Of a DNA stretch of 64,000 bases, positions 1 to 64,000 are shown piece by piece. The stretch is taken from the NCBI RefSeq assembly GCF_006152065.1, contig NZ_VDFW01000009.1:62001-126000 (forward strand). Reading direction: 5' to 3'. A program made the position numbers and the translations under genes. Position 1 is the first letter of the stretch; the number at the start of each line of letters is the position of its first letter. This stretch comes from Amycolatopsis alkalitolerans. Its GTDB lineage: Bacteria; Actinomycetota; Actinomycetes; Mycobacteriales; Pseudonocardiaceae. A model generated the notes under the pieces. That model made no database searches, was not told where the DNA came from, and saw nothing but the letters and a program-made list of their open reading frames with translations.

Positions 1-2
1 TC

Positions 3-680
3 GACGCGACCGAGCACGTCGTCGTCGCGACCGGCATCGTCAACATGTGGAAGGACGACGCGGCGCCCGTCGCCCGCTCCTATCACCGGATCGCCGGCAA
101 GTACCCGGGACGCTTCCTGCTCGGCGTCGGGATCGGCCATCCGGAGGCGACCAAGACCTACCAGAAGCCCTACGAGAAGATGGTCGAATACCTCGACCAA
201 CTCGACGCCGCCGGCGTCCCGGTCGAGGACAGGGCGCTCGCCGCGCTCGGCCCGAAGGTGCTGAAGCTGTCGGCCGACCGCACCGCGGGCGCGCACCCGT
301 ACCTCACCACACCCGAGCACACCCGCCAGGCGCGCGAGATCCTCGGCGAAGGCAAGCTGCTCGTCCCCGAGCACAAGATCGTGCTGGAGTCCGACCCGGA
401 GCGCGCCCGCGCGATCGGCAGGCCGCGCGTGGAGAACCCGTACCTGCACCTGGTCAACTACCGCAGCAACCTCAAGCGGCTGGGCTGGACCGACGAGGAC
501 CTCGCCGACGGCGGCAGTGACGCGCTCGTCGACGCGCTCGCGCTGCACGGCACGGCGGCCCAGATCGCCGAGGGCCTGCAGGCGCATCTCGACGCGGGTG
601 CGGACCAGGTCTGCGTCCAGGTGCTCGACGACGATCCGCTGCCGGCGTACCGGGCTGTGGCGGAGGTCCTGCTGTCGTAG
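3..680 (+). CDS. LLM-class (F420-type) oxidoreductase, 5' truncated
   Basis: The reading frame is open from the window edge to a TAG at 678-680, so this is the C-terminal ~225 residues of a longer protein; the Met at 45 is internal. The visible part has the pattern of luciferase-like (LLM) flavin/F420 oxidoreductases: GRFLLGVGIGHPE near the start, then KVLKLSADRTAGAHPYLTTPEHTRQAREILG, and a late HGTAAQIAEGLQAHLDAGADQVCVQVL segment typical of the TIM-barrel end. Members reduce or oxidise diverse substrates with F420 or FMN; the substrate cannot be read from the sequence. It lies 67 bp upstream of the aldolase start, on the same strand. The family call is firm, the cofactor inferred. Confidence 0.85.
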   Translation, partial: DATEHVVVATGIVNMWKDDAAPVARSYHRIAGKYPGRFLLGVGIGHPEATKTYQKPYEKMVEYLDQLDAAGVPVEDRALAALGPKVLKLSADRTAGAHPYLTTPEHTRQAREILGEGKLLVPEHKIVLESDPERARAIGRPRVENPYLHLVNYRSNLKRLGWTDEDLADGGSDALVDALALHGTAAQIAEGLQAHLDAGADQVCVQVLDDDPLPAYRAVAEVLLS

Positions 681-747
681 TCGCGGCCCGGCGGACCTCG
701 TACGATTCGGGCAAGAAGGCGCACCACCGTCCAGGAGGAGACCAACG

Positions 748-1776
748 ATGCCCATCGCCACCCCCGAGGTCTATGCCGAGATGCTCGACCGGGCCAAGGG
801 AGGCGAGTTCGCCTACCCGGCCATCAACGTGACCTCGTCGGAAACCCTGAACGCGGCGCTGAAGGGGTTCGCCGACGCGGAGAGCGACGGCATCATCCAG
901 GTGTCCACCGGCGGCGCGGAGTTCGCGTCCGGCCTCCATGTCAAGGACATGGTGACGGGCGCGACCGCGCTCGCCGAGTTCGCCCATGTCGTCGCGAAGA
1001 AGTACCCGGTCAACGTCGCGCTGCACACCGACCACTGCCCGAAGGACAAGCTGGACGGTTACGTCAACCCGCTCATCGCCATCTCGCAGGAGCGGGTCAA
1101 CCGCGGCGAGAACCCGCTGTTCCAGTCGCATATGTGGGACGGCTCGGCGATCGACCTCGACGAGAACCTCAAGATCGCGACCAACCTGCTGGAGAAGGCG
1201 GCCGCCGCGAAGATCGTCCTCGAGGTCGAGATCGGCGTCGTCGGTGGTGAGGAAGACGGCGTCTCGAACGAGATCAACGAGAAGCTGTACACCGCCGAGG
1301 GCGACTTCCTGAAGACGGTCGACGCGCTGGGCTCGGGCGAGAAGGGCCGCTACCTGCTGGCCGCCACCTTCGGCAACGTGCACGGCGCGTACAAGCCGGG
1401 CGCGGTCAAGCTGCGTCCGGACGTGCTGAAGCGGGGCCAGGCGGTCGCGTCGGAGAAGCTGGGCCTGCCCGCCGGTTCGAAGCCGTTCCAACTGGTGTTC
1501 CACGGCGGTTCCGGCTCGCTGCTGGAGGAGATCCACGAGGCGGTCTCGTACGGCGTGGTGAAGATGAACGTCGACACCGACACGCAGTACGCGTTCTCCC
1601 GCCCCATCGCGGACCACTTCTTCAAGAACTACGACGGCGTACTGAAGATCGACGGCGAGGTCGGCAACAAGAAGACCTACGACCCGCGCAGTTACCTCAA
1701 GAAGGCCGAGACTTCGATGGCCGCGCGGATCGTCGAGGCCGCGCAGGCGCTCAAGTCCGTGGGCACGAAGCTCTGA
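748..1776 (+). CDS. fba: Class II fructose-bisphosphate aldolase
   Basis: Cleaves fructose 1,6-bisphosphate to dihydroxyacetone phosphate and glyceraldehyde 3-phosphate in cytosolic glycolysis/gluconeogenesis. The 342-residue length fits the actinobacterial class IIA zinc enzyme. Visible signatures are NVALHTDHCPKDKLDGYV, with the zinc-binding His and catalytic Asp, EVEIGVVGGEEDGV, the glycine-rich FHGGSGS phosphate loop and MNVDTDTQYAF. The frame is open well upstream, but the start is set at ATG 748 because AGGAGGAG lies at 733-740 and the protein then begins MPIATPEVYAEML as in the family. It is followed by a perfect 15-bp inverted repeat (1801-1842). Confidence 0.97.
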   Translation: MPIATPEVYAEMLDRAKGGEFAYPAINVTSSETLNAALKGFADAESDGIIQVSTGGAEFASGLHVKDMVTGATALAEFAHVVAKKYPVNVALHTDHCPKDKLDGYVNPLIAISQERVNRGENPLFQSHMWDGSAIDLDENLKIATNLLEKAAAAKIVLEVEIGVVGGEEDGVSNEINEKLYTAEGDFLKTVDALGSGEKGRYLLAATFGNVHGAYKPGAVKLRPDVLKRGQAVASEKLGLPAGSKPFQLVFHGGSGSLLEEIHEAVSYGVVKMNVDTDTQYAFSRPIADHFFKNYDGVLKIDGEVGNKKTYDPRSYLKKAETSMAARIVEAAQALKSVGTKL

Positions 1777-1800
1777 CTTCACCCGCGGGTGTACTTGCCG

Positions 1801-1842
1801 TGGGCATCACGGGCCCGGCATTGTGTCGGCCCGTGATGCCCA
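1801..1842 (+). terminator. Perfect 15-bp stem terminator after fba
   Basis: TGGGCATCACGGGCC at 1801-1815 is followed, after a 12-nt loop, by its exact reverse complement at 1828-1842, 24 nt after the fba stop. There is no T tract, as is common for actinobacterial terminators. A 27-codon ORF (ATG 1836, stop 1917-1919) with a hydrophobic stretch VAAVLVACLVLLGSGVLASF starts inside the right arm. Confidence 0.75.
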
Positions 1843-1936
1843 AACGAATGGTCGCCGCCGTGCTCGTCGCGTGCCTCGTCCTCCTCGGCAGCGGGGTGCT
1901 CGCCAGCTTCGTCTTCTGACGAGGCAGGATGGCGGC

Positions 1937-2344
1937 ATGACGAACCTGCTGGAGCCGGAGCCCACCCGGCTCCCCGAACGCACCGACGCACAGGCCGCAC
2001 TCGACGCCGGGACCGATCCCGCCGAGGTCGCCGCCGAGCACCCGGACTTCAGCGAGGCCTGGGCCGCGCTGGGCGAACGCGCGCTGGACGCAGGTGAGAT
2101 CGTCGCCGCGTACGCCTACGCCCGCACCGGCTACCACCGCGGCCTCGATCAGCTGCGCCGCGCCGGGTGGAAGGGTTTCGGCCCGGTGCCCTGGAACCAC
2201 CGGCCCAACCAGGGCTTCCTGCGAGCCCTCGCCGTCCTGGCGAAGGCCGCCGAGCGCATCGGCGAGACCGAGGAGTACGAGCGCTGCCGCACGTTCCTCG
2301 TCGACTCCGATCCGGCCGCCGCCGAGGCGACCGGGCTGACGTAA
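1937..2344 (+). CDS. DUF3151 domain protein
   Basis: A 135-residue soluble protein starting MTNLLEPEPTRLPERTDAQAAL. I recognise it as the actinobacterial DUF3151 family, found next to fba in mycobacteria and relatives. It is helical and has a conserved central part around YAYARTGYHRGLDQLRRAGWKG and VPWNHRPNQGFLRAL. No catalytic motif is apparent and the function is not known. ATG 1937 is used because the upstream part of the open frame crosses the fba terminator. It is separated from the convergent lipase by about 65 bp, which hold only a weak GGCGC-TTC-GCGCC hairpin at 2387-2399. Confidence 0.8.
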   Translation: MTNLLEPEPTRLPERTDAQAALDAGTDPAEVAAEHPDFSEAWAALGERALDAGEIVAAYAYARTGYHRGLDQLRRAGWKGFGPVPWNHRPNQGFLRALAVLAKAAERIGETEEYERCRTFLVDSDPAAAEATGLT

Positions 2345-2409
2345 ACGGTCAAGCGCACCGCCCGCCCGACCACCGCCCCTCATCGAGGCGCTTCGCGCCG
2401 CGGTGTTCT

Positions 2410-3633
2410 CTAAAAGGCTCCACAATTGTCCGGGGCCGGAGCGCCGTGCAGGCGCGCGTCCAGCCAGGCGAAGGCGTCCGGGTAGGCGGCCAGTGCGCCG
2501 CCCACGTGCGTCGGCGCGGCGAGGGTGTCGAACTGCACGGTCGCTCCTTCCGAGCACCACTCGCGGGCCATGGTCCGGCCCTGCGGGTAGGGCACGATGT
2601 CGTCGAGCGCGCTGTGCGCGACCAGCACCGGCACGGCCGGCGGGGTAAGCCCGATTCGCTGCTCGCCGACGACCGTTTTGAAGGGTTCTTCACCCAGGTA
2701 CGCGGTGATCGGCCGGCCGTCGGCGGTCAGGTCGGCGGTGCGGGTGAAGGCGTGGTTGAGGATCGCGTCGGCGGTGCACTCGTTCTCGACCTGCTTCTCG
2801 AGTGCCTTGCCCTTCGCGTTGAGCACGCTCGTGATGTTCAGGTCGGGGTAGGCGTAGTTCATGCTCGCGACGGCGAACAGCAGGAAGCCGACCGCGTAGT
2901 GCCCGTCGAGGTTCCTCGCGACGGCGGCCAGGTCGGCGGGCGGGGCCCCGGCATACGCGCCCTTGAGCTGCAGTTCGGGTGCGTACGCCGGTTGCAGTTC
3001 CGCCGCCGCGGCGGAGGCGCCGCCACCCTGTGAGTACCCGGCGATCGCGACCGGGCCGTCTGCGGGGAGGCCGGAACCGGGCAGCCGCTGGGCGGCACGG
3101 ATCGCGTCGAGCACCGCGTACCCCTCGGCCTTGCGGTTGACATAGGTGTGCACGCCCGGCGTGCCCAGCCCCTCGTAGTCGGTGATCACGACGCCGTAGC
3201 CGCGGCCGAGCAGTCCCGAAATGAACGGGCCCTCGTACTCCTGGCCCGCGCCGAGGGCCTTCGACGGCGCGCACTGGTCACCGAGACCCTGCGTGCCGGC
3301 GGCGTAGCTGATGATGGGGCGAGGGCCGGGACCCTGCCACGGCAGCGTGGGGGTGAGCACCGTGCCGGTGACCGCGACCGGATCGCCGTGGGTGTCGGTA
3401 CTGCGGTACATGATGCGCTGGACCTTGGCGGGGGCGGGCAAGGTCTTCGCCGGGTCGAGGAAGAACTGCGACGGCTCGTGCCGGATGATGTCTCCAGGAG
3501 AGCCCGCCGGCAGGGGCGACGGCGGATCGTAGAAGTCGGCGGCCCCGGCCGGCGCCGCCCCGACAGTCAGCGAGACCAGACCGATGACCGAGGCGAGGGC
3601 TGCCACGATCCCGCGGCGGTGGGTCAGACGCAT
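2410..3633 (-). CDS. Secreted lipase (LIP family alpha/beta hydrolase)
   Basis: A 407-residue exported hydrolase. The N-terminus MRLTHRRG followed by a hydrophobic segment and an AGA/APAGAA cleavage region is a signal peptide. The mature part matches the secretory-lipase family (PF03583 type): ADFYDPPSPLP, conserved PGDIIRHE, YRSTDTHGDPVAVTGTVLTP, the nucleophile elbow GYSQGG, a late Asp in AHSALDDIVPYPQG and a His in APTHVGG, forming a plausible Ser-Asp-His triad. Two cysteine pairs fit an extracellular enzyme. It probably hydrolyses triacylglycerols or other esters. The divergent TetR gene and the dyad at 3654-3677 suggest regulation by that repressor. Confidence 0.9.
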   Translation of the reverse strand: MRLTHRRGIVAALASVIGLVSLTVGAAPAGAADFYDPPSPLPAGSPGDIIRHEPSQFFLDPAKTLPAPAKVQRIMYRSTDTHGDPVAVTGTVLTPTLPWQGPGPRPIISYAAGTQGLGDQCAPSKALGAGQEYEGPFISGLLGRGYGVVITDYEGLGTPGVHTYVNRKAEGYAVLDAIRAAQRLPGSGLPADGPVAIAGYSQGGGASAAAAELQPAYAPELQLKGAYAGAPPADLAAVARNLDGHYAVGFLLFAVASMNYAYPDLNITSVLNAKGKALEKQVENECTADAILNHAFTRTADLTADGRPITAYLGEEPFKTVVGEQRIGLTPPAVPVLVAHSALDDIVPYPQGRTMAREWCSEGATVQFDTLAAPTHVGGALAAYPDAFAWLDARLHGAPAPDNCGAF

Positions 3634-3653
3634 GCTCGCTCCCCGATAAACTA

Positions 3654-3677
3654 TTTTCCGACAGCGCTGTCCGAAAA
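3654..3677. promoter_or_regulatory. Probable TetR operator between lipase and tetR
   Basis: A 24-bp near-perfect dyad, TTTTCCGACAGC and its mirror GCTGTCCGAAAA, with an uninterrupted 12-bp palindrome GACAGCGCTGTC at its centre. It lies in the 58-bp divergent gap, 20 bp from the lipase ATG and 14 bp from the tetR GTG, where one bound repressor could control both genes. Confidence 0.75.
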
Positions 3678-3691
3678 AGGATCGAGGTCAG

Positions 3692-4351
3692 GTGAGTGAG
3701 GCGTCAATCCCCCGGAAGCGTGGTCCGGGTCGGCCGCGCAGGCTGCCGGTCGAGGAACAACGCGGGCTCGTCCTGGCGGCGGCACGGCAGGTGTTCGCCG
3801 CCCGCGGCGTCCAGGGCGCGACGATCGAGGGGATCGCGCGCCAGGCCGGGCTGACCAGGCAGGCGGTCTACGAACTGTTCGGCGACAAGCACGAACTGTT
3901 CACGCACACCGTCGCCGACACCGAGGAACTCGCGTACCGGACCATCGCCGAACGTGGTTCGGGCGACCCCGAGCTGGACCTGAAGTCCTGGGCACGCAAG
4001 AACTACGCGACCATGTTCGCCTTCGTCGCCGAGCATCCGGACGCGCTGCCGGTGCTGCAGGAAGCCGAACGCACGGGCGACCCCGCGGCGACCCGCCTGC
4101 GTTCCCGGCTCGCCGAGGTCTACACCGCCGCGAGCGGCGAACGCTGGGCCGCGTTCGGGATCGAGCCGGGGCGGGCGGACACCGCGCTGGTCGCGATGTA
4201 CTTCGCGATGACGGAGGTGCTGGTCACCCTGTCCTGGCCCGGCGAGCCACCGGACCCCGACGCGCTGATCGACCTGCTCACCGAGTTCACCATCGGTGGC
4301 GTGCTCCGCCTCTACAGCCACGCGCCGGACGTACTCGACCGGTTGCGCTGA
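3692..4351 (+). CDS. TetR family transcriptional regulator
   Basis: A 219-residue regulator with an N-terminal TetR helix-turn-helix (about residues 20-70: LVLAAARQVFAARGVQGATIEGIARQAGLTRQAVYELFGDKHELF) preceded by a basic RKRGPGRPRR arm. The C-terminal ligand/dimer domain is helical. The start is GTG 3692 after GAGGTCAG. It is divergent from the secreted lipase with a strong dyad in between, so local control of the lipase and itself is the simplest reading; the inducer is unknown and might be a fatty acid or lipid product (inference). Confidence 0.9.
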   Translation: MSEASIPRKRGPGRPRRLPVEEQRGLVLAAARQVFAARGVQGATIEGIARQAGLTRQAVYELFGDKHELFTHTVADTEELAYRTIAERGSGDPELDLKSWARKNYATMFAFVAEHPDALPVLQEAERTGDPAATRLRSRLAEVYTAASGERWAAFGIEPGRADTALVAMYFAMTEVLVTLSWPGEPPDPDALIDLLTEFTIGGVLRLYSHAPDVLDRLR

Positions 4352-4429
4352 GCCCGGCCACGTCGCGGACATACTGTTCGCTGGGCGGCCTGCCCGGTTT
4401 CCTTCGCCGGGGCGGGACTTTCCGCGAGA

Positions 4430-5056
4430 TCAGCAGTGCCCGAGCATGTCGGTGAGCGTTGACTTCTCCGCGCTGTTGACCGTCAGGTTCCACCTGGACT
4501 TCACGGCGATCCACATCTCCGCGTAGGTGCACCAGTAGCTCGTGAGCGACGGCTTCCACTCGTCGGGCGAGGCGTCGCCCTTCGCCTGGTTGACGTTGTC
4601 GGTGACCGCGATCAGCTGCGGGTCGGCCAGGTCATTGGCGTAGGCCTGCCGCTGCGCCTGCGTCCACGAAGCGGCGCCGGTGCGCCACGCGTCGGCAAGC
4701 GGGACGACGTGGTCGATGTCCACGTCGGACGGGGCGGTCCAGGTCGCGCCGTCGTACGGGCTGTACCAGCTGCCCGAGGTCGGGTAGCAGTCGGAGCCGG
4801 TGGTGACGTTCGTGCCGTCGCGTTTGAGCACGACCTCGCGGGTGTTACAACTGTTGCCCTGGTCGATCCAGTGCGGGAACTTGTCGCGCGAGTAGCCGTC
4901 GAGGCTGCCGTCGGCCTTGACGGTGAGCGCGGCCAGCTCGCTGCGCGCGGTCGATTCGGAGGGGATACCGGGCGGCGTGGCCAGTGCGGTGCCGGTGAAC
5001 CCGGCAGCCACGATCACGGAGACAGTGAGAACGGTGAGCGTACGGGAACCAGGCAT
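4430..5056 (-). CDS. Secreted HNH family endonuclease (DUF1524-type)
   Basis: A 208-residue exported protein. Residues 1-27 form a signal peptide (hydrophobic LTVLTVSVIVAAGFTGTALA). The catalytic segment is DVDIDHVVPLADAWRTG, with the D115-H116 pair of the His-Me/HNH fold, followed by LIAVTDNVNQAKGDASPDEWKP, where the conserved N and K-D contacts sit. Paired cysteines (70/90 and near the end) suggest disulfides outside the cell. ATG 5056 is chosen because the signal peptide starts there; the frame upstream is low-complexity. Such enzymes are probably nutritional or competitive extracellular DNases. It stands alone between convergent tetR and the purA-adjacent gene. Confidence 0.85.
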   Translation of the reverse strand: MPGSRTLTVLTVSVIVAAGFTGTALATPPGIPSESTARSELAALTVKADGSLDGYSRDKFPHWIDQGNSCNTREVVLKRDGTNVTTGSDCYPTSGSWYSPYDGATWTAPSDVDIDHVVPLADAWRTGAASWTQAQRQAYANDLADPQLIAVTDNVNQAKGDASPDEWKPSLTSYWCTYAEMWIAVKSRWNLTVNSAEKSTLTDMLGHC

Positions 5057-5208
5057 GCTCTGAGCGTGAGCGAGGAAAGTGACGGAGGCAATACTGGTGG
5101 GTGATTTACCGACGTCCGTAGGATGACCAATCCGACCTAAAGTAGGCGGACCGTGATCGCCGTGACTGCCGGTCGGATTGGGACCGAACGACGCAGCACG
5201 TTCTGTAG

Positions 5209-7216
<2,008 letters not shown>

Positions 7217-7267
7217 GCCCGCGGAAGGCCGCGCGGTAGACGGTTGTTCGGCCACCCGGACGAAGAT

Positions 7268-8782
7268 TCAGGCTGTGACGGCCTCCGGCTCCTCCTCAGC
7301 GGGGACAGCCGGCTTCTTCGGCAGGAAGAGCGCCGGGATGAAGCACACCGCGACGAGGATCAGCGCCCAGAGGAACGTGGACGCGAACGCGTCGGCCGAG
7401 GCGGCGGCCGCGGCGTCGTGTGTCCGCGGGTTCATGATCAGCGCCGTCGCGGCGAGCTGGCCCTGGCTGGTCGGCACGCCGAACTTCCCGGCGAGCAGGC
7501 TGGCCAGGATGATCGACATCACCGCCGAGCCGATCCCACCGCCGGCCTGCTGCACGATGTTCATCGTCGTCGACGCCCGCGCCACCGACCGCTGAGTCAG
7601 CGTCTGGAGGGCAGCCGCGTTGATCGGCATCATCGTGGCGCCCATCCCGAGCCCCATCACGAACAATCCGGCCATCAACACCAGGTACGGCGTGTTCGCG
7701 CCGACCTGGGTGGTGAACACCGCCAGGCCCGCGATGATCACCAGGATCCCGGGCAGCACGACCTTGCCCGGCCCGATCTTGTCGGCGAGCCGCCCGGCGA
7801 TGGGCATCGTGATCATCGCGCCGATGCCCTGCGGCGCCAGCAACAACCCGGCCTGCAACGCGGACTCGCCGCGCACCAGTACGAAGTACGTGGGTAGCAG
7901 GAGCATCGAGCCGAGGAAGGCCAGGATGAAGAAGGACATGGTGAGCATCGCGACCGCGAAGGTCCTGTTCCTGAAGAGCTTCAGGTCCACCAGCGGGTTC
8001 TTGATCCGCCCGGCGCGCAGCACGAACGCGACGATCAGGGCGAGCCCGGCGACCGCGGGCAGCCAGACACCGACCGAGGAAACCCCGCCCTCCTGCGGGA
8101 TCTTGGACACGCCGAAGATCAGCAACGCGAGCCCGGGCGAGAGCATCAGCATGCCGGGGAAGTCGAACTTCTCCGCCGGGCGCGGTTCGTCCTTCGGCAG
8201 GATCCGCCACGCGAGCAGGAACGCGATCGCGCCGATCGGCACGTTGATGTAGAAGATCCAGCGCCAGCTCACCGCGTCGACGAGCCAGCCGCCGAGGATC
8301 GGCCCGCCGATCGGCCCGAGCAGCATCGGCACCCCGAGCACCGCCATCACCCGGCCGACCCGGTGCGGGCCCGCGGCCCTCGTCATGATCGTCATACCGG
8401 CCGGCATCAGCATCCCGCCGCCGAAACCCTGCAGCACGCGGAACGCGATGAGCGACTCGATGTTCCACGCCATCCCGGCGAGCATCGAGCCGAGCAGGAA
8501 CAGCCCGATCGACAGCAGATACGGCCGCTTGCTGCCGAACCGGTCGCAAGCCCAGCCGGTGACCGGAATCACGGTCGCCAGCGCCAGCATGTAGCCGGTC
8601 ACGACCCACTGGATGGTGTCGAACGAGGTCTTGAACTCCAGCGTCAGCGCCTGCAGCGCCACGTTCACGACCGTGGTGTCGAGAATGGCCATGACGGCGC
8701 CGAGCACGACGACTCCGGCGACCTTCAGCACGGCCGGATCGAGCTTGTCGGAATCCGCAGGTCTGGGCTCGGCAGTAGTCAT
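7268..8782 (-). CDS. MFS drug:H+ antiporter, DHA2 (14-TM) family
   Basis: A 504-residue polytopic membrane protein of the EmrB/QacA class. The N-terminal helix carries VVVLGAVMAILDTTVVNVALQAL (the family motif D1); then come GYMLALATVIPVTGWACDRFGSKRPYLLSIGLFLLGSMLAGMAW (motif A) and the antiporter motif C region GRVMAVLGVPMLLGPIGGPILGGWLVDAVSWRWIFYINVPIG. About 14 hydrophobic segments are visible. It likely exports toxic compounds or a natural product by proton exchange; substrate unknown. Its start is ATG 8782, and the 347-bp stretch upstream holds no gene. Confidence 0.93.
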   Translation of the reverse strand: MTTAEPRPADSDKLDPAVLKVAGVVVLGAVMAILDTTVVNVALQALTLEFKTSFDTIQWVVTGYMLALATVIPVTGWACDRFGSKRPYLLSIGLFLLGSMLAGMAWNIESLIAFRVLQGFGGGMLMPAGMTIMTRAAGPHRVGRVMAVLGVPMLLGPIGGPILGGWLVDAVSWRWIFYINVPIGAIAFLLAWRILPKDEPRPAEKFDFPGMLMLSPGLALLIFGVSKIPQEGGVSSVGVWLPAVAGLALIVAFVLRAGRIKNPLVDLKLFRNRTFAVAMLTMSFFILAFLGSMLLLPTYFVLVRGESALQAGLLLAPQGIGAMITMPIAGRLADKIGPGKVVLPGILVIIAGLAVFTTQVGANTPYLVLMAGLFVMGLGMGATMMPINAAALQTLTQRSVARASTTMNIVQQAGGGIGSAVMSIILASLLAGKFGVPTSQGQLAATALIMNPRTHDAAAAASADAFASTFLWALILVAVCFIPALFLPKKPAVPAEEEPEAVTA

Positions 8783-9129
8783 GGGATCCGTTTCGCGTCG
8801 GGGAGCAAGGCAAGGCGCAGCCGAAGAAGCGCCGCCCCGCTGCGAAACCCCCTCAAGCTGCTATCGAGACTATCGAAACGGAAAAACGTGACGCTACGGC
8901 TTTTCGCCGTGGGCTGAAGCATTTCCGCTGGGGCCAAGCGCTACTGTTGCCCGCACCACCACGGCTTCCCCGAGCGCGCGCCGGGGAAGTCCCTCGGTAC
9001 CGGCAGACCCGCCGGTTGACCGGATTGGTGGTTGTCCATGGGTCATCCTCGCCCTCGCCGAAGCACTCGAAATAGACGCAGGGGACCTGCTTCACGGACT
9101 GAAAGCAGATCCCCTGCCGTAAGAACGCG
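8783..9129. other. Intergenic stretch without a gene
   Basis: About 347 bp between the MFS exporter and the glycerophosphodiesterase, both on the minus strand. It must carry the exporter promoter, but I see no clear -35/-10 pair; a short near-repeat TATCGAGA/TATCGAAA lies at about 8864-8880. The only defined element is the terminator at 9078-9117. Short ORFs here show no protein-like composition. Confidence 0.6.
9078..9117 (-). terminator. Stem-loop terminator after the GDPD gene
   Basis: GCAGGGGACCTGCTT (9078-9092) pairs with AAGCAGATCCCCTGC (9103-9117), 14 of 15 positions, around a 10-nt loop. It starts 12 nt beyond the stop of the glycerophosphodiesterase gene in that gene's direction. 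Confidence 0.7.
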
Positions 9130-10221
9130 CTACGCGCCGGTTACCGCGAGCAACGCCGTGTCCGGCTGGTCGGCGAAGAACCCGTCGATTCCCGCTGCCA
9201 GGAAAGCGGATTCCTCGGCGAAAATGTCGCCCCACGCGGTCGGGTCCGAAGAGGAGCGCAGGTTCGCGGGCAGGAAGGCGTTCTCGTTGCGGAAGGTGTA
9301 CGGCGCCACCTTCAGCCCGGCGTCGTGCGCGTCGCGCACCAACGTCGTCGGCGCGGCGAGGTTCCCGGCCGCGTCGCGCGGGATGATCTGGTTCTTGTCC
9401 GGGCCAAGATAATCGGCGTAGGTCGAGATCTCCTTCAACCCCGCGGGCGTGACCAGATCCGCGTACGTGCGCTTGTCGCCCTTCGCGACGAAGTCCGCCG
9501 GCGCCCCGGTTGCCGACGTCAGTTGCAGCAGCGGCACGCGCACCTGCTTGCTCAGCGCTTCGAGGTTCGACACCTCGAACGACTGGATGATCACCGGCGC
9601 GCTGCGCCGGTTGAGCCCGTTGCGGTTGAGGATGTCGACCAGCTTCGGCTCGGTCGGGTTGCCGATCGAGGTGAAGTACGTCGAGTGCTTGACCTCGGGA
9701 TACGTCCCCAGCGTGCGGTGCAGTTGCCGGCCGAGGCGCGTCGTCAGGTCCAGCACCTCCTGGTACGTGGCGATCTGCCAGCGCCCGTCGTAGATCGTAT
9801 TGTGCGGGCGCACCTCCGGGATCCGCTCGGTCGCACGCAGCGTCTTGAGTTCGGCGAGCGTGAAGTCCTCGGTGAACCAGCCGGTGAGCGCGTTCCCCTC
9901 GATGACCTTCGTGGTCCTGCGCGACGCGAACTCCGGATGCCGCGCGACGTCGGTGGTGCCGCCGATCTCGTTCTCGTGCCGCGCGACCAGCCGGCCGTCC
10001 TTGGTCGGCACAAGATCCACGTCCACCCAGTTCACGCCCTGGCGGAAGGCGAGCTCGTACGACGCGAGCGTGTGCTCCGGGCGGTACCCGGGCGCGCCGC
10101 GATGGCCGACGACCACCGGACCGCGGTCTTCCGTGCGCGTGTCCTCGACCGCGCTCGACGGGCTGGCCAACCCGAGCAACGCCAGCCCGGACAACAGTCC
10201 CACCACCATTCGTGTCCGCAT
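9130..10221 (-). CDS. Secreted glycerophosphodiester phosphodiesterase
   Basis: A 363-residue exported enzyme that hydrolyses glycerophosphodiesters to glycerol 3-phosphate and an alcohol. The start is taken at ATG 10221 (MRTRMVVGLLSGLALLGLASPSSA), which begins a normal signal peptide; the frame runs 13 codons further up. The mature protein shows the GDPD signature VVVGHRGAPGYRPEHTLASYELAFRQGVNWVDVDLVPTKDGRLVARHE, with the catalytic His pair and acidic metal ligands, and the late DGFFADQPDTA segment. The large insertion between the N- and C-terminal signatures is typical of periplasmic/secreted GlpQ-like enzymes. Role: phosphate or glycerol scavenging outside the cell. Confidence 0.93.
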   Translation of the reverse strand: MRTRMVVGLLSGLALLGLASPSSAVEDTRTEDRGPVVVGHRGAPGYRPEHTLASYELAFRQGVNWVDVDLVPTKDGRLVARHENEIGGTTDVARHPEFASRRTTKVIEGNALTGWFTEDFTLAELKTLRATERIPEVRPHNTIYDGRWQIATYQEVLDLTTRLGRQLHRTLGTYPEVKHSTYFTSIGNPTEPKLVDILNRNGLNRRSAPVIIQSFEVSNLEALSKQVRVPLLQLTSATGAPADFVAKGDKRTYADLVTPAGLKEISTYADYLGPDKNQIIPRDAAGNLAAPTTLVRDAHDAGLKVAPYTFRNENAFLPANLRSSSDPTAWGDIFAEESAFLAAGIDGFFADQPDTALLAVTGA

Positions 10222-10327
10222 GATCACCACTGTCCAGCGGACACACTGCGAAAGCGGCAAAACGGATCGACGCGTCGTCGTCGGGCGGGTGAACGGCGCG
10301 TGCGGGGTGCCCGGTTAGTCTCAGGGC

Positions 10328-11590
10328 GTGCGCGTTCTCGTCATCGGGTCAGGTGCCCGCGAACATGCCCTAGTCCTCGCCGCTTCGCACGACCCGGCGG
10401 TGACCGCGCTCGCGTGCGCCCCCGGCAACGCGGGCACGGCTTCGGTGGCCGAGCAACTCGGCGTGGACGTGGCCGAACCGTCGGCAGTCGCCGAACTCGC
10501 CACGAGCTGGCGTGCGGACCTCGTGGTGATCGGCCCCGAAGTGCCCCTGGTCGCCGGTGCCGCCGACGCGGTCCGCAAGACCGGGATCGCCTGCTTCGGC
10601 CCGTCCTCGGCGGCGGCCCGGATCGAGGGCTCGAAGTCGTTCGCGAAGGACGTGATGGCCGCCGCGAAGGTGCCCACCGCGCACGCCGAGACCGTCGACA
10701 ACCCCGCCCGGCTCGACGAGGCGCTCGCGCGCTTCGGGCCCACCTGGGTGGTCAAGGACGACGGGCTCGCCGCCGGCAAGGGCGTCGTCGTGACGACGGA
10801 CTACGACCAGGCCCGCGCGCATGCGATGACCCTGCTCGACGGCGGGCATCCGGTCCTGCTGGAGTCCTTTCTGGACGGTCCGGAGCTGTCGCTGTTCTGC
10901 CTCGTCGACGGCCGCACGGTGGTCCCGCTGATGCCGGCCCAGGACTTCAAGCGCGTCGGCGACGGCGACACCGGGCCCAACACCGGCGGGATGGGCGCCT
11001 ACGCACCGCTGCCATGGGCGCCCGAAGGGCTGGTCGAGCGGATCGTCGCCGAGATCGTCCAGCCGGTCGTCGACGAACTCGCCGCGCGCGACGCCCCGTT
11101 CACCGGCCTGCTCTACGCGGGCCTCGCGCTGACCTCGGACGGGCCGCAGGTCATCGAGTTCAACTGCCGCTTCGGCGATCCGGAGACCCAGGTCGTGCTG
11201 TCGCTGCTGGGCACCCCGCTGGCCGGGCTGCTGTACGCCACCGCGACCGGCAAGCTCGTCGAGCACCCGCCGCTGGACTGGCAGCAGGGCGCCGCGGTCA
11301 CCGTCGTGATCGCCGCCGACGGGTACCCGGGCGTCCCCCGTGCGGGCGACGTCATCACCGGTTCCGAGGCCGAGGGCGTGCTCCACGCCGGGACACGCCG
11401 CCGGGACGACGGCGCGGTCGTGGCGCACGGCGGCCGCGTGCTTTCGGTCGTGGGCACCGGCCCGGATCTCGCCGCGGCCCGCGCCCAGGCGTACGAACGG
11501 GTCGCGAAGGTCCACCTCGCCGGTTCGCACCACCGCACGGACATCGCGTTGCGCGCGGTCAACAGGCAGGTGACGGTCCCCGCCGGATAA
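10328..11590 (+). CDS. purD: Phosphoribosylamine-glycine ligase (GAR synthetase)
   Basis: Ligates glycine to phosphoribosylamine with ATP, the second step of IMP synthesis after PurF. A 420-residue ATP-grasp enzyme. Signatures are [60 protein letters not shown] (ATP grasp), [14 protein letters not shown] and [15 protein letters not shown]. The start is GTG 10328, directly beginning the MRVLVIGSG Rossmann-like motif. It is divergent from the GDPD gene with a ~106-bp gap and is followed after 86 bp by the ESX-like operon. Confidence 0.97.
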
Positions 11591-11676
11591 CGCGAACTCG
11601 GCCCACGCACACCCGGACGTTGGTAGCCTGCTGAGGAGACTGGCGGTCACCGTCCGTACCCGGGAGAGTGCGCACC

Positions 11677-12051
11677 ATGGCAGAAACCACCGTGAGCGCG
11701 TTGAGCACCGCCGTGCCCGGGGTGCCCGGTGCGGCGGACATCCATGTGGAGCCGGGCCAGGTGCGCCAGGTGGCCAAGATCATCAGCGACCAGGCAGACG
11801 CGCTCGCCGACCGGGTGCGCCAGCTGCTGGTTGAGCTGACCATCGACCCGCCGGCGCAGGATGTGGTCAGCTCAACCGCGGTCGACGCGTGGAACAGGCT
11901 CGTCGCGCGCGGGGACGGCTCGTACGCCCATCGCGTGCAGAGCTACATCGACCAGCTGCGGCAACTCGCCGCGCAGTTGCGGACCGCGGCCGGCCACTAC
12001 CAGGCGGGCGAGGACGAGAAGATCGCGGCGCTCGAGGGGAAGGCGAAGTGA
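11677..12051 (+). CDS. Small helical WXG100/PE-like protein of the ESX locus
   Basis: A 124-residue helical protein (MAETTVSALSTAVPG...). After a short flexible N-terminus it is two predicted long helices: VEPGQVRQVAKIISDQADALADRVRQLLVELTI and a second with VDAWNRLVARGDGSYAHRVQSYIDQLRQLAAQLRTAAGHYQ. This is the hairpin expected of PE/WXG100-type partners. The C-terminal half contains YQAGEDEK, reminiscent of the YxxxD/E secretion tag. ATG 11677 follows CGGGAGAG with good spacing; GTG 11668 is possible. It starts a tightly overlapped operon with a PPE-like protein and EspG, so it is likely a type VII secretion substrate partner (inference from context). Confidence 0.75.
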   Translation: MAETTVSALSTAVPGVPGAADIHVEPGQVRQVAKIISDQADALADRVRQLLVELTIDPPAQDVVSSTAVDAWNRLVARGDGSYAHRVQSYIDQLRQLAAQLRTAAGHYQAGEDEKIAALEGKAK

Positions 12052-13625
12052 GCACCTTCGACAGCAGCCGCTACGACGTTCCGACGCTCGTCGAGAAGCT
12101 GCGGGACCAGCGCTTCGACGGCTACGACCCGGAGAGCCTCGCGCTCGAGGTCGAGAGGTTCCGCGAGGGCAGCGGCACGGCGAACATGGGCGACGCGGTC
12201 GAGGCCCTCAAGCAGATCGCCGGCGCGCTTTCGCACACCGACACGACGCTGCGTGAACAGCTCGGCGCGCTCGGGGTGTCGTGGCAGAGCCAGGCCGGCG
12301 GGCAGGCGAGCGCCGCCGTGTCCGGCCAGGCCGGGTTCTCCGCGGACGCCAACACGAAGGTGGCACAGGCCGCGGAGCTGATCTTCGAGCAGGGCGAGGC
12401 GTTCAACCGGACCAAGAACAAGCTGCCCGAACCCGACGCACTCCGCCAGGGCGAGGGCGGCTACACACTGGCCGACACGTTGTTCAGCCTCTTCGGCTTC
12501 GAGACCGATCACGCGGCGAGCGTGAAGACCGGTATCGAGGCGAAGGCGCAGGCCGTCGACGCGCTCAACGCGTATGCCCACGACAGCGGTGAGTATCTCG
12601 CCGCCTCGCAGCCGGTCGCGGAACCGCAGTCAATGCTGGCCTCGCCGGGTGCCGCCGTCGGGTCGGTCGCCGGGCCGACAATCGAGCCGGTCCCGCCGGC
12701 GCCCGAAGTGCCCGAGGTGCCGGACACGTCACCGACCGTGGCCGCGAGTGCGAAGGACGCGCCGGTCCAGACCTCACCCGTGACAGCGGCGGCGCCGTCA
12801 GCGAACGCGCCGACCGGCCTGCCGGTGTCCGCGCACCAGACCGGTGCCGGAGCGACAGCACCCTCCCAGGCGACCGTCCCGAGCACCGTCGCGGCGCCTG
12901 CGCCTGCCCCGGTGACCGAGCCGATCACCGCGGTCGTCGGCGGCTCCCAGCGGCCCGGCCAGCAGGAACGGACCAGCCAGCCGGAGACCGCCGCCAGGCC
13001 CTCCGGTCCGGGCCCGGTGGCTCCTCCCGCGCCCGGTCAGCAAGTCGGAGTCGGCGGCGGTGGGGTCGTGAGCGCGACGCCCGGCGGGGAGAAGTCGGCC
13101 GCCGCCCCGGGCAAGCCAGGCGGTGTACCGGCCGAAGGCGCGGGGCACGCGCTGCGGACCGGCGGCGAACGCTTGCTGGCGGAGGGAAAGTCCTTCGGCG
13201 CCGTAGCCGGTGGCGGGAGCGCGCCCGCGAACGTCGGGCTCGGGCTCGGCAGCGTCCGCGCCGTGGGCGGCGCCGGGGCGCTCGCGGAAGGTGCGCCCGC
13301 GATCGGTGCGGCCGGGGTCGGCGGCGTGACCAGCGGCGAACCGGAACGTGACCGGCCCGCCCGCGGTAGCGCACCGAAGGGCGCCCGCCCGTTGCCCATC
13401 GGCGACCTGCCGGAGGAAGAGGAAGCCCTGCGCGCCCGCAAGGCGGCGCCCGAGCCGCCGACCGGCCACCGCACGCGCGCGATCCTCGAACCGGCCGCGA
13501 CGCAGGACGGCGAGGAAGACGGTCACCACGTGCGCCGGTACGGCGTCGACGACCGCGACCTGTTCACCGATCCGCGTGAGGTCTCCACCGACCTCATCGG
13601 CGGCAAACCACTGCCGGAAGAGTGA
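12048..13625 (+). CDS. PPE-like/WXG ESX substrate with long Pro/Ala-rich tail
   Basis: 525 residues. About residues 1-180 are helical with a central GVSWQSQAGGQASAAVS segment (WxS/WxG-like turn) and an FGFETDHAASVKTGIEAKAQAVDALNAYAHDSGEYLAA helix. The remainder (~190-460) is low-complexity Pro/Ala/Gly/Thr, ending in an acidic-basic tail RRYGVDDRDLFTDPREVSTDLIGG. This is the layout of actinobacterial PPE-domain proteins. The GTG start at 12048 overlaps the previous stop (GTGA), so translation is coupled with the PE-like partner. The following EspG gene strongly supports a type VII secretion role; the tail may be exposed or interact with the wall (inference). Confidence 0.78.
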   Translation: MSTFDSSRYDVPTLVEKLRDQRFDGYDPESLALEVERFREGSGTANMGDAVEALKQIAGALSHTDTTLREQLGALGVSWQSQAGGQASAAVSGQAGFSADANTKVAQAAELIFEQGEAFNRTKNKLPEPDALRQGEGGYTLADTLFSLFGFETDHAASVKTGIEAKAQAVDALNAYAHDSGEYLAASQPVAEPQSMLASPGAAVGSVAGPTIEPVPPAPEVPEVPDTSPTVAASAKDAPVQTSPVTAAAPSANAPTGLPVSAHQTGAGATAPSQATVPSTVAAPAPAPVTEPITAVVGGSQRPGQQERTSQPETAARPSGPGPVAPPAPGQQVGVGGGGVVSATPGGEKSAAAPGKPGGVPAEGAGHALRTGGERLLAEGKSFGAVAGGGSAPANVGLGLGSVRAVGGAGALAEGAPAIGAAGVGGVTSGEPERDRPARGSAPKGARPLPIGDLPEEEEALRARKAAPEPPTGHRTRAILEPAATQDGEEDGHHVRRYGVDDRDLFTDPREVSTDLIGGKPLPEE

Positions 13626-14392
13626 GCGCCCCGCGGGGCAGCCTCGTGCTGTCCACCACGGAGTTCGACGTGCTGTGGGAGACCGAGCGGCTACCGCCGC
13701 CGCATCCCGCGCTGCGCGTGCTCAGCCCCGGCCGCACACACGGCGAACGGCGCGCCCTCGTCGCCGACGCGTGGCTGTCGCTGGGCGAACGGCGGCTGGC
13801 CCGCGGCACGCGCGCCTCCGGTGAGCTCGTCGATCAGCTGAACCTGCTCGCCCACCCGAAGGTGAGCATCGACATCTGGGTCTGGGCCGACCGGGAGATC
13901 AAGGGTCTCGCGGTCAGCACCGGCAGCCAGGCGCTGCTCGCGGTGATCGACCGCGACGAGGTGTGGCTGATCCCGGCGCGCGACACGTCGCTGCCCGAAT
14001 CCGCGGTCTCGGTCGCCGGCGAATTGCACGCCGGCGTCGGTCACTCGGTGAGCGTGCCGCACCGGATCGTGCGCGCCGCCGACGCGGACGCCAAGGGCGA
14101 GCCGAAGGCGCTGGTCACCGCGCTGGAGGACCGCGGGGTGGCGCTAGCGCAGGCGCAGGAGCTCGCCGGGATGATGGTCGGGATGGCCGCGCGCGGGCAG
14201 TTCGGGGTCGAGCGCCTGCGCCGTGACGGCGGGATGCGCCGCGGTGACCGGGTCGTCGCGTTCCACGACACCGATGCCGGCCGGTATCTCGTGCAGCTGG
14301 GCGCCGGGGCCGACGGCGACTGGGTGACCGTCGCGCCCGCGGACAACCAGCTGCTCGCCGCCCGGATCTGGGAGTTGCTGGAAGAGGTGTGA
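13622..14392 (+). CDS. ESX secretion-associated protein EspG
   Basis: A 256-residue cytosolic chaperone of the EspG family, which binds PE-PPE heterodimers before export. The protein opens SLVLSTTEFDVLWETERLPPPHPALRV, continues with the family's LVADAWLSLGERRLARGTRASGELVDQLNLLAHPKVSIDIWVW and ends with a beta-rich part including RYLVQLGAGADGDWVTVAPADNQLLAARIWELL. The GTG start at 13622 overlaps the upstream TGA (GTGA), indicating coupling to the two presumed clients. No ESX core genes (eccA-E, mycP) are in the window, so the cognate machine lies elsewhere. Confidence 0.88.
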   Translation: MSAPRGSLVLSTTEFDVLWETERLPPPHPALRVLSPGRTHGERRALVADAWLSLGERRLARGTRASGELVDQLNLLAHPKVSIDIWVWADREIKGLAVSTGSQALLAVIDRDEVWLIPARDTSLPESAVSVAGELHAGVGHSVSVPHRIVRAADADAKGEPKALVTALEDRGVALAQAQELAGMMVGMAARGQFGVERLRRDGGMRRGDRVVAFHDTDAGRYLVQLGAGADGDWVTVAPADNQLLAARIWELLEEV

Positions 14393-14482
14393 GCTCGGCT
14401 CACCGGTGCTAGAAAGATCGGGGAACCGCCGCCGCGGTGCGGGCGTCGGAACTACGAGTTTGCGCGAAGGGGGATGACGATC

Positions 14483-14827
14483 GTGTCGCAGCAGAGCGAT
14501 CCGGACTCGCTGGAGCACGTGGCCGGCAAGGTCGAGGATCTGCACGACCGCTTCAAGGACTCGAAACAGAAGATGATCGGGGTCGCGGGGCCGAATCCGT
14601 TCGGCGATATCAGGCACCCCGACCACGTCCCCGGCGAGCACCCCTCCGAGCACGCGGTCAGCGCGCTGCAGTCCTACCGGGACCGCATGCACGGCCAGTT
14701 CGACGCGGCGGCCGAGCTGATGAAGTCCACCGGCGGCGCCCTGCGTGACGCCGCGCGCGCCCTGCGCGGCACCGACGACGCGGCCAGGGACAGCGTCACC
14801 GTCAAGGACGGAAGCCTCGACCAATGA
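14483..14827 (+). CDS. Small ESX-like protein ahead of the WXG100-transglycosylase
   Basis: About 114 residues, helical, with SLEHVAGKVEDLHDRFKDSKQKMIGVAG and a second helix HAVSALQSYRDRMHGQFDAAAELMKSTGGALRDAARALRGTDDAARDS. This resembles the small partner (DUF-type, excreted virulence factor EspC-like) commonly encoded before a WXG100 effector. The frame also has ATG 14474, but the purine-rich AAGGGGG ends directly at 14473, leaving no spacer; GTG 14483 has a 9-nt spacer and is preferred. Its stop overlaps the next start (ATGA at 14824), arguing for a coupled two-gene unit. Confidence 0.7.
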   Translation: MSQQSDPDSLEHVAGKVEDLHDRFKDSKQKMIGVAGPNPFGDIRHPDHVPGEHPSEHAVSALQSYRDRMHGQFDAAAELMKSTGGALRDAARALRGTDDAARDSVTVKDGSLDQ

Positions 14828-17004
14828 GCGCGAAAGCCGAGTTCCCGCCGAACTGGAACGACGTCGAGACGAAGACCCAGCAGGTCGAGAACGTGCGCCC
14901 GGCCGCCATCCAGGGCGTCGCCGACCAGTTCCGGCAGGCCTCGAAGGACTCGGCCGACCACACGGTCGCGCTGCGCAACGCGACCGCGGCACTCGGCGGC
15001 GGCACCTGGTCCGGTGCGGCCGCCGACTCGTTCTTCAACTACGTCAAGCAGATCGGCGACGCGGGCCAGCGGGTCAACGACCACCTCGACGAGGTCTCGA
15101 ACGAGCTGACCAACCTGCAGGGCTTCCTCGATCGCACCCAGAAGGAGGTCCAGCAGCTCCGCGACGACGCGCACGGCAAGATCGACGGGCTCAACAAGCA
15201 GGCCCAGTCGGACGCCGACGCGGCGCAGGCGCAGATCGACGCGGTGAACAACCACAAGCAGGGCGCGACGATGCCGGCCCAGACGCCGGACCAGATCATC
15301 GCGGCGAATCTCAAGGTCACCACCGGGATCGCGAACGACGCGCAGACCCAGATCGGCGGCAAGCTCGACGGGGCCAACCAGGAGATCCAGCGGGTGATGG
15401 GCCTGGTGAAGCAGGACGTGGAGGGCGGGTACTCGTCAGTGCCGCCGCTGGGCACCCGACCGCAGTCGATGAAGAGCACCGGCGGCCTGCACGGCGGTTC
15501 GCACGGGTACTCCGGCGGCGGTGGCGGCGGTGGCGGCGGTCTCGGCCCGAGCGGCGGCCCTCCCGTGGGCAACCCGCCCGGCAACGTGCAGCAGTGGATC
15601 GAAGAGGCGATCAAGGAGCTGCAGGCCGCGGGCGTGAACGTCACCGATGCGGACATCAAGAACATCTGGGCGATCATCCAGCACGAGTCCGGCGGTAACC
15701 CACACGCGATCAACCTCTGGGACTGCGTGCCGCTGGGCACGGCAATTCTCACCCAGCGGGGCTGGCTCAAGCACGACGAAGTGGCGGTCGGGGACAGGAC
15801 GATCGGTTTCAACGCGGCGACCGGCCGCAGCGAATGGACCCGCGTGACCCGCATCGTCCACCACGCGGACGCGCCGCTGGTCAGGCTAGGCAATTCGCGC
15901 TGGTACGCGACGACGACGCCGAATCACAGGTGGCTCAACCTGCCGCGGACACATCTCACGCGAACCGATCTGCCCGCTGAATGCCCCGAATGCGGTTGGG
16001 GCCCGAGCAGTGGCAACGGTGTGGCGGTGCATCGCGGCAAGATCCACGGCGTCGTTCCGCCGAAGCAGCGGAACGAGTACGCGACCGAGGCGTCGTTCGT
16101 CGAAACGCGGGATGTGCGCAGCCGCGACCGTCTGGTGCTATCCGCGCCTGCGGACACGCCCGCCGGGCTCGACATCTCGGTGGTCGAAGCGGCGATCCTC
16201 GGCTGGATCGCCGGCGACGGACATGTGGAGAATCGCAGGCACCGGCCCACCATGTCCATCGCGCAGTCCAAGCCACCGATGGTGCAGAAGCTACGGCGGC
16301 TGCTCGACGGCGTGCCCCATGCGGTCTACGTCGACAACCGAGGCGGCTGCGGACCCCGCCATCAGTTCCGGCTCGATCACGACTATGCACAGGATCTGCT
16401 CATGCGGGCTGGGCACCCGAAGTCGGACGCGGTGGCCCAGGTCCTCGCGATGTCGACCGAGCAGCGCGCCGCCTGGCTGGAGGCGATCGTCGACGCCGAA
16501 GGCACCCGCGCGAAGTCGCTGACCGCGATCTACCAGGCGCCGGGCACGATCCTCGATGCGATCACGATCGCGGTCTACCTGTCCGGCCACCGCCCGCGCG
16601 TGCTGCGTTCCGTGCGGTCGCACCGGCCGGCGAGCTGGCTGCCGGAGGCATCCGTGCGGCCCAACACCCCGGTCGTCACTGGCGCTTTCCTGACCAGGGA
16701 GAACGCGGGCCGTGCCGACGTCTGGTGCGTGACGACCGAGCTCGGTACGTGGACGGCTAGGGAGGACGAGCACGTCTTCCTCACCGGGAATTCCAACGCC
16801 GCCGCTGGGCATCCGTCCAAGGGCCTCATGCAGTGCATCGATTCGACGTTCAACTCGAACAAGCTGCCCGGGCACGACGACATCTACAACCCGGTGGACA
16901 ACATCATCGCCGGGGTGCGGTACACGATCGGCCGGTACGGCAGCATCGCGAACACCCCCGGGCTGGCGTCGATGGCCCATGGTGGCGGCTACGTCGGTTA
17001 CTAG
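14824..17004 (+). CDS. WXG100-lytic transglycosylase protein interrupted by an intein
   Basis: A 726-residue precursor. Residues 1-~220 are an ESX-type helical domain with the W62-S-G turn (GGTWSGAAADSFF) and long coiled helices. A glycine-rich linker (~236-256) follows. The transglycosylase (SLT) domain starts near 265, with Glu288 in IWAIIQHESGGNPHAINLWD, breaks at residue 300, and resumes at 657 with SNAAAGHPSKGLMQCIDSTF and YNPVDNIIAGVRYTIGRYG. Residues 301-656 are an intein, so the mature protein would be 370 residues. Substrate: peptidoglycan glycan strands, probably after ESX-type export. The insertion falls between the catalytic Glu motif and the conserved GLMQ motif, so the unspliced form should be inactive (inference). 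Confidence 0.9.
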   Translation: MSAKAEFPPNWNDVETKTQQVENVRPAAIQGVADQFRQASKDSADHTVALRNATAALGGGTWSGAAADSFFNYVKQIGDAGQRVNDHLDEVSNELTNLQGFLDRTQKEVQQLRDDAHGKIDGLNKQAQSDADAAQAQIDAVNNHKQGATMPAQTPDQIIAANLKVTTGIANDAQTQIGGKLDGANQEIQRVMGLVKQDVEGGYSSVPPLGTRPQSMKSTGGLHGGSHGYSGGGGGGGGGLGPSGGPPVGNPPGNVQQWIEEAIKELQAAGVNVTDADIKNIWAIIQHESGGNPHAINLWDCVPLGTAILTQRGWLKHDEVAVGDRTIGFNAATGRSEWTRVTRIVHHADAPLVRLGNSRWYATTTPNHRWLNLPRTHLTRTDLPAECPECGWGPSSGNGVAVHRGKIHGVVPPKQRNEYATEASFVETRDVRSRDRLVLSAPADTPAGLDISVVEAAILGWIAGDGHVENRRHRPTMSIAQSKPPMVQKLRRLLDGVPHAVYVDNRGGCGPRHQFRLDHDYAQDLLMRAGHPKSDAVAQVLAMSTEQRAAWLEAIVDAEGTRAKSLTAIYQAPGTILDAITIAVYLSGHRPRVLRSVRSHRPASWLPEASVRPNTPVVTGAFLTRENAGRADVWCVTTELGTWTAREDEHVFLTGNSNAAAGHPSKGLMQCIDSTFNSNKLPGHDDIYNPVDNIIAGVRYTIGRYGSIANTPGLASMAHGGGYVGY
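15724..16791 (+). mobile_element. Class 1 intein with LAGLIDADG homing endonuclease
   Basis: A 356-residue in-frame insertion (residues 301-656). The splice junctions are LWD|CVPLGTAILTQRGW and VFLTGN|SNAAAG: Cys1, terminal Asn and +1 Ser are present. Block B has TTTPNH (His368). The endonuclease blocks are ILGWIAGDGHV (458-468) and WLEAIVDAEG (551-560), both with the acidic residue. Block F is VWCVTTELGTWTARED. The penultimate residue is Gly655 rather than the usual His. A CPEC pair (387, 390) sits in an insert after block B. Both LAGLIDADG copies look intact, so homing may still be possible. Confidence 0.9.
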
Positions 17005-17022
17005 CGCCTCTAATCTCAAGTC

Positions 17023-18180
17023 ATGGTCGACTTCCCTGGTCCCTCCCGACGTTCGAGTGTCGCGCCGTTCCACGTCATGGACGTGCTCTCCGCGGCGCAG
17101 GCGCGGCAGCGCACCCACGGTGACGTGATCTCGCTGGCGGCCGGTCAGCCGACCGCGGGCGCGCCCCGGCCCGTGCTGGCCGCCGCCGAGCGCGCGCTGC
17201 GCGAGCAGAACCTCGGCTACACCGTCCAGCTGGGCATCCCGGAACTGCGCGAGGCGATCGCGGGCCACTACGACCACCGGTACGGGCTCGAGGTCAGCCC
17301 GGAGGACGTCATCGTCACCACCGGTTCGTCCGGTGGGTTCATGCTGTCGTTCCTCGCCGCGTTCGACGCGGGCGACCGCGTCGCGATGGCGCGGCCGGGC
17401 TATCCGGCGTACCGGAACCTCCTGTCCGCCCTGGGGTGTGAGGTCGTCGAGTTCCAGACCGACGAGTCGACGCGCTTCCAGCCGACCGTGGCACTGCTCG
17501 AGGGGCTTGGCCCGATCTCGGGACTCGTCGTGGCCAGCCCGACCAACCCCGCTGGGACCGCGCTGCCGCCCGCCGAACTGGCCGCGATCGACGGCTGGTG
17601 CTCGGCGCGGGGTGTGCAGCTGATCAGCGACGAGATCTACCACGGCATCTCCTACGACATCGAACTCGCCTGCGCCTGGCAGACCGGGCGCGAGTCGATC
17701 GTGCTCGGCTCGTTCTCCAAGTACTTCGCGATGACCGGCTGGCGGCTGGGCTGGATGCTGGTGCCGCGCCGGCTGCACCGCGCGGTGGACGTGCTGACCG
17801 GCAACCTCAACATCTGCGCGCCCGCGCTCGCCCAGCACGCCGCGGTGGCCGCGTTCGAGCCCGAGTCGTACGCCGAACTCGACGGGCATGTCGAGCACTA
17901 CCGCGCGAACCGGGATCTGCTGCTCGACGGGCTGCGTGAGATCGGGCTGGACCGGGTCGCGCCGGTCGACGGGGCCTTCTACGCGTACGTCGATGTCTCG
18001 AAGCACACCACCGAAAGCCTCAGCTGGTGCCAGCGCCTGCTCGCCGACACGGGTGTGGCCATCACGCCGGGTATCGACTTCGACCCTGTGCACGGGGGCG
18101 AATACGTACGGTTCTCGTTCGCCGGGGCCGGCGAGGAACTCACCGAAGGGGTGCGGCGGCTGGGTGCGTGGCTGGAGTAA
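17023..18180 (+). CDS. Class I/II PLP-dependent aminotransferase
   Basis: A 385-residue fold-type I aminotransferase. The PLP lysine is in GSFSKYFAMTGWRLGW, with phosphate-binding and substrate motifs TTGSSGGFMLSFLAAFDAGD, ASPTNPAGTALPPAEL and ISDEIYHGISYD. The N-terminal ISLAAGQPTAGAPRPVLAAAERAL fits aspartate/alanine-type members. The amino donor cannot be named from sequence. ATG 17023 is 18 bp after the upstream stop; it may be read through from the ESX operon, though no functional link is evident. A small membrane-protein gene follows. Confidence 0.92.
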   Translation: MVDFPGPSRRSSVAPFHVMDVLSAAQARQRTHGDVISLAAGQPTAGAPRPVLAAAERALREQNLGYTVQLGIPELREAIAGHYDHRYGLEVSPEDVIVTTGSSGGFMLSFLAAFDAGDRVAMARPGYPAYRNLLSALGCEVVEFQTDESTRFQPTVALLEGLGPISGLVVASPTNPAGTALPPAELAAIDGWCSARGVQLISDEIYHGISYDIELACAWQTGRESIVLGSFSKYFAMTGWRLGWMLVPRRLHRAVDVLTGNLNICAPALAQHAAVAAFEPESYAELDGHVEHYRANRDLLLDGLREIGLDRVAPVDGAFYAYVDVSKHTTESLSWCQRLLADTGVAITPGIDFDPVHGGEYVRFSFAGAGEELTEGVRRLGAWLE

Positions 18181-18295
18181 GGGGGAACCCCGGCTTTCCC
18201 CTGAACGTTGCCGAGATAGCGAGCTTCGCCGCCCGAAACCTGGCAGCCTGGCTCGTAGCGGGCCGGACGGCTCGCGGAGGTAACGGAGGGATGCC

Positions 18296-18481
18296 ATGTT
18301 CTGGAAGATCGTCGGGGCACTGATCCTCGCCTGGGTGGCGTTCATGGTGATCGGATCCGTGGTCGGCTTCCTGCTCAAGGCCGTGCTGTGGATCGCCATC
18401 ATCGGTGGCGCCGTGTTCCTCGGCACCGCGGCGTACGGCGCGATCAAGAACCGCAGCGAGCCCAAGCGCCTCCGCCGCTAG
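18296..18481 (+). CDS. Small two-helix membrane protein
   Basis: 61 residues with two hydrophobic segments (IVGALILAWVAFMVIGSVVGFLL and AVLWIAIIGGAVFLGTAAYGAI) and a basic tail KNRSEPKRLRR, so a hairpin membrane protein with cytosolic ends is likely. CGGAGGG sits 5 nt before ATG 18296. No named family is recognised. Its TAG overlaps the TAG of the convergent HAD gene through a shared CTAG at 18478-18481, so the two messages end head to head. Confidence 0.7.
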   Translation: MFWKIVGALILAWVAFMVIGSVVGFLLKAVLWIAIIGGAVFLGTAAYGAIKNRSEPKRLRR

Positions 18482-19077
18482 AGCACCGACCGCGCCGCGT
18501 CGACGCCGGACCACCGGTGCGCCCGCAGCCCTGCGGCGCGCGCGCCGTCCACATTGGACTGACGGTCGTCGAAGAAGAGGCATTCGCCCGCCTGGGCGTC
18601 CAGGCGGGCGAGCAGCAGTTCGAAGATCTTCGCGTCCGGCTTGGCCACTCCGACGTCGCCGGAGAACAGCCGGACCCGGAAATTCCGCGCCCAATCCTGC
18701 TTTTCGGCGTATCTCGCGAACGAGGCAGGCGCATTCGACAGCAGGGCCAGCGCCGCGCCGGCCTCCGCGAGTGCGGAGACCAGTTCGACGGAGGCGGGTT
18801 CGAGGCGGGACCAGCCCTCGATGTCGATCCGCGTCAAAGTGTCCGAAATGGACTCATCGACCGGGACGCCGAGCGCCTCGCCGACGGCGCCCCAGTACTC
18901 GAGATCCGTGGCTCCGCGGTCGTACCGGTCGCGCAACGACCAGTAATGCGGCTCGAACTCGGCGACCCCGACACCCAGCGCGGACGCCAGCGCGGGAATC
19001 GCCTCCGTTCTGCCACAGATGACTTCGCCATAGTCGAAGACAACCCAGTGTTGTCCCCGCCCCCTGCCAGTTCTCAC
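18478..19077 (-). CDS. HAD-superfamily hydrolase
   Basis: A 199-residue HAD phosphatase-like protein. Visible motifs: WVVFDYGEVICG near the N-terminus, the nucleophile region but with FDYGEV in place of the usual DxDxT/V, so its second Asp position is Gly-Glu as in several HAD-IA members; LALLSNAPASF (motif II); VGVAKPDAKIFELL (motif III Lys) and CLFFDDRQSNVDGARAAGL (motif IV acidic pair). The start is GTG 19077, overlapping the stop of the threonine aldolase gene (GTGA); the longer upstream frame lies inside that gene. Substrate unknown; coupling to the aldolase suggests related small-metabolite chemistry (inference). Confidence 0.87.
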   Translation of the reverse strand: MRTGRGRGQHWVVFDYGEVICGRTEAIPALASALGVGVAEFEPHYWSLRDRYDRGATDLEYWGAVGEALGVPVDESISDTLTRIDIEGWSRLEPASVELVSALAEAGAALALLSNAPASFARYAEKQDWARNFRVRLFSGDVGVAKPDAKIFELLLARLDAQAGECLFFDDRQSNVDGARAAGLRAHRWSGVDAARSVL

Positions 19078-20108
19078 GGATGCCCCCCAGCCTTGATCCG
19101 GCGCAACGCCTCCTCGACGTCCGCCATCGACAGGTCGCGGTGCGTCACGAACCGTACCCGTCCACCGAGTGTCGACGCGTGGATGCCAAGTGCACCGAGC
19201 GATTCGAGAGTGACCGAAAGGTCCGCGACCCGGGCGAGCACGATATTGGTCTCGGGACTGTTCACCTCCCACCCGAGTTCGGCCAGCCCGCCGGACAGCT
19301 TGCGCGCCTTTTCGTGGTCTTCTTCCAGATCACCGATGCGGTCCAGGGCGATCAGCGCGGCCGCGGCGAGCACTCCGCCCTGCCGCACCCCGCCGCCGAG
19401 CATCTGCCGCATGCGGCGCGCGCGTTCGACGAAGCTCGCGCTTCCGGCGACGACCGATCCGACCGGCGCACCGAGCCCCTTCGAGAAACACGCGGACACG
19501 GTGTCGACACCGACGGTGAGCGCCGCGGGCGGCAGGCCGAGCGCCGCCGCCGCATGCCAGATCCGGGCGCCGTCGAGGTGCACGCGCAACCCGGCCTGGC
19601 GCGCGGTGGAGAGCAACTGCGCGTGTTCGTGCGGCGGGATGACCGAACCACCGGAGGCGTTATGGGTGTTCTCCAAGCACAGCAACGTGGTGCGGAGCGT
19701 GTAGTACGGCCCGCCGCGCGCGCCGATCGCGGCGGCGAGCGTCTCCGGGGTCGGCCGGCCTGGCCCGGCGTCGTGCTCGAGCGGGTCCGGCATGCCACCG
19801 GCGAGCCACGCCGCGGAACCGAGTTCGTTGACCAGCACGTGCGCGCCCTTCGGGGCGACGAAGCGATCACCGCGCTGGAGGTGCACGCTGAGGGCGATGA
19901 GATTGGCCATCGTCCCGCTCGGCGTCCACAGCGCGGCCGGCATGCCGAGCACCGCGGCGGCCCGCTCTTCCAGCCTTTTCATGGTCGGATCGCGGTCGAG
20001 GACGTTATCCCCCACCTCGGCGGAGGCCATAGCTCTCCGCATCGCTTCGTCCGGCTGGGTGACAGTGTCCGAGCGGAAATCGAGCGACTTGGTGTCAGGT
20101 GAGGTCAC
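19074..20108 (-). CDS. Low-specificity L-threonine aldolase (beta-eliminating lyase family)
   Basis: A 344-residue PLP enzyme that cleaves L-threonine/allo-threonine to glycine and acetaldehyde. It starts LDFRSDTVTQPDEAMRRAMASAEVGDNV, a family signature; HLDGARIWHAA holds the PLP-contacting Asp and Arg, and ACFSKGLGAPVGS the Schiff-base lysine. The GTG start at 20108 precedes MTSPDTKSLDFRSD. It is transcribed with the HAD hydrolase, and divergent from the ECF sigma factor gene with a 97-bp gap. Confidence 0.92.
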   Translation of the reverse strand: MTSPDTKSLDFRSDTVTQPDEAMRRAMASAEVGDNVLDRDPTMKRLEERAAAVLGMPAALWTPSGTMANLIALSVHLQRGDRFVAPKGAHVLVNELGSAAWLAGGMPDPLEHDAGPGRPTPETLAAAIGARGGPYYTLRTTLLCLENTHNASGGSVIPPHEHAQLLSTARQAGLRVHLDGARIWHAAAALGLPPAALTVGVDTVSACFSKGLGAPVGSVVAGSASFVERARRMRQMLGGGVRQGGVLAAAALIALDRIGDLEEDHEKARKLSGGLAELGWEVNSPETNIVLARVADLSVTLESLGALGIHASTLGGRVRFVTHRDLSMADVEEALRRIKAGGHP

Positions 20109-20151
20109 GGTTAGATCACATCACACGCATTAGTTGACCTACAACCCGCAT

Positions 20152-20180
20152 GCAACCGCAGCGGGCAGTGCGTCCGTCTA
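20152..20180 (+). promoter_or_regulatory. Possible ECF-type promoter of the sigma factor gene
   Basis: GCAACC (20152-20157) and CGTCTA (20175-20180) are separated by 17 bp, resembling the AAC / CGTC pattern of ECF promoters. It lies 25 bp before the GTG of the sigma factor, so autoregulation is plausible. Only one copy is seen, so this is a pattern match. Confidence 0.4.
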
Positions 20181-20205
20181 GTCCAGTGAGACGCCCGGGA
20201 GGCCG

Positions 20206-20715
20206 GTGAACGAGCACGACGAGCAGGAGTTCGCGGAGTACTTCGCCGCCAGGCGGGACTGCGTGCGCCGAACCGCGTACCTGCTCTGTGGCGACTGGCA
20301 TCGTGCGGACGATCTCGCGCAGACCGCGTTCGTCGCGCTGCATCGCAGGTGGAACCGCATCCGCGAGCGCGGCGCGACCGACGCGTACCTGCGGAAGACG
20401 CTCGTCCGGGCGTCGATCGACGAGTCCCGCCGGCCATGGCGGCGAGAGCAGCAGGTCGAGCGGCTGCCCGAACCGGAGCCGGTCGCCGAACGGCTCGACG
20501 ATCAGGTGGCGCTGCGGGCGGACCTGCTGGCCGGGCTCGAACGGGTGCCGCGGAAGCAGCGGGCGGTGCTGGTGCTGCGGTACTTCGAGGGCCTCGACGT
20601 CGCCGGCGTCGCGAACGTACTCGGCTGCAGCGAAGGAAACGTGAAGAGCCAGACGGCACGCGGGCTCGCGCATCTGCGGGCGGCACTCGGCGAGGAGGTG
20701 GAGACGCATGGATGA
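20206..20715 (+). CDS. ECF RNA polymerase sigma factor, SigE-like actinobacterial subfamily
   Basis: A 169-residue alternative sigma factor. Region 2 spans about 5-75 (EFAEYFAARRDCVRRTAYLLCGDWHRADDLAQTAFVALHRRW), region 4 about 105-160 (LAGLERVPRKQRAVLVLRYFEGLDVAGVANVLGCSEGNVKSQTARGLAHLR). GTG 20206 follows GGGAGG. The downstream gene, overlapping by 8 bp, encodes a single-pass membrane protein and is the natural candidate for an anti-sigma or sensor partner. The sequence suits the SigE-like clade abundant in Streptomyces and Amycolatopsis; the inducing signal is unknown. Confidence 0.9.
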   Translation: MNEHDEQEFAEYFAARRDCVRRTAYLLCGDWHRADDLAQTAFVALHRRWNRIRERGATDAYLRKTLVRASIDESRRPWRREQQVERLPEPEPVAERLDDQVALRADLLAGLERVPRKQRAVLVLRYFEGLDVAGVANVLGCSEGNVKSQTARGLAHLRAALGEEVETHG

Positions 20716-21373
20716 GAAGGACCTCGAGACGCTGTTCCGGGCCGCGCCCGGCGATCCGCCTCAGCCCACGTTCGACCTCGGCGACGTGACGGCCGCGTCG
20801 GCGCGGGCGGCCGCCCGGCGGCGGTCGGCGGTGCTGCTGTCCGTGGTGTGCCTGGTCGTCGTGCTGTCCGCTGCCGGGATCGCCGGATTGACCTATTTTC
20901 GATCTACGGGGTCGCAGTCGGCGCAACCGGCGAACGCGCTCGCGCGTCCTTCTCAGACCTTGCCCGGCCCTTCGCCCTTGCAGGGAAGCGGCGGGAACGG
21001 GCAGGACGGCCCCCGGGCCGAAGGCACCCCAACCGGGTGCGAAAAGGTCGACCGGGAGCTCGCCACTGCCCTCGCTGGCGAGCTCCCGGCGACCGGTACG
21101 ACCGGACCGCTGCCCGGCCGCTTCTGTCCGACGGCCACCCGATCGGCGGGGTTCCACGTCACGGACGGCGACCGCGGCGGAGTCATTTCAGTGACATTCT
21201 TCCCCGCCGGAGTAGCCGTCGGGGAGCCCGCCAACACGATCTCGGCCCTGCAGCACACGGCGAGCGGCGGCACGGTGCTGGTGCTGAGCTTCCCGGACGC
21301 GAGCAGCGCGCCGCCGCTGCAGGCCGACCTTGCCGGCATCGCCGCAGCTCTCGCTCATAAACTCGCGGGGTGA
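20708..21373 (+). CDS. Single-pass membrane protein partnered with the ECF sigma factor
   Basis: 221 residues: a short cytosolic part (MDEKDLETLFRAAPGDPPQPTFDLGDVTAASARAAARRR), one transmembrane helix (about 42-63), a Pro/Gly-rich stalk and an extracytoplasmic domain with two Cys (in GCEKVD and FCPTAT) that may pair. The cytosolic piece is too short for a classical zinc anti-sigma domain and lacks HxxxCxxC, so anti-sigma activity is only inferred from the overlap with the sigma gene and topology. Its stop overlaps the next GTG (GTGA at 21370), placing a TetR regulator in the same operon. Confidence 0.7.
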   Translation: MDEKDLETLFRAAPGDPPQPTFDLGDVTAASARAAARRRSAVLLSVVCLVVVLSAAGIAGLTYFRSTGSQSAQPANALARPSQTLPGPSPLQGSGGNGQDGPRAEGTPTGCEKVDRELATALAGELPATGTTGPLPGRFCPTATRSAGFHVTDGDRGGVISVTFFPAGVAVGEPANTISALQHTASGGTVLVLSFPDASSAPPLQADLAGIAAALAHKLAG

Positions 21374-21945
21374 CCGCCGCCAGCACGCCGAAGGGCGAGC
21401 GCCGGCGCGCCGCCCTCGTGGAGGCCGCCGCCGAACTGCTCGTCGAGGGTGGTTTCGACGCGATCCGGCACCGCGCGGTGGCCGAGCGAGCGGGCCTGCC
21501 GCTCGCGTCGACGACCTACTACTTCGACACTCTCGAAGACCTCGTCACCGCCGCCGTCGATCACAGCGGCCGGTACGAGCTAGCTCGCGGCCGCGAGCAG
21601 CTGGCCAAGATCAGCACCGAACCGCGCGCGATGGACACCGTCATCGAGCTGGCGCTCGACCAGTTGCTGGGCGAGGACAGCACGTTCGACGCGGTGCTGG
21701 CGCGGTACGAACGGCTGGTCACCACGGGCCGCCGGCCGTACCTGCGGCCGGTGGTCCGCGCTCTGCAGGACGAGTTCCACGTGCTGCTCAAGGAGATCTT
21801 CGCCCGGTCCGGCAAGCCCATCGACGACGAGCGCGTCCACCAGCTCGTCGCGCTCGTCGACGGCGCCGTGGTCAACGCGCTGATCGAGGCGGATCCCGAT
21901 CCGCGCGCGGCCGCACACGCCATGCTGCGCGACGCCCTCACGTAG
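21370..21945 (+). CDS. TetR family transcriptional regulator
   Basis: A 191-residue regulator with an N-terminal HTH (RRRAALVEAAAELLVEGGFDAIRHRAVAERAGLPLASTTYYFDTLEDLVTAAV) of the type whose recognition helix reads STTYYF. The C-terminal domain is helical (LVALVDGAVVNALIEADPDPRAAAHAML). It is translationally coupled to the membrane protein (GTGA) and ends 9 bp before purB, so it may be cotranscribed with purB; a TetR gene also lies near mycobacterial purB. Target unknown. Confidence 0.9.
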   Translation: MTAASTPKGERRRAALVEAAAELLVEGGFDAIRHRAVAERAGLPLASTTYYFDTLEDLVTAAVDHSGRYELARGREQLAKISTEPRAMDTVIELALDQLLGEDSTFDAVLARYERLVTTGRRPYLRPVVRALQDEFHVLLKEIFARSGKPIDDERVHQLVALVDGAVVNALIEADPDPRAAAHAMLRDALT

Positions 21946-21954
21946 TCTTGTCAC

Positions 21955-23382
21955 GTGACCAAACCGCGCATCCCGAACGTTCTCGCCGCCCGTTACGCCT
22001 CGGCCGAACTGGTCACGCTGTGGTCGCCGGAGCGGAAGGTGACGCTGGAGCGCGAACTGTGGCTCGCGGTGCTCACGGCCCAGCGGGAGCTGGGTGTCGA
22101 GGTGCCGGACGGGGTGGTCGAGGACTACGAGCGCGTGCTGGAGCAGGTCGATCTGGCCTCGATCGCGGAGCGCGAGCGGGTCACCCGGCACGACGTGAAA
22201 GCCCGCATCGAGGAGTTCAACGCGCTGGCCGGGCACGAGCACGTGCACAAGGGCATGACCTCGCGCGATCTCACCGAGAACGTCGAGCAGCTGCAGATCC
22301 GCCGCTCGCTCGAACTGCTCCGGGGCCGGGTCGCGGCGGTGCTGGCGAAGCTGGCCGCGCTCGCCGTCGAGCACGCGGATCTGGTGATGGCCGGGCGTTC
22401 GCACAACGTCGCGGCGCAGGCCACCACCCTGGGCAAACGGTTCGCCACCGCGACCGACGAGCTGCTGGTGGCGTTCGAGCGGCTCGAGGACCTGATCGGG
22501 CGGTACCCGCTGCGCGGGATCAAGGGCCCGGTCGGCACGGCGCAGGACATGCTGGATCTGCTGGGCAGCGAGTCCACTTTGGACCTTCTGGAGCGCCGGA
22601 TCGCGGAGCACCTCGGGTTTTCCCGGACGTTCACCAGCGTGGGCCAGGTGTACCCCCGCTCGCTGGACTTCGACGTGCTGTCCTCGCTCGTGCAGCTGGC
22701 CGCCGCGCCGTCGAGCCTCGCCAAGACGATCCGGCTGATGGCCGGGCACGAACTGGTGACCGAGGGCTTCAAACCCGGTCAGGTCGGCTCGTCCGCGATG
22801 CCGCACAAGATGAACACGCGCTCGTGCGAGCGGGTCAACGGGCTCGCCGTCGTGCTGCGCGGCTACCTGTCGATGATCGGTGAGCTGGCCGGTGACCAGT
22901 GGAACGAGGGCGACGTGTCGGACTCGGTGGTCCGCCGGGTCGCCCTGCCGGACGCGTTCTTCGCGCTCGACGGCCTGCTGGAGACGTTCCTGACGGTGCT
23001 GGACGAGTTCGGCGCCTTCCCGGCCGTGGTCGCGCGCGAGCTGGACCGGTACCTGCCCTTCCTCGCGACCACGAAGGTGCTGATGGCCGCCGTGCGGGCC
23101 GGGGTCGGTCGCGAGACGGCACACGAGGCGATCAAGGAGCACGCGGTCGCCGTCGCGCTCGCGATGCGCGAGAAGGGGCTGAGCCAGAACGATCTCCTGG
23201 ACCGGCTCGCGGCCGACGAACGGCTGCCGCTGACCCGCGAGGACCTCGAAAGGCTGCTCGCGGACAGGCTGTCGTTCACCGGGGTGGCGCCCGCGCAGGT
23301 CGCGGTGGTCGCGAAGCAGGTCGAGAGCCTGCTCACGCGGTTCCCGGAAGCCACGAACTACGTGCCGGCGCCGATTCTGTAG
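21955..23382 (+). CDS. purB: Adenylosuccinate lyase
   Basis: Catalyses two fumarate eliminations: SAICAR to AICAR and adenylosuccinate to AMP. 475 residues, fumarase/aspartase superfamily. The signature GSSAMPHKMNTRSCERV (the SSxMPxKxNxxxxE loop) is intact, as are HKGMTSRDLTENVEQLQ, with the catalytic His region, and KGPVGTAQD. GTG 21955 lies 9 bp after the tetR stop. It contains one copy of the dispersed TCCA-N3-TGGA motif at 22573-22583, where Ser-Thr-Leu-Asp is spelled with ACT and TTG. Confidence 0.97.
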   Translation: MTKPRIPNVLAARYASAELVTLWSPERKVTLERELWLAVLTAQRELGVEVPDGVVEDYERVLEQVDLASIAERERVTRHDVKARIEEFNALAGHEHVHKGMTSRDLTENVEQLQIRRSLELLRGRVAAVLAKLAALAVEHADLVMAGRSHNVAAQATTLGKRFATATDELLVAFERLEDLIGRYPLRGIKGPVGTAQDMLDLLGSESTLDLLERRIAEHLGFSRTFTSVGQVYPRSLDFDVLSSLVQLAAAPSSLAKTIRLMAGHELVTEGFKPGQVGSSAMPHKMNTRSCERVNGLAVVLRGYLSMIGELAGDQWNEGDVSDSVVRRVALPDAFFALDGLLETFLTVLDEFGAFPAVVARELDRYLPFLATTKVLMAAVRAGVGRETAHEAIKEHAVAVALAMREKGLSQNDLLDRLAADERLPLTREDLERLLADRLSFTGVAPAQVAVVAKQVESLLTRFPEATNYVPAPIL

Positions 23383-23456
23383 GAATTCCGCGCTCAGGTG
23401 GCGCGGTGTAATTCGCAGGTAAGCGCAAAGCCATCTTCGCCTGCGCTAATGGCGGC

Positions 23457-24203
23457 ATGGACGCCCGTCTGCTGGTCTCACTGTCCGGCATCGGCCCCCG
23501 GACACTGCATCGCTGTGCCGAACTCGCGGCGGAGCTCGACCGGCGGAAAGTGCCGCTGTCCCTGCTGTTCGCCCCGCAACTGGCGGGCACGCCCGCGGTG
23601 ACCGAATGGGTGCGCACCCGCGTCCGTCGCGGCGACGGCCTGCTGCTGCACGGGTACGACCACCGGATCGCGCCCGCGCATCGACCGCATCTGGGCCGCA
23701 AGGCGGAGTTCGCCGCGCTGCCCGCGCACGAGGCGAGGTTGCGGCTGATCGCCGCGCAGGCCGCGTTCGACCGGGCCGGGCTGACCGCCGACGGGTTCGC
23801 GCCACCGCGCTGGCTGGCCTCCCGCGGCACGCTGGAAGCCTTGCGCGGTCAGGGTTTCCGGTTGTGCGCGGACGTCGGTGCGATCCACGACCTGGAGACC
23901 GGAGCCGTGCACCGGGCCCGCGTGCAGGACTTCGCGAACCACAACCAGCGGACCGAAACCGTGCGCTGTTTCGCGCTGGTGCTCGCGTCCGCGCGCGCGG
24001 CCCGGCGCGGCGGCCTGGTCCGGCTCGGTATCGACGCCATGGATCTCACCCGGCCCGGTCTCCGGCAGGCGCTGTTCGACGCGGTCGACGTCGCCCTGGA
24101 GAACCGGGCCTTCGGGACCACTTATCAGAGCTTGACGGCCTCGCCCCGCGGCACGACCCGGACCTCGGTGCCCTCCGGTGCGAGGTTGGTGAACAACCCG
24201 TAG
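23457..24203 (+). CDS. DUF2334-type polysaccharide deacetylase-like protein
   Basis: 248 residues. The N-terminal SLSGIGPRTLHRCAELAAELDRRKVPLSLLFAPQLAG and LLLHGYDHRIAPAHR segments fit the DUF2334/NodB-like fold, in which the H-x-x-D-H pattern binds metal; FAPPRWLASRGTLEALRGQGFRLCADVGAI is another conserved block. The likely reaction is carbohydrate de-N-acetylation or a related hydrolysis, substrate unknown. There is no signal peptide. The last 26 codons run into the convergent metallo-hydrolase gene (79-bp overlap), unusual for this window. Confidence 0.8.
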   Translation: MDARLLVSLSGIGPRTLHRCAELAAELDRRKVPLSLLFAPQLAGTPAVTEWVRTRVRRGDGLLLHGYDHRIAPAHRPHLGRKAEFAALPAHEARLRLIAAQAAFDRAGLTADGFAPPRWLASRGTLEALRGQGFRLCADVGAIHDLETGAVHRARVQDFANHNQRTETVRCFALVLASARAARRGGLVRLGIDAMDLTRPGLRQALFDAVDVALENRAFGTTYQSLTASPRGTTRTSVPSGARLVNNP

Positions 24204-24760
24204 TGCATCGCCGGGTTCGCGAGCACCGCCTCGTGGATCGGCACGGCCGCCCGCGGCCCGACCGCGCGCAGGAAATCGACGGCTTCGCCCGCCTTGAGCC
24301 ATGGCGCGCCGGTCGGCAGCCCGAGCACGTCGATCTGCTGCTCGGGCACATGGAACGAGTCGCCGGGGTGGTAGAAGGCGCCGTGCTCGAAGATGAAGCC
24401 GACATTCGGGATGACCGGGATGTCCGCGTGGATCACGGCGTGCTCGCCGCCGACCGCGTTCACCGCCGTGCCCGCGATGTCGAACGAGTCGCCGGGGCGC
24501 GCGATCTCGAACTCGACACCGAGCTTGGCGACGGTCTCCTCGGTGCCGGGGTCGATGATCAGCTTGGCGCCGGGGTTCGCTTCGAGCAGCGCCGGCAGCT
24601 TGTTCGTGTCGATATGGTCGAAGTGCTGGTGGGTGATGAACACCGCGGACAACTCACGCTCGGCCTCGAAACCCTCGGAAAACGCACCGGGGTCGAGCAG
24701 GATCCGCGCGCCGTCGGTCTCCAGCAGGACACAGGCGTGTCCAAAGTGGACAATTCGCAT
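24125..24760 (-). CDS. MBL-fold metal-dependent hydrolase
   Basis: A 211-residue metallo-beta-lactamase fold protein. The metal motif HQHFDHID (THQHFDHIDTNKLPALL), Asp/His ligands in GGEHAVIH, YHPGDSFHVP and the C-terminal PIHEAVLANPAMHYG are visible, as in UlaG-like/L-ascorbate lactonase relatives (cf. MRIVHFGHACVLLETDGARILLDPG). Cytosolic. Substrate unknown. ATG 24760 is followed at codons 4-7 by the TCCA-N3-TGGA motif. The 3' end overlaps the convergent DUF2334 gene by 79 bp. Confidence 0.92.
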   Translation of the reverse strand: MRIVHFGHACVLLETDGARILLDPGAFSEGFEAERELSAVFITHQHFDHIDTNKLPALLEANPGAKLIIDPGTEETVAKLGVEFEIARPGDSFDIAGTAVNAVGGEHAVIHADIPVIPNVGFIFEHGAFYHPGDSFHVPEQQIDVLGLPTGAPWLKAGEAVDFLRAVGPRAAVPIHEAVLANPAMHYGLFTNLAPEGTEVRVVPRGEAVKL

Positions 24761-24788
24761 CTGTTCGCTCCTCCGCGTATTTGCGGCT

Positions 24789-25745
24789 TCACCCTATTCC
24801 CACGAGCAGGCCCTCGCCAAGATCACTTCGCCGGTATCGCACCTCGTGCCCGTTCCGGCTCGAGGTGAGAATTCCCGCATCCCGCAAGGCGGTCAGGTGC
24901 GCCGAAACCGTGCCGGGCGCGAGGCCGAGCCGGGCGGCCAGCGCGGCGGTGCACGCGGGCTCGTCGAGCGACGCCAGCAGCGCGGCCTTCGTCCGGCCGA
25001 GGACGGCGGCCAGTCGCCTGTCCGGCTCGCGCGCGGGCGACCACACCCGCGCGATGCCGCGCGCCGGGTAGAGCAGTGACGGCTGCCAGGGCGGCACCGC
25101 CATCACGCCGACGCCCGGCCAGGCGAAGGCACCCGGGAGCAGCAGCAATCCGCGCCGGTCGAGCCGCAGCCGGGAGCGGCTTCGGATGTCGATGAGCACC
25201 TGGTCCCCGGTGAGGCGGACGCGGGGATTCAGATCCGCCAGCACCAACCGGATCCCGCCCTCGGCGAGCCGCCGCGAGCGGTAGGCGATGTCTTCGGTGA
25301 GCACCGCTCGCAACCGCGGCCACTGTCCTTCAACAAGCTCGGTCCACACGATCGCCATTTCGTCCGCGAGGCGGTCGCGTGCCCGTACCGGATCGTCGGC
25401 GAGGTCGCCGAGGTCGGCGTCCACCATGGCCAGCTCCGCGGCGACCTGTTCGGGCGGGGTGCGCCGGATACGGGCGAGCTGCCATTCGGCCGTGGTCTCC
25501 GGGGCTTCGGGCGGCGGGCTGAGGAAGTCCGTGATGTAGTGCCGCCCGGACAGCACCCGCCGCAGCCCGTCGATCGGCAGTTCGCCCGCACGCGCTCGTG
25601 CCGTGGTTAGCCAGGGCAGGTACGCCGGATGCCGCCGCCGGCCGAGGATGACCTGCATCGCGCCCATCGCCTCTTCGAGCGGCGAGATGCCGAACCGGAC
25701 GCGTTGCGCGCCGCGCGAGGTCAGTTCGAGTTCGATCATCGGCAT
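24789..25745 (-). CDS. ArsR-like winged-helix regulator with DUF5937 domain
   Basis: 318 residues. The N-terminal ~200 form the DUF5937-type sensor region (MIELELTSRGAQRVRFGISPLEEAMGAMQVILG, DLADDPVRARDRLADEMAIVW, LVLADLNPRVRL); the C-terminal ~75 are an ArsR-type winged helix (RTKAALLASLDEPACTAALAARLGLAPGTVSAHLTALRDAGILTSSRNGHEVRYR). The second Met (ATG 25739) is an equally good start. It is divergent from an MFS transporter with the dyad TTCGG-N6-CCGAA between them, so it probably represses that exporter, as such pairs commonly do. Confidence 0.85.
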   Translation of the reverse strand: MPMIELELTSRGAQRVRFGISPLEEAMGAMQVILGRRRHPAYLPWLTTARARAGELPIDGLRRVLSGRHYITDFLSPPPEAPETTAEWQLARIRRTPPEQVAAELAMVDADLGDLADDPVRARDRLADEMAIVWTELVEGQWPRLRAVLTEDIAYRSRRLAEGGIRLVLADLNPRVRLTGDQVLIDIRSRSRLRLDRRGLLLLPGAFAWPGVGVMAVPPWQPSLLYPARGIARVWSPAREPDRRLAAVLGRTKAALLASLDEPACTAALAARLGLAPGTVSAHLTALRDAGILTSSRNGHEVRYRRSDLGEGLLVGIG

Positions 25746-25752
25746 TCCATGT

Positions 25753-25768
25753 TTCGGCTATATCCGAA
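25753..25768. promoter_or_regulatory. Probable ArsR-type operator
   Basis: TTCGG-CTATAT-CCGAA, an inverted repeat with a 6-bp AT-rich spacer, lies in the 62-bp gap between the divergent regulator and MFS genes. The spacer could double as a -10 element. ArsR-family operators usually have this size and AT-rich centre. Confidence 0.6.
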
Positions 25769-25807
25769 TCAGTATGCCGCACATCGGCCGCGCGCGAGGC
25801 TGGTCGC

Positions 25808-26983
25808 ATGACTCTGCCGAGGACGTATTGGCGCTGGTCGGCCGGGGTGCAGCTGGCGCGGCTGCCCGCGACGATGGCGCCGCTGGCCTTCACCCTGCTC
25901 GCGACCGCGGTCACCGGTTCCTACCGGCTCGGCGGCGTGATGATGGCGTTGTTCGTGGCCGCGGAACTGCTGGGCGCGGTCCCGGCGGGAAGGCTGCTCG
26001 ACCGGATCGGCCCGGCTCGCGGGCTGCTGGTGATCCTCACGTGCGCCGCGCTGATGTTCGGGGCACTGACGTCGATGGCCGTCATGCGGCTGCCCGGTCC
26101 GGTGCTCCTGGTCCTGGTCGCGGTGCCCGGTTCGATCGCCGGCGGGCTCTCCGGCGGCTTCCGCAGCCTGCTCCCCGGCACGATCCCCGCCGAGCGCCTG
26201 GCCCGCGCGGTCGCGGTGGACGCGATGCTGCTCGAAGGCGTGCTGATCGCCGGGCCGCTGCTCGTCTCGCTGTGCGGCCTCGCCAGCCCGGTGCTGCCGC
26301 TGGCCGCGATGGCGCTCGCCTACCTCGCCTCGGCGGCGCTGGTACCGCGCACGCAGGCCGAATTCCGCTTGCCACGTAAGGAAAAACTGCCCATCATGCG
26401 GGCCGCGCCGTGGCTTGCCTGCCAGTTCGCGATCGGCCACCTGCTCTCGACGATCGAGGTCGCGCCACTGCCCCTCGTCCAGCGGCTCGGCGCCGGGCCG
26501 GGGCTGGCGGGCTTGGTGATCGCCGTACTGAGCGGCTCGAGCATCCTCGGCAGCGCCATCTACGCGTGGCGGGCGCCCTCCTTCGCACCGAGGCGGCAGG
26601 CTTGCCTGCTGCTCACCGGGTTCATCGCGGGTGGTTCGGTCGTCGCGGCGGATCTCGGCTGGGCGGGGCTGCTGACCGGCGCCGCCGCCATCGGCGCGTG
26701 CACCGGCCCGCTCGTCACCCTCGCGTCGGTCCAGTTGCAGCGGCTGCTGCCCGAAGGCCGCCGCGCGGAGGGGTTCTCGCTGTCGTTCGCGGTGCAGGGG
26801 ACCGGGTTCGCGCTCGGGTCGCTGTCCATCGGCGTGCTGCCCCTGTGGCTCGCACCCGCGCTCGCGGTGGTGAGCTCCGCGGTCGCTTGTGCCATGCTGG
26901 TGTTACTCACCAGTATGGAGGGCCGGTATGACCGCCGTGGAAGTCGGGCAGGACACCTTCGATTCGCTGAACCCCGCCACTGA
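25808..26983 (+). CDS. MFS transporter (12-TM)
   Basis: 391 residues with about 12 hydrophobic helices. Motif A-like GAVPAGRLLDRIGPARGLLVI lies between TM2 and TM3. A typical small drug or metabolite exporter; substrate unknown. ATG 25808 is 40 bp from the ArsR-type operator. The C-terminus (TSMEGRYDRRGSRAGHLRFAEPRH) is encoded across the first 56 bp of the aldehyde dehydrogenase gene in another frame, so the two genes overlap and are probably cotranscribed. Confidence 0.88.
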   Translation: MTLPRTYWRWSAGVQLARLPATMAPLAFTLLATAVTGSYRLGGVMMALFVAAELLGAVPAGRLLDRIGPARGLLVILTCAALMFGALTSMAVMRLPGPVLLVLVAVPGSIAGGLSGGFRSLLPGTIPAERLARAVAVDAMLLEGVLIAGPLLVSLCGLASPVLPLAAMALAYLASAALVPRTQAEFRLPRKEKLPIMRAAPWLACQFAIGHLLSTIEVAPLPLVQRLGAGPGLAGLVIAVLSGSSILGSAIYAWRAPSFAPRRQACLLLTGFIAGGSVVAADLGWAGLLTGAAAIGACTGPLVTLASVQLQRLLPEGRRAEGFSLSFAVQGTGFALGSLSIGVLPLWLAPALAVVSSAVACAMLVLLTSMEGRYDRRGSRAGHLRFAEPRH

Positions 26984-28403
26984 CGAGGTCGTCGGGACCT
27001 ATCCGGTGCACACCGCCGAGCAGGTCCACGAAACCGTCGAACTCGCGCGCGTGGCCGCCGGCTGGTGGGCCTCGCTCGGGTTCGACGGCCGGCGCGCCCG
27101 CCTGCTGCGCTGGGCCGCGCACGTGACCCGGCACCTGGACGAGCTGTGCGCGGTCGTTCAGGCCGAGAACGGCAAGCCCCACGGGGACGCGCAGCTGGAG
27201 GCGATCCTCGCGATCGAGCACATCGCCTGGGCCGCCCGGCACGCGCCGAAGATCCTCGGCCGCCGGCGCCGCTCGCCCGGGCTGTTGCTCGGCAACCACA
27301 CGGCTTCGGTCGAGTACCAGCCGCTGGGCGTGATCGGCGTGATCGGGCCGTGGAACTACCCGGTCTACACACCGATGGGCTCGATCACCTACGCGCTCGC
27401 CGCGGGCAACGCCGTCGTCTTCAAGCCCAGCGAGTTCACCCCGGGCGTCGGCAAGTGGCTCGTCGACTCCTTCGCCGAGGTCGTCGGCGAGCAGCCGGTG
27501 TTCCAGCTGGTGACCGGGTTCGGCGCGACCGGGGCGGCGCTGGTTTCGGCGGGGGTGGACAAGATCGCGTTCACCGGCTCGACCGCGACCGGCAAGAAGA
27601 TCATGGCCGCGGCGGCGGAGACCCTCACGCCCGTCGTGATCGAGGCCGGCGGCAAGGACGCGCTCATCGTGGACAGCGATGCCGATCTGACGGCCGCCGC
27701 GGAAGCCGCGGTGTGGGGAGCGTTCTCCAACTCCGGCCAGACCTGCGTCGGCGTCGAGCGGGTGTACGTGCACGAGAACGTCTACGACAGCTTCGTCGAC
27801 AAGGTCGTGGAGCTGACCGGGAAGGTCCGGCCCGGCACGGAGTACGGCCCGATCACGATGCCCGCGCAGCTCGAGGTCATCCGCCGCCATATCGCGGACG
27901 CGCTCGCACACGGAGGGCGCGCCCTCACCGGCGGCAAAGTGGGCGAGCGGTACGTGGAGCCGACGGTGCTGGTCGACGTGCCGGAGGATTCCGAAGCCAT
28001 CCTCGAGGAGACCTTCGGCCCGACGATGACGGTGGCGAAGGTGCGTGACATGGACGAGGCCGTCGAAAAGGCCAACGCCACCCGCTACGGCCTGGGCTCG
28101 ACAGTGTTCTCCAAGCGGCGCGGCGCCGCCATCGCCGCCCGGCTCAAAGCCGGGATGACCTCGGTCAACGCCCCGTTCTCGTTCACCGGGATCGGCTCGC
28201 TGCCCTTCGGCGGGGTCGGCGACTCGGGCTTCGGGCGGATCCACGGCCCGGAAGGCCTTCGCGAGTTCGCCAGGCCGAAAGCCGTGGCTCGGCAGCGGTT
28301 CGCCGTGCCGCTCAAGCTGACGACCTTCAGCCGCACCGAAAAGACCGACAAGCTCGTCGCCAGGCTCGTCACGCTCAGGTATGGACGGCACAAAAATGGG
28401 TAA
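26928..28403 (+). CDS. Aldehyde dehydrogenase family protein
   Basis: A 491-residue NAD(P)-dependent aldehyde dehydrogenase. The catalytic region shows VIEAGGKDALIVDSDADL (general-base Glu) and GAFSNSGQTCVGVERVYVHE (nucleophile Cys). NAD motifs include GPWNYPVYTP, VFKPSEFTPG and ITGS-type IAFTGSTATGKKI. Closest in flavour to succinate-semialdehyde or coniferyl/benzaldehyde dehydrogenases; the substrate cannot be assigned. ATG 26928 (MTAVEVGQD) has GGAG nine bases upstream, inside the MFS gene. The C-terminal extension after SRTEKTDKL is basic and specific to this subgroup. Confidence 0.93.
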   Translation: MTAVEVGQDTFDSLNPATDEVVGTYPVHTAEQVHETVELARVAAGWWASLGFDGRRARLLRWAAHVTRHLDELCAVVQAENGKPHGDAQLEAILAIEHIAWAARHAPKILGRRRRSPGLLLGNHTASVEYQPLGVIGVIGPWNYPVYTPMGSITYALAAGNAVVFKPSEFTPGVGKWLVDSFAEVVGEQPVFQLVTGFGATGAALVSAGVDKIAFTGSTATGKKIMAAAAETLTPVVIEAGGKDALIVDSDADLTAAAEAAVWGAFSNSGQTCVGVERVYVHENVYDSFVDKVVELTGKVRPGTEYGPITMPAQLEVIRRHIADALAHGGRALTGGKVGERYVEPTVLVDVPEDSEAILEETFGPTMTVAKVRDMDEAVEKANATRYGLGSTVFSKRRGAAIAARLKAGMTSVNAPFSFTGIGSLPFGGVGDSGFGRIHGPEGLREFARPKAVARQRFAVPLKLTTFSRTEKTDKLVARLVTLRYGRHKNG

Positions 28404-28411
28404 CCAGATGT

Positions 28412-28837
28412 ATGGCTACCTTGCGAACCATAACCGGAATTATGGCGGGAGCAGCGGCTTTGGGCGCACTCGGACTCGCCGCACCGGCGGCTCAGGCCTC
28501 GACGACGCCGTGTGAACCGCAGGCGAAGGCCTGTGTACAGCTGAGCACCGGGAAGGCGTGGTTGCGGGGCAACGGCCCGGTGCCGGCGACGCCGGGGCTG
28601 CCGAAGTACCCGACGCCGAAGGGGATCTTCCACGTCAAGTACAAGGACATCGACCACTACAGCAAGGAATTCAACGGTCCGATGCCCTACTCGGTGTTCT
28701 TCACCACCACGGGCGTGGCCTTCCACGAGGGCAGCCTGAAGCAGATGTCGCATGGCTGCGTGCATCTGTCCCATCGCGACGCGGTGAACTTCTACCATCA
28801 GCTCCACCCTGGCGACGAGGTCCAGGTGGTCGCGTAG
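28412..28837 (+). CDS. Secreted L,D-transpeptidase (YkuD domain)
   Basis: 141 residues with a signal peptide (MATLRTITGIMAGAAALGALGLAAPAAQA). The YkuD catalytic motif is H105 (VAFHEGS) and HGCVHLS with nucleophile Cys116, for meso-Dap 3-3 cross-linking or attachment chemistry in peptidoglycan. The protein is small and lacks a separate wall-binding domain. Cys34 and Cys41 may form a disulfide. Start ATG 28412 is 8 bp after the aldehyde dehydrogenase stop, so it may be in that transcript. Its stop is directly followed by the IclR operator. Confidence 0.92.
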   Translation: MATLRTITGIMAGAAALGALGLAAPAAQASTTPCEPQAKACVQLSTGKAWLRGNGPVPATPGLPKYPTPKGIFHVKYKDIDHYSKEFNGPMPYSVFFTTTGVAFHEGSLKQMSHGCVHLSHRDAVNFYHQLHPGDEVQVVA

Positions 28838-28838
28838 C

Positions 28839-28854
28839 GTCCGATATTTCGGAC
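28839..28854. promoter_or_regulatory. IclR operator, copy 1
   Basis: A perfect dyad GTCCGA-TATT-TCGGAC located 19 bp before the iclR-family ATG at 28874. An almost identical site (one base changed) lies at 30504-30519 in front of the convergent U32-like gene, which supports a shared regulator. Confidence 0.7.
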
Positions 28855-28873
28855 GGCCGGGTATCGTGGCGTC

Positions 28874-29644
28874 ATGCCACGCCTCGTCCCGGCCGTCCAG
28901 CGCGCGGCCGACGTGCTCGAACTGTTCCTCGGCCCGGACGCTCGCCTGTCCGCGGCCGAGATCGTCGAGCGGCTGGGGCTGCCCCGGTCCACCGCGCACG
29001 AACTGCTGACCACCTTGGCCGCCCGCCGGTACCTGGACCGTGAGGTGGGCGAGGAGACGACGTACTCGCTCGGGCCGGTGTTGCTGGAACTGGGGTCCCG
29101 GTACCAACGGCGGCTGGAGTTCGCGAAGGAAGCGGACGCCGCCGCGCGGTCCGTCGCGGCGCAGTGCGGAGAGACCGTGCACGTCGGGGTGCTCGACGGG
29201 CTCGACGTCGTCTATGTGTCCAAAATAGATTCGGTCCATTCGGTGCGGCTGATCTCGGAGGTCGGTCGGCGGCTGCCCGCACACTGCACCGCGGTCGGCA
29301 AGGTGCTGCTCGCCGGACTCTCCCCGGAGGAGCTGGGCGCACGCCTGAAGGGACGGAAACTGGCCGCGCTGACGGAAAGCAGTATCACCTCGCGGCCCGC
29401 TCTGCTTGCTCAACTCGACGAGGTGCGCCGCACCGGCATCGCGCACGAACGCGGCGAGTCCAATCCGGACGCGGGGTGCGTCGCCGCGCCGGTGGCCGAC
29501 GCGCGCGGCGACTGGGTGGCGGCCATGAGCATCTCGATCCCGACCTCGCGGCATTCCGAAGAGGCCTGGCAGCGCTGGGAAAAGCTGGTGCGCGAGGGCG
29601 CCGCGCGGCTAACCCGCCGCCTTGGCGGAGTACCGGTCGAGTAG
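28874..29644 (+). CDS. IclR family transcriptional regulator
   Basis: 256 residues. The N-terminal winged helix is RAADVLELFLGPDARLSAAEIVERLGLPRSTAHELLTTLAARRYLDR; the C-terminal effector domain carries the IclR pattern AHCTAVGKVLLAGLSPEEL and HERGESNPDAGCVAAPVADARGDWVAAMSISIPTSR. IclR proteins usually autoregulate and control a nearby catabolic gene. The dyad at 28839 fits autoregulation, and the matching dyad at 30504 makes the convergent U32-like gene the likely target. Its 3' end overlaps that gene by 36 bp. Confidence 0.93.
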   Translation: MPRLVPAVQRAADVLELFLGPDARLSAAEIVERLGLPRSTAHELLTTLAARRYLDREVGEETTYSLGPVLLELGSRYQRRLEFAKEADAAARSVAAQCGETVHVGVLDGLDVVYVSKIDSVHSVRLISEVGRRLPAHCTAVGKVLLAGLSPEELGARLKGRKLAALTESSITSRPALLAQLDEVRRTGIAHERGESNPDAGCVAAPVADARGDWVAAMSISIPTSRHSEEAWQRWEKLVREGAARLTRRLGGVPVE

Positions 29645-30490
29645 TTCGAGCCCGATCTCCGCGCGCCGCACCCGCTCGCGGCTCAGCGCGACCGCGGTCG
29701 GGGTGAGGTGCGTGCCGCTCGGATAGATGTTGGGGGCGTTGCGCAGCCCGAACTTCAGGTACACCGGGGCGGCGACGCGCACGATCTCGGCGATCTCGAA
29801 ATGCCGCACGAACCCGCCGAGATCGTCGGGCGCCTCGACGTAGATGTCGAGCGGGATGTCGATCGCCGCCCGGATCGCGGCCAGCTGCGCGAGGCTCAGG
29901 TCGGTGGGCACGTTGTACGTCGTGGCGCCGGCCTGCTCGGCGAGCCGGATCGACGCCGGGTTCGCGAGTCCCATCTGGACACTGACCTTGAACTTGAGGT
30001 CCCCCGGCAACTCGCCCTCAGCCCGCATCCGCGCCGCGACGGTCAGCACGCCGAGGTCGGTGACCAGCACGCTGCGGATCCCGGCCTCCGTGGTGCGCCG
30101 GATGTCCTCCAGCACGTGGACAAGCTGCTCGGTGCCACGGGCCTGTGCCGCGACCGGGCCGGTGAGCGACGCCGCCCCGGTGTCCCACGCCGCGACCGGC
30201 CGCGAGAACAGGCACACCTCGATGCCGCGGGCGCGCTCGAAGGCGACGATGTCGGCAAGCTCACGTTGGGTCAGCAGCATCCCGCCGCTGCCCTGCGACA
30301 CCCGGTCGACGGTGATCCCGCGAGCGTCGGCCTCGCTGTACACGGCCTCCAGCGCCTCCGGCCCTTCGACGCTCGGGATCTCGACGCGGTACTGGGCGCC
30401 ATCAGGGAACCTCTTCGTGCTGGACGGCAGCTCGGCGAGGTCCCCGCCGGGCAGGCCGAGCGAGCGCAGGAAGTCACGGGTTCTGTGCAC
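29609..30490 (-). CDS. Peptidase U32-like TIM-barrel protein
   Basis: About 293 residues. The sequence VHVLEDIRRTTEAGIRSVLVTDLGVLTVAARM, VSVQMGLANPASIRLAEQAGATTYNVPTDLSLAQLAAIR and DIYVEAPDDLGGF shows the repeated beta/alpha pattern of U32-family proteins, several of which act in RNA or ubiquinone hydroxylation rather than proteolysis; the reaction here is unknown. The open frame reaches 30568, but GTG 30490 is chosen because the operator dyad (30504-30519) would otherwise lie inside the coding region and VHRTRDFLRSLGLPGG begins the conserved part. Regulated by the convergent IclR protein (inference). Confidence 0.72.
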   Translation of the reverse strand: MHRTRDFLRSLGLPGGDLAELPSSTKRFPDGAQYRVEIPSVEGPEALEAVYSEADARGITVDRVSQGSGGMLLTQRELADIVAFERARGIEVCLFSRPVAAWDTGAASLTGPVAAQARGTEQLVHVLEDIRRTTEAGIRSVLVTDLGVLTVAARMRAEGELPGDLKFKVSVQMGLANPASIRLAEQAGATTYNVPTDLSLAQLAAIRAAIDIPLDIYVEAPDDLGGFVRHFEIAEIVRVAAPVYLKFGLRNAPNIYPSGTHLTPTAVALSRERVRRAEIGLELLDRYSAKAAG

Positions 30491-30503
30491 TGACGCAACC
30501 GCC

Positions 30504-30519
30504 GTTCGATATTTCGGAC
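30504..30519. promoter_or_regulatory. IclR operator, copy 2
   Basis: GTTCGA-TATT-TCGGAC differs by one base from the perfect dyad at 28839-28854. It lies 13 bp upstream of the proposed GTG start of the U32-like gene, a position where a bound IclR protein would block or activate its promoter. Confidence 0.65.
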
Positions 30520-30627
30520 ACGATTCGCTATCACAGACGAGACTAGGAACAGCGGGCGGCGCGGTCAAGGATGTGGGCTACTCTCTATAAGTACCGCCCT
30601 ACCTGCGAAGACATGGGAGCCCCCGCC

Positions 30628-30864
30628 GTGGCCCGAGTCGTGGTCGACGTCATGCCCAAACCCGAGATCCTGGACCCGCAAGGCCAGGCCGTGGCAGGTG
30701 CCCTGCCGCGGCTGGGCTTCACCGGGGTGACCGAGGTCCGGCAGGGCAAGCATTTCGAGCTCGAGGTCGACGACTCGGTCGACGACGAGACGCTGGCGAA
30801 GATCGCCGAGGGGTTCCTCGCGAACCCGGTGATCGAGGAGTGGACCGTTCGGAGGCTGTCGTGA
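30628..30864 (+). CDS. purS: Phosphoribosylformylglycinamidine synthase subunit PurS
   Basis: The 78-residue small subunit of the PurSQL complex, needed to bridge PurQ and PurL in ATP- and glutamine-dependent FGAM synthesis. The sequence [31 protein letters not shown] and KHFELEVDD is typical. The frame opens upstream, but GTG 30628 gives the family N-terminus and has GGGAG 10 nt before it. Its TGA overlaps the GTG of a 25-codon ORF, which separates it from purQ. Confidence 0.95.
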
Positions 30865-30938
30865 GCGACAATGGCGAAGCCCCGGTCACGACCGCCGACC
30901 GGGTGCGGGTGTCCCGCAAGGCACGGAGGCTGTCGTGA
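30850..30938 (+). repeat. Direct repeat bounding a 74-bp insert between purS and purQ
   Basis: CGGAGGCTGTCGTGA occurs at 30850-30864 and again at 30924-30938. The first copy holds the purS stop, the second the purQ ribosome-binding site and start. The 74-bp offset is not a multiple of three. The arrangement looks like a duplicated purS-purQ junction. Confidence 0.85.
30861..30938 (+). CDS. 25-codon micro-ORF between purS and purQ
   Basis: GTG 30861 to TGA 30936-30938. It starts by GTGA overlap with purS and ends by GTGA overlap with purQ, so ribosomes could pass through all three. Residues include [20 protein letters not shown], ending RRLS, the same last four residues as PurS because of the repeated junction. 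GGAGG stands at 30851-30855, 5 nt upstream. It may have no protein function and merely keep coupling between purS and purQ. Whether it is conserved in relatives decides its status. Confidence 0.45.
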
Positions 30939-31609
30939 AGATCGGTGTGATCACGTTCCCCGGCACGCTCGACGACGTCGATGCGGCCCGCGCGGTCCGG
31001 TACGCCGACGCCGAAGCCGTGTCGCTGTGGCACGCCGACGAGGACCTGCGCGAGGTCGACGCGGTGATCGTGCCCGGCGGCTTCTCCTACGGTGACTACC
31101 TGCGCTGCGGCGCGATCGCCCGGTTCGCACCGGTGATGAACTCGGTCGTCGAGGCGGCCGGGAAGGGCATGCCGGTCCTCGGCATCTGCAACGGTTTCCA
31201 GATCCTGTGCGAGGCCGGGCTGCTGCCGGGAGCGCTGGTGCGCAACGAGAACCTGCACTTCGTGTGCCGCGACCAGTGGCTGCGGGTGGAGAACAACGCG
31301 ACCACGTGGACCACTCGCTACGAAAAGGGCGCGGAGATCCTGATCCCGCTGAAGTCCGGCGAGGGCTGTTACGTCGCCGACCAGTCCACTTTGGATGAAC
31401 TGGAGGGCGAGGGCCGGGTGGTGTTCCGGTACGTGGGCGTGAACCCGAACGGCTCGCGCAACGACATCGCGGGCGTCACCAGCGCGAACGGGCGGGTGGT
31501 CGGTCTGATGCCGCATCCGGAGCACGCGATCGACGCGCTCACGGGGCCGTCTGACGACGGGCTCGGGATGTTCTACTCGGCCGTCGACGCCCTGGTCGCC
31601 AGCGCCTGA
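30935..31609 (+). CDS. purQ: Phosphoribosylformylglycinamidine synthase subunit PurQ (glutaminase)
   Basis: 224-residue class I glutamine amidotransferase that supplies ammonia to PurL. The nucleophile is Cys85 in [11 protein letters not shown]; the C-terminal His-Glu pair is in [28 protein letters not shown] and [17 protein letters not shown] are family signatures. GTG 30935 overlaps the micro-ORF stop and has GGAGG at 30925-30929, 5 nt upstream. Contains a TCCA-N3-TGGA copy at 31385. PurL lies 3.4 kb further on, beyond an inserted ABC exporter pair on the other strand. Confidence 0.96.
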
Positions 31610-31628
31610 GCCCGCCGCGGGCGCCAGG

Positions 31629-33356
31629 TCACACGGCCACCGCCGCGGCGCGGACCAGGGAGGCGTACGCGCCGCCGGCGGCCAGTAGCTCCGGGTGCGA
31701 GCCCAGCTCGGTGATCCGCCCGTCCTCGAGCACGGCCACGCGGTCGGCCGCGGCCGCGGTGTGCAGCCGGTGCGCGATCGCGATCACGGTCCGGCCTTCG
31801 AGTACGCCGTTCAGGGAGCGTTCCAGCTGCCGTGCCGACGAGGTGTCCAGCAGTGACGTCGCCTCGTCGAGGACCACCGTGTGCGGGTCGGCCAGCACCA
31901 CTCGGGCCAGCGCGAGCTGCTGCGCCACCGCGGCCGGCACCGCCAGAGCACCCGCGCCGAGCCGGGTACCGAGCCCGTCGGGCAGGCCGGCGAACCAGCC
32001 GGTCAGGCCGGTGGCGTCCAGCGCCCGCGCCAGATCCGCGTCGCTCCACTCGCCCGCGGGGAGCGTCAGGTTCTCCCTCAGGGTGCCGGCGAACACGTGG
32101 TGCTCCTGCGTCAGCAACAGCACCTCGCCGCGCAGCACGTCCTCGGCCAGTGCCGAAACCTCCGCGCCACCGACGGTCACCGAACCCGAATGCGGCGCCG
32201 CGACCCCGGCCAGCAACCGGCCCAGGGTCGACTTACCCGCACCCGACGGTCCGACGATCGCGAGCCGCTCGCCAGGCGGGATCCGCAGGTCGATCCCGTG
32301 CAGCACTTCCCGGCCGGCCGTGTAGCCGTAGCGCACGTCGCGCACCACCAGCTCCCGGCCGCGCGGCCGTCCGCGCCCGGTCCGCTCCGCGCCCCGGACA
32401 CCCAGCACCCGCCGCAAGGCCGTGCCCGAGACCAGCACGTCCTCGGTCCACCACAGCAGCTCCTCCAGCGGACCGGCGAGCGCCTGCAGGTACACGGCCA
32501 TCGTGGTGATGGTGCCGAGCCCGACCAGCCCGCGACTGTACGCCCACGCGCCCAGCAGGATCAGTACCGCGATGGGCAGCACCTGCGACAGCTGCACCCA
32601 GGGCACCCAGCGAACCGTCAGCCGCCGCAGCGCCAGCTCACCGTCGACCGCTCCGCCGAGCGTCCGCCGCCCGAGCGTGACCCGGCGCTCGATCTGGCCC
32701 AGCGCCTCGGCGGTACGCGCGCCGTCCGCCGTCTCGTGCAGGCCGCTCTGCACATCGGCCCAGGCGTCGAGCATCCGCTCGACCGTCGACGGGATGCGCG
32801 CCCAGTACCAGCGCGACGAGATGTACAGCAGCGGCACCGCGACCAGGAGCCCGAGCGACAGCAGCGGCGAGGTCACCACCATCGCGACCACGGTGGCCAG
32901 CACTGTCATCCCGGCGACGGCGATCTGCGGGAGCGCGTTGCGTACCGCGTGGTCGATCCGGCCGGCGTCCGTGGTCGCCCGGCTCAGCAGGTCGCCCGTG
33001 CCCGCCGCCTCGACCGTGCTCAGCGGCAGCCGCAGCGACTCCCCGACGAACCGTTCCCTGGTCTCGGCCAGGATCCGCTCGCCGAGCATGCCGGCGTGCA
33101 CCCGCGCGGTCCGCTTCAGCGCCGCCTGCACCAGCAGCAGCACCACGAACAGCAGCGCGGGCAGCTCGATGTCCACGCGTCCGGACGCGACCGAGTCGAC
33201 CAGGTAGCCCAGGATCTGCGGACCCGCGAGCCCGGCCACCGCGGCCAGGCTGAACAGCCCGATCACCGTGATGAACGCTCTTCGATGCGCGCGCAGCGCC
33301 ACGCGCAGCCACTGCCTGGCCGCCCGCGCCGTCGCGAGCGGCAGCCTCACCGGCAC
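31629..33356 (-). CDS. ABC exporter half-transporter with intact Walker A but lost signature motif
   Basis: 575 residues: six-helix transmembrane domain (about 25-310) and a C-terminal nucleotide-binding domain. Walker A is GPSGAGKST (369-377), Walker B TVVLDEATSLLD (Asp497, Glu498), and the H-loop His529 (IAIAHR) is present. The LSGGQ signature, expected near 471-477, reads LAVPAAV and is lost. The preceding gene, overlapping by 10 bp, encodes the complementary half. Likely a heterodimeric exporter with one working ATP site; cargo unknown. Confidence 0.9.
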   Translation of the reverse strand: MPVRLPLATARAARQWLRVALRAHRRAFITVIGLFSLAAVAGLAGPQILGYLVDSVASGRVDIELPALLFVVLLLVQAALKRTARVHAGMLGERILAETRERFVGESLRLPLSTVEAAGTGDLLSRATTDAGRIDHAVRNALPQIAVAGMTVLATVVAMVVTSPLLSLGLLVAVPLLYISSRWYWARIPSTVERMLDAWADVQSGLHETADGARTAEALGQIERRVTLGRRTLGGAVDGELALRRLTVRWVPWVQLSQVLPIAVLILLGAWAYSRGLVGLGTITTMAVYLQALAGPLEELLWWTEDVLVSGTALRRVLGVRGAERTGRGRPRGRELVVRDVRYGYTAGREVLHGIDLRIPPGERLAIVGPSGAGKSTLGRLLAGVAAPHSGSVTVGGAEVSALAEDVLRGEVLLLTQEHHVFAGTLRENLTLPAGEWSDADLARALDATGLTGWFAGLPDGLGTRLGAGALAVPAAVAQQLALARVVLADPHTVVLDEATSLLDTSSARQLERSLNGVLEGRTVIAIAHRLHTAAAADRVAVLEDGRITELGSHPELLAAGGAYASLVRAAAVAV

Positions 33357-34921
33357 GAGATCACCTCATCCGCCACGAGAGTCCACAATGGACTCTCGGT
33401 GAACACCACCGTCGTCTTTCCGCGGCGCAGCTCCGCGATCCGCTCGGTGATCCGCGCCTCGGTGTGCGTGTCGACCGCCGAAGTCGGCTCGTCGAGCAGG
33501 AGCGTGTCCGCGTCCAGCGAGAGCGCGCGGGCCAGGCTCAGTCGCTGGCGCTGACCACCGGACACCTCGCGGCCGCGTTCGCCGATCAACTCGTCGAGGC
33601 CGCCGGGGAAACCGGCCACGATGTCGTCCGCGTCGGCGGCCCGCAACGCGGACTCCGCGCGCTGCCCGGGCACCAGTTGCTCGCGCAGCGGACCGGAGAA
33701 CCACAGGTCCTGGTTGTGCGCGTAGACCACCCGGGCACGCAACTCGGCCAGGGATACATGATCCGCGGGCACGCCCGAGACCAGCACCTTCTCGCCGGGT
33801 GCGGGGTCGGCGAACCGGGCCATCCGCTCGGCGAGCGCCTCGGCCCGCGAACCCGCGTCGATCACGGTCAGCTTGCCGGCCACCGCGGTGAACCCGGTCT
33901 CGCTGTCGTGCAGTTCCAGCGGCCCCGCCGGCAGCGCGACCGGCTCTGCCGGCTCGGGCAGGGAGGGCCGCAGGCTCAGCACCCCGCAGATCTTCTTCGC
34001 CGACACCAGCGCCGAGGCCAGTGCTTCGGTGAACTCCGTCGCGGTGCTGACCGGCACCACGAGGAACGCCGAGGCGGCGTAGAAGGTGACCAGTTCACCC
34101 ACGCCGATCGTGCCCGCGGCCGCGAGCCGCGCGCCCAGGTAGGTGATGGCGACCGCGACCAGCCCCGGCAGCAGCACCTCGGCGGCCATCAGCCACGACT
34201 CGCTGCGGGCCACCTCGACCCCGGCGCGCCGCACGCGCTGGCTCGCCGCGCGGAACCGGTGGAGGAACTGCCGTTCCCCGCCGACGCCGCGAAGGATCCG
34301 CAGGCCCGACACGATGTCCGAGGCGATGCCGTTGACCTCCGAGAGCTCGTCGCGCTGGACGCCCTTGCGCTTCTGCAGCGGCGCGATCAGCCGTCCCATG
34401 CTCAGCACCGCGAGCGGCACGCCCACCATCGCGACCGCGCCGAGCAGCGGCGAGAGGAACAGCAGGGCGACACCGACGACGAGGAACGCCACCGCCGCGC
34501 CGAACATCCGCCCGACCATCTCGATCGCGTTGCCGATCCGGCCGACGTCGCTGGAGGAGATCGCCATCACGTCACCGGTCGCGGCCTGTGCCCGCAGCGA
34601 CGCCCCCAGCCGCGCGGTGTGGTCGGCGACCACCCGCTGCGCCGTCGCCGCTCCGTGCAGCCACAACCCGTGCATCGCGTAGATCAGCCCGGTGACGAAC
34701 ACCGCCTGCACCACCGCGAGCCCCGCGATGAGACCGGCCTGCCCCCAGATCGGCCGCCCCGCCGCGACCGCGTCGACCGTGTTTCCCATCACGAGCGGCA
34801 GCAGCGCGGCGGGCAGCAGCGACACCGCGCCCAGCACACAGCCGGCCACAGCCAGCGAGGGCCGGGCCCTGAGCAGGGCGCCGAGGAAGCGCAAAGGGGT
34901 GAGCCGTGATGGCAGACGCAC
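33347..34921 (-). CDS. ABC exporter half-transporter with intact signature but lost Walker A
   Basis: About 524 residues: transmembrane domain (~10-290) and an NBD. The signature [15 protein letters not shown] (from 453) and Walker [13 protein letters not shown] (Asp477, Glu478) are intact. Walker A is absent: where GxSGxGKST should be, the protein reads DAGSRAEA (355-362), with Glu in place of Lys. The H-loop His is replaced (VFTESP, Ser510). This mirrors the defects of its partner. The frame continues upstream into purL; GTG 34921 is chosen as the last start before the transmembrane domain that avoids that gene. Divergent from purL. Confidence 0.85.
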
Positions 34922-34988
34922 TCGCTCAACGGTATGGACCCGAAGTGTCCGAGGCGACCGATTTTCTCGCCCCGTTACCCTGGGGGGC

Positions 34989-37269
<2,281 letters not shown>

Positions 37270-37277
<8 letters not shown>

Positions 37278-37779
37278 GGGTCTTCTGCATGAGCAGGGTG
37301 TCCAGCCGGCGCCCGTGCTTGAACCCGACGCCGGTGAGGCGGCCGGCGTCGGTGAAACCGCGGCGGCGATGCAGGAACGGGGAGGGGTTTTGCGGTCCCG
37401 GGTCCGCGATCACGGCGATCACCTCGCGAATGCCCGCGTCCGCGCACCGCGCGAGCAGCTCGTCGAGCAGCCGGCCGCCGACGCCACGACCGGCGGCGGC
37501 GGGCGCGAGGTAGATCGAGTCCTCGACCGTGTACCGGTAGGCGGGGCGCGCCTTCCACGGTGAGCAGTAGGCGTAGCCGGCCACCTCGCCGTGTACGCGC
37601 GCGACGAGAAACGGCAGCCCGGCCTCGGTCACCGAGGCGAACCGCTGCTTCCACTCGGCGTCGTCCGGCGCGGTCAGCTCGAAGGTCGCCACGCTGTGCT
37701 GGACGTAGTGGGCGTAGATCTCCCCGATCGCCGCGAGATCTTCCGGTATCGCCGCTTCCACCATAGGAGAACTGTCCAT
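37270..37779 (-). CDS. GNAT acetyltransferase, phosphinothricin acetyltransferase-like
   Basis: 169 residues with the GNAT fold: [27 protein letters not shown], the acetyl-CoA loop [19 protein letters not shown], and a C-terminal [31 protein letters not shown] block shared with Pat/Bar-type N-acetyltransferases. A role in amine or toxin acetylation is likely; the substrate is not certain. ATG 37779 ([10 protein letters not shown]) is chosen because a TACTCT box lies 6 bp before it, consistent with a leaderless message; ATG 37764 is the alternative. Divergent from an XRE-cupin regulator 13 bp away. Confidence 0.85.
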
Positions 37780-37791
37780 TACTATAGAGTA
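37780..37791. promoter_or_regulatory. Overlapping divergent -10 boxes / regulator dyad
   Basis: TACTATAGAGTA is an interrupted dyad squeezed between two start codons only 13 bp apart. TACTAT on the plus strand lies 7 bp before ATG 37793, and TACTCT on the minus strand 6 bp before ATG 37779, so each could be the -10 of a leaderless transcript. The AT-rich sequence stands out from its surroundings. Confidence 0.55.
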
Positions 37792-37792
37792 C

Positions 37793-38377
37793 ATGGATCT
37801 CACGGCTCTGGGCGAGCGAATTCAGGCGGCGCGGGCCGAACGCGGGCTGACCCTGCAGTCAATGGCGGAGCGCTCAGGAGTGAGCGTGAGCATGCTTTCC
37901 GCGGTCGAGCGGGGCGCGAAGGCACCGACGGTCGTGGTGCTCGACCGGATCGCCGCCGGCCTCGGCACGCCGCTGGTGCAGCTGCTCACGCAGCCGGAGC
38001 GGGTGATCGTGCGGCGAGCGGCGGAGCAGGACACCGTGCACGAGCCGGGTGGCTGGCGGCGCACCATCCTGACCCCGGTCGTGCCGGGGGTGAACTTCGA
38101 ATGGATCCGCTCGACCCTGCCCCCGCGCTGTGAAGCCGGGACGTACCCGCCCTACGCGGCGGGCTCGCACGAGTTCATTCTGGTGCAGGACGGCACTCTC
38201 ACGCTGACCGTCGACGGCGAGGTGGTGATCCTCGGCGAAGGCGACTCGCTGTACCTCGCCGCCGACGTCACGCTCTCCTACGCCAACCACTCGGACCTGC
38301 CGTGCACGTACTACGTCGCGGCGCTGATCATGCGGCCGAGGCGCCCCGGCCTCGGCCGCATGACCGCCGGTCAGTAG
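37793..38377 (+). CDS. XRE-family regulator with C-terminal cupin domain
   Basis: 194 residues. The HTH is at about 5-60 (GERIQAARAERGLTLQSMAERSGVSVSMLSAVERGAKAPTVVVLDRIAAGL); the cupin at about 110-185 (YPPYAAGSHEFILVQDGTLTLTVDGEVVILGEGDSLYLAADVTLSYANHSDLPCTYYVAALIM) probably binds a small ligand. The first codon is immediately preceded by a -10-like TACTAT, so the mRNA is probably leaderless. It likely controls the divergent acetyltransferase and itself through the dyad at 37780-37791 (inference). Confidence 0.9.
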   Translation: MDLTALGERIQAARAERGLTLQSMAERSGVSVSMLSAVERGAKAPTVVVLDRIAAGLGTPLVQLLTQPERVIVRRAAEQDTVHEPGGWRRTILTPVVPGVNFEWIRSTLPPRCEAGTYPPYAAGSHEFILVQDGTLTLTVDGEVVILGEGDSLYLAADVTLSYANHSDLPCTYYVAALIMRPRRPGLGRMTAGQ

Positions 38378-39429
38378 AAGTCGAAGCTGTCGACGCAGAC
38401 GCCGCCGTCCGCCTCGTCGGTCGAGATGAACCCCCCGCTGACCGACTGGCCGCCGACGGTTCCCTTGACGTCGCCGAAGCCGATGCCGTCGATCCCCGAA
38501 ACCTTCGCCGTCAGGTTCGCGCCCTGCGAGGTCGCCTTCGTGACGTTCGGCTCGATGTCGGACACGTCGGCCTTGCACACCAGCGCCATCGCGCCCGCGC
38601 TGTCGCCCCCGTTGACCTTGGACAGGAAGTTCTGCGTGGTCACCTGGTAGGCGCCGCTCCCGCCGCCACCGGAACTGGAGGTCGAGCTCGGCGAGCTGCT
38701 GCTGCTGCGCGTCCGCGACGACGGCGAGGACGAACGCTCCGAACTGGTCGAGGCCCGGAGCGTGACGTCGTGCCAGCACCACTTGTTGTTCTGCTTCAGC
38801 AGGCCGCCGGTCGCGGTGCCGTTCTCCCCGCCGGCCGTGACCGCGACGACCACGGTGGCCTTGTCGCCGTTGGCCTGCACGCTGGACAGCTTCGCGCTCT
38901 GCACGTCGTCGACCGCGTCGATCTTGTCGTTGACATCGCTTTCGGCGTTCGAGCAGACCAGTGCCTTGAGCGCGGCCTTGTCGTGCTTGTTGAGCCCGTC
39001 GACGAGCTGCTGCGCGGTCGTCTGGGGACCGGAGTCACCGCCGCTGCCACCGAGGAAGAAACCCGGCGCCCAGAAGCCCGTGATGCCGAGGGCGGCGAGG
39101 ATCACGACGGCGCCGACGGTCAGCCCGATCCACAGGCCCTTCTTGCTGCCACCACCGCCCGGCGGGGGAGCACCGTACATACCCGGCGGGTACTGACCGG
39201 GCGGCGGCGGATACTGACCGCCACCGGACTGGTCGTAGCCGGGATAGGGCTGGGTGTAGCCCGGCTGCTGGCCGTACGGCTGGCCGTATCCGGGCTGCTG
39301 CCCGTACTGTGGCTGCCCCGGCGGCTGCTGGGGGAAGCCGCCGGACTGGGGATACCCGCCGGGCTGCTGCCCGTAGGGTTCGGGCTGCTGCCCGTAATCC
39401 GGCTGGCCCGGCTGCGGTGGATACGTCAT
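38371..39429 (-). CDS. Membrane-anchored protein with Pro/Gln/Tyr repeat N-terminus
   Basis: About 352 residues. The first ~95 are repetitive (YGQQPGY, YGQQPEP and PYGQQP units), followed by GGGGSKKG, one transmembrane helix (LWIGLTVGAVVILAALGITGFW), and an extracytoplasmic part of two similar ~100-residue domains (QTTAQQLVDGLNKHDKAALKALVCSNAES... and YQVTTQNFLSKVNGGDSAGAMALVCKADVS...) joined by a Ser-rich linker. Each domain has one Cys in a LVC context plus a later Cys. ATG 39429 (MTYPPQPGQP) has GAAAGG upstream. Function unknown; DUF4878-like secretion-associated domains are possible. Its stop overlaps the convergent XRE-cupin stop. Confidence 0.75.
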   Translation of the reverse strand: MTYPPQPGQPDYGQQPEPYGQQPGGYPQSGGFPQQPPGQPQYGQQPGYGQPYGQQPGYTQPYPGYDQSGGGQYPPPPGQYPPGMYGAPPPGGGGSKKGLWIGLTVGAVVILAALGITGFWAPGFFLGGSGGDSGPQTTAQQLVDGLNKHDKAALKALVCSNAESDVNDKIDAVDDVQSAKLSSVQANGDKATVVVAVTAGGENGTATGGLLKQNNKWCWHDVTLRASTSSERSSSPSSRTRSSSSSPSSTSSSGGGGSGAYQVTTQNFLSKVNGGDSAGAMALVCKADVSDIEPNVTKATSQGANLTAKVSGIDGIGFGDVKGTVGGQSVSGGFISTDEADGGVCVDSFDFY

Positions 39430-39504
39430 CGGCGTCGCCTTTCGCATGTCACTACGCCCGCTCGGACGTGCCGGCGCCGGGCCTGGTTCCAGGAAAAAAT
39501 ACGC

Positions 39505-39539
39505 GAAAAGGGCCCCCACCCGCCCGCGGTGGGAGCCCT
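39505..39539 (-). terminator. Rho-independent terminator of lysozyme gene 1
   Basis: Read on the minus strand, AGGGCTCCCACC pairs fully (one G-T wobble) with GGTGGGGGCCCT around a GC-rich loop and is followed by TTTT. It starts 17 nt after the stop of the GH25 gene at 39556. Confidence 0.85.
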
Positions 39540-39555
39540 CCCGGCGTCAATTCCT

Positions 39556-40425
39556 TCAGTCGTGGTTGGTCGCCAGCACCACGAGCCGGTCCAGGGACCC
39601 GTTGAAGGTGTCCTGGTCGATGGGGCTCGAGCTGTACTGCCAGAACGTGTAAACACCCCAGTTGTACGGAAGGGTGCCGACGCTCGAGGCGTACCGCGCG
39701 ACCCACAGCGGGTTGGTCGAGCTGAAGTCACCGTCCACGCACTGGCTCCACCAACTGGTGCTCGTGTAGATGGCGGGCCACTTGTTCGTGCGCGCGTGGT
39801 AGGTGTTGCTGAAGTCCCTGATCCAGCCGGTCATCGCGCTCTTGGACAGGCCGTAACAGGTCGCGCCGTACGGGTTGTACTCCATGTCCAGCGCGCCCGG
39901 CAGGGTCTTGCCGTCGGCCGACCAACCGCCCCCGTGATCCACGAAGTAGTTGGCCTGCGCCGCGCCGGTCGAGGTGTTGGGGGTCGCGAAATGGTAGGCG
40001 CCGCGGATCATGCCGACGTTGTACGAACCGTTGTACTGCTGCGCGAAGTACGGATTGGTGTAGTTGGTGTTCTCGGTCGCCTTGACATAGGCGAACCGGA
40101 TGCCCTGGCCCCAGTAATTGGTCCAGTCGACATTCCCCTGGTAGCCGCTCACGTCGATACCGGGGACCGTGGCGGTCGCGGTCACGCCGTCGACGTTCAG
40201 CCCCTGCGGCCGGCTCGCCGCGGACCGGCTGTCCGGAGTGGACCGATCGCCCTCGACCCGCCTGATCTGCGAGCCCATCGCGTGGGAATGCTGCGCGATG
40301 TACTGAGCCACGGAGGTGGTGCTTTCGGCGGCATCCGCCGGCACGAACAGACCCGACAGCAGTACTCCGGCCGATGCCGCACAGACGGCGGCAGCGAGCC
40401 GGCGTCTTCTCGAAGAAATGGACAT
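39556..40425 (-). CDS. Secreted GH25 lysozyme (muramidase), copy 1
   Basis: 289 residues with a signal peptide (basic start, then LAAAVCAASAGVLLSGLFVPADAAE). The GH25 domain begins at PGIDVSGYQGNVDW (Asp91) and has the catalytic pair in GALDMEYNPYG (Asp180, Glu182); GMIRGAYHFATP and WAIYTSTSWW-type strands complete the barrel. It cleaves the beta-1,4 link in glycan strands, like Streptomyces cellosyl. A paralogue lies directly upstream (40584-41393); the two share long identical stretches such as AYHFA, ANYFVDHGGGWS and DGKTLPGALD, implying tandem duplication. Confidence 0.94.
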   Translation of the reverse strand: MSISSRRRRLAAAVCAASAGVLLSGLFVPADAAESTTSVAQYIAQHSHAMGSQIRRVEGDRSTPDSRSAASRPQGLNVDGVTATATVPGIDVSGYQGNVDWTNYWGQGIRFAYVKATENTNYTNPYFAQQYNGSYNVGMIRGAYHFATPNTSTGAAQANYFVDHGGGWSADGKTLPGALDMEYNPYGATCYGLSKSAMTGWIRDFSNTYHARTNKWPAIYTSTSWWSQCVDGDFSSTNPLWVARYASSVGTLPYNWGVYTFWQYSSSPIDQDTFNGSLDRLVVLATNHD

Positions 40426-40583
40426 GGGATGGTGCCCTTTCGGTTGCCCTCGCGGTTGGACGGTCGTTGCAGGGAGCCGTCCGCGCGTGATTCTTTATGA
40501 CGACATGCCGACTTGTCACCAGCTTCCGCGAAGATCTCGTGCCAGGTGAGGAACTCACCGACTTTCGTCTTCGCCCCCTTGGG

Positions 40584-41393
40584 CTAGCGGTCGAGCGCGA
40601 AATCGCTGAGGCGCTGGAGCGAGCCGTCGAACAGGTTCTGATCACCGGGTAGCGAGCCGGCGTCGGCGTACTGCCAGATCGTCTGATGTTGCCAGCTCGG
40701 CGGCAGCGCGCCGATGACGTCGTTGTACCGGGCCACCCACAGCGGGTTCGCGCCGAAACCGGCATTCCCGCCGGTGCACTTGTTCCACCAGCTTGTGGAG
40801 GTGTAGATAGCGGGAAAGCGGCCGGTGCGCGCACGGTAGGTGTTCGAAAAGTCCGCGAGCCAGAGGCTCATCGCGATCGGATCCTTGCCGTAGCAGGCAT
40901 CGCCATAGGGGTTGTACTCCGCGTCGAGCGCGCCCGGCAGCGTCTTGCCGTCCGGGGACCAGCCGCCGCCGTGATCGACGAAATAGTTCGCCTGCTCCGC
41001 GCCGCTGGACACGTCCGGCCGCGCGAAGTGGTAGGCCCCGCGGATCATGCCGACGCCATAGGAACCGCTGTACTGCTGGGCAAACTGCGGGTTGACGTAG
41101 CCCGTACCTTCGGTGGCCTTGACGTAAACGAAGCGGCCACCGGCCTGCCACGCGGCGCCCCAGTCGACCGCGCCCTGGTGCCCGCTGACGTCGTGGCCGA
41201 GCGTGCCGTCGAGGTCCTGGTAGCGGGCCGTGCCCTGGATGCCCTCGACCTTCTCGATCTGCGATCCGGCGGACGTACTGCCCGCGAGGCTGTAGTCGGC
41301 GGCGGCCGCCGCCGGCGGGGTGACCACCGCGGTCAGGGCACCCGACAGGGTTACGGCCGCACCCCACCGCAGACTCGAATTCCATGGACGCAC
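40584..41393 (-). CDS. Secreted GH25 lysozyme (muramidase), copy 2
   Basis: 269 residues. Signal peptide (MRPWNSSLRWGAAVTLSGALTAVVTPPAAAAA). The GH25 motif is LGHDVSGHQGAVDW (Asp68), with the DxE pair in GALDAEYNPYG (Asp157, Glu159). Compared with copy 1 the pre-catalytic spacer is shorter and DVSGYQG has become DVSGHQG. The start is an ATG-equivalent at 41393. The 158-bp gap to copy 1 shows no strong terminator, so both could share a transcript or have separate promoters. Confidence 0.93.
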   Translation of the reverse strand: MRPWNSSLRWGAAVTLSGALTAVVTPPAAAAADYSLAGSTSAGSQIEKVEGIQGTARYQDLDGTLGHDVSGHQGAVDWGAAWQAGGRFVYVKATEGTGYVNPQFAQQYSGSYGVGMIRGAYHFARPDVSSGAEQANYFVDHGGGWSPDGKTLPGALDAEYNPYGDACYGKDPIAMSLWLADFSNTYRARTGRFPAIYTSTSWWNKCTGGNAGFGANPLWVARYNDVIGALPPSWQHQTIWQYADAGSLPGDQNLFDGSLQRLSDFALDR

Positions 41394-41489
41394 AGCGACT
41401 CCCCTCTATACCTCCGGGGGTCACAATGCCTCTATCGAGCACACTTCGCGAGTTGGTTGTCGCTCAGTAGTGTGAAAACCGGCGTGTCC

Positions 41490-42113
41490 TCATCGCCGCG
41501 CTTCGCGGGCCAGGGCGTACTCCAGATGCTCGGCCGGCACCACCGCGGTGATGACGTCGTGCGGGTTGATCGCCACCGGATGCCCGGCCAGCAGCGGCAC
41601 CATGTCACGTCCGAGCACCGCGCGGGCGTGCGGCCATTCGCGCGGGACGAGCGCCTTCGACGTGTACGCGGGCACCAGCACCCGGCCGTCGGTGTTGTGG
41701 AAGCCGATCACCGTGCGCTGCAGCGGGGACATCGCGTACACGAACAGCGTCGCGTTGAGGATCACCGGCGGCAGGTCCTCCGCCGGCCGGTGGTTGGTCC
41801 GGACCAGTTGCAACAGCCGCTCGAGTTCGTTTCCCGGATCCGGGAAACCGAGCGCCTTCGGCGAGGGGCGGTAGCGGTCGTTGGGGTGGAAGTCCTCGAC
41901 GATCTTGCCGCGCGCGTTGACCGGGTACGCGCCGACGACGGCCCACGAAGGCACCGGGCCGTTGGGATCGAAGGCCTCGTCGATGACGTACAGCCAGCTG
42001 TTGGGGTTGGCCCTCGCGTTGGCGCGCATCTCTTCGGTGATCTTCGGCTTACCGGGCCGGTTGGTGGTCGGGAGATTGGGTACGAGCCGGTCTGCGTCGT
42101 CCCGCTGCGCCAT
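41490..42113 (-). CDS. Type VII secretion system-associated protein (by similarity pattern)
   Basis: 207 residues, no signal peptide or membrane segment. The pattern [69 protein letters not shown] matches proteins usually labelled T7SS-associated in actinomycetes; the remainder ([28 protein letters not shown]...) resembles SseB/YbjN-like folds. The biochemical role is unknown. ATG 42113 ([10 protein letters not shown]) has GGGG six bases ahead. No ESX core gene is adjacent; the nearest ESX genes are at 11.7-17 kb. Confidence 0.65.
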
Positions 42114-42169
42114 GTTCAACCCCGCGTCTCGCGTGCCTTCGTACTGACGTTCACTCTACTGTTCCTCCC

Positions 42170-42550
42170 ATGCCACCTTCGCGTTCGGTCGACCCCGCAG
42201 AGTTACGCGCCGCGGTGACAGCGGCCTCCGGTTGGTTGAGCGGAAACGAGGAGAAACCGGCGCGACCCGCACTGGCCGCCGCCGTGCGACTCAGCCTACG
42301 CGCTCTGGCCGCCGACGCGCCGGGACGAAGTGTCGAGGTGCGGGTGCCGCCATTCGGTGCGGTGCAATGCGTCGAAGGGCCCCGCCATACGCGCGGCACC
42401 CCGCCCAACGTGATCGAGACCGACGCGAAGACCTGGCTCGAGCTCGCCACCGGCCGTCTGCTGTGGACGGACGCGGTCGAGTCGGGCCGGGTCACCGCAT
42501 CTGGCCTGCGCGCCGACCTTTCACACTGGCTGCCGGTCGTCCGGCTCTAG
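42170..42550 (+). CDS. Sterol carrier-like family protein near purF
   Basis: 126 residues: [25 protein letters not shown] and [69 protein letters not shown], the latter resembling SCP2-like (sterol carrier) domains. A homologue near purF is a recurrent actinobacterial arrangement. A ligand has not been defined. Starts at ATG 42170, divergent from the T7SS-associated gene (56-bp gap), and overlaps the convergent methyltransferase by 4 bp. Confidence 0.8.
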
Positions 42551-43383
42551 CGCTTGCGGCCGATACCGCCCGCGATGCAGTGCTGGACCTGGTTGAGGGG
42601 CTTGATCTGCGGGCCGTCCGGCCACCAGTCGACGCATTTCGCGACCCCGGGCGGGACCATCTCGAGGTCCCCGAACAGCTCCTCGATCTCGGGGTGGGTG
42701 CGGAACGTGCCCGAGCCCATCATGCTGTGCCGGAACGCCTCCTCCATCCTCCGCGCGACCACGCTGTGCTCGTTCTCCGGGTCGAGGAAGTGGCTCACCA
42801 CGACGTAGGAACCGGGCGCGAGGGCCTCGATGTACCGGCGCATGATGTCCGCCGGCTCGCCGGGGGTGCCTTCGAAGTGGTGCAGCGTGCCGACCTGCAG
42901 CAGCGCGATGGGCTCGGAGAAGTCGAACGTCTCCCGGACGAGCTGGTTTTCGAGCACCTTCTCCGGCTGGAAGATGTCCTCCGCGACGAAGTGGGTCTGC
43001 TCGTTCTCCTCCAGCAGTGCGCGCCCGTGCGCGAGCACGACCGGGTCGTTGTCGACGTAGATCACCTTGGCTTCGGGCTTGATCCGCTGCACCACCTGGT
43101 GAGTGTTCTCCGCGGTGGGCAGACCGGACCCGAGGTCGAGATACTGCGTGACCTCGGTCTGCAGAGCCAGGAAGCGGCAGGCACGGATCAGGAAGCCGCG
43201 GTTCTCGGTCGCGAGCTCCTGCGCCTCGGGTGCGGCCTTCTGCACCCCCCTGAGTACCTCACGGTCGATCTCGTAGTTGTCCTTGCCGTTGAGAAACGCG
43301 TCGTAGACCCGGGCGATGCTCGCGCGGGTCGGGTCGACGCCGACCGGGACCGCGGTGGGGTACGTGCGGGCGGTTTCCGTCAT
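42547..43383 (-). CDS. SAM-dependent methyltransferase, DUF574 family
   Basis: 278 residues. The actinobacterial PF04672 signature is clear: [45 protein letters not shown] (SAM-binding loop), [32 protein letters not shown] and [11 protein letters not shown]. The methyl acceptor is unknown; the family is expanded in Streptomyces and Amycolatopsis and often sits near XRE/DUF397 regulators, as here. GTG/ATG start at 43383 with GGAGCCCC-type upstream sequence; divergent from the XRE gene. Confidence 0.9.
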
Positions 43384-43475
43384 CGAGGGGCTCCCTGACT
43401 GGGACGATCAGCTGAGTGTTGTAGGGCACACCTAGGGTAATGACTGCCGCCCTCCGGGTAAATGCGCCTACAGAC

Positions 43476-43503
43476 TTGACCGCGCTTCGCCGCGGTGTAC
43501 CTT
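43476..43503 (+). promoter_or_regulatory. Putative sigma-70-type promoter of the XRE-DUF5753 gene
   Basis: TTGACC (43476-43481) and TACCTT (43498-43503) with a 16-bp spacer, extended by TG before the -10. It points at the XRE gene starting at 43559, whose AGGAGG ribosome site is at about 43543. Confidence 0.55.
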
Positions 43504-43558
43504 GAGTAGTCGGGCGGTTCCTGCCTCCCCGCACCCCGGCACCAGGAGGGTTTGACCG

Positions 43559-44437
43559 ATGGCCCAGGCCAGTCCTCCCGACGTGGAGCAGGCCGCCGGC
43601 CCCACCGCCCGGCGGATGATTCTCGGCACCCAACTGCGCAGGCTGCGCGAAGCGGCCGGCATCACGCGCGCGCAGGCGGCGTGGGAGATCCGGGCCTCCG
43701 AATCGAAGATCTCGCGGATGGAACTGGGCCGGGTCGGCTGCAAGGAACGTGACGTGGTCGATCTGCTGACCATGTACGGGGTGCACGACGAGACCGAGCG
43801 GACCTGGGCCGTGGAGATGGTCAAGCAGGCCAACCGCCCTGGCTGGTGGCGCAGTTTCAACGACACCCTGCCCACCTGGTTCGACAACTACATCGGCCTG
43901 GAAGAGGCCGCCACCCGCATCCGCACCTACGAACTGATGTTCGTCCCCGGCCTGTTGCAGACGGAGGACTACGCCCGCGCCGTGATCTCGCGCGGCGCCC
44001 AGGACACCTCGGATCCGGAGGTGGAAGCCCGGGTGGCGATCAGGATGCGGCGGCAGCGGCTGCTTGGCGGCCCGAAACCGCCCCGGTTGTGGGCGGTACT
44101 GGACCAGGCGGTGCTCGGGCGCCCGGTCGGCGGGCACGGGGTGCTGAAGAAGCAGCTGGAGTACCTGGTCGAGATGATCGCGATGCCGAACATCTCGCTG
44201 CAGATCGTGCCCTTCGAAACGAGCGGCTTCGCGGCGGAAAGCGCGTTCTCGCTGCTGCAGTTCGCCGAGCCCGAACTGCCCAACATCGCCTACATCGAGC
44301 ACCTCAACGGCGCCCTCTACCTCGAGAAGCTCGACGAACTCGAACTCTACAGCCGTGCCTTCGACCGGCTCACCGTCGACGCGGAAACACCCGATCGAAG
44401 CAGACAAAGGCTTGTCAAACGGATTGCAGAGATCTAG
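43559..44437 (+). CDS. XRE-family regulator with DUF5753 domain
   Basis: 292 residues. The HTH is at about 22-80 (LGTQLRRLREAAGITRAQAAWEIRASESKISRMELGRVGCKERDVVDLLTMYGV). The DUF5753 part includes YIGLEEAATRIRTYELMFVPGLLQTEDYARAVI and RQRLLGGPKPPRLWAVLDQAVLGRPVGG. This family pairs with DUF397 proteins in development and secondary-metabolism regulation (WhiJ/BldB-type systems), and a DUF397 gene follows at 44673. ATG 43559 has AGGAGG about 10 bases upstream. The TGCAC-rich region between the two genes is the probable operator (inference). Confidence 0.93.
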   Translation: MAQASPPDVEQAAGPTARRMILGTQLRRLREAAGITRAQAAWEIRASESKISRMELGRVGCKERDVVDLLTMYGVHDETERTWAVEMVKQANRPGWWRSFNDTLPTWFDNYIGLEEAATRIRTYELMFVPGLLQTEDYARAVISRGAQDTSDPEVEARVAIRMRRQRLLGGPKPPRLWAVLDQAVLGRPVGGHGVLKKQLEYLVEMIAMPNISLQIVPFETSGFAAESAFSLLQFAEPELPNIAYIEHLNGALYLEKLDELELYSRAFDRLTVDAETPDRSRQRLVKRIAEI

Positions 44438-44518
44438 CACCCGCAATCTCGTCACACTGAGTTAGTTTCAGACCCCGCCCGTCGGGGACTTGTTCACCCG
44501 CCCAGGTGCGCTCCGAAC

Positions 44519-44640
44519 TGCACGGATACGTGGCGGTAGACGAGAAGCCCGTGAATCTGCACGTGCATCGACTCGTGCATTTACTCGTGCACGGACACCT
44601 GGTAGCTTTTCCTCCAGTGCAGATGCACGTGCAGATGCAC
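44519..44640. promoter_or_regulatory. Dense TGCAC/GTGCA motif array before DUF397
   Basis: At least nine TGCAC or GTGCA elements in about 120 bp: 44519, 44558, 44563, 44575, 44587, 44617, 44624, 44629 and 44636. Two form the same 10-bp palindrome TGCACGTGCA (44558-44567 and 44624-44633). The region is AT-richer than its surroundings and is noncoding between the XRE and DUF397 genes, so it probably is a multi-site operator. Confidence 0.7.
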
Positions 44641-44672
44641 CACCAGGCGAGTCGATCGGGAGGGTGCGGAAG

Positions 44673-44912
44673 ATGGCGAAACGACATTCGAACGGCATGC
44701 CGGCCACCGAGCTGACCGGCGCCAGCTGGCGCAAGAGCAGGTACAGCGGCGCGATGGGCAACTGCGTCGAGGTGGCTCCGCTGGCCTCCGGCGAGATAGC
44801 GGTGCGCAACTCGCGTTTCCCCGACGGGCCGGCACTGGTCTACACACGCGACGAGATGGCCGCGTTCCTCGCGGGCGCCAAGGACGGCGAATTCGACGAT
44901 GTGCTCAGCTGA
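44673..44912 (+). CDS. DUF397 domain protein
   Basis: 79 residues: MAKRHSNGMPATELTGASWRKSRYSGAMGNCVEVAPLASGEIAVRNSRFPDGPALVYTRDEMAAFLAGAKDGEFDDVLS, whose WRKSRYSGxxGNCVEVA core is the DUF397 hallmark. Such proteins act with XRE-DUF5753 regulators, possibly as an antitoxin- or anti-regulator-like partner. ATG 44673 is selected: the upstream frame is Arg-rich and runs through the TGCAC array. GGGAGGGTGCGGAAG precedes it. Confidence 0.9.
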   Translation: MAKRHSNGMPATELTGASWRKSRYSGAMGNCVEVAPLASGEIAVRNSRFPDGPALVYTRDEMAAFLAGAKDGEFDDVLS

Positions 44913-45282
44913 GCAAGATCTGCGCGACTCGATGGAAGCGCGGTTGATGGACCTCATCGACCGCGGCTACCAGTTCATCCATCCCCGCGATGACGACGGC
45001 AACGTCGTCGCCGTCGTGGGGATCCGGGCACACGGCTCGGTCATCGACGTCGTCCGGCTCAACGCCGAGGACGACGTCGAGGCCAGCCGGCTGCCGGGAG
45101 ACGAAGCGGACATCCTGACCCCGCAGCGGAGGCTGTGGAGCCGCCGCGGCGGCGCCGGTGAGGTGCTGGACGAACTGCTCGCGCTCGCCGACTCCTACGG
45201 CGAGGACCTGGCATGCCGAGTGAGCGGCTGCTGGGTGCCGGGCCGGGGCAGCAGCGCGAAGTGGCTCGCCGCCGCCGGCTGA
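44899..45282 (+). CDS. Hypothetical protein downstream of DUF397
   Basis: 127 residues, overlapping DUF397 by 14 bp. No named domain is recognised. It begins with a helix (CSAEQDLRDSMEARLMDLIDRGYQFIHPRDDDGNVVAVVGIRAHGSVIDVVRLNAEDDVEASRLP), reading as a small alpha/beta fold, and ends with a Cys/Trp-containing stretch LACRVSGCWVPGRGSSAKWLAAAG. Coupling to DUF397 suggests a role in the same regulatory module (inference). Followed by a perfect 12-bp stem terminator. Confidence 0.7.
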   Translation: MCSAEQDLRDSMEARLMDLIDRGYQFIHPRDDDGNVVAVVGIRAHGSVIDVVRLNAEDDVEASRLPGDEADILTPQRRLWSRRGGAGEVLDELLALADSYGEDLACRVSGCWVPGRGSSAKWLAAAG

Positions 45283-45284
45283 GC

Positions 45285-45319
45285 GAAATCAAGGTCACGC
45301 AGGGGAGGACCTTGATTTC
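45285..45319 (+). terminator. Perfect 12-bp stem terminator before purF
   Basis: GAAATCAAGGTC (45285-45296) and its exact reverse complement GACCTTGATTTC (45308-45319) flank an 11-nt loop, 3 bp after the upstream stop. A TACACT -10-like box (45333-45338) follows, about 37 bp before the purF GTG. Confidence 0.75.
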
Positions 45320-45374
45320 ACCGGGGGCGACCTACACTTGAGGTGGCCAGCCCTCGTCTCCAGGGAGCACTTTC

Positions 45375-46892
45375 GTGGTTTCCGACCACAATGATCAGCC
45401 CGAAAACGAACCTCGAGAAGAATGCGGCGTGTTCGGTGTCTGGGCGCCGGGCGAGGAAGTCGCGAAGATGGCCTACTACGGGCTGTACGCGCTGCAGCAC
45501 CGTGGCCAGGAGGCCGCCGGCATCTCGGTGTCGGACGGCAAGCAGATCGTCGTGTTCAAGGACCTCGGGCTCGTCAGCCAGGTCTTCGACGAGCAGGTGC
45601 TCTCCTCGCTGCAGGGGCACATCGCCGTCGGGCACTGCCGCTACTCCACCACCGGGTCCTCGACCTGGGAGAACGCCCAGCCGATGTTCCGCACGACCGC
45701 GACCGGTAGCGGGCTTTCCTTCGCGCACAACGGGAATCTGGTCAACACCGCCGAGCTGCGGGATCGCACCCGCGAAGCGGGCATCAAGCCCCACGCGGGG
45801 CTGACCGGGTCGTCGAGTGACTCCGACCTTGTCTGCGGCCTGCTCGCCGCGACGGCCGCCGACAAGGGCATCGAAGCCGCCGCGACGGAGCTGCTGCCCA
45901 CCCTGCGAGGCGCGTTCTGCCTGGTGTTCTCGGACGAAGAGACGCTCTACGCCGCACGCGACCCGCACGGCGTGCACCCGCTCGTGCTGGGCAGGCTCGA
46001 ACGCGGCTGGGTCGTCGCGAGCGAGACGGCGGCGCTGGACATCATCGGCGCGTCGTTCGTACGCGAGGTCGAGCCGGGTGAGCTGATCGCCATCGACACC
46101 GAAGGCCTGCGCTCGACGCGGTTCGCCGGGCCCGAACCCAAGGGCTGCGTCTTCGAGTACGTCTACCTCGCCCGTCCGGACACCTCCATCGCCGGCCGCA
46201 GCGTGCACGCGACCCGCGTGGACATCGGCAAACGGCTCGCGAAGGAGAGCCCGGTCGAGGCCGATCTGGTCATCCCGGTACCCGAGTCCGGCACCCCGGC
46301 CGCGATCGGGTACGCGCAGGCTTCGGGCGTGCCGTACGGCCAGGGTCTGGTGAAGAACGGCTACGTCGGCCGCACGTTCATCCAGCCGTCGCAGACGATC
46401 CGCCAGCTGGGCATCCGGCTCAAGCTCAACCCGCTGCGCGACGTGATCCGCGGCAAACGGCTGGTCGTGGTCGACGACTCCATCGTCCGTGGCAACACCC
46501 AGCGCGCGCTGGTCCGCATGCTGCGCGAGGCCGGGGCGCTCGAGGTGCACGTACGGATCGCGTCCCCGCCCGTGCGCTGGCCGTGCTTCTACGGCATCGA
46601 CTTCGCCTCGCGTGCGGAGCTGGTGGCCAACGGCGCGGACCTGGACGGTATCCGCCGGCTCATCGGCGCGGACTCGCTGGGGTACGTCTCGCTGGACGGT
46701 CTGGTCGCCGCGTCCGAGCAGCCGCGCTCGCGCCTGTGCACCGCGTGCTTCAGCGGTGAGTACCCGATCCCGCTGCCCGACGACGCACTCATCGGCAAGC
46801 ACGTACTGGAGAGCGTGAACGACGCTGCGGGCACATCCTTTTCCGTCACCCAGGCCGGGTACGGTGCTGGGGATGCCGTCCGGCGTCCCTGA
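45375..46892 (+). CDS. purF: Amidophosphoribosyltransferase
   Basis: Commits PRPP to purine synthesis by forming phosphoribosylamine from glutamine. 505 residues. A short propeptide precedes EECGVFGVW, so Cys17 becomes the catalytic N-terminal residue after processing. The glutaminase part has HRGQEAAGISV and GHCRYSTTGSS; the PRPP-binding loop is VVVDDSIVRGNTQRALV; RLCTACFSGEYPIP near the end has clustered Cys like the Fe-S-type enzymes of Bacillus, so an iron-sulfur cluster is possible. GTG 45375 follows AGGGAG. Transcribed with purM, 30 bp on. Confidence 0.97.
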   Translation: MVSDHNDQPENEPREECGVFGVWAPGEEVAKMAYYGLYALQHRGQEAAGISVSDGKQIVVFKDLGLVSQVFDEQVLSSLQGHIAVGHCRYSTTGSSTWENAQPMFRTTATGSGLSFAHNGNLVNTAELRDRTREAGIKPHAGLTGSSSDSDLVCGLLAATAADKGIEAAATELLPTLRGAFCLVFSDEETLYAARDPHGVHPLVLGRLERGWVVASETAALDIIGASFVREVEPGELIAIDTEGLRSTRFAGPEPKGCVFEYVYLARPDTSIAGRSVHATRVDIGKRLAKESPVEADLVIPVPESGTPAAIGYAQASGVPYGQGLVKNGYVGRTFIQPSQTIRQLGIRLKLNPLRDVIRGKRLVVVDDSIVRGNTQRALVRMLREAGALEVHVRIASPPVRWPCFYGIDFASRAELVANGADLDGIRRLIGADSLGYVSLDGLVAASEQPRSRLCTACFSGEYPIPLPDDALIGKHVLESVNDAAGTSFSVTQAGYGAGDAVRRP

Positions 46893-46922
46893 GCCGAGGA
46901 ACCAGTCTGGAGCCCGCTTGCC

Positions 46923-47996
46923 GTGAGCGAATCCACGAACGCTGCAACCTACGCCGCCGCGGGCGTCGACATCGAGGCCGGCGACGAAGCCGTCGAACTG
47001 CTCAAACCGCATGCCGAGCGGGCGAGCAGGCCGGAGGTGCTCGGCGGGGTCGGCGGGTTCGCGGGACTGTTCTCGCTCAAGCTCGACAAGTGGAAGGAGC
47101 CCGTGCTGGCGTCCTCCACGGACGGCGTCGGCACGAAGATCGCGGTCGCGCAGGCGCTCGACAAGCACGACACGGTCGGCGTCGACCTGGTGGCGATGGT
47201 GGTCGACGATCTGGTGGTCACCGGCGCCGAGCCGCTGTTCCTGCAGGACTACATCGCGGTCGGCAAGGTCCAGCCGAAGCGGATCGAAGCCCTGGTCAGC
47301 GGCATCGCCGACGGTTGTGTCCAGGCCGGCTGCGCGCTACTGGGCGGGGAAACCGCCGAGCACCCCGGGATGATGGGCGAGCACGACTACGACCTGTCCG
47401 CGACCGGGCTCGGTGTGGTCGACGCTTCGGACGTGCTCGGCCCGGAGCGCGTCCGCCCCGGCGACGTCGTGGTGGCCATGGGATCGTCGGGCCTGCACTC
47501 CAACGGCTACTCGCTGGCCCGCCACGTGCTGCTGGAGATCGCGCGGATGCCGCTGGAAGGGCATGTCGAGGAATTCGGCCGCACGCTCGGCGAGGAGTTG
47601 CTGGAGCCGACGAGGATCTACGCCAAGGATTGCCTGGCGCTGACCGCCGAGGCCGAGGTGCGCACGTACGCGCACATCACCGGCGGCGGGCTCGAGGCGA
47701 ACCTGGCCCGCGTGATACCGCGAGGGCTGACCGCCCGGCTCGACCGCGGGACCTGGACCCCGGCGCCGGTGTTCGCGCTGATCGCCCAGCGCGGCAAGGT
47801 CGAGCGTGCCGAGATGGAGAAGACGTTCAACATGGGCGTCGGCATGGTGGCGGTCATCGGCGCCGAGGACGTCGACCGCTCGCTCGCGGTGCTGACCGCA
47901 CGGCACGTCCCGGCCTGGGTGCTGGGCGAGGTTGCCGCCGCCGAGGGTGACGCCGATCGGCGCGCCGTGCTGTCGGGGGACCATCCCCGGTTCTGA
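46923..47996 (+). CDS. purM: Phosphoribosylformylglycinamidine cyclo-ligase (AIR synthetase)
   Basis: Converts FGAM to AIR with ATP. 357 residues of the PurM/ThiL fold: TYAAAGVDIEAGDEAVELL, LASSTDGVGTKIAVAQALDKHDTVGVDLVAMVVDDL, GGETAEHPGMM, VVVAMGSSGLHSNGYSLARHVLL and HITGGGLEANLARV. Begins with GTG 46923. Together with purSQL and purF it completes the AIR branch within this window. Confidence 0.97.
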   Translation: MSESTNAATYAAAGVDIEAGDEAVELLKPHAERASRPEVLGGVGGFAGLFSLKLDKWKEPVLASSTDGVGTKIAVAQALDKHDTVGVDLVAMVVDDLVVTGAEPLFLQDYIAVGKVQPKRIEALVSGIADGCVQAGCALLGGETAEHPGMMGEHDYDLSATGLGVVDASDVLGPERVRPGDVVVAMGSSGLHSNGYSLARHVLLEIARMPLEGHVEEFGRTLGEELLEPTRIYAKDCLALTAEAEVRTYAHITGGGLEANLARVIPRGLTARLDRGTWTPAPVFALIAQRGKVERAEMEKTFNMGVGMVAVIGAEDVDRSLAVLTARHVPAWVLGEVAAAEGDADRRAVLSGDHPRF

Positions 47997-48025
47997 GGTC
48001 TATGGGTTTTGCCCAGACTTTTGGC

Positions 48026-48031
48026 TATACT
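48026..48031 (+). promoter_or_regulatory. -10 box of the RelB-like antitoxin operon
   Basis: TATACT lies 6 bp before the ATG at 48038, so the antitoxin message is probably leaderless. No convincing -35 is present at the normal spacing. Confidence 0.5.
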
Positions 48032-48037
48032 CGTGGC

Positions 48038-48313
48038 ATGACCAGCACACCCGAAGTTCCGCTCGGAGAGGCCCGCGACCGGCTCTCGGAACTGGTCGTG
48101 GAGGTTTCGCGGACCCACCACCGGATCACCATCACGCGGCACGGTCATCCTGACGCGGTGCTCATCTCGCCTGACGACCTGGCGGCGCTGGAGGAAACGG
48201 TCGACATCCTGTCGCATCCCGAGGTGGCCGACGCTCTCCGGGAGGGCATCGAAGACGCCGGGGCTGGACGTTTCGCCGACACCGACGCGATCAAGGCCAA
48301 ATACCTGAGGTGA
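48038..48313 (+). CDS. RelB/Phd-family antitoxin
   Basis: 91 residues starting EVPLGEARDRLSELVVEVSRTHHRITITRHGHPDAVLISPDDLAALEETVDILSHPEVADALREG. This is the Phd/YefM-type fold: an N-terminal DNA-binding half with ITRHGxPxAVLIS and an acidic C-terminal tail that would neutralise the toxin. ATG 48038 is used rather than the earlier in-frame start because the -10 box lies between them. Its TGA overlaps the toxin GTG (GTGA). Probably represses its own promoter with the toxin. Confidence 0.9.
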   Translation: MTSTPEVPLGEARDRLSELVVEVSRTHHRITITRHGHPDAVLISPDDLAALEETVDILSHPEVADALREGIEDAGAGRFADTDAIKAKYLR

Positions 48314-48576
48314 CGATCCACGAGGTCCGGTTCACCGCCCGAGCCGAACGCGACCTGGACAAGCTGCCCGAGAAGATCGCGTCGGCCTGCGTCGCGTTCA
48401 TCTTCGGGCCTCTCGCCCAGGAACCGTACCGGCTGGGCAAACCGCTGGTCGGTGAGTTCGCTGGGACCTATTCGGCGCGGCGCGGACCGTACCGGGTGCT
48501 GTACGAAATCGACGACGATGAGATCGTGGTCGAGGTTCTGCACATCGACCATCGAGCCCATGTCTATCGACGATGA
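48310..48576 (+). CDS. RelE-family mRNA interferase toxin
   Basis: 88 residues: VRFTARAERDLDKLPEKIASACVAFIFGPLAQEPYRLGKPLVGEFAGTYSARRGPYRVLYEIDDDEIVVEVLHIDHRAHVYRR. The basic RGPYRVLYEI strand and the C-terminal HRAHVYRR fit RelE ribosome-dependent mRNA cleavage. GTG 48310, coupled to the antitoxin. It overlaps the next gene (arfB) by 17 bp. Confidence 0.92.
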   Translation: MTIHEVRFTARAERDLDKLPEKIASACVAFIFGPLAQEPYRLGKPLVGEFAGTYSARRGPYRVLYEIDDDEIVVEVLHIDHRAHVYRR

Positions 48577-48994
48577 TCTTGCCGTCACCCGCCGGTTCGT
48601 GATTCCGGCCGGTGAGCTGCGCGAACGGTTCTCCCGCTCCTCCGGGCCGGGCGGGCAGGGGGTCAACACCGCCGACTCACGCGTCGAGTTGTCCTTCGAC
48701 GTGGCGGGGTCGCCGTCCATTCCGGACGATCTGCGGCCACGGCTGCTCGCCCGGCTGGCCTCGCGGCTCTCGGACGGAGTCCTGACGATCGCCGCGAGCG
48801 AGCATCGCGCTCAGCTCGCCAACCGGGAGGCGGCTCGGGTGCGGCTGGTCTCGCTCCTGCGCGATGCCGCGGCCCCGCCGCCGCCGAAACGCCGTCCCAC
48901 CAAGCCGAGCCGTGGTGCCAAGGAGCGCCGGCTCGACGAGAAGAAACGCCGCGGCGAGGTCAAACGCGGCCGGCGCCGGCGTTACGAGGACTGA
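48560..48994 (+). CDS. arfB: ArfB-like peptidyl-tRNA hydrolase (GGQ protein)
   Basis: 144 residues. The GGQ loop SSGPGGQGVNTADSRVEL rescues stalled ribosomes by hydrolysing peptidyl-tRNA; a basic C-terminal tail (KRRPTKPSRGAKERRLDEKKRRGEVKRGRRRR) would reach into the empty mRNA channel. It starts at ATG 48560 inside the toxin gene's 3' end, so it may be translated from the toxin-antitoxin transcript. A rescue factor beside an mRNA interferase is a sensible pairing, since cut mRNAs stall ribosomes. Confidence 0.92.
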   Translation: MSIDDDLAVTRRFVIPAGELRERFSRSSGPGGQGVNTADSRVELSFDVAGSPSIPDDLRPRLLARLASRLSDGVLTIAASEHRAQLANREAARVRLVSLLRDAAAPPPPKRRPTKPSRGAKERRLDEKKRRGEVKRGRRRRYED

Positions 48995-49562
48995 CCGCCT
49001 CGACCAGCGGCGCCGGCTGCTGCGCCGGGATCTTGACCGGCACCGGGCGCCTTGCCCAGCCGCAACTCAACGTCGCGCTCGCGGCGACGCCGAGCGTGTT
49101 CAGCAGCACGTCGTCGGTCGAGGTGACCCGCCCCGCGTGCAGCAGGTACTGGGTCAGCTCCAGCACGACCGAAACCCCGAACGCCAGCGCCGTGATCCGC
49201 CGGATCGACCGCAGTGCCGGGAAACGCAGCGACACCAGCACGCCGAGGGGGGCAAGCAGGAGCAGGTTGCCGGCTATCTGCCACAGCGAACCGTTGCCGG
49301 CGAACTCGGTGAGGATGTCCGAGCCGGGCATCAGGTGCAGGGAACTGCCGTGCGAGTGGCCCACCGGCATCATCGTCAGCGCCAGAACTTCCAGCGCCAT
49401 CACGACAATCCCGGTGTCGAGACCGGATGTCGTCGCCGCGGACAGTGCCGGCCTGGTGCGGCTCCTCCAGTTCGTCAGCAGCCGCCACGCGAACAGCGCG
49501 AACGGGAGCGCGATGATCGTCACCGGAGCCAGAATGCCGAAACTCGCCGAAAGCACAGCCAC
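48960..49562 (-). CDS. VanZ family membrane protein
   Basis: 200 residues with about five hydrophobic helices. The VanZ-like part is LWQIAGNLLLLAPLGVLVSLRFPALRSIRRITALAFGVSVVLELTQYLLHAGRVTSTDDVLLNTLG. Related proteins affect teicoplanin tolerance in enterococci, but in actinobacteria the function is uncertain. GTG start at 49562. The 3' end overlaps the convergent arfB tail by 35 bp. Confidence 0.85.
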   Translation of the reverse strand: MAVLSASFGILAPVTIIALPFALFAWRLLTNWRSRTRPALSAATTSGLDTGIVVMALEVLALTMMPVGHSHGSSLHLMPGSDILTEFAGNGSLWQIAGNLLLLAPLGVLVSLRFPALRSIRRITALAFGVSVVLELTQYLLHAGRVTSTDDVLLNTLGVAASATLSCGWARRPVPVKIPAQQPAPLVEAVSPRNAGAGRV

Positions 49563-49699
49563 GCCTACCCCTTCCCCGACTCACCTACGAAGATGATCTT
49601 TGCAGCGGGGCCCGGAAACGGCAGAGCCGATCGAGTGCACTTTTCGGTGAAACGATGCTCGCTCGGCGTGGCGTTACGAAGGCGTGAACCGGGTTCGTG

Positions 49700-50590
49700 T
49701 TAAGGCGTGGCGGCTTGCCGCGCCCGTTCCAGAACGCGCTGGACATGCAGGCCGCGGCGCACATCGCAGGGATGGATCGTGGTGCCCGTGGCGATCATCG
49801 CGGCGAAATCGTCAAGCAGGGCGATGAACCGTTCGATTCCCGCGACCGGGCGACGAGCGAGTGCCCGGTAACCGTGCGCACCGAACACAGCGATCTCCGC
49901 CACCGTGGGCTCGACCGGCAGGCGCATGGACATCGCCGCTGTGCTGGCCGCACCGCCCTCATGGGTGAACACCAGATGCCACAGGTCTTCGGCCGTCCGG
50001 TGCGCGGCGACGACCTCGACGATCGGGCCGAGCGCGGCGTCGAGCAGATCGATCACGTGCGGGCCGACATCCGCCAGCGCCCCACTATCGTGTCGCCACG
50101 GCGAAGTGCTGTACGGCCCGGACAGCAGGGCGCCCGACAGCCATCGCGCGGAACCGCCGCTCCAACCACCGGCGGCGGCGAGATCGTCCAGCCACTCGCG
50201 GGTTTCGACCGCGTACCGCAGCGTGAACATGACGAGGCTCGCGACCTCCGCGGCGAGCACGGCTTCGGTGAGCCGCTCCGCGGATTCGAGATCCGGTGCT
50301 ATGGGCTTCTCGAGGATGACGTGCTTGCCCGCCTTGACGGCTTCCAGCGCGAACTCGGCCTGCACGGCCGGCGGTACGGCGAACGCGACCGCGTCCACCT
50401 GACCGAGCAACTCCGGGAGGCTCTGCGACACCGACGCGCCGTGCGCCTCACCGAGCTCGCGTGCGGCGTCCGGCCGGCGCGCCCACACGGTGGTCAGCGT
50501 CGTGCCGGGATGTTCGGCGAGCCCCGGGGCGTGCACGGCCTTCGCCCACGGGCCCGCGCCGACCAGGCCGACGCGTAGCGGCTCGTCCAT
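49700..50590 (-). CDS. Gfo/Idh/MocA family oxidoreductase
   Basis: 296 residues: an NAD(P)-binding N-terminal domain (RVGLVGAGPWAKAVHAPGLAEHPGTTLTTVWARRPDAARELGEAHG, then VILEKPIAPDLESAERL with the EKP catalytic Lys) and a C-terminal alpha/beta domain ending with HPCDVRRGLHVQRVLERA. Substrate is a polyol or sugar derivative, not assignable. It is transcribed after the hydroxyacyl-CoA dehydrogenase with a 2-bp gap, so they form an operon. Confidence 0.9.
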   Translation of the reverse strand: MDEPLRVGLVGAGPWAKAVHAPGLAEHPGTTLTTVWARRPDAARELGEAHGASVSQSLPELLGQVDAVAFAVPPAVQAEFALEAVKAGKHVILEKPIAPDLESAERLTEAVLAAEVASLVMFTLRYAVETREWLDDLAAAGGWSGGSARWLSGALLSGPYSTSPWRHDSGALADVGPHVIDLLDAALGPIVEVVAAHRTAEDLWHLVFTHEGGAASTAAMSMRLPVEPTVAEIAVFGAHGYRALARRPVAGIERFIALLDDFAAMIATGTTIHPCDVRRGLHVQRVLERARQAATP

Positions 50591-50592
50591 GG

Positions 50593-51453
50593 TCAGGAGT
50601 AGGAGTAGAAGCCGCGTCCGCTCTTCTTACCGAGCAGACCCGCGTCCACCATGCGCAGCAGGAGCGGCGGCGGCGAGTACAGCGGCTCCTTGAACTCCTC
50701 GTACATCGACTCCGCGATGGCCTTGATCGTGTCGAGGCCGATGAGATCGGACAGCCGCAGCGGACCCATCGGGTGCGCGGTACCCAGCTCCATCCCGCGG
50801 TCGATGTCCTCGGCGGAGGCGAACCCGGACTCGATCATCCGGATCGCGGAGAGCAGGTAGGGCACGAGCAACGAGTTCACGATGAACCCCGCGCGGTCCT
50901 GCGAGCGGATCACGGTCTTGCCGAGCAGCCCCGTCACGTGCTCGTCGGCGCGCTTGATCGTCTCCTCGCCGGTCAGCAGCGAGGGCACCAGTTCGACGAG
51001 CGGCAGCACCGGGACCGGGTTGAAGAAGTGGATGCCCACCACCTGCTCGGGACGGCCGGTGGCCATCCCGAGCTTCATGATCGGGATGGAGGACGTGTTC
51101 GAGGCGAAGATGGCGTCCTCGCGCTCGACGACCTTGTCGAGGGAACGGAAGATCTCGACCTTCGCCGCCTCCTGCTCGATGACGGCCTCGATCACGAGGT
51201 CGCGGTCAGCGAACGCCTCCACCTCGGTGGTGAAGGTGATCCGCTTCAGCGCGGCTTCCGCGTCGGACTCCGGCAGCTTGCCGTTGCGGACCGCGCGCTG
51301 CAGCGATTTCTCGATCCGCGCACGGCCGGACTCCAGCGCCGGCTGACTGACTTCGGTGACCATCACCTCGGCACCCGCTCGTGCGTGCACTTCGGCGATG
51401 CCAGAACCCATCAGTCCGGCACCCACGACGCCTACGCGCTGGATATCCGCCAC
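50593..51453 (-). CDS. 3-hydroxybutyryl-CoA dehydrogenase
   Basis: 286 residues: VGVVGAGLMGSGIAEVHARAGAEVMVTE (NAD loop), DLVIEAVIEQEAAKVEIFRSLDKVV, FASNTSSIPIMKLGMATGRPEQVVGIHFFNPVPVLPLVELVPS (catalytic His-Asn region) and AGFIVNSLLVPYLLSAIRMIE. Oxidises (S)-3-hydroxybutyryl-CoA, or the reverse in butyryl-CoA/PHB-type metabolism. GTG 51453 with GGAGG at 51463-51467. A terminator (51483-51538) separates it from the DUF3073 gene. Confidence 0.93.
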   Translation of the reverse strand: MADIQRVGVVGAGLMGSGIAEVHARAGAEVMVTEVSQPALESGRARIEKSLQRAVRNGKLPESDAEAALKRITFTTEVEAFADRDLVIEAVIEQEAAKVEIFRSLDKVVEREDAIFASNTSSIPIMKLGMATGRPEQVVGIHFFNPVPVLPLVELVPSLLTGEETIKRADEHVTGLLGKTVIRSQDRAGFIVNSLLVPYLLSAIRMIESGFASAEDIDRGMELGTAHPMGPLRLSDLIGLDTIKAIAESMYEEFKEPLYSPPPLLLRMVDAGLLGKKSGRGFYSYS

Positions 51454-51482
51454 GAAAACCTCCTCAGCGAACCCGGCGCATC

Positions 51483-51538
51483 ACGAGGAACGAGGGCGGG
51501 TCCCGGACTCTCCTCCGGTGCCCACCCTCGTGCCTCGT
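51483..51538 (-). terminator. Terminator after the DUF3073 gene
   Basis: On the minus strand, ACGAGGCACGAGGGTGGG pairs over 16 of 18 positions (one more as a wobble) with CCCGCCCTCGTTCCTCGT, 7 bp after the DUF3073 stop. It separates that gene from the hydroxybutyryl-CoA dehydrogenase. Confidence 0.75.
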
Positions 51539-51544
51539 CAGTCG

Positions 51545-51733
51545 TCAACGACGGTAGTCGTCGTCGTACTCGTCCGCGTACGGGTCCTCGTACTTTTCGT
51601 CCTCGTCGTGGGAGTTCTGAGAGGACTTACCTGACAGCTCGCGCTGCAAAGCATCGAAGTCCGTGTCGTGAGTGCTGTATTTGAGCTCTCGCGCCACCTT
51701 CGTCTGCTTGGCCTTAGCCCGGCCGCGCCCCAT
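51545..51733 (-). CDS. DUF3073 family protein
   Basis: 62 residues: MGRGRAKAKQTKVARELKYSTHDTDFDALQRELSGKS then an acidic tail with DEDEKYEDPYADEYDDDYRR. I recognise the N-terminal MGRGRAKAKQTKVARELKY as DUF3073, a small conserved actinobacterial protein found near purM, as here. The basic head and acidic tail suggest nucleic-acid or ribosome contact, but the function is unknown. The start is ATG 51733; the longer frame upstream has no homology features. Confidence 0.85.
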   Translation of the reverse strand: MGRGRAKAKQTKVARELKYSTHDTDFDALQRELSGKSSQNSHDEDEKYEDPYADEYDDDYRR

Positions 51734-51930
51734 GGCTCGACCCCCTCGCACAGGGACGGGGCGGCCGGGGGAAACGGCGGCCCCGCATGTCTCGACAACT
51801 GTTTCCTGTCCAACACCGTACCTTGTCGCGGGGGTTGAATGCGACGTGGCACCTGCTCCGGTGGCGAGAGTCTCGCCGGCTTCGCGTGGTCGGTGCACGG
51901 AGCGGGCCGCCGACGTGCCACGATTCAGTG

Positions 51931-52824
51931 GTGCTTCGACCGTTCGTGGCTTACCTCCGGGTGTACGAGCCCCTGTCCGCTTTCGGCGAACCAGCCTCGG
52001 ACCAGCTGAAAGAGGCCGTCGAAGCCGCCACCCTGAACCGGGCCTCGGTGGGCGAGCGCGAGCAGTGCATGTGGCTCAAATCACAAGCCGCGACGCCGAT
52101 CCGGCTGCTGCCCGCGGAGCTCGCCGACGGCCGAGCCGCACCCAGCACCACGACCGATCTGCTGGTGCTCGACGCGGCCGATGTCCCCGGCGAGGTGGGG
52201 CCCGGTCCGCTCATCTGCCCACTCGAACTGAGGGCCCGCTCGGCGGCCGCACTGGTTAGCTTCCTCGGCGACGCGTCGCCCGCGTTGACGGCATCCGTGC
52301 TCGACGCCGGCGGGGTCACCGCCGAGACGGTCCGGTCGCGGACGAACTCGGCACTCAGCGATCTGCCGAAGGCCGCCGTGCACGTGCTTTCGACCACCTG
52401 GACCGTGCCGCTGCCGTGGTTCGCCCTCGTCGATCCCGCCGAGAAGCGGCTCAACCTCGGCTCCGGCCAGGAGGATCCCGAACGCGAGCTGTCCTGGCGC
52501 GTCGCGATGCCGGACGCGCTCCGGCGGGCGGCCGAAGCCCGCGAACTGGTGGAGAGCACGCTCGGCGACTCCGGGCCGACCCGGATCCTGGAAGAGACCG
52601 AGCGGTGGCTGACGAACTTCGATCCGGCTTCGGCCGTGGAACTCGACTACGGCGGGCTGGTCCAGCTGATCGCGGACCCGATCCTCGAGTCGGACACGTC
52701 CGCCGAGGAAGTGCACCGGATCCTCGAAGCGCTGCGCGCGGGCGACGTCGAGCGGCTCGCGGAGTTGTTCAACGACCTGCGCGAGTACTGGGCCGAACTC
52801 GCCGCCCGCGAGCACTTTAACTAG
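51931..52824 (+). CDS. Conserved hypothetical protein
   Basis: About 297 residues starting VLRPFVAYLRVYEPLSAFGEPASDQLKEAVEA. No named domain is recognised; the middle contains VPLPWFALVDPAEKRLNLGSGQEDPERELSWRVAMPDALRRAAEARELVESTLGDSGPTRILEETERWL, and the C-terminus is acidic and helical. GTG 51931 (or 51928) is chosen as it precedes the conserved-looking N-terminus; the upstream frame shows DNA-like composition. Divergent from DUF3073 and convergent with rsiG (4-bp overlap). Confidence 0.7.
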   Translation: MLRPFVAYLRVYEPLSAFGEPASDQLKEAVEAATLNRASVGEREQCMWLKSQAATPIRLLPAELADGRAAPSTTTDLLVLDAADVPGEVGPGPLICPLELRARSAAALVSFLGDASPALTASVLDAGGVTAETVRSRTNSALSDLPKAAVHVLSTTWTVPLPWFALVDPAEKRLNLGSGQEDPERELSWRVAMPDALRRAAEARELVESTLGDSGPTRILEETERWLTNFDPASAVELDYGGLVQLIADPILESDTSAEEVHRILEALRAGDVERLAELFNDLREYWAELAAREHFN

Positions 52825-53438
52825 TCGTCGTCGCGGGCGCGCTCGGCCGCCAGTAGGTCGTCGACCAGGGAGGTGCGGTCGCGGTAGCGGGTGGCGATCT
52901 CCGAGTTGAGCAGGTCGACCACCGCCTGGACCTCGCGGCGGCGGGCCGAGACCGAGCTTTCCTCCTCGCCGTAGTCACGCAGGATTTCGGCGAGCTTCTC
53001 GTCGGAGTGCGAGCCGACGTCCGTCAGGTCCGAGTTGCCGACGAGCGCCTCCGCCTGGCGCCGGTGCTCGCCGGCGCGTGAAGGTTCCAGCGCCTGGTGG
53101 CGACCCGAGCCGCGGGCCGGGCGCAGCGCGTTGTCCGACAGGATCGTCGCCAGCTGCTCGACGATGCTGCTCTGCCCGCCGGTGCTGCGGCGCTGCTGCT
53201 CGGCGCGCACGATGTCGATCCGGGCGTGCAGGAGCCGGCGCAGATAGGACAGGTCGGTCTCCTCCTGCGCGGCCTCGTCACGCCGCTCACGCAGCTCCTC
53301 GAGCGAAAGATCGCCGAGGCCCTGCACGTAGCCGGGGTTCAGGACGCGGTCGATACGACGGCGTCCACCCGGCCGGACTTCGATCACGCGGACATCCTGC
53401 TCCATCGCGACCCGCCGCGCCAGGGCGGGTTCGTTCAT
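52821..53438 (-). CDS. rsiG: RsiG-like anti-sigma factor with c-di-GMP-binding motifs
   Basis: 205 residues, two long helices. The E(X)3S(X)2R(X)3Q(X)3D pattern known from Streptomyces RsiG, which binds cyclic di-GMP and sequesters sigma WhiG, is perfect at E160-S164-R167-Q171-D175. A first copy is at E60-S64-R67-H71-D75, with His for Gln. The two lie exactly 100 residues apart, on separate helices as in RsiG. The name aerial-mycelium-formation protein is used for relatives. Start ATG 53438 is 2 bp after the ygfZ stop; ATG 53405 is an alternative. The partner sigma is not in this window. Confidence 0.85.
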   Translation of the reverse strand: MNEPALARRVAMEQDVRVIEVRPGGRRRIDRVLNPGYVQGLGDLSLEELRERRDEAAQEETDLSYLRRLLHARIDIVRAEQQRRSTGGQSSIVEQLATILSDNALRPARGSGRHQALEPSRAGEHRRQAEALVGNSDLTDVGSHSDEKLAEILRDYGEEESSVSARRREVQAVVDLLNSEIATRYRDRTSLVDDLLAAERARDDD

Positions 53439-53440
53439 TT

Positions 53441-54568
53441 CTAGCTGCGCAAGCGCGCGGCCGCTTCTCGCCCTGGGGCGGCGTGCTCGGCGGGGACCGA
53501 GTCCGGATCGACGGCCGCCTGGACCACTCGATCTTCGTCTCCGGCAAGCAGTTCCGCGTCCACCGGCGCCGACCGCTTGAGCAGCGCGAGGGCGACCGGC
53601 CCGAGCTCGTGATGCTGCGCGACGCTGCCGACCCGGCCCACCACCCGGTCACCGAGGCGCACGGGATCGCCGGTCTCGGGGTAGATCTCCGGCGAGCCGT
53701 CGAGGTGCAGCAGCACCATCCGGCGCGGCGGGCGGCCGACGTTGAACACCTTCGCCACGGTCTCCTGGCCGCGGTAGCAGCCCTTCGCGACATGGGCCGC
53801 CGTGCCGATCCAGCCGACCTCGTGCGGGATCGTCCGGTCGTCGGTGTCGACGCCGACGCGGGGGCGCAGCGATTCGACGCGGAGCGCGTCGAACGCCCAG
53901 GTGCCCGCGGGGCGGGCGCCCGCATCGGTGATGCGGCCCCACCAGCCGGTCATGGCCGGGCGTGGCACCACCAGGTCGACGCTCGAGCGCCCAGGCCAGG
54001 GCATCCGGCGCGCGAAGCCGCCCTCGACGGCCGCGACCGCGTACGGCGTCGCGGCCAGCTTTATGTCCAAAGTGGACAGAATCTGGTCGGTGTCCGGGCC
54101 GAGCAGGGTCAGCACGGCCAGGTCGCCGGTGACGTCGGAAATCTCGACCTGCGACCAGAACTTCATGGCTTCGAGGTACTCACGCAGGCTCTGCGGCCCG
54201 CCCCCGGGCAGCGCGCTCGTCGCCTTCGCACCCGGATCCGAGTCCAGGTAGACACTTTCCCCGAGGTGGGCGAGCACCATATGGGTGTCGACATGGCCGT
54301 GGCTGTCCAGCACCAGTGCCTCGGTGCCCGTCGCTTCCGGCAGTTCCGTGACGTGCTGCGAGATCACCAGGTGCAGCCAGGACAGCCGCTCCGGCCCGGT
54401 CACCTTCAGCACCTCACGGTGCGAGCGGTCTACGACGGCGGCGCTTCTGGTGGCGGTGCGCTGCTCGGCGAAGGGATCGCCCCAGTGCCAGGGCACGCCC
54501 TGTTCCGGATGGCCGTCCGGCGGGGCGACGGCGCCCGGCCCCTCGAGAAGCAGCGACTGATACGTCAT
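53441..54568 (-). CDS. ygfZ: YgfZ/GcvT-family folate-binding protein
   Basis: 375 residues. The YgfZ motif K-G-C-Y-x-G-Q-E appears as AKGCYRGQETVAKVFNVGRPPRRM; the GcvT-like N-terminal part includes VVDRSHREVLKVTGPERLSWLHLVISQHV. YgfZ uses tetrahydrofolate in Fe-S cluster assembly or repair. ATG 54568 (MTYQSLLLEGPG) is chosen because the longer frame overlaps the divergent pabC promoter region and looks random. Contains a TCCA-N3-TGGA motif (54066). Upstream of rsiG in the same operon. Confidence 0.93.
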   Translation of the reverse strand: MTYQSLLLEGPGAVAPPDGHPEQGVPWHWGDPFAEQRTATRSAAVVDRSHREVLKVTGPERLSWLHLVISQHVTELPEATGTEALVLDSHGHVDTHMVLAHLGESVYLDSDPGAKATSALPGGGPQSLREYLEAMKFWSQVEISDVTGDLAVLTLLGPDTDQILSTLDIKLAATPYAVAAVEGGFARRMPWPGRSSVDLVVPRPAMTGWWGRITDAGARPAGTWAFDALRVESLRPRVGVDTDDRTIPHEVGWIGTAAHVAKGCYRGQETVAKVFNVGRPPRRMVLLHLDGSPEIYPETGDPVRLGDRVVGRVGSVAQHHELGPVALALLKRSAPVDAELLAGDEDRVVQAAVDPDSVPAEHAAPGREAAARLRS

Positions 54569-54599
54569 ACCGTCGATGGTAGGTGAGTACGGTGACTCC

Positions 54600-55448
54600 A
54601 TGCGCGTACTCGCCTTCCTGGACGGAACCCTCGCCGACCCCGACGCCCCGCACATCCGCGTCGACGACCTCGGTCTGATGAGGGGTGACGGCATCTTCGA
54701 AACGGTGCTCGTCGCCGGCGGCACGCCGCGTGAGCTGCGCCCTCACCTGGACCGGCTCGCGCGTTCGGCGTCCATGCTGGACCTGCCCGAACCCGACGAC
54801 GAGGCGTGGCAGCGGGCGACCCGGCAGGTGATCGGCAACTGGATCGGCGGGGACGAGTTCGCGCTCAAACTGGTCTGCACGCGCGGGATCGACGGGCTGC
54901 CCGGCGCCGGGCCGACCGCGTTCGCGATGGGCATCCCGATCGACGAGAAGGTGATCCGCGCCCGTGCCGAAGGCGTCGCCGCGGTGACCCTGGAGCGCGG
55001 GATCGACCCGGGCCTCGCCGAGCGGGCCCCGTGGCTGCTGCTCGGCGCGAAGTCCCTGTCCTACGCGGTCAACATGGCCGCGGTGCGCGAAGCCGCCCGC
55101 CGGGGCGCCAGCGACGTCATCTTCACCGCGACCGACGACACGGTGCTGGAGGGGCCCACGTCGAATGTGATCATCGCGCGCGGCAGGACCCTGTACACCC
55201 CGCCGGCGACGATCGGGATCCTGCCGGGCACCACCCAGGCCGCGGTGTTCCGCGGTGCCGAGCGGGCGGGCTGGTCGACGAAGATCGAGCCGCTCTCGAC
55301 GGCGGACCTGCGCGACAACGATGGGCTCTTCCTGGCCTCGTCCGTGCGCAAGCTGACCCGCGTGCACACGCTCGACGGGGACCGTTTGCCCGATTCGAGC
55401 GCGGTGCACGCGGAACTGGCGAAGGCCTACGAGGACGTGTACGCCTGA
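54600..55448 (+). CDS. pabC: Aminodeoxychorismate lyase (class IV PLP)
   Basis: 282 residues, fold type IV: VDDLGLMRGDGIFETVLVAGGTPREL at the start, the PLP Lys in LLGAKSLSYAVNMAAVREAARRGASDVIFT, and LEGPTSNVIIARGRTLYTPP. Catalyses 4-amino-4-deoxychorismate to p-aminobenzoate and pyruvate for folate. An earlier start in the frame (54576) is less likely since ATG 54600 gives MRVLAFLDGTL. It is divergent from ygfZ (31-bp gap), another folate protein, suggesting shared regulation. Confidence 0.9.
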   Translation: MRVLAFLDGTLADPDAPHIRVDDLGLMRGDGIFETVLVAGGTPRELRPHLDRLARSASMLDLPEPDDEAWQRATRQVIGNWIGGDEFALKLVCTRGIDGLPGAGPTAFAMGIPIDEKVIRARAEGVAAVTLERGIDPGLAERAPWLLLGAKSLSYAVNMAAVREAARRGASDVIFTATDDTVLEGPTSNVIIARGRTLYTPPATIGILPGTTQAAVFRGAERAGWSTKIEPLSTADLRDNDGLFLASSVRKLTRVHTLDGDRLPDSSAVHAELAKAYEDVYA

Positions 55449-55825
55449 CTTCCCTTACGGGGCAAGGAGAAAGCAGCCCCGGCCATGGCGAGCGCGCAGA
55501 CCACCTGCAGTGCGACGAACCACGGCGGCAGTGCGCCGGGGATGCTGTCGATCGCGACGATCGCGACGGGTACGACGATCGAGATGATGCGTACGCGCAC
55601 GTAGGCCCAGCGTCTCCCACGTGCGGCGAGCAGGGTCAGCCAGTAGGCCACCGCGGCGCTCGCGAGCACGCCACCGGAGCGGCCCCACATGAACGCGGTC
55701 ACCGGATGCCCGGTGACCGCGAGTGTGGCGACGATGCCGAGCACGACGACGCTGAGCAGCCCGTAGGCCGCGACGAAGAACTTGGCGCGGCCGAGGGTCT
55801 GCCGGGAACGGTTGGTGTCTTCCAT
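55427..55825 (-). CDS. Four-helix membrane protein, unknown
   Basis: 132 residues: four hydrophobic segments (KFFVAAYGLLSVVVLGIVATLAVTG, GGVLASAAVAYWLTLLAA, ISIVVPVAIVAIDSIPGALPPWF and VALQVVCALAMAGAAF), with short basic loops. No family is recognised. Convergent with pabC (22-bp overlap); its start at 55825 lies about 170 bp from the divergent histidine kinase. Confidence 0.7.
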   Translation of the reverse strand: MEDTNRSRQTLGRAKFFVAAYGLLSVVVLGIVATLAVTGHPVTAFMWGRSGGVLASAAVAYWLTLLAARGRRWAYVRVRIISIVVPVAIVAIDSIPGALPPWFVALQVVCALAMAGAAFSLPRKGSQAYTSS

Positions 55826-55992
55826 ACCTGCCGACGCTAGAAAGCGCGGGTGAGCCCCGGTATGGGCGTGGGCGCACGGCTGGGTGGGGCTAGGCCTACT
55901 TCGGCGCCGATCCGGCTGGTTTCCACGCCGTCGCGGTGCACAGTGAAGGCACCGAGCCGCGATGGGGGCTCGCCGGAGAGTGAGGACGGATC

Positions 55993-57225
55993 ATGGGGTC
56001 GTGGGTGCGAAAGGCCTGCGTGGGGTTCTGGCGGGCGTGCGTGGTGGCCGTCGTCGGCCTGCTGGTCCCGGCCATGTGGGCGGGAGCGACGGTGCTGGTG
56101 ATCTGGTGGTCGGGTCCGTGGACGTGGATAGCGCCGGTCGTCCTGGCCTGTGTCGCGACCTTTGTGCTGTCCCGGCCGGTCTGCCGGTTGGTCCGCTTCT
56201 TCGTCGCGACGTGGACGGGCACGGTGATTCCGCCCGGATACCGCGGCCCCGCGCCGGTCACGCAGATGTCCACCGGGTACTGGTGGAACGGCTCCTCCTA
56301 CGCGCGCACCCGCAAGGAGGCCGAGGAGGATCAGGAACTGAAGGACCGGTGGCACGATCCCGCGACGTGGCGTGACCTGCGGTTCACCGCGATCGTCCCG
56401 CTGGCGGGCGCGGTCGCCGCCGTCCCGCCTGCCGGAGTCGTGGCGGCCGTGCTCGGGTTCGCCCGGTCGGCGTTCGTCCCCGGCGCGGTCGGTCTGGTCG
56501 TGGCCGTCGCGAGCGCTCCGTACGCCTGGCGGCTCATCGAGCCGGTCGCGGGGCGCTTCCTGCGTGCGACGCCTCCAATGGTGCTGGCGGACCGGGTGGC
56601 CGAACTGACGGCTCAGCGCGCGGACGCAACGGTCGCGCAGGCCGCGGAAATCCGCCGGATCGAGCGGGATCTGCATGACGGCGCGCAGGCGCGACTGGTC
56701 GCGCTCGGGCTCTCGCTGGCGACCGCGGAGAAGCTGCTCGAAACCCGGCCTGACCAGGCAAAAGAGCTCCTTCGAGCGGCTCGGGACGGTGCCGCCACCT
56801 CGCTGGCCGAGCTACGCGAACTGGTCCAGGGGATCAACCCACCGGTGCTGACCGAGCGGGGGCTCGTCGACGCCGTTCGCGCACTCGCGCTGGACAGCCG
56901 ACTGGAGGTCGAGGTCAGCGCGGACGGTCCGGTGCGCCTGGACCCGCCGATCGAGTCCGCGCTGTACTTCGGGACCGCCGAACTGCTGACCAACGCGGTC
57001 AAGCACGCCCACGCATCGCGGGTCCGGATCTCCATCGCGCCGGACGAGACCGGCATCGTGGTCGAGGTCGAAGACGATGGCCGTGGCGGCGCGAAGGTGC
57101 CCGACGGAGGCGGCCTGGCGGGACTGCGCCGCCGCCTCGCCGTGTTCGACGGCACGCTGGAGATCACCAGCCCGGCCGGCGGTCCGACCCGAGCGAGGAT
57201 GGTCGTGCCATGCGAATCCTGGTAG
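55993..57225 (+). CDS. Sensor histidine kinase (NarL-type partner, HisKA_3)
   Basis: 410 residues. Four to five N-terminal membrane helices (about 8-210) with a short extracellular loop in between; the dimerisation helix with RRIERDLHDGAQARLVALGLSLATAEKLL, where the His of DLHDG is phosphorylated; and an HATPase with ELLTNAVKHAHASRVRIS (N box) and EDDGRGGAKVPDGGGLAGLRRRL (G box). The gene overlaps its response regulator by 16 bp. The signal is unknown; the membrane sensor suggests an envelope stress. Confidence 0.92.
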   Translation: MGSWVRKACVGFWRACVVAVVGLLVPAMWAGATVLVIWWSGPWTWIAPVVLACVATFVLSRPVCRLVRFFVATWTGTVIPPGYRGPAPVTQMSTGYWWNGSSYARTRKEAEEDQELKDRWHDPATWRDLRFTAIVPLAGAVAAVPPAGVVAAVLGFARSAFVPGAVGLVVAVASAPYAWRLIEPVAGRFLRATPPMVLADRVAELTAQRADATVAQAAEIRRIERDLHDGAQARLVALGLSLATAEKLLETRPDQAKELLRAARDGAATSLAELRELVQGINPPVLTERGLVDAVRALALDSRLEVEVSADGPVRLDPPIESALYFGTAELLTNAVKHAHASRVRISIAPDETGIVVEVEDDGRGGAKVPDGGGLAGLRRRLAVFDGTLEITSPAGGPTRARMVVPCESW

Positions 57226-57857
57226 CCGAGGACCTTTACCTGCTGCGTGACGGGATGGTCCGGCTCGTGGAGGCGTACGGGCACGAGGTGGTGGCGACCG
57301 CGACCACCGGGCCCGAAACGCTCGACGCGCTGCTGAAATGGCGGCCGGAAGTGTCCATTGTGGATGTCCGGATGCCACCGGCCCAGGCGGACGAGGGCCT
57401 GCGGGCGGCGCTGGCCGCGCGCCGCGAGGTGCCCGGGCTGCCGGTGCTGATCCTTTCCCAGCACGTCGAACGGTTGTACGCCCGCGAACTGCTGACCGAC
57501 GGTGCCGGCGGCGTCGGCTACCTGCTGAAGGAGAGCGTGTTCGACGCGGACCAGTTCATCGACGCGCTGCAGCGCGTCGCCGGTGGCGGGACCGCGATGG
57601 ACCCGGCCGTCATCGCGAAGCTGCTCTCCAGTGACGCGTCGAACCGCCGGCTCGAGGGGCTCACCGAACGCGAGCACGCCGTGCTCGGCCTGATGGCCGA
57701 GGGACTGTCCAATCAGGCCATCGGACAGCGGCTGTTCTTGAGCGAAAGCGCGATCAGCAAGTACACGACGTCGCTGTTCGGCAAGCTCGGGATCACCGAT
57801 GACGACAACAGCAACCGGCGCGTCCGCGCCGTACTCGCCTATTTGGACAAGCCCTGA
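57210..57857 (+). CDS. NarL/LuxR-type response regulator
   Basis: 215 residues. Receiver: MRILVAEDLYLLRDGMVRLVEAYGHEVV (acidic pocket), phospho-acceptor Asp in PEVSIVDVRMPP and Lys in GYLLKESVFD. LuxR HTH: LTEREHAVLGLMAEGLSNQAIGQRLFLSESAISKYTTSLFGKLGI. Coupled to the histidine kinase. Target genes unknown. Carries a TCCA-N3-TGGA copy at 57354, in the codons SIVD just at the phosphorylated Asp. Confidence 0.93.
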   Translation: MRILVAEDLYLLRDGMVRLVEAYGHEVVATATTGPETLDALLKWRPEVSIVDVRMPPAQADEGLRAALAARREVPGLPVLILSQHVERLYARELLTDGAGGVGYLLKESVFDADQFIDALQRVAGGGTAMDPAVIAKLLSSDASNRRLEGLTEREHAVLGLMAEGLSNQAIGQRLFLSESAISKYTTSLFGKLGITDDDNSNRRVRAVLAYLDKP

Positions 57858-57864
57858 CCCGCGA

Positions 57865-58479
57865 TCAGCCGACGACGCGGTGGAGATGTGCCGAGGCGTG
57901 CGGCTGCATGGGCTCACCCACCATGGCGCGCTCCTCGACATAGCCGAGGTCACCGTTGTTGATCACGCCGTACAGCCGTTTCGCGCCGCTGACCTCCTTC
58001 GCGCTGGCGGTGCGGGCGACCGCGTCCGTGCCCAGCTCCCAGGAGGTCTGGTTGCGCGGTTTGCCATAGAAGATCTCCATGATCCCGCTCGAATGCGCGA
58101 GCAGCAGTTCGATCGTGTCGTCGGGCTGCGGGCGCCACCACCCGACCTCGCGGGCCGCGGGGCGGATGACGTTGCCCTCGTCGTCGAGCAGCCAGGCGCG
58201 GGCCTCATGGAACAGGAACGGCCTGCCGTCGTGCGCGATGGTCAGCTGCTGAGCGAACTTGACCGGCTTCTCCATCGTCGAGTAGGTGATCTCGCCCTCG
58301 CCACGCCAGACGCCCACCAGCGGCAGCAGGGCGAGGCAGGCGTCGTTGAGTTCCGCGCCGTGGCGCAGGTTCGCGGTGTCGACCGGGATCGGCAGATCGT
58401 CGAACTGGGGAAGGTTGCGCTCGCGAGTGCTCTCAGCCCGCTGCTCCGCGGCCTGGATCGCTTCGTCTCCGGTGCCCAT
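57865..58479 (-). CDS. Nitrobindin-like heme protein (FABP-like)
   Basis: 204 residues. The beta-barrel signature is LLPLVGVWRGEGEITY (G56-W58-G60-G62), with C-terminal His residues (194, 198, 200 in HASAHLHRVVG) one of which should ligate heme. These proteins isomerise peroxynitrite to nitrate or sense NO. It matches a conserved gene near mycobacterial sseC/cysA2 in position. A 32-residue membrane-peptide gene precedes it (TGA immediately before the ATG). Confidence 0.87.
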   Translation of the reverse strand: MGTGDEAIQAAEQRAESTRERNLPQFDDLPIPVDTANLRHGAELNDACLALLPLVGVWRGEGEITYSTMEKPVKFAQQLTIAHDGRPFLFHEARAWLLDDEGNVIRPAAREVGWWRPQPDDTIELLLAHSSGIMEIFYGKPRNQTSWELGTDAVARTASAKEVSGAKRLYGVINNGDLGYVEERAMVGEPMQPHASAHLHRVVG

Positions 58480-58578
58480 TCAGCGCTGGTCTGCGTAGAG
58501 CCGGTAGACGACGTAGACGGCGAACCACACGACGGCGATACCAGCGATCACCAGCAGGGTCGTAAACAGAGCTTCCAC
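58480..58578 (-). CDS. 32-residue single-pass membrane peptide
   Basis: GTG 58578 to TGA 58480-58482, immediately before the nitrobindin ATG (TGAATG). The peptide begins MEALFTTLLVIAGIAVVWFA, one transmembrane helix, and ends with a Tyr-rich VYVVYRLYADQR cytosolic tail. Codon use is normal for the window and its tight coupling to nitrobindin argues that it is translated. It is too short for most ORF finders; function unknown. Confidence 0.6.
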   Translation of the reverse strand: MEALFTTLLVIAGIAVVWFAVYVVYRLYADQR

Positions 58579-58633
58579 ACCCGCAGCTTAACTCCCGGGG
58601 CCGGAGGATCCCGGGTGGCCCTCGACACGCGAA

Positions 58634-58664
58634 GAAGCCGCCTCCCGGTAAGGGAGACGGCCTC
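58634..58664 (-). terminator. Terminator after sseC
   Basis: On the minus strand GAGGCCGTCTCCC pairs with GGGAGGCGGCTTC over 13 bp (two G-T wobbles) around a 5-nt loop, 13 nt after the sseC stop. It separates the sulfur operon from the peptide/nitrobindin genes. Confidence 0.8.
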
Positions 58665-58677
58665 GTTCGGCGAAACC

Positions 58678-58986
58678 TCAGGCGACCGAGATGGCCACCT
58701 CGTGCAGGCCCGGCCCCTCCGCGGTGACCGAGGCCTCACCGTTGCCCGTACGGTGCAGCGCGCGGACGGTCCACGCACCGGGCGCCGCGTAGAAGCGGAA
58801 GTCGCCCGCCGGCGAGGCCTGGACCTCACCGGCGAAATCGCCGTCACCGTTGAGCAGGCGCACGTACGCGCCGCCGAGCGGCCCGTCGCTCCCGCTCACC
58901 TTGCCGGCCAGCACGACCTGGCCCTGCGTGTCGATGTCCGCCGGCGTCGCCGTCTGAACCGGCGCACCGCAACCGTCAGCACTCAT
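58678..58986 (-). CDS. sseC: SseC-like DUF1416 protein
   Basis: 102 residues: MSADGCGAPVQTATPADIDTQGQVVLAGKVSGSDGPLGGAYVRLLNGDGDFAGEVQASPAGDFRFYAAPGAWTVRALHRTGNGEASVTAEGPGLHEVAISVA. A transthyretin-like beta sandwich with a single N-terminal Cys, the DUF1416/SseC family, always beside the CysA2/SseA sulfurtransferase in mycobacteria. Probably an accessory sulfur carrier or regulator (inference). ATG 58986 is 2 bp after the sulfurtransferase stop. Confidence 0.9.
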   Translation of the reverse strand: MSADGCGAPVQTATPADIDTQGQVVLAGKVSGSDGPLGGAYVRLLNGDGDFAGEVQASPAGDFRFYAAPGAWTVRALHRTGNGEASVTAEGPGLHEVAISVA

Positions 58987-58988
58987 GT

Positions 58989-59825
58989 TCACTTCGCTCC
59001 AGTTTCGATCGGCACGCCGACCAGCGAGCCGTATTCCGTCCACGAACCGTCGTAGTTCTTCACGTCCTCGAGCCCGATCAGCTCGTGCAGCGCGAACCAG
59101 GTGTGGCTGGACCGCTCGCCGATGCGGCAGTAGGCGATGGTCGACTTGCCCGTGTCCAGGCCCGCCTCGTCGTAGAGCTCCTTGAGCTCGTCGGTGTTCT
59201 TGAACGTGCCGTCCTCGTTGGCCGTCTTGGCCCACGGCACGTTCAGCGCCGTCGGGATGTGGCCGGCGCGCTGCGCCGACTCCTGCGGCAGATGCGCGGG
59301 CGCGAGCAGCTTGCCGGAGAACTCGTCGGGCGAGCGGACGTCGACCAGGTTCTTCGTGCCGATCGCGGCGACGACCTCGTCGCGGAAGGCGCGGATCGAG
59401 GTGTCCGGCGCCTTCGCGGCGTACGTCGTGCGCTCGCGCTTGACCTCGTCGGACGACAGCTCTCGGCCGTCGAGCTCCCACTTCTTGCGGCCACCGTCGA
59501 GCAGCTTGACCTTGCCGTGCCCGTACAGCTTGAAGTACCAGTACGCGTACGCGGCGAACCAGTTGTTGTTGCCGCCGTAAAGGATCACCAGGTCGTCGTT
59601 GCCGATGCCCTTCTCGGACAGCAGGGCCTCGAAACCCGCCTTGTCCACGAAGTCACGGCGGACCTGGTCCTGCAGTTCGGTCTTCCAGTCGATCTTCACG
59701 GCCCCGCGGATATGGCCGCCGTCATAGGCGGTGGTGTCCTCGTCCACCTCGGCGAAGACCACGCCAGGGGTGGCCAGGTTCTCCTCGGCCCACTGCGTCG
59801 TGACCAGGACGTCTTCACGGCTCAT
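58989..59825 (-). CDS. cysA2: Thiosulfate sulfurtransferase (rhodanese, CysA2-like)
   Basis: 278 residues, two rhodanese domains. The active Cys233 lies in IAYCRIGERSSHTW; the first domain keeps ILYGGNNNWFAAYAYWYFKLYGHGKVKLLDGGRKKWELDG. It transfers sulfane sulfur from thiosulfate to thiols or acceptors. ATG 59825 (MSREDVLVTTQWAEENL) matches the mycobacterial CysA2 start; GTG 59840 is five codons earlier. In the thiX-leader-DUF4395 operon, so cysteine-responsive control is likely. Confidence 0.94.
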   Translation of the reverse strand: MSREDVLVTTQWAEENLATPGVVFAEVDEDTTAYDGGHIRGAVKIDWKTELQDQVRRDFVDKAGFEALLSEKGIGNDDLVILYGGNNNWFAAYAYWYFKLYGHGKVKLLDGGRKKWELDGRELSSDEVKRERTTYAAKAPDTSIRAFRDEVVAAIGTKNLVDVRSPDEFSGKLLAPAHLPQESAQRAGHIPTALNVPWAKTANEDGTFKNTDELKELYDEAGLDTGKSTIAYCRIGERSSHTWFALHELIGLEDVKNYDGSWTEYGSLVGVPIETGAK

Positions 59826-59862
59826 TTGAGCGGCACTCACTTTCTTGTTCGATGGTGGACTT

Positions 59863-60300
59863 CTAGGACGCTTGGCCCGCGGCCGGGACGAACCGCCGGA
59901 TCAGCAGGTACATCTCGCAGCCGAGGCAGAAGTTGAACGCGGCGTTGAGGAACGCGGCGAACAGGGCGAACGCGGTCGCCACGACACCGAGCGGGACGAG
60001 TCCGGCCGCGTAGCCGACCGTGCCGACGAGCGCGAACGCGAACCCGACCGTCTGGGCGAAGCGCAGCGGCGCCGCGTCCTCGCGTTCGGTGGGCGCGGCG
60101 AGCCGCGGCGCCACCAGGTACCGGTAGAGCAGCGAGTACGGCGCGGGCTTGAGCCCGATGAACGCGCCGATCGCGAACACCACGGTCTGCGCGGCGAGCA
60201 GCGGCCACCAGCCGGTGACCAGCACCACCGCCAGTACGACCGTCGTCACGGCGGCGGCGAACCTCGGGCCACGTGGATCGACGCCTGGTCCTGCTGACAT
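59863..60300 (-). CDS. DUF4395 membrane protein
   Basis: 145 residues with about four helices (AVTTVVLAVVLVTGWWPLLAAQTVVFAIGAFIGL, QTVGFAFALVGTVGYAAG, VATAFALFAAFLNAAFNFCLGCEMYLLIRRF). The C-terminal FCLGCEMYLL holds a CxxC, a feature of DUF4395, a family often placed beside thioredoxin-like and rhodanese genes. Probably moves or reduces sulfur species across the membrane (inference). ATG 60300 with CCGGGAGG 4 nt upstream; the leader peptide and hairpin lie just ahead. Confidence 0.82.
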   Translation of the reverse strand: MSAGPGVDPRGPRFAAAVTTVVLAVVLVTGWWPLLAAQTVVFAIGAFIGLKPAPYSLLYRYLVAPRLAAPTEREDAAPLRFAQTVGFAFALVGTVGYAAGLVPLGVVATAFALFAAFLNAAFNFCLGCEMYLLIRRFVPAAGQAS

Positions 60301-60304
60301 GAAG

Positions 60305-60377
60305 CCTCCCGGATTGAGCGCATGCGCGCACGGCAAAGAAATGACGGAACCGGGGAGAATGAGCCGCGAAAAGGCTC
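60305..60377 (-). promoter_or_regulatory. Possible attenuator structure after the leader peptide
   Basis: Read on the minus strand: GAGCC-TTTTCGC-GGCTC forms a hairpin right after the leader stop (60361-60377), and CTCCCCGG (60350-60357) is nearly complementary to the CCGGGAGG (60305-60312) that is the DUF4395 ribosome site. Alternative pairing could close the site unless ribosomes stall in the leader. A proposal, not a demonstrated structure. Confidence 0.45.
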
Positions 60378-60378
60378 G

Positions 60379-60453
60379 TCAGGACAGACACAGACTGCTG
60401 CGCACGCGGCACAGATCAACCGCGCGTCGTTGCGTCAGCAGCGTGGTGGTCAC
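60379..60453 (-). CDS. Cysteine-containing leader peptide of the sulfur operon
   Basis: GTG 60453 to TGA, 24 codons, ending RRAVDLCRVRSSLCLS. The RRAVDLCRV..S.LC pattern is that of the short actinobacterial leader peptides placed before sulfur-assimilation genes, where cysteine availability is read by ribosome stalling at Cys codons (Cys15, Cys22). It lies between thiX and the DUF4395-cysA2-sseC genes, 78 bp before the DUF4395 ATG. It is too short for ORF lists and would be missed. Confidence 0.75.
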   Translation of the reverse strand: MTTTLLTQRRAVDLCRVRSSLCLS

Positions 60454-60496
60454 GCCGTTCAGAGTACCCACGGCGCACTCTCCGCGGGAACTGTGT

Positions 60497-60922
60497 TCAA
60501 CTGGTGGGACTGGAAAGATGCTCGTCAAGGGCTTCCAGGACCGCCGGGCCCTTCGGGACACCGCTGATGCGCAGCAGCTCGCTCCCACCAGGTGAGAAAG
60601 CGAGCGTGGTCGGGGTGCGCAGCACGCCGAGCGCCTGCGCCACCTCCGGCCGGTCGGTGACGTCGAGTTCGACGTGCCGGAGGCCGGCTGTGCGCTCGGC
60701 GAGCGGCTTGAGCACCGCCTTGGCGTGCCGGCACGGTGCGCAGAACGTGGTCGAGATCTGGACCAGCGTGATCGCGGCCGGGTCGAGCGCGTCGGCCACG
60801 GGGGCCGGCAGCGAGCGCTCGGTCGCCTTCGCGGCGCGGATCCGCCCGTTCCGGGTACGCAGCACCGCGCCGGCGGCCCCGCCGACCAGCAGCACCCCGA
60901 GTACGACCCAGACGCCGACCAT
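60497..60922 (-). CDS. thiX: Membrane-anchored thioredoxin-like protein
   Basis: 141 residues: one N-terminal helix (MVGVWVVLGVLLVGGAAGAVL) and a thioredoxin domain with CAPC (Cys61, Cys64) in VQISTTFCAPCRHAKAVLKPLA and the cis-Pro region LGVLRTPTTLAFSPGG. A membrane-tethered thioredoxin, topology probably with the domain facing the cytosol given RTRNGRIRAAK after the helix. It is 4 bp after lmeA and upstream of the leader and sulfurtransferase genes, suiting redox control of sulfur. Confidence 0.9.
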   Translation of the reverse strand: MVGVWVVLGVLLVGGAAGAVLRTRNGRIRAAKATERSLPAPVADALDPAAITLVQISTTFCAPCRHAKAVLKPLAERTAGLRHVELDVTDRPEVAQALGVLRTPTTLAFSPGGSELLRISGVPKGPAVLEALDEHLSSPTS

Positions 60923-60926
60923 CAGT

Positions 60927-62735
<1,809 letters not shown>

Positions 62736-62745
62736 TTTCGAACTC

Positions 62746-63633
62746 GTGCATCGCGTATGGGTAGCTGAACTGGACGAGTCCGCCACGCAGGAGGTTCGCG
62801 TGCTGCTCCTCGCCGCGCGCGAGGCCGACGGGCGTCCGGAAGTGGACGAGGCCGGGCCGCTGCCGTTCCAAGGTGGGCTTCACCTGCTGGGGCGCGAGGA
62901 CGGCGAGCTGGCCGGGTACGCGCACCTGGACACCGCCGGGGACTCGTTCGGCAGGCAGGTCGCCGAGCTGATCGTGCATCCCGGCCGGCGCCGCCGGGGT
63001 CATGGCAGCGAACTGGCGCGCGAGTTGATCACGAAAGCGGATACCGGCGTGCGAGTGTGGTCGCACGGGGACCACCCCGCCGCAGCGCGGATCGCCGAGC
63101 ACGAGGGCTTCACGCGCGCCCGCGAACTGCTCGTCCTGCACACCCCGGTGCGGAGCTGGCCGGAGCCGGTGACGCCGCCGGACGTGACACTGCGCACTTT
63201 CGTGCCTGGGCAGGACGAGGAAGCGGTCATCGCCGTCAACGCGCGCGCCTTCGACTGGCACCCCGAACAGGGCAGCCTCACCGTCGACGACCTGCGTGCC
63301 GCCGAACGGGAGGACTGGTTCGACCCGGCTGGCTTCTTCCTCGCCGAGCGCGACGGCGCTGTCATCGGCTTCCACTGGACGAAGGTGCACCCGGCCGATC
63401 CGAACCGGTTCGACGGCGAGCACGTCGGCGAGGTCTACGTCGTCGGCGTCGATCCGGCGGCACAGGGCGGCGGGCTCGGCAAGGCGCTCACCGCCGCGGG
63501 GCTGCGCCACCTCGCCGATACCGGCCTGACCCAGGTGATCCTCTACGTCGAAGGCGACAACGCCCCGGCGATCGCGGTGTACGAGAAGCTGGGCTTCGCC
63601 CGCTACAGCGTGGACGTCCAGTACGCGCGGTGA
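62746..63633 (+). CDS. mshD: Mycothiol synthase
   Basis: 295 residues, two GNAT domains. Acetylates Cys-GlcN-Ins with acetyl-CoA, the last step of mycothiol synthesis. The N-terminal half has a weak acetyl-CoA loop (HPGRRRRGHGSELARELI); the C-terminal half is active-like (VVGVDPAAQGGGLGKALTAAGLRHLADTGLTQVILYVEGDNAPAIAVYEKLGFARYSVDVQY). GTG 62746 is 10 bp after the glnR stop, so they may be cotranscribed. Marks the organism as a mycothiol-producing actinobacterium. Confidence 0.96.
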   Translation: MHRVWVAELDESATQEVRVLLLAAREADGRPEVDEAGPLPFQGGLHLLGREDGELAGYAHLDTAGDSFGRQVAELIVHPGRRRRGHGSELARELITKADTGVRVWSHGDHPAAARIAEHEGFTRARELLVLHTPVRSWPEPVTPPDVTLRTFVPGQDEEAVIAVNARAFDWHPEQGSLTVDDLRAAEREDWFDPAGFFLAERDGAVIGFHWTKVHPADPNRFDGEHVGEVYVVGVDPAAQGGGLGKALTAAGLRHLADTGLTQVILYVEGDNAPAIAVYEKLGFARYSVDVQYAR

Positions 63634-63640
63634 CCGATCC

Positions 63641-64000
63641 TCACTTCACCCGCGCGAAGCGGGCTACGGTGCGGGCGATCAGGTTGAGCAGCAGCACGAT
63701 GAGGATCAGCGTCAGCGCGCCGGCCCACGCACGGTCGAGCGCGGTGTTGTTGGGCTGGCCCGCCTCGGTGAACACGAACAGCGGCAACGACCCCTGCGGG
63801 TCGCTGAACGGGTTGAAGTTGATCGACTGCGCACCGAACACCGTCAGCAGCACCGGCGCCGTCTCACCCATGACGCGGGAGATGGCGAGCATGACACCGG
63901 TGACGATGCCGGCGGTCGCGGTCGGCAGCACGACCCGAACCACGGTGATCCACTTCGCGATACCCAGCGCGTACGAAGCCTCGCGCAGCGCCGCCGGGAC
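63641..64000 (-). CDS. pstA: Phosphate ABC transporter permease PstA, 5' truncated
   Basis: C-terminal ~119 residues of a permease that continues past the window edge. Visible are the ABC permease EAA loop (EASYALGIAKWITVVRVVLPTATAGIVTGVMLAISRVMGETAPVLLT) and a last transmembrane helix (RAWAGALTLILIVLLLNLIARTVARF). It is the end of a pst operon, read on the minus strand and convergent with mshD (7-bp gap). Confidence 0.92.
   Translation of the reverse strand, partial: VPAALREASYALGIAKWITVVRVVLPTATAGIVTGVMLAISRVMGETAPVLLTVFGAQSINFNPFSDPQGSLPLFVFTEAGQPNNTALDRAWAGALTLILIVLLLNLIARTVARFARVK

Follow-up and report, generated by a model that had tools for sequence, protein, structure and literature searches.

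An intein of 356 residues interrupts the gene of a predicted wall-cutting enzyme in Amycolatopsis alkalitolerans; the window (the whole stretch of DNA analysed) is 64,000 nucleotides long. It is very probably a mobile, selfish homing intein of a phage-centred family, one that would have to splice before the enzyme can function. Its anatomy, precise empty sites in orthologues, a sporadic distribution, an insertion site shared with phages and a pair of phage and chromosomal copies are observed directly. The data suggest a selfish element that moves between phage and host through one shared enzyme fold.

Among bacterial inteins, 62% are found in replication, recombination and repair proteins (PMC5874633), which bears out the remark in the first-pass annotation that this host gene is unusual. 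Among the titles and abstract beginnings listed from the open literature, which leaves most subscription papers outside, none reports an intein in the context of a transglycosylase, WXG100, peptidoglycan hydrolase, Amycolatopsis or tape measure, or in a tape-measure SLT domain. One intein lineage repeatedly invades one wall-cutting fold: its targets are phage proteins as well as a host enzyme, the latter at a codon boundary also used in phages. The old question of intein crossing between phage and host thus becomes testable at one defined site.

Host gene and intein anatomy

The features of the locus are:

13622..14392, + strand: EspG-family gene, from a family of type VII secretion chaperones; Pfam PF14011, E 5.4e-63
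14474..14827, + strand: small WXG100-like gene that runs into the first bases of the precursor ORF; WXG100 match below threshold
14824..17004, + strand: precursor ORF, WXG100-SLT transglycosylase split by the intein; 726 aa, predicted 370 aa once spliced
14893..15117, + strand: WXG100 domain, residues 24-98; Pfam PF06013, E 1.3e-9, over the cut-off
15685..15687, + strand: Glu288, in the HESGG motif read from the sequence; presumably the catalytic acid of SLT
15724..16791, + strand: intein, 356 aa, Cys1 to Asn356, residues 301-656 of the precursor
15724..15765, + strand: block A, CVPLGTAILTQRGW, including Cys1, which is invariant in the 28 rows of alignment A2
15916..15933, + strand: block B, TPNHRW; contains TxxH, and its Trp, at B:12, gives the W of the WCT triplet
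15982..16047, + strand: C2H2-like stretch CPECGW...H...H, possibly an accessory DNA-binding finger
16195..16221, + strand: first LAGLIDADG motif, ILGWIAGDG; Pfam LAGLIDADG_3, 22.9 bits (cut-off 22.5)
16468..16503, + strand: second LAGLIDADG motif, AAWLEAIVDAEG, as seen in the sequence and in alignment A1
16720..16758, + strand: block F, VWCVTTELGTWTA; its Cys335 (16726-16728) is at F:4 and gives the C of WCT
16774..16791, + strand: block G, VFLTGN, with the Thr at G:5 (T of WCT), the penultimate Gly and Asn356
16792..16794, + strand: Ser657 (Ser+1, first C-extein residue); Ser in 26/26 chromosomal copies
16822..16833, + strand: GLMQ motif of the SLT domain, C-extein, as read from the sequence

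The host protein contains both the ES and the GLMQ motifs; by sequence it is an SLT lytic transglycosylase, and its activity is predicted. The Glu of HESGG is the established catalytic acid of the SLT family. The Pfam SLT profile (cut-off 21.3) scores 45.4 bits on an intein-free orthologue and 38.5 bits on the precursor, where it is split in two pieces. This confirms from sequence the earlier placement of the insertion between the Glu288 motif and GLMQ; given the split domain, the unspliced precursor may fairly be expected to be inactive. The NCBIfam WXG100 model TIGR03930 scores 41.1 bits on the precursor, slightly below its cut-off of 44.85.

Pseudonocardiaceae WXG100-SLT transglycosylases beside EspG share the host gene and its upstream neighbour with the window. 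An EspG homologue lies upstream in all 26 loci tested (24 distinct genomes) and a homologue of the small WXG100-like gene in 24 of the 26, at intein-bearing and intein-free loci alike. An EccC gene (781 bits) is located on a different contig of the window's genome. Type VII (ESX) secretion of the enzyme is a plausible prediction from the WXG100 domain, the nearby EspG and the genomic EccC. The ORF upstream of EspG (11889-13625) is without a significant Pfam match and resembles a type VII substrate; its GTG start is possibly placed too far upstream.

The insertion has a Hint fold and blocks A, B, F and G, and it is in frame and missing from orthologues. Residues T65, H68 and W70 in block B, V333, W334 and C335 in block F, and T354, G355 and N356 in block G are invariant in the 28 rows of alignment A2. 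Two LAGLIDADG motifs with acidic residues are present. A complete intein with a clean Cys/Asn-Ser junction had been proposed; the core blocks, both endonuclease motifs and the empty orthologues, which match the junction, uphold this. GC3 is 0.86 in the intein, compared to 0.95 and 0.91 in the exteins.

The C2H2-like pattern occurs in 21 of the 26 chromosomal copies and is absent from the five shortest; zinc-ribbon matches are weak and below threshold in three of six relatives scanned. A phage copy (L032) has two CxxC stretches at this position. The predicted structure model matches inteins bearing a homing endonuclease (HEN). PDB sequence searches gave no match for the SLT domain alone and no convincing match for the single intein, while a search with the intein profile found one intein at E 0.0009.

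Splicing, homing and secretion are predictions from these sequences. The LAGLIDADG endonuclease would recognise the DNA for a conserved SLT active-site stretch, with a target around TGGGAY^TCNAAY as judged from the flanks, and homing would copy the intein into empty alleles. This stretch is shared by the SLT domain of long, tape-measure-like phage proteins and, on Pseudonocardiaceae chromosomes, the type VII-linked WXG100-SLT enzyme, so that the element could pass between them. Splicing would begin with an attack on the Asp300-Cys301 bond by Cys1 and/or Cys335 (F:4), both being candidates; the acyl group would move to Ser657 and Asn356 would then cyclise. Excision would join the 370-residue enzyme and restore its function.

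Distribution and selection in host chromosomes

The intein is present in the window and absent from most congeneric genomes. In 19 congeneric genomes the gene is intein-free in 14, intein-bearing in four and uncalled in one; in the 14, it reads straight through residue 300/657, as expected if the annotated junction is correct. Intein-free genes that are contiguous across the site were also found at 47 of 51 chosen loci. An intein match (E 0.001 or better) is present in 32 of 390 Pseudonocardiaceae genomes; six weak matches were left out (G202, G216, G229, G271, G316 and G319; E 6e-8 to 9e-4). The 26 strong matches are all in this gene and all at the identical codon boundary; four belong to the window's genus, 20 to one other genus and one each to two more. 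Nine named intein-bearing records were found, including Amycolatopsis sacchari, A. taiwanensis, A. pretoriensis, A. orientalis, A. palatopharyngis and Qaidamihabitans albus; the intein-bearing strains of the first two are A. sacchari DSM 44468 and A. taiwanensis DSM 45107. There was no intein match among 72,556 plasmid records. One genome (G159) has two equal-scoring intein copies, C1:675555 and C42:44718, possibly an assembly duplicate.

On a host-gene tree of 73 N-exteins (26 with and 47 without intein), intein presence needs 16 changes, a rough count, since the tree includes a few paralogues and long branches and its empty alleles were chosen; 14 of these changes are forced by well-supported branches. 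The sister of the window's gene (G012) is intein-free. Shuffled labels need 21.7 changes on average, and only 1 of 500 shuffles is as low as the observed value; intein presence is therefore partly inherited. Losses may account for some of the changes.

In nine pairs of copies, dN/dS is 0.00-0.21 in the N- and C-terminal splicing segments and 0.17-0.30 in the middle segment, which contains the endonuclease. Two copies with an eroded endonuclease (279 and 251 aa) retain all checked splicing residues. In the first LAGLIDADG motif, GDG is kept in 14 of the 16 chromosomal copies (out of 26) shown in alignment A1. This pattern fits an element which is obliged to splice and, in most copies, is perhaps still homing.

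Homing can leave a direct trace in the flanks through co-conversion; a search for such tracts found none. Phage copy L031 and chromosomal copy L056 both have AQNNWD next to the site, which was considered as a co-converted tract and rejected; G039, a same-genus relative without the intein, has AQNNWD too. A target-codon imprint at Ser+1 was likewise rejected: TCN is found in 25/26 intein-bearing and 41/47 empty alleles, a small difference. With just 14 empty alleles, an initial comparison had found TCN at Ser+1 to be rarer in these than in intein-bearing alleles.

Phage relatives

The intein belongs to a phage-centred family. A first scan of viral contigs found five relatives; two of these, in long phage ORFs, are inserted at exactly the window's site:

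L031, junctions: ESGGNPNAQNNWD^C...TGN^SNARAGTPSQGLMQ
L032, junctions: ESGGNQFAVNKWD^C...TGN^SNWARGTPSVGLAQ

Identity to the window's intein, over the best segment, is 58% for L031 and 48% for L032, and in both the site-flanking DNA is TGGGAC^TCCAAC, identical to the window. The N-extein of L031, the only one whose host protein was compared, gives a 25-27% match to Gordonia phage tape-measure genes. The long phage host proteins are probably tape measures; for those other than L031, this comes from reading the sequences.

A profile scan of viral contigs gave 38 loci, of which 36 could be parsed (L232 and L233 are outside this set). Only 2 of the 36 use the window's exact site. Nine of the 36 joined exteins hit a profile built from 47 SLT domains of intein-free host genes at E <1e-8, with the insert inside the domain. 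Six SLT sites are used: E^SGGN (three near-identical contigs), NN^SD, NxWD^SN (two), GLMQ^T, VVAD^SW and YG^S. Ten further loci with a GIPQ-type or other site match this profile weakly (E 0.003 to 2) and are excluded from the SLT count (L033, L034, L205, L208-L212, L218 and L227); their sequences look like more divergent SLT domains. Several other viral host proteins presumably resemble DNA polymerase I.

In some phage copies the presumed catalytic Glu is immediately followed by the intein (E^SG): L206, L207 and L223, which match the SLT profile, and L205, L210, L211 and L212, which are SLT-like by eye.

Among 50,697 annotated phage records, 92 match the intein. The best matches, at 29% identity, are in tape-measure proteins of Gordonia phages Mcklovin and Twinkle; more distant kin are found in DNA polymerase I of Escherichia phage nieznany, a DNA methyltransferase of Mycobacterium phage Atcoo and the portal protein of Gordonia phage Belphegor. 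The Mcklovin and Twinkle inteins match the window's over its full length and share Cys1 and WCT; they differ in site (NADH^C...TSN^S) and have a penultimate Ser. Neither is mentioned in the feature tables (L066 3501-4556 and L067 3501-4556), which give tape measure protein only.

In the intein tree, phage copy L031 pairs with chromosomal copy L056 (support 97/95); the chromosomal copies are thus not a single clade. Rooting is weak and deeper branches are poorly resolved, so the tree does not fix the phage-to-host direction.

Splicing centre and rival explanations

All 26 chromosomal copies have Cys1, TxxHxW, VWC, TGN, the WCT triplet and the penultimate Gly. In the 36 parsed viral copies, Cys1 is found in 36, WCT in 35 (the sole exception, L229, is cut short) and TGN in 34. 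Comparison of the copies shows the penultimate Gly to be a family trait, normal in this intein lineage. The first-pass annotation had called it unusual and suggested that it may slow Asn cyclisation; a defect is not supported, given its conservation in 26/26 chromosomal copies and the mycobacteriophage Bethlehem RDF intein, in which a natural penultimate Gly allows full splicing while the G316H variant takes more than 5 h to reach about half (PMC5050341). As described there, the Bethlehem gp51 RDF intein, assigned to class 1 with Cys as the initiating nucleophile, resembles the window's in its N-terminal Cys, penultimate Gly, phage setting and endonuclease. It differs in host gene; the two were compared by description only.

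The lack of a penultimate His would suit an intein that does not splice or only cleaves, leaving the host protein dead or working in another form. This is most improbable. Besides the Bethlehem precedent, the splicing residues are in open frame in 26/26 chromosomal copies and dN/dS in the splicing segments is low in nine pairs. With the precursor as query, the window's genome gave no second match to the host gene at E 0.001, so a spare copy of the enzyme is not evident. It is also improbable, if slightly less so, that the intein is a domesticated regulator whose splicing is withheld until a signal (redox, zinc or secretion), keeping the wall-cutting enzyme harmless in the cytoplasm. The intein does split the active site, oxidation is reported to inhibit splicing of one mycobacterial DnaB intein of class 3 by way of the F:4 Cys (PMC6195587), and intein-bearing genes cluster to some extent on the host tree, as the shuffles show. 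Copies without an intact endonuclease also persist; in these, loss of homing did not entail loss of the intein. However, close orthologues lack the intein, the middle segment has dN/dS 0.17-0.30 in 9/9 pairs, and kin are found in phage DNA polymerase, methyltransferase, portal and tape-measure-like proteins. The safety switch suggested earlier is not supported and has little in its favour other than the position of the intein: scattered presence (16 changes, 14 of them forced), an empty sister and kinship with phage inteins are the pattern of a mobile element.

A separate question, compatible with a selfish homing intein, is whether Cys335 alone starts splicing, as in the class 3 mechanism, with Cys1 a leftover. 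This is possible but doubtful. Like class 1 inteins, which have Cys, Ser or Thr at position 1, the family has Cys1; like class 3 inteins such as mycobacterial DnaB-1 (PDB 6bs8, 6rix), it has a Hint fold and WCT at B:12, F:4 and G:5 (positions as in PMC3196547 and PMC5050341). Class 3 inteins are defined as lacking an N-terminal nucleophile and have no Cys at position 1 (PMC7891396), though a looser wording states that position 1 is not required (PMC5222942); they are generally without the Thr of TxxH (PMC6195587). In contrast, the window's intein has an invariant Cys1 (28 rows), TxxH and a penultimate Gly; the family therefore fits one class 3 hallmark and fails another. In addition, a Cys at F:4 is also known from class 1 inteins (PMC4031507).

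In profile comparison the splicing parts are closer to class 3 DnaB inteins, for which nine subsamples (2, 3 or 6 sequences each) gave a probability of 87-95 and E values from 4e-6 to 6e-8, than to class 1 inteins, for which three sets (2, 3 and 6 sequences) gave probabilities of 5.5, 59 and 1.7; the class 1 sets are few and lack RecA, and the set giving 1.7 was badly trimmed. The controls, one reversed and three shuffled, scored 0.1-0.2. With the predicted structure model, class 3 DnaB structures are the highest in sequence identity (23-25%) among the 50 structural matches listed, but the class 3 structure AceL NrdHF reaches only 12%. Against a class 3 assignment, the tree of splicing blocks puts the family in its own clade (100/99), outside class 3; this tree carries long-branch warnings and block B is shortened in several rows.

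A phage origin has been proposed for class 3 inteins (PMC3196547, PMC5050341), and LAGLIDADG motifs are found in 82.5% of 1701 of them (PMC7891396). If Cys335 alone starts splicing, the family would resemble this proposed phage-borne progenitor. Tentatively, it may be a separate intein lineage with two complete start chemistries, possibly started from F:4 with Cys1 dispensable (a living class 3 progenitor), specialised in phage-tail SLT domains at at least six sites and bridging to chromosomes via the type VII-linked host enzyme. With Cys1 and WCT in one centre, two point mutants could test how class 3 splicing arose.

The NCBI N-terminal intein model misses the window's intein in its own genome; the lineage may thus be under-annotated. 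The model does report four other places in this genome: C9:121028 (L097), C1:363319 (L122), C1:365045 (L123) and C65:176455 (L124). We take the flanks to be RecA-like at L097 and GyrB-like at L122.
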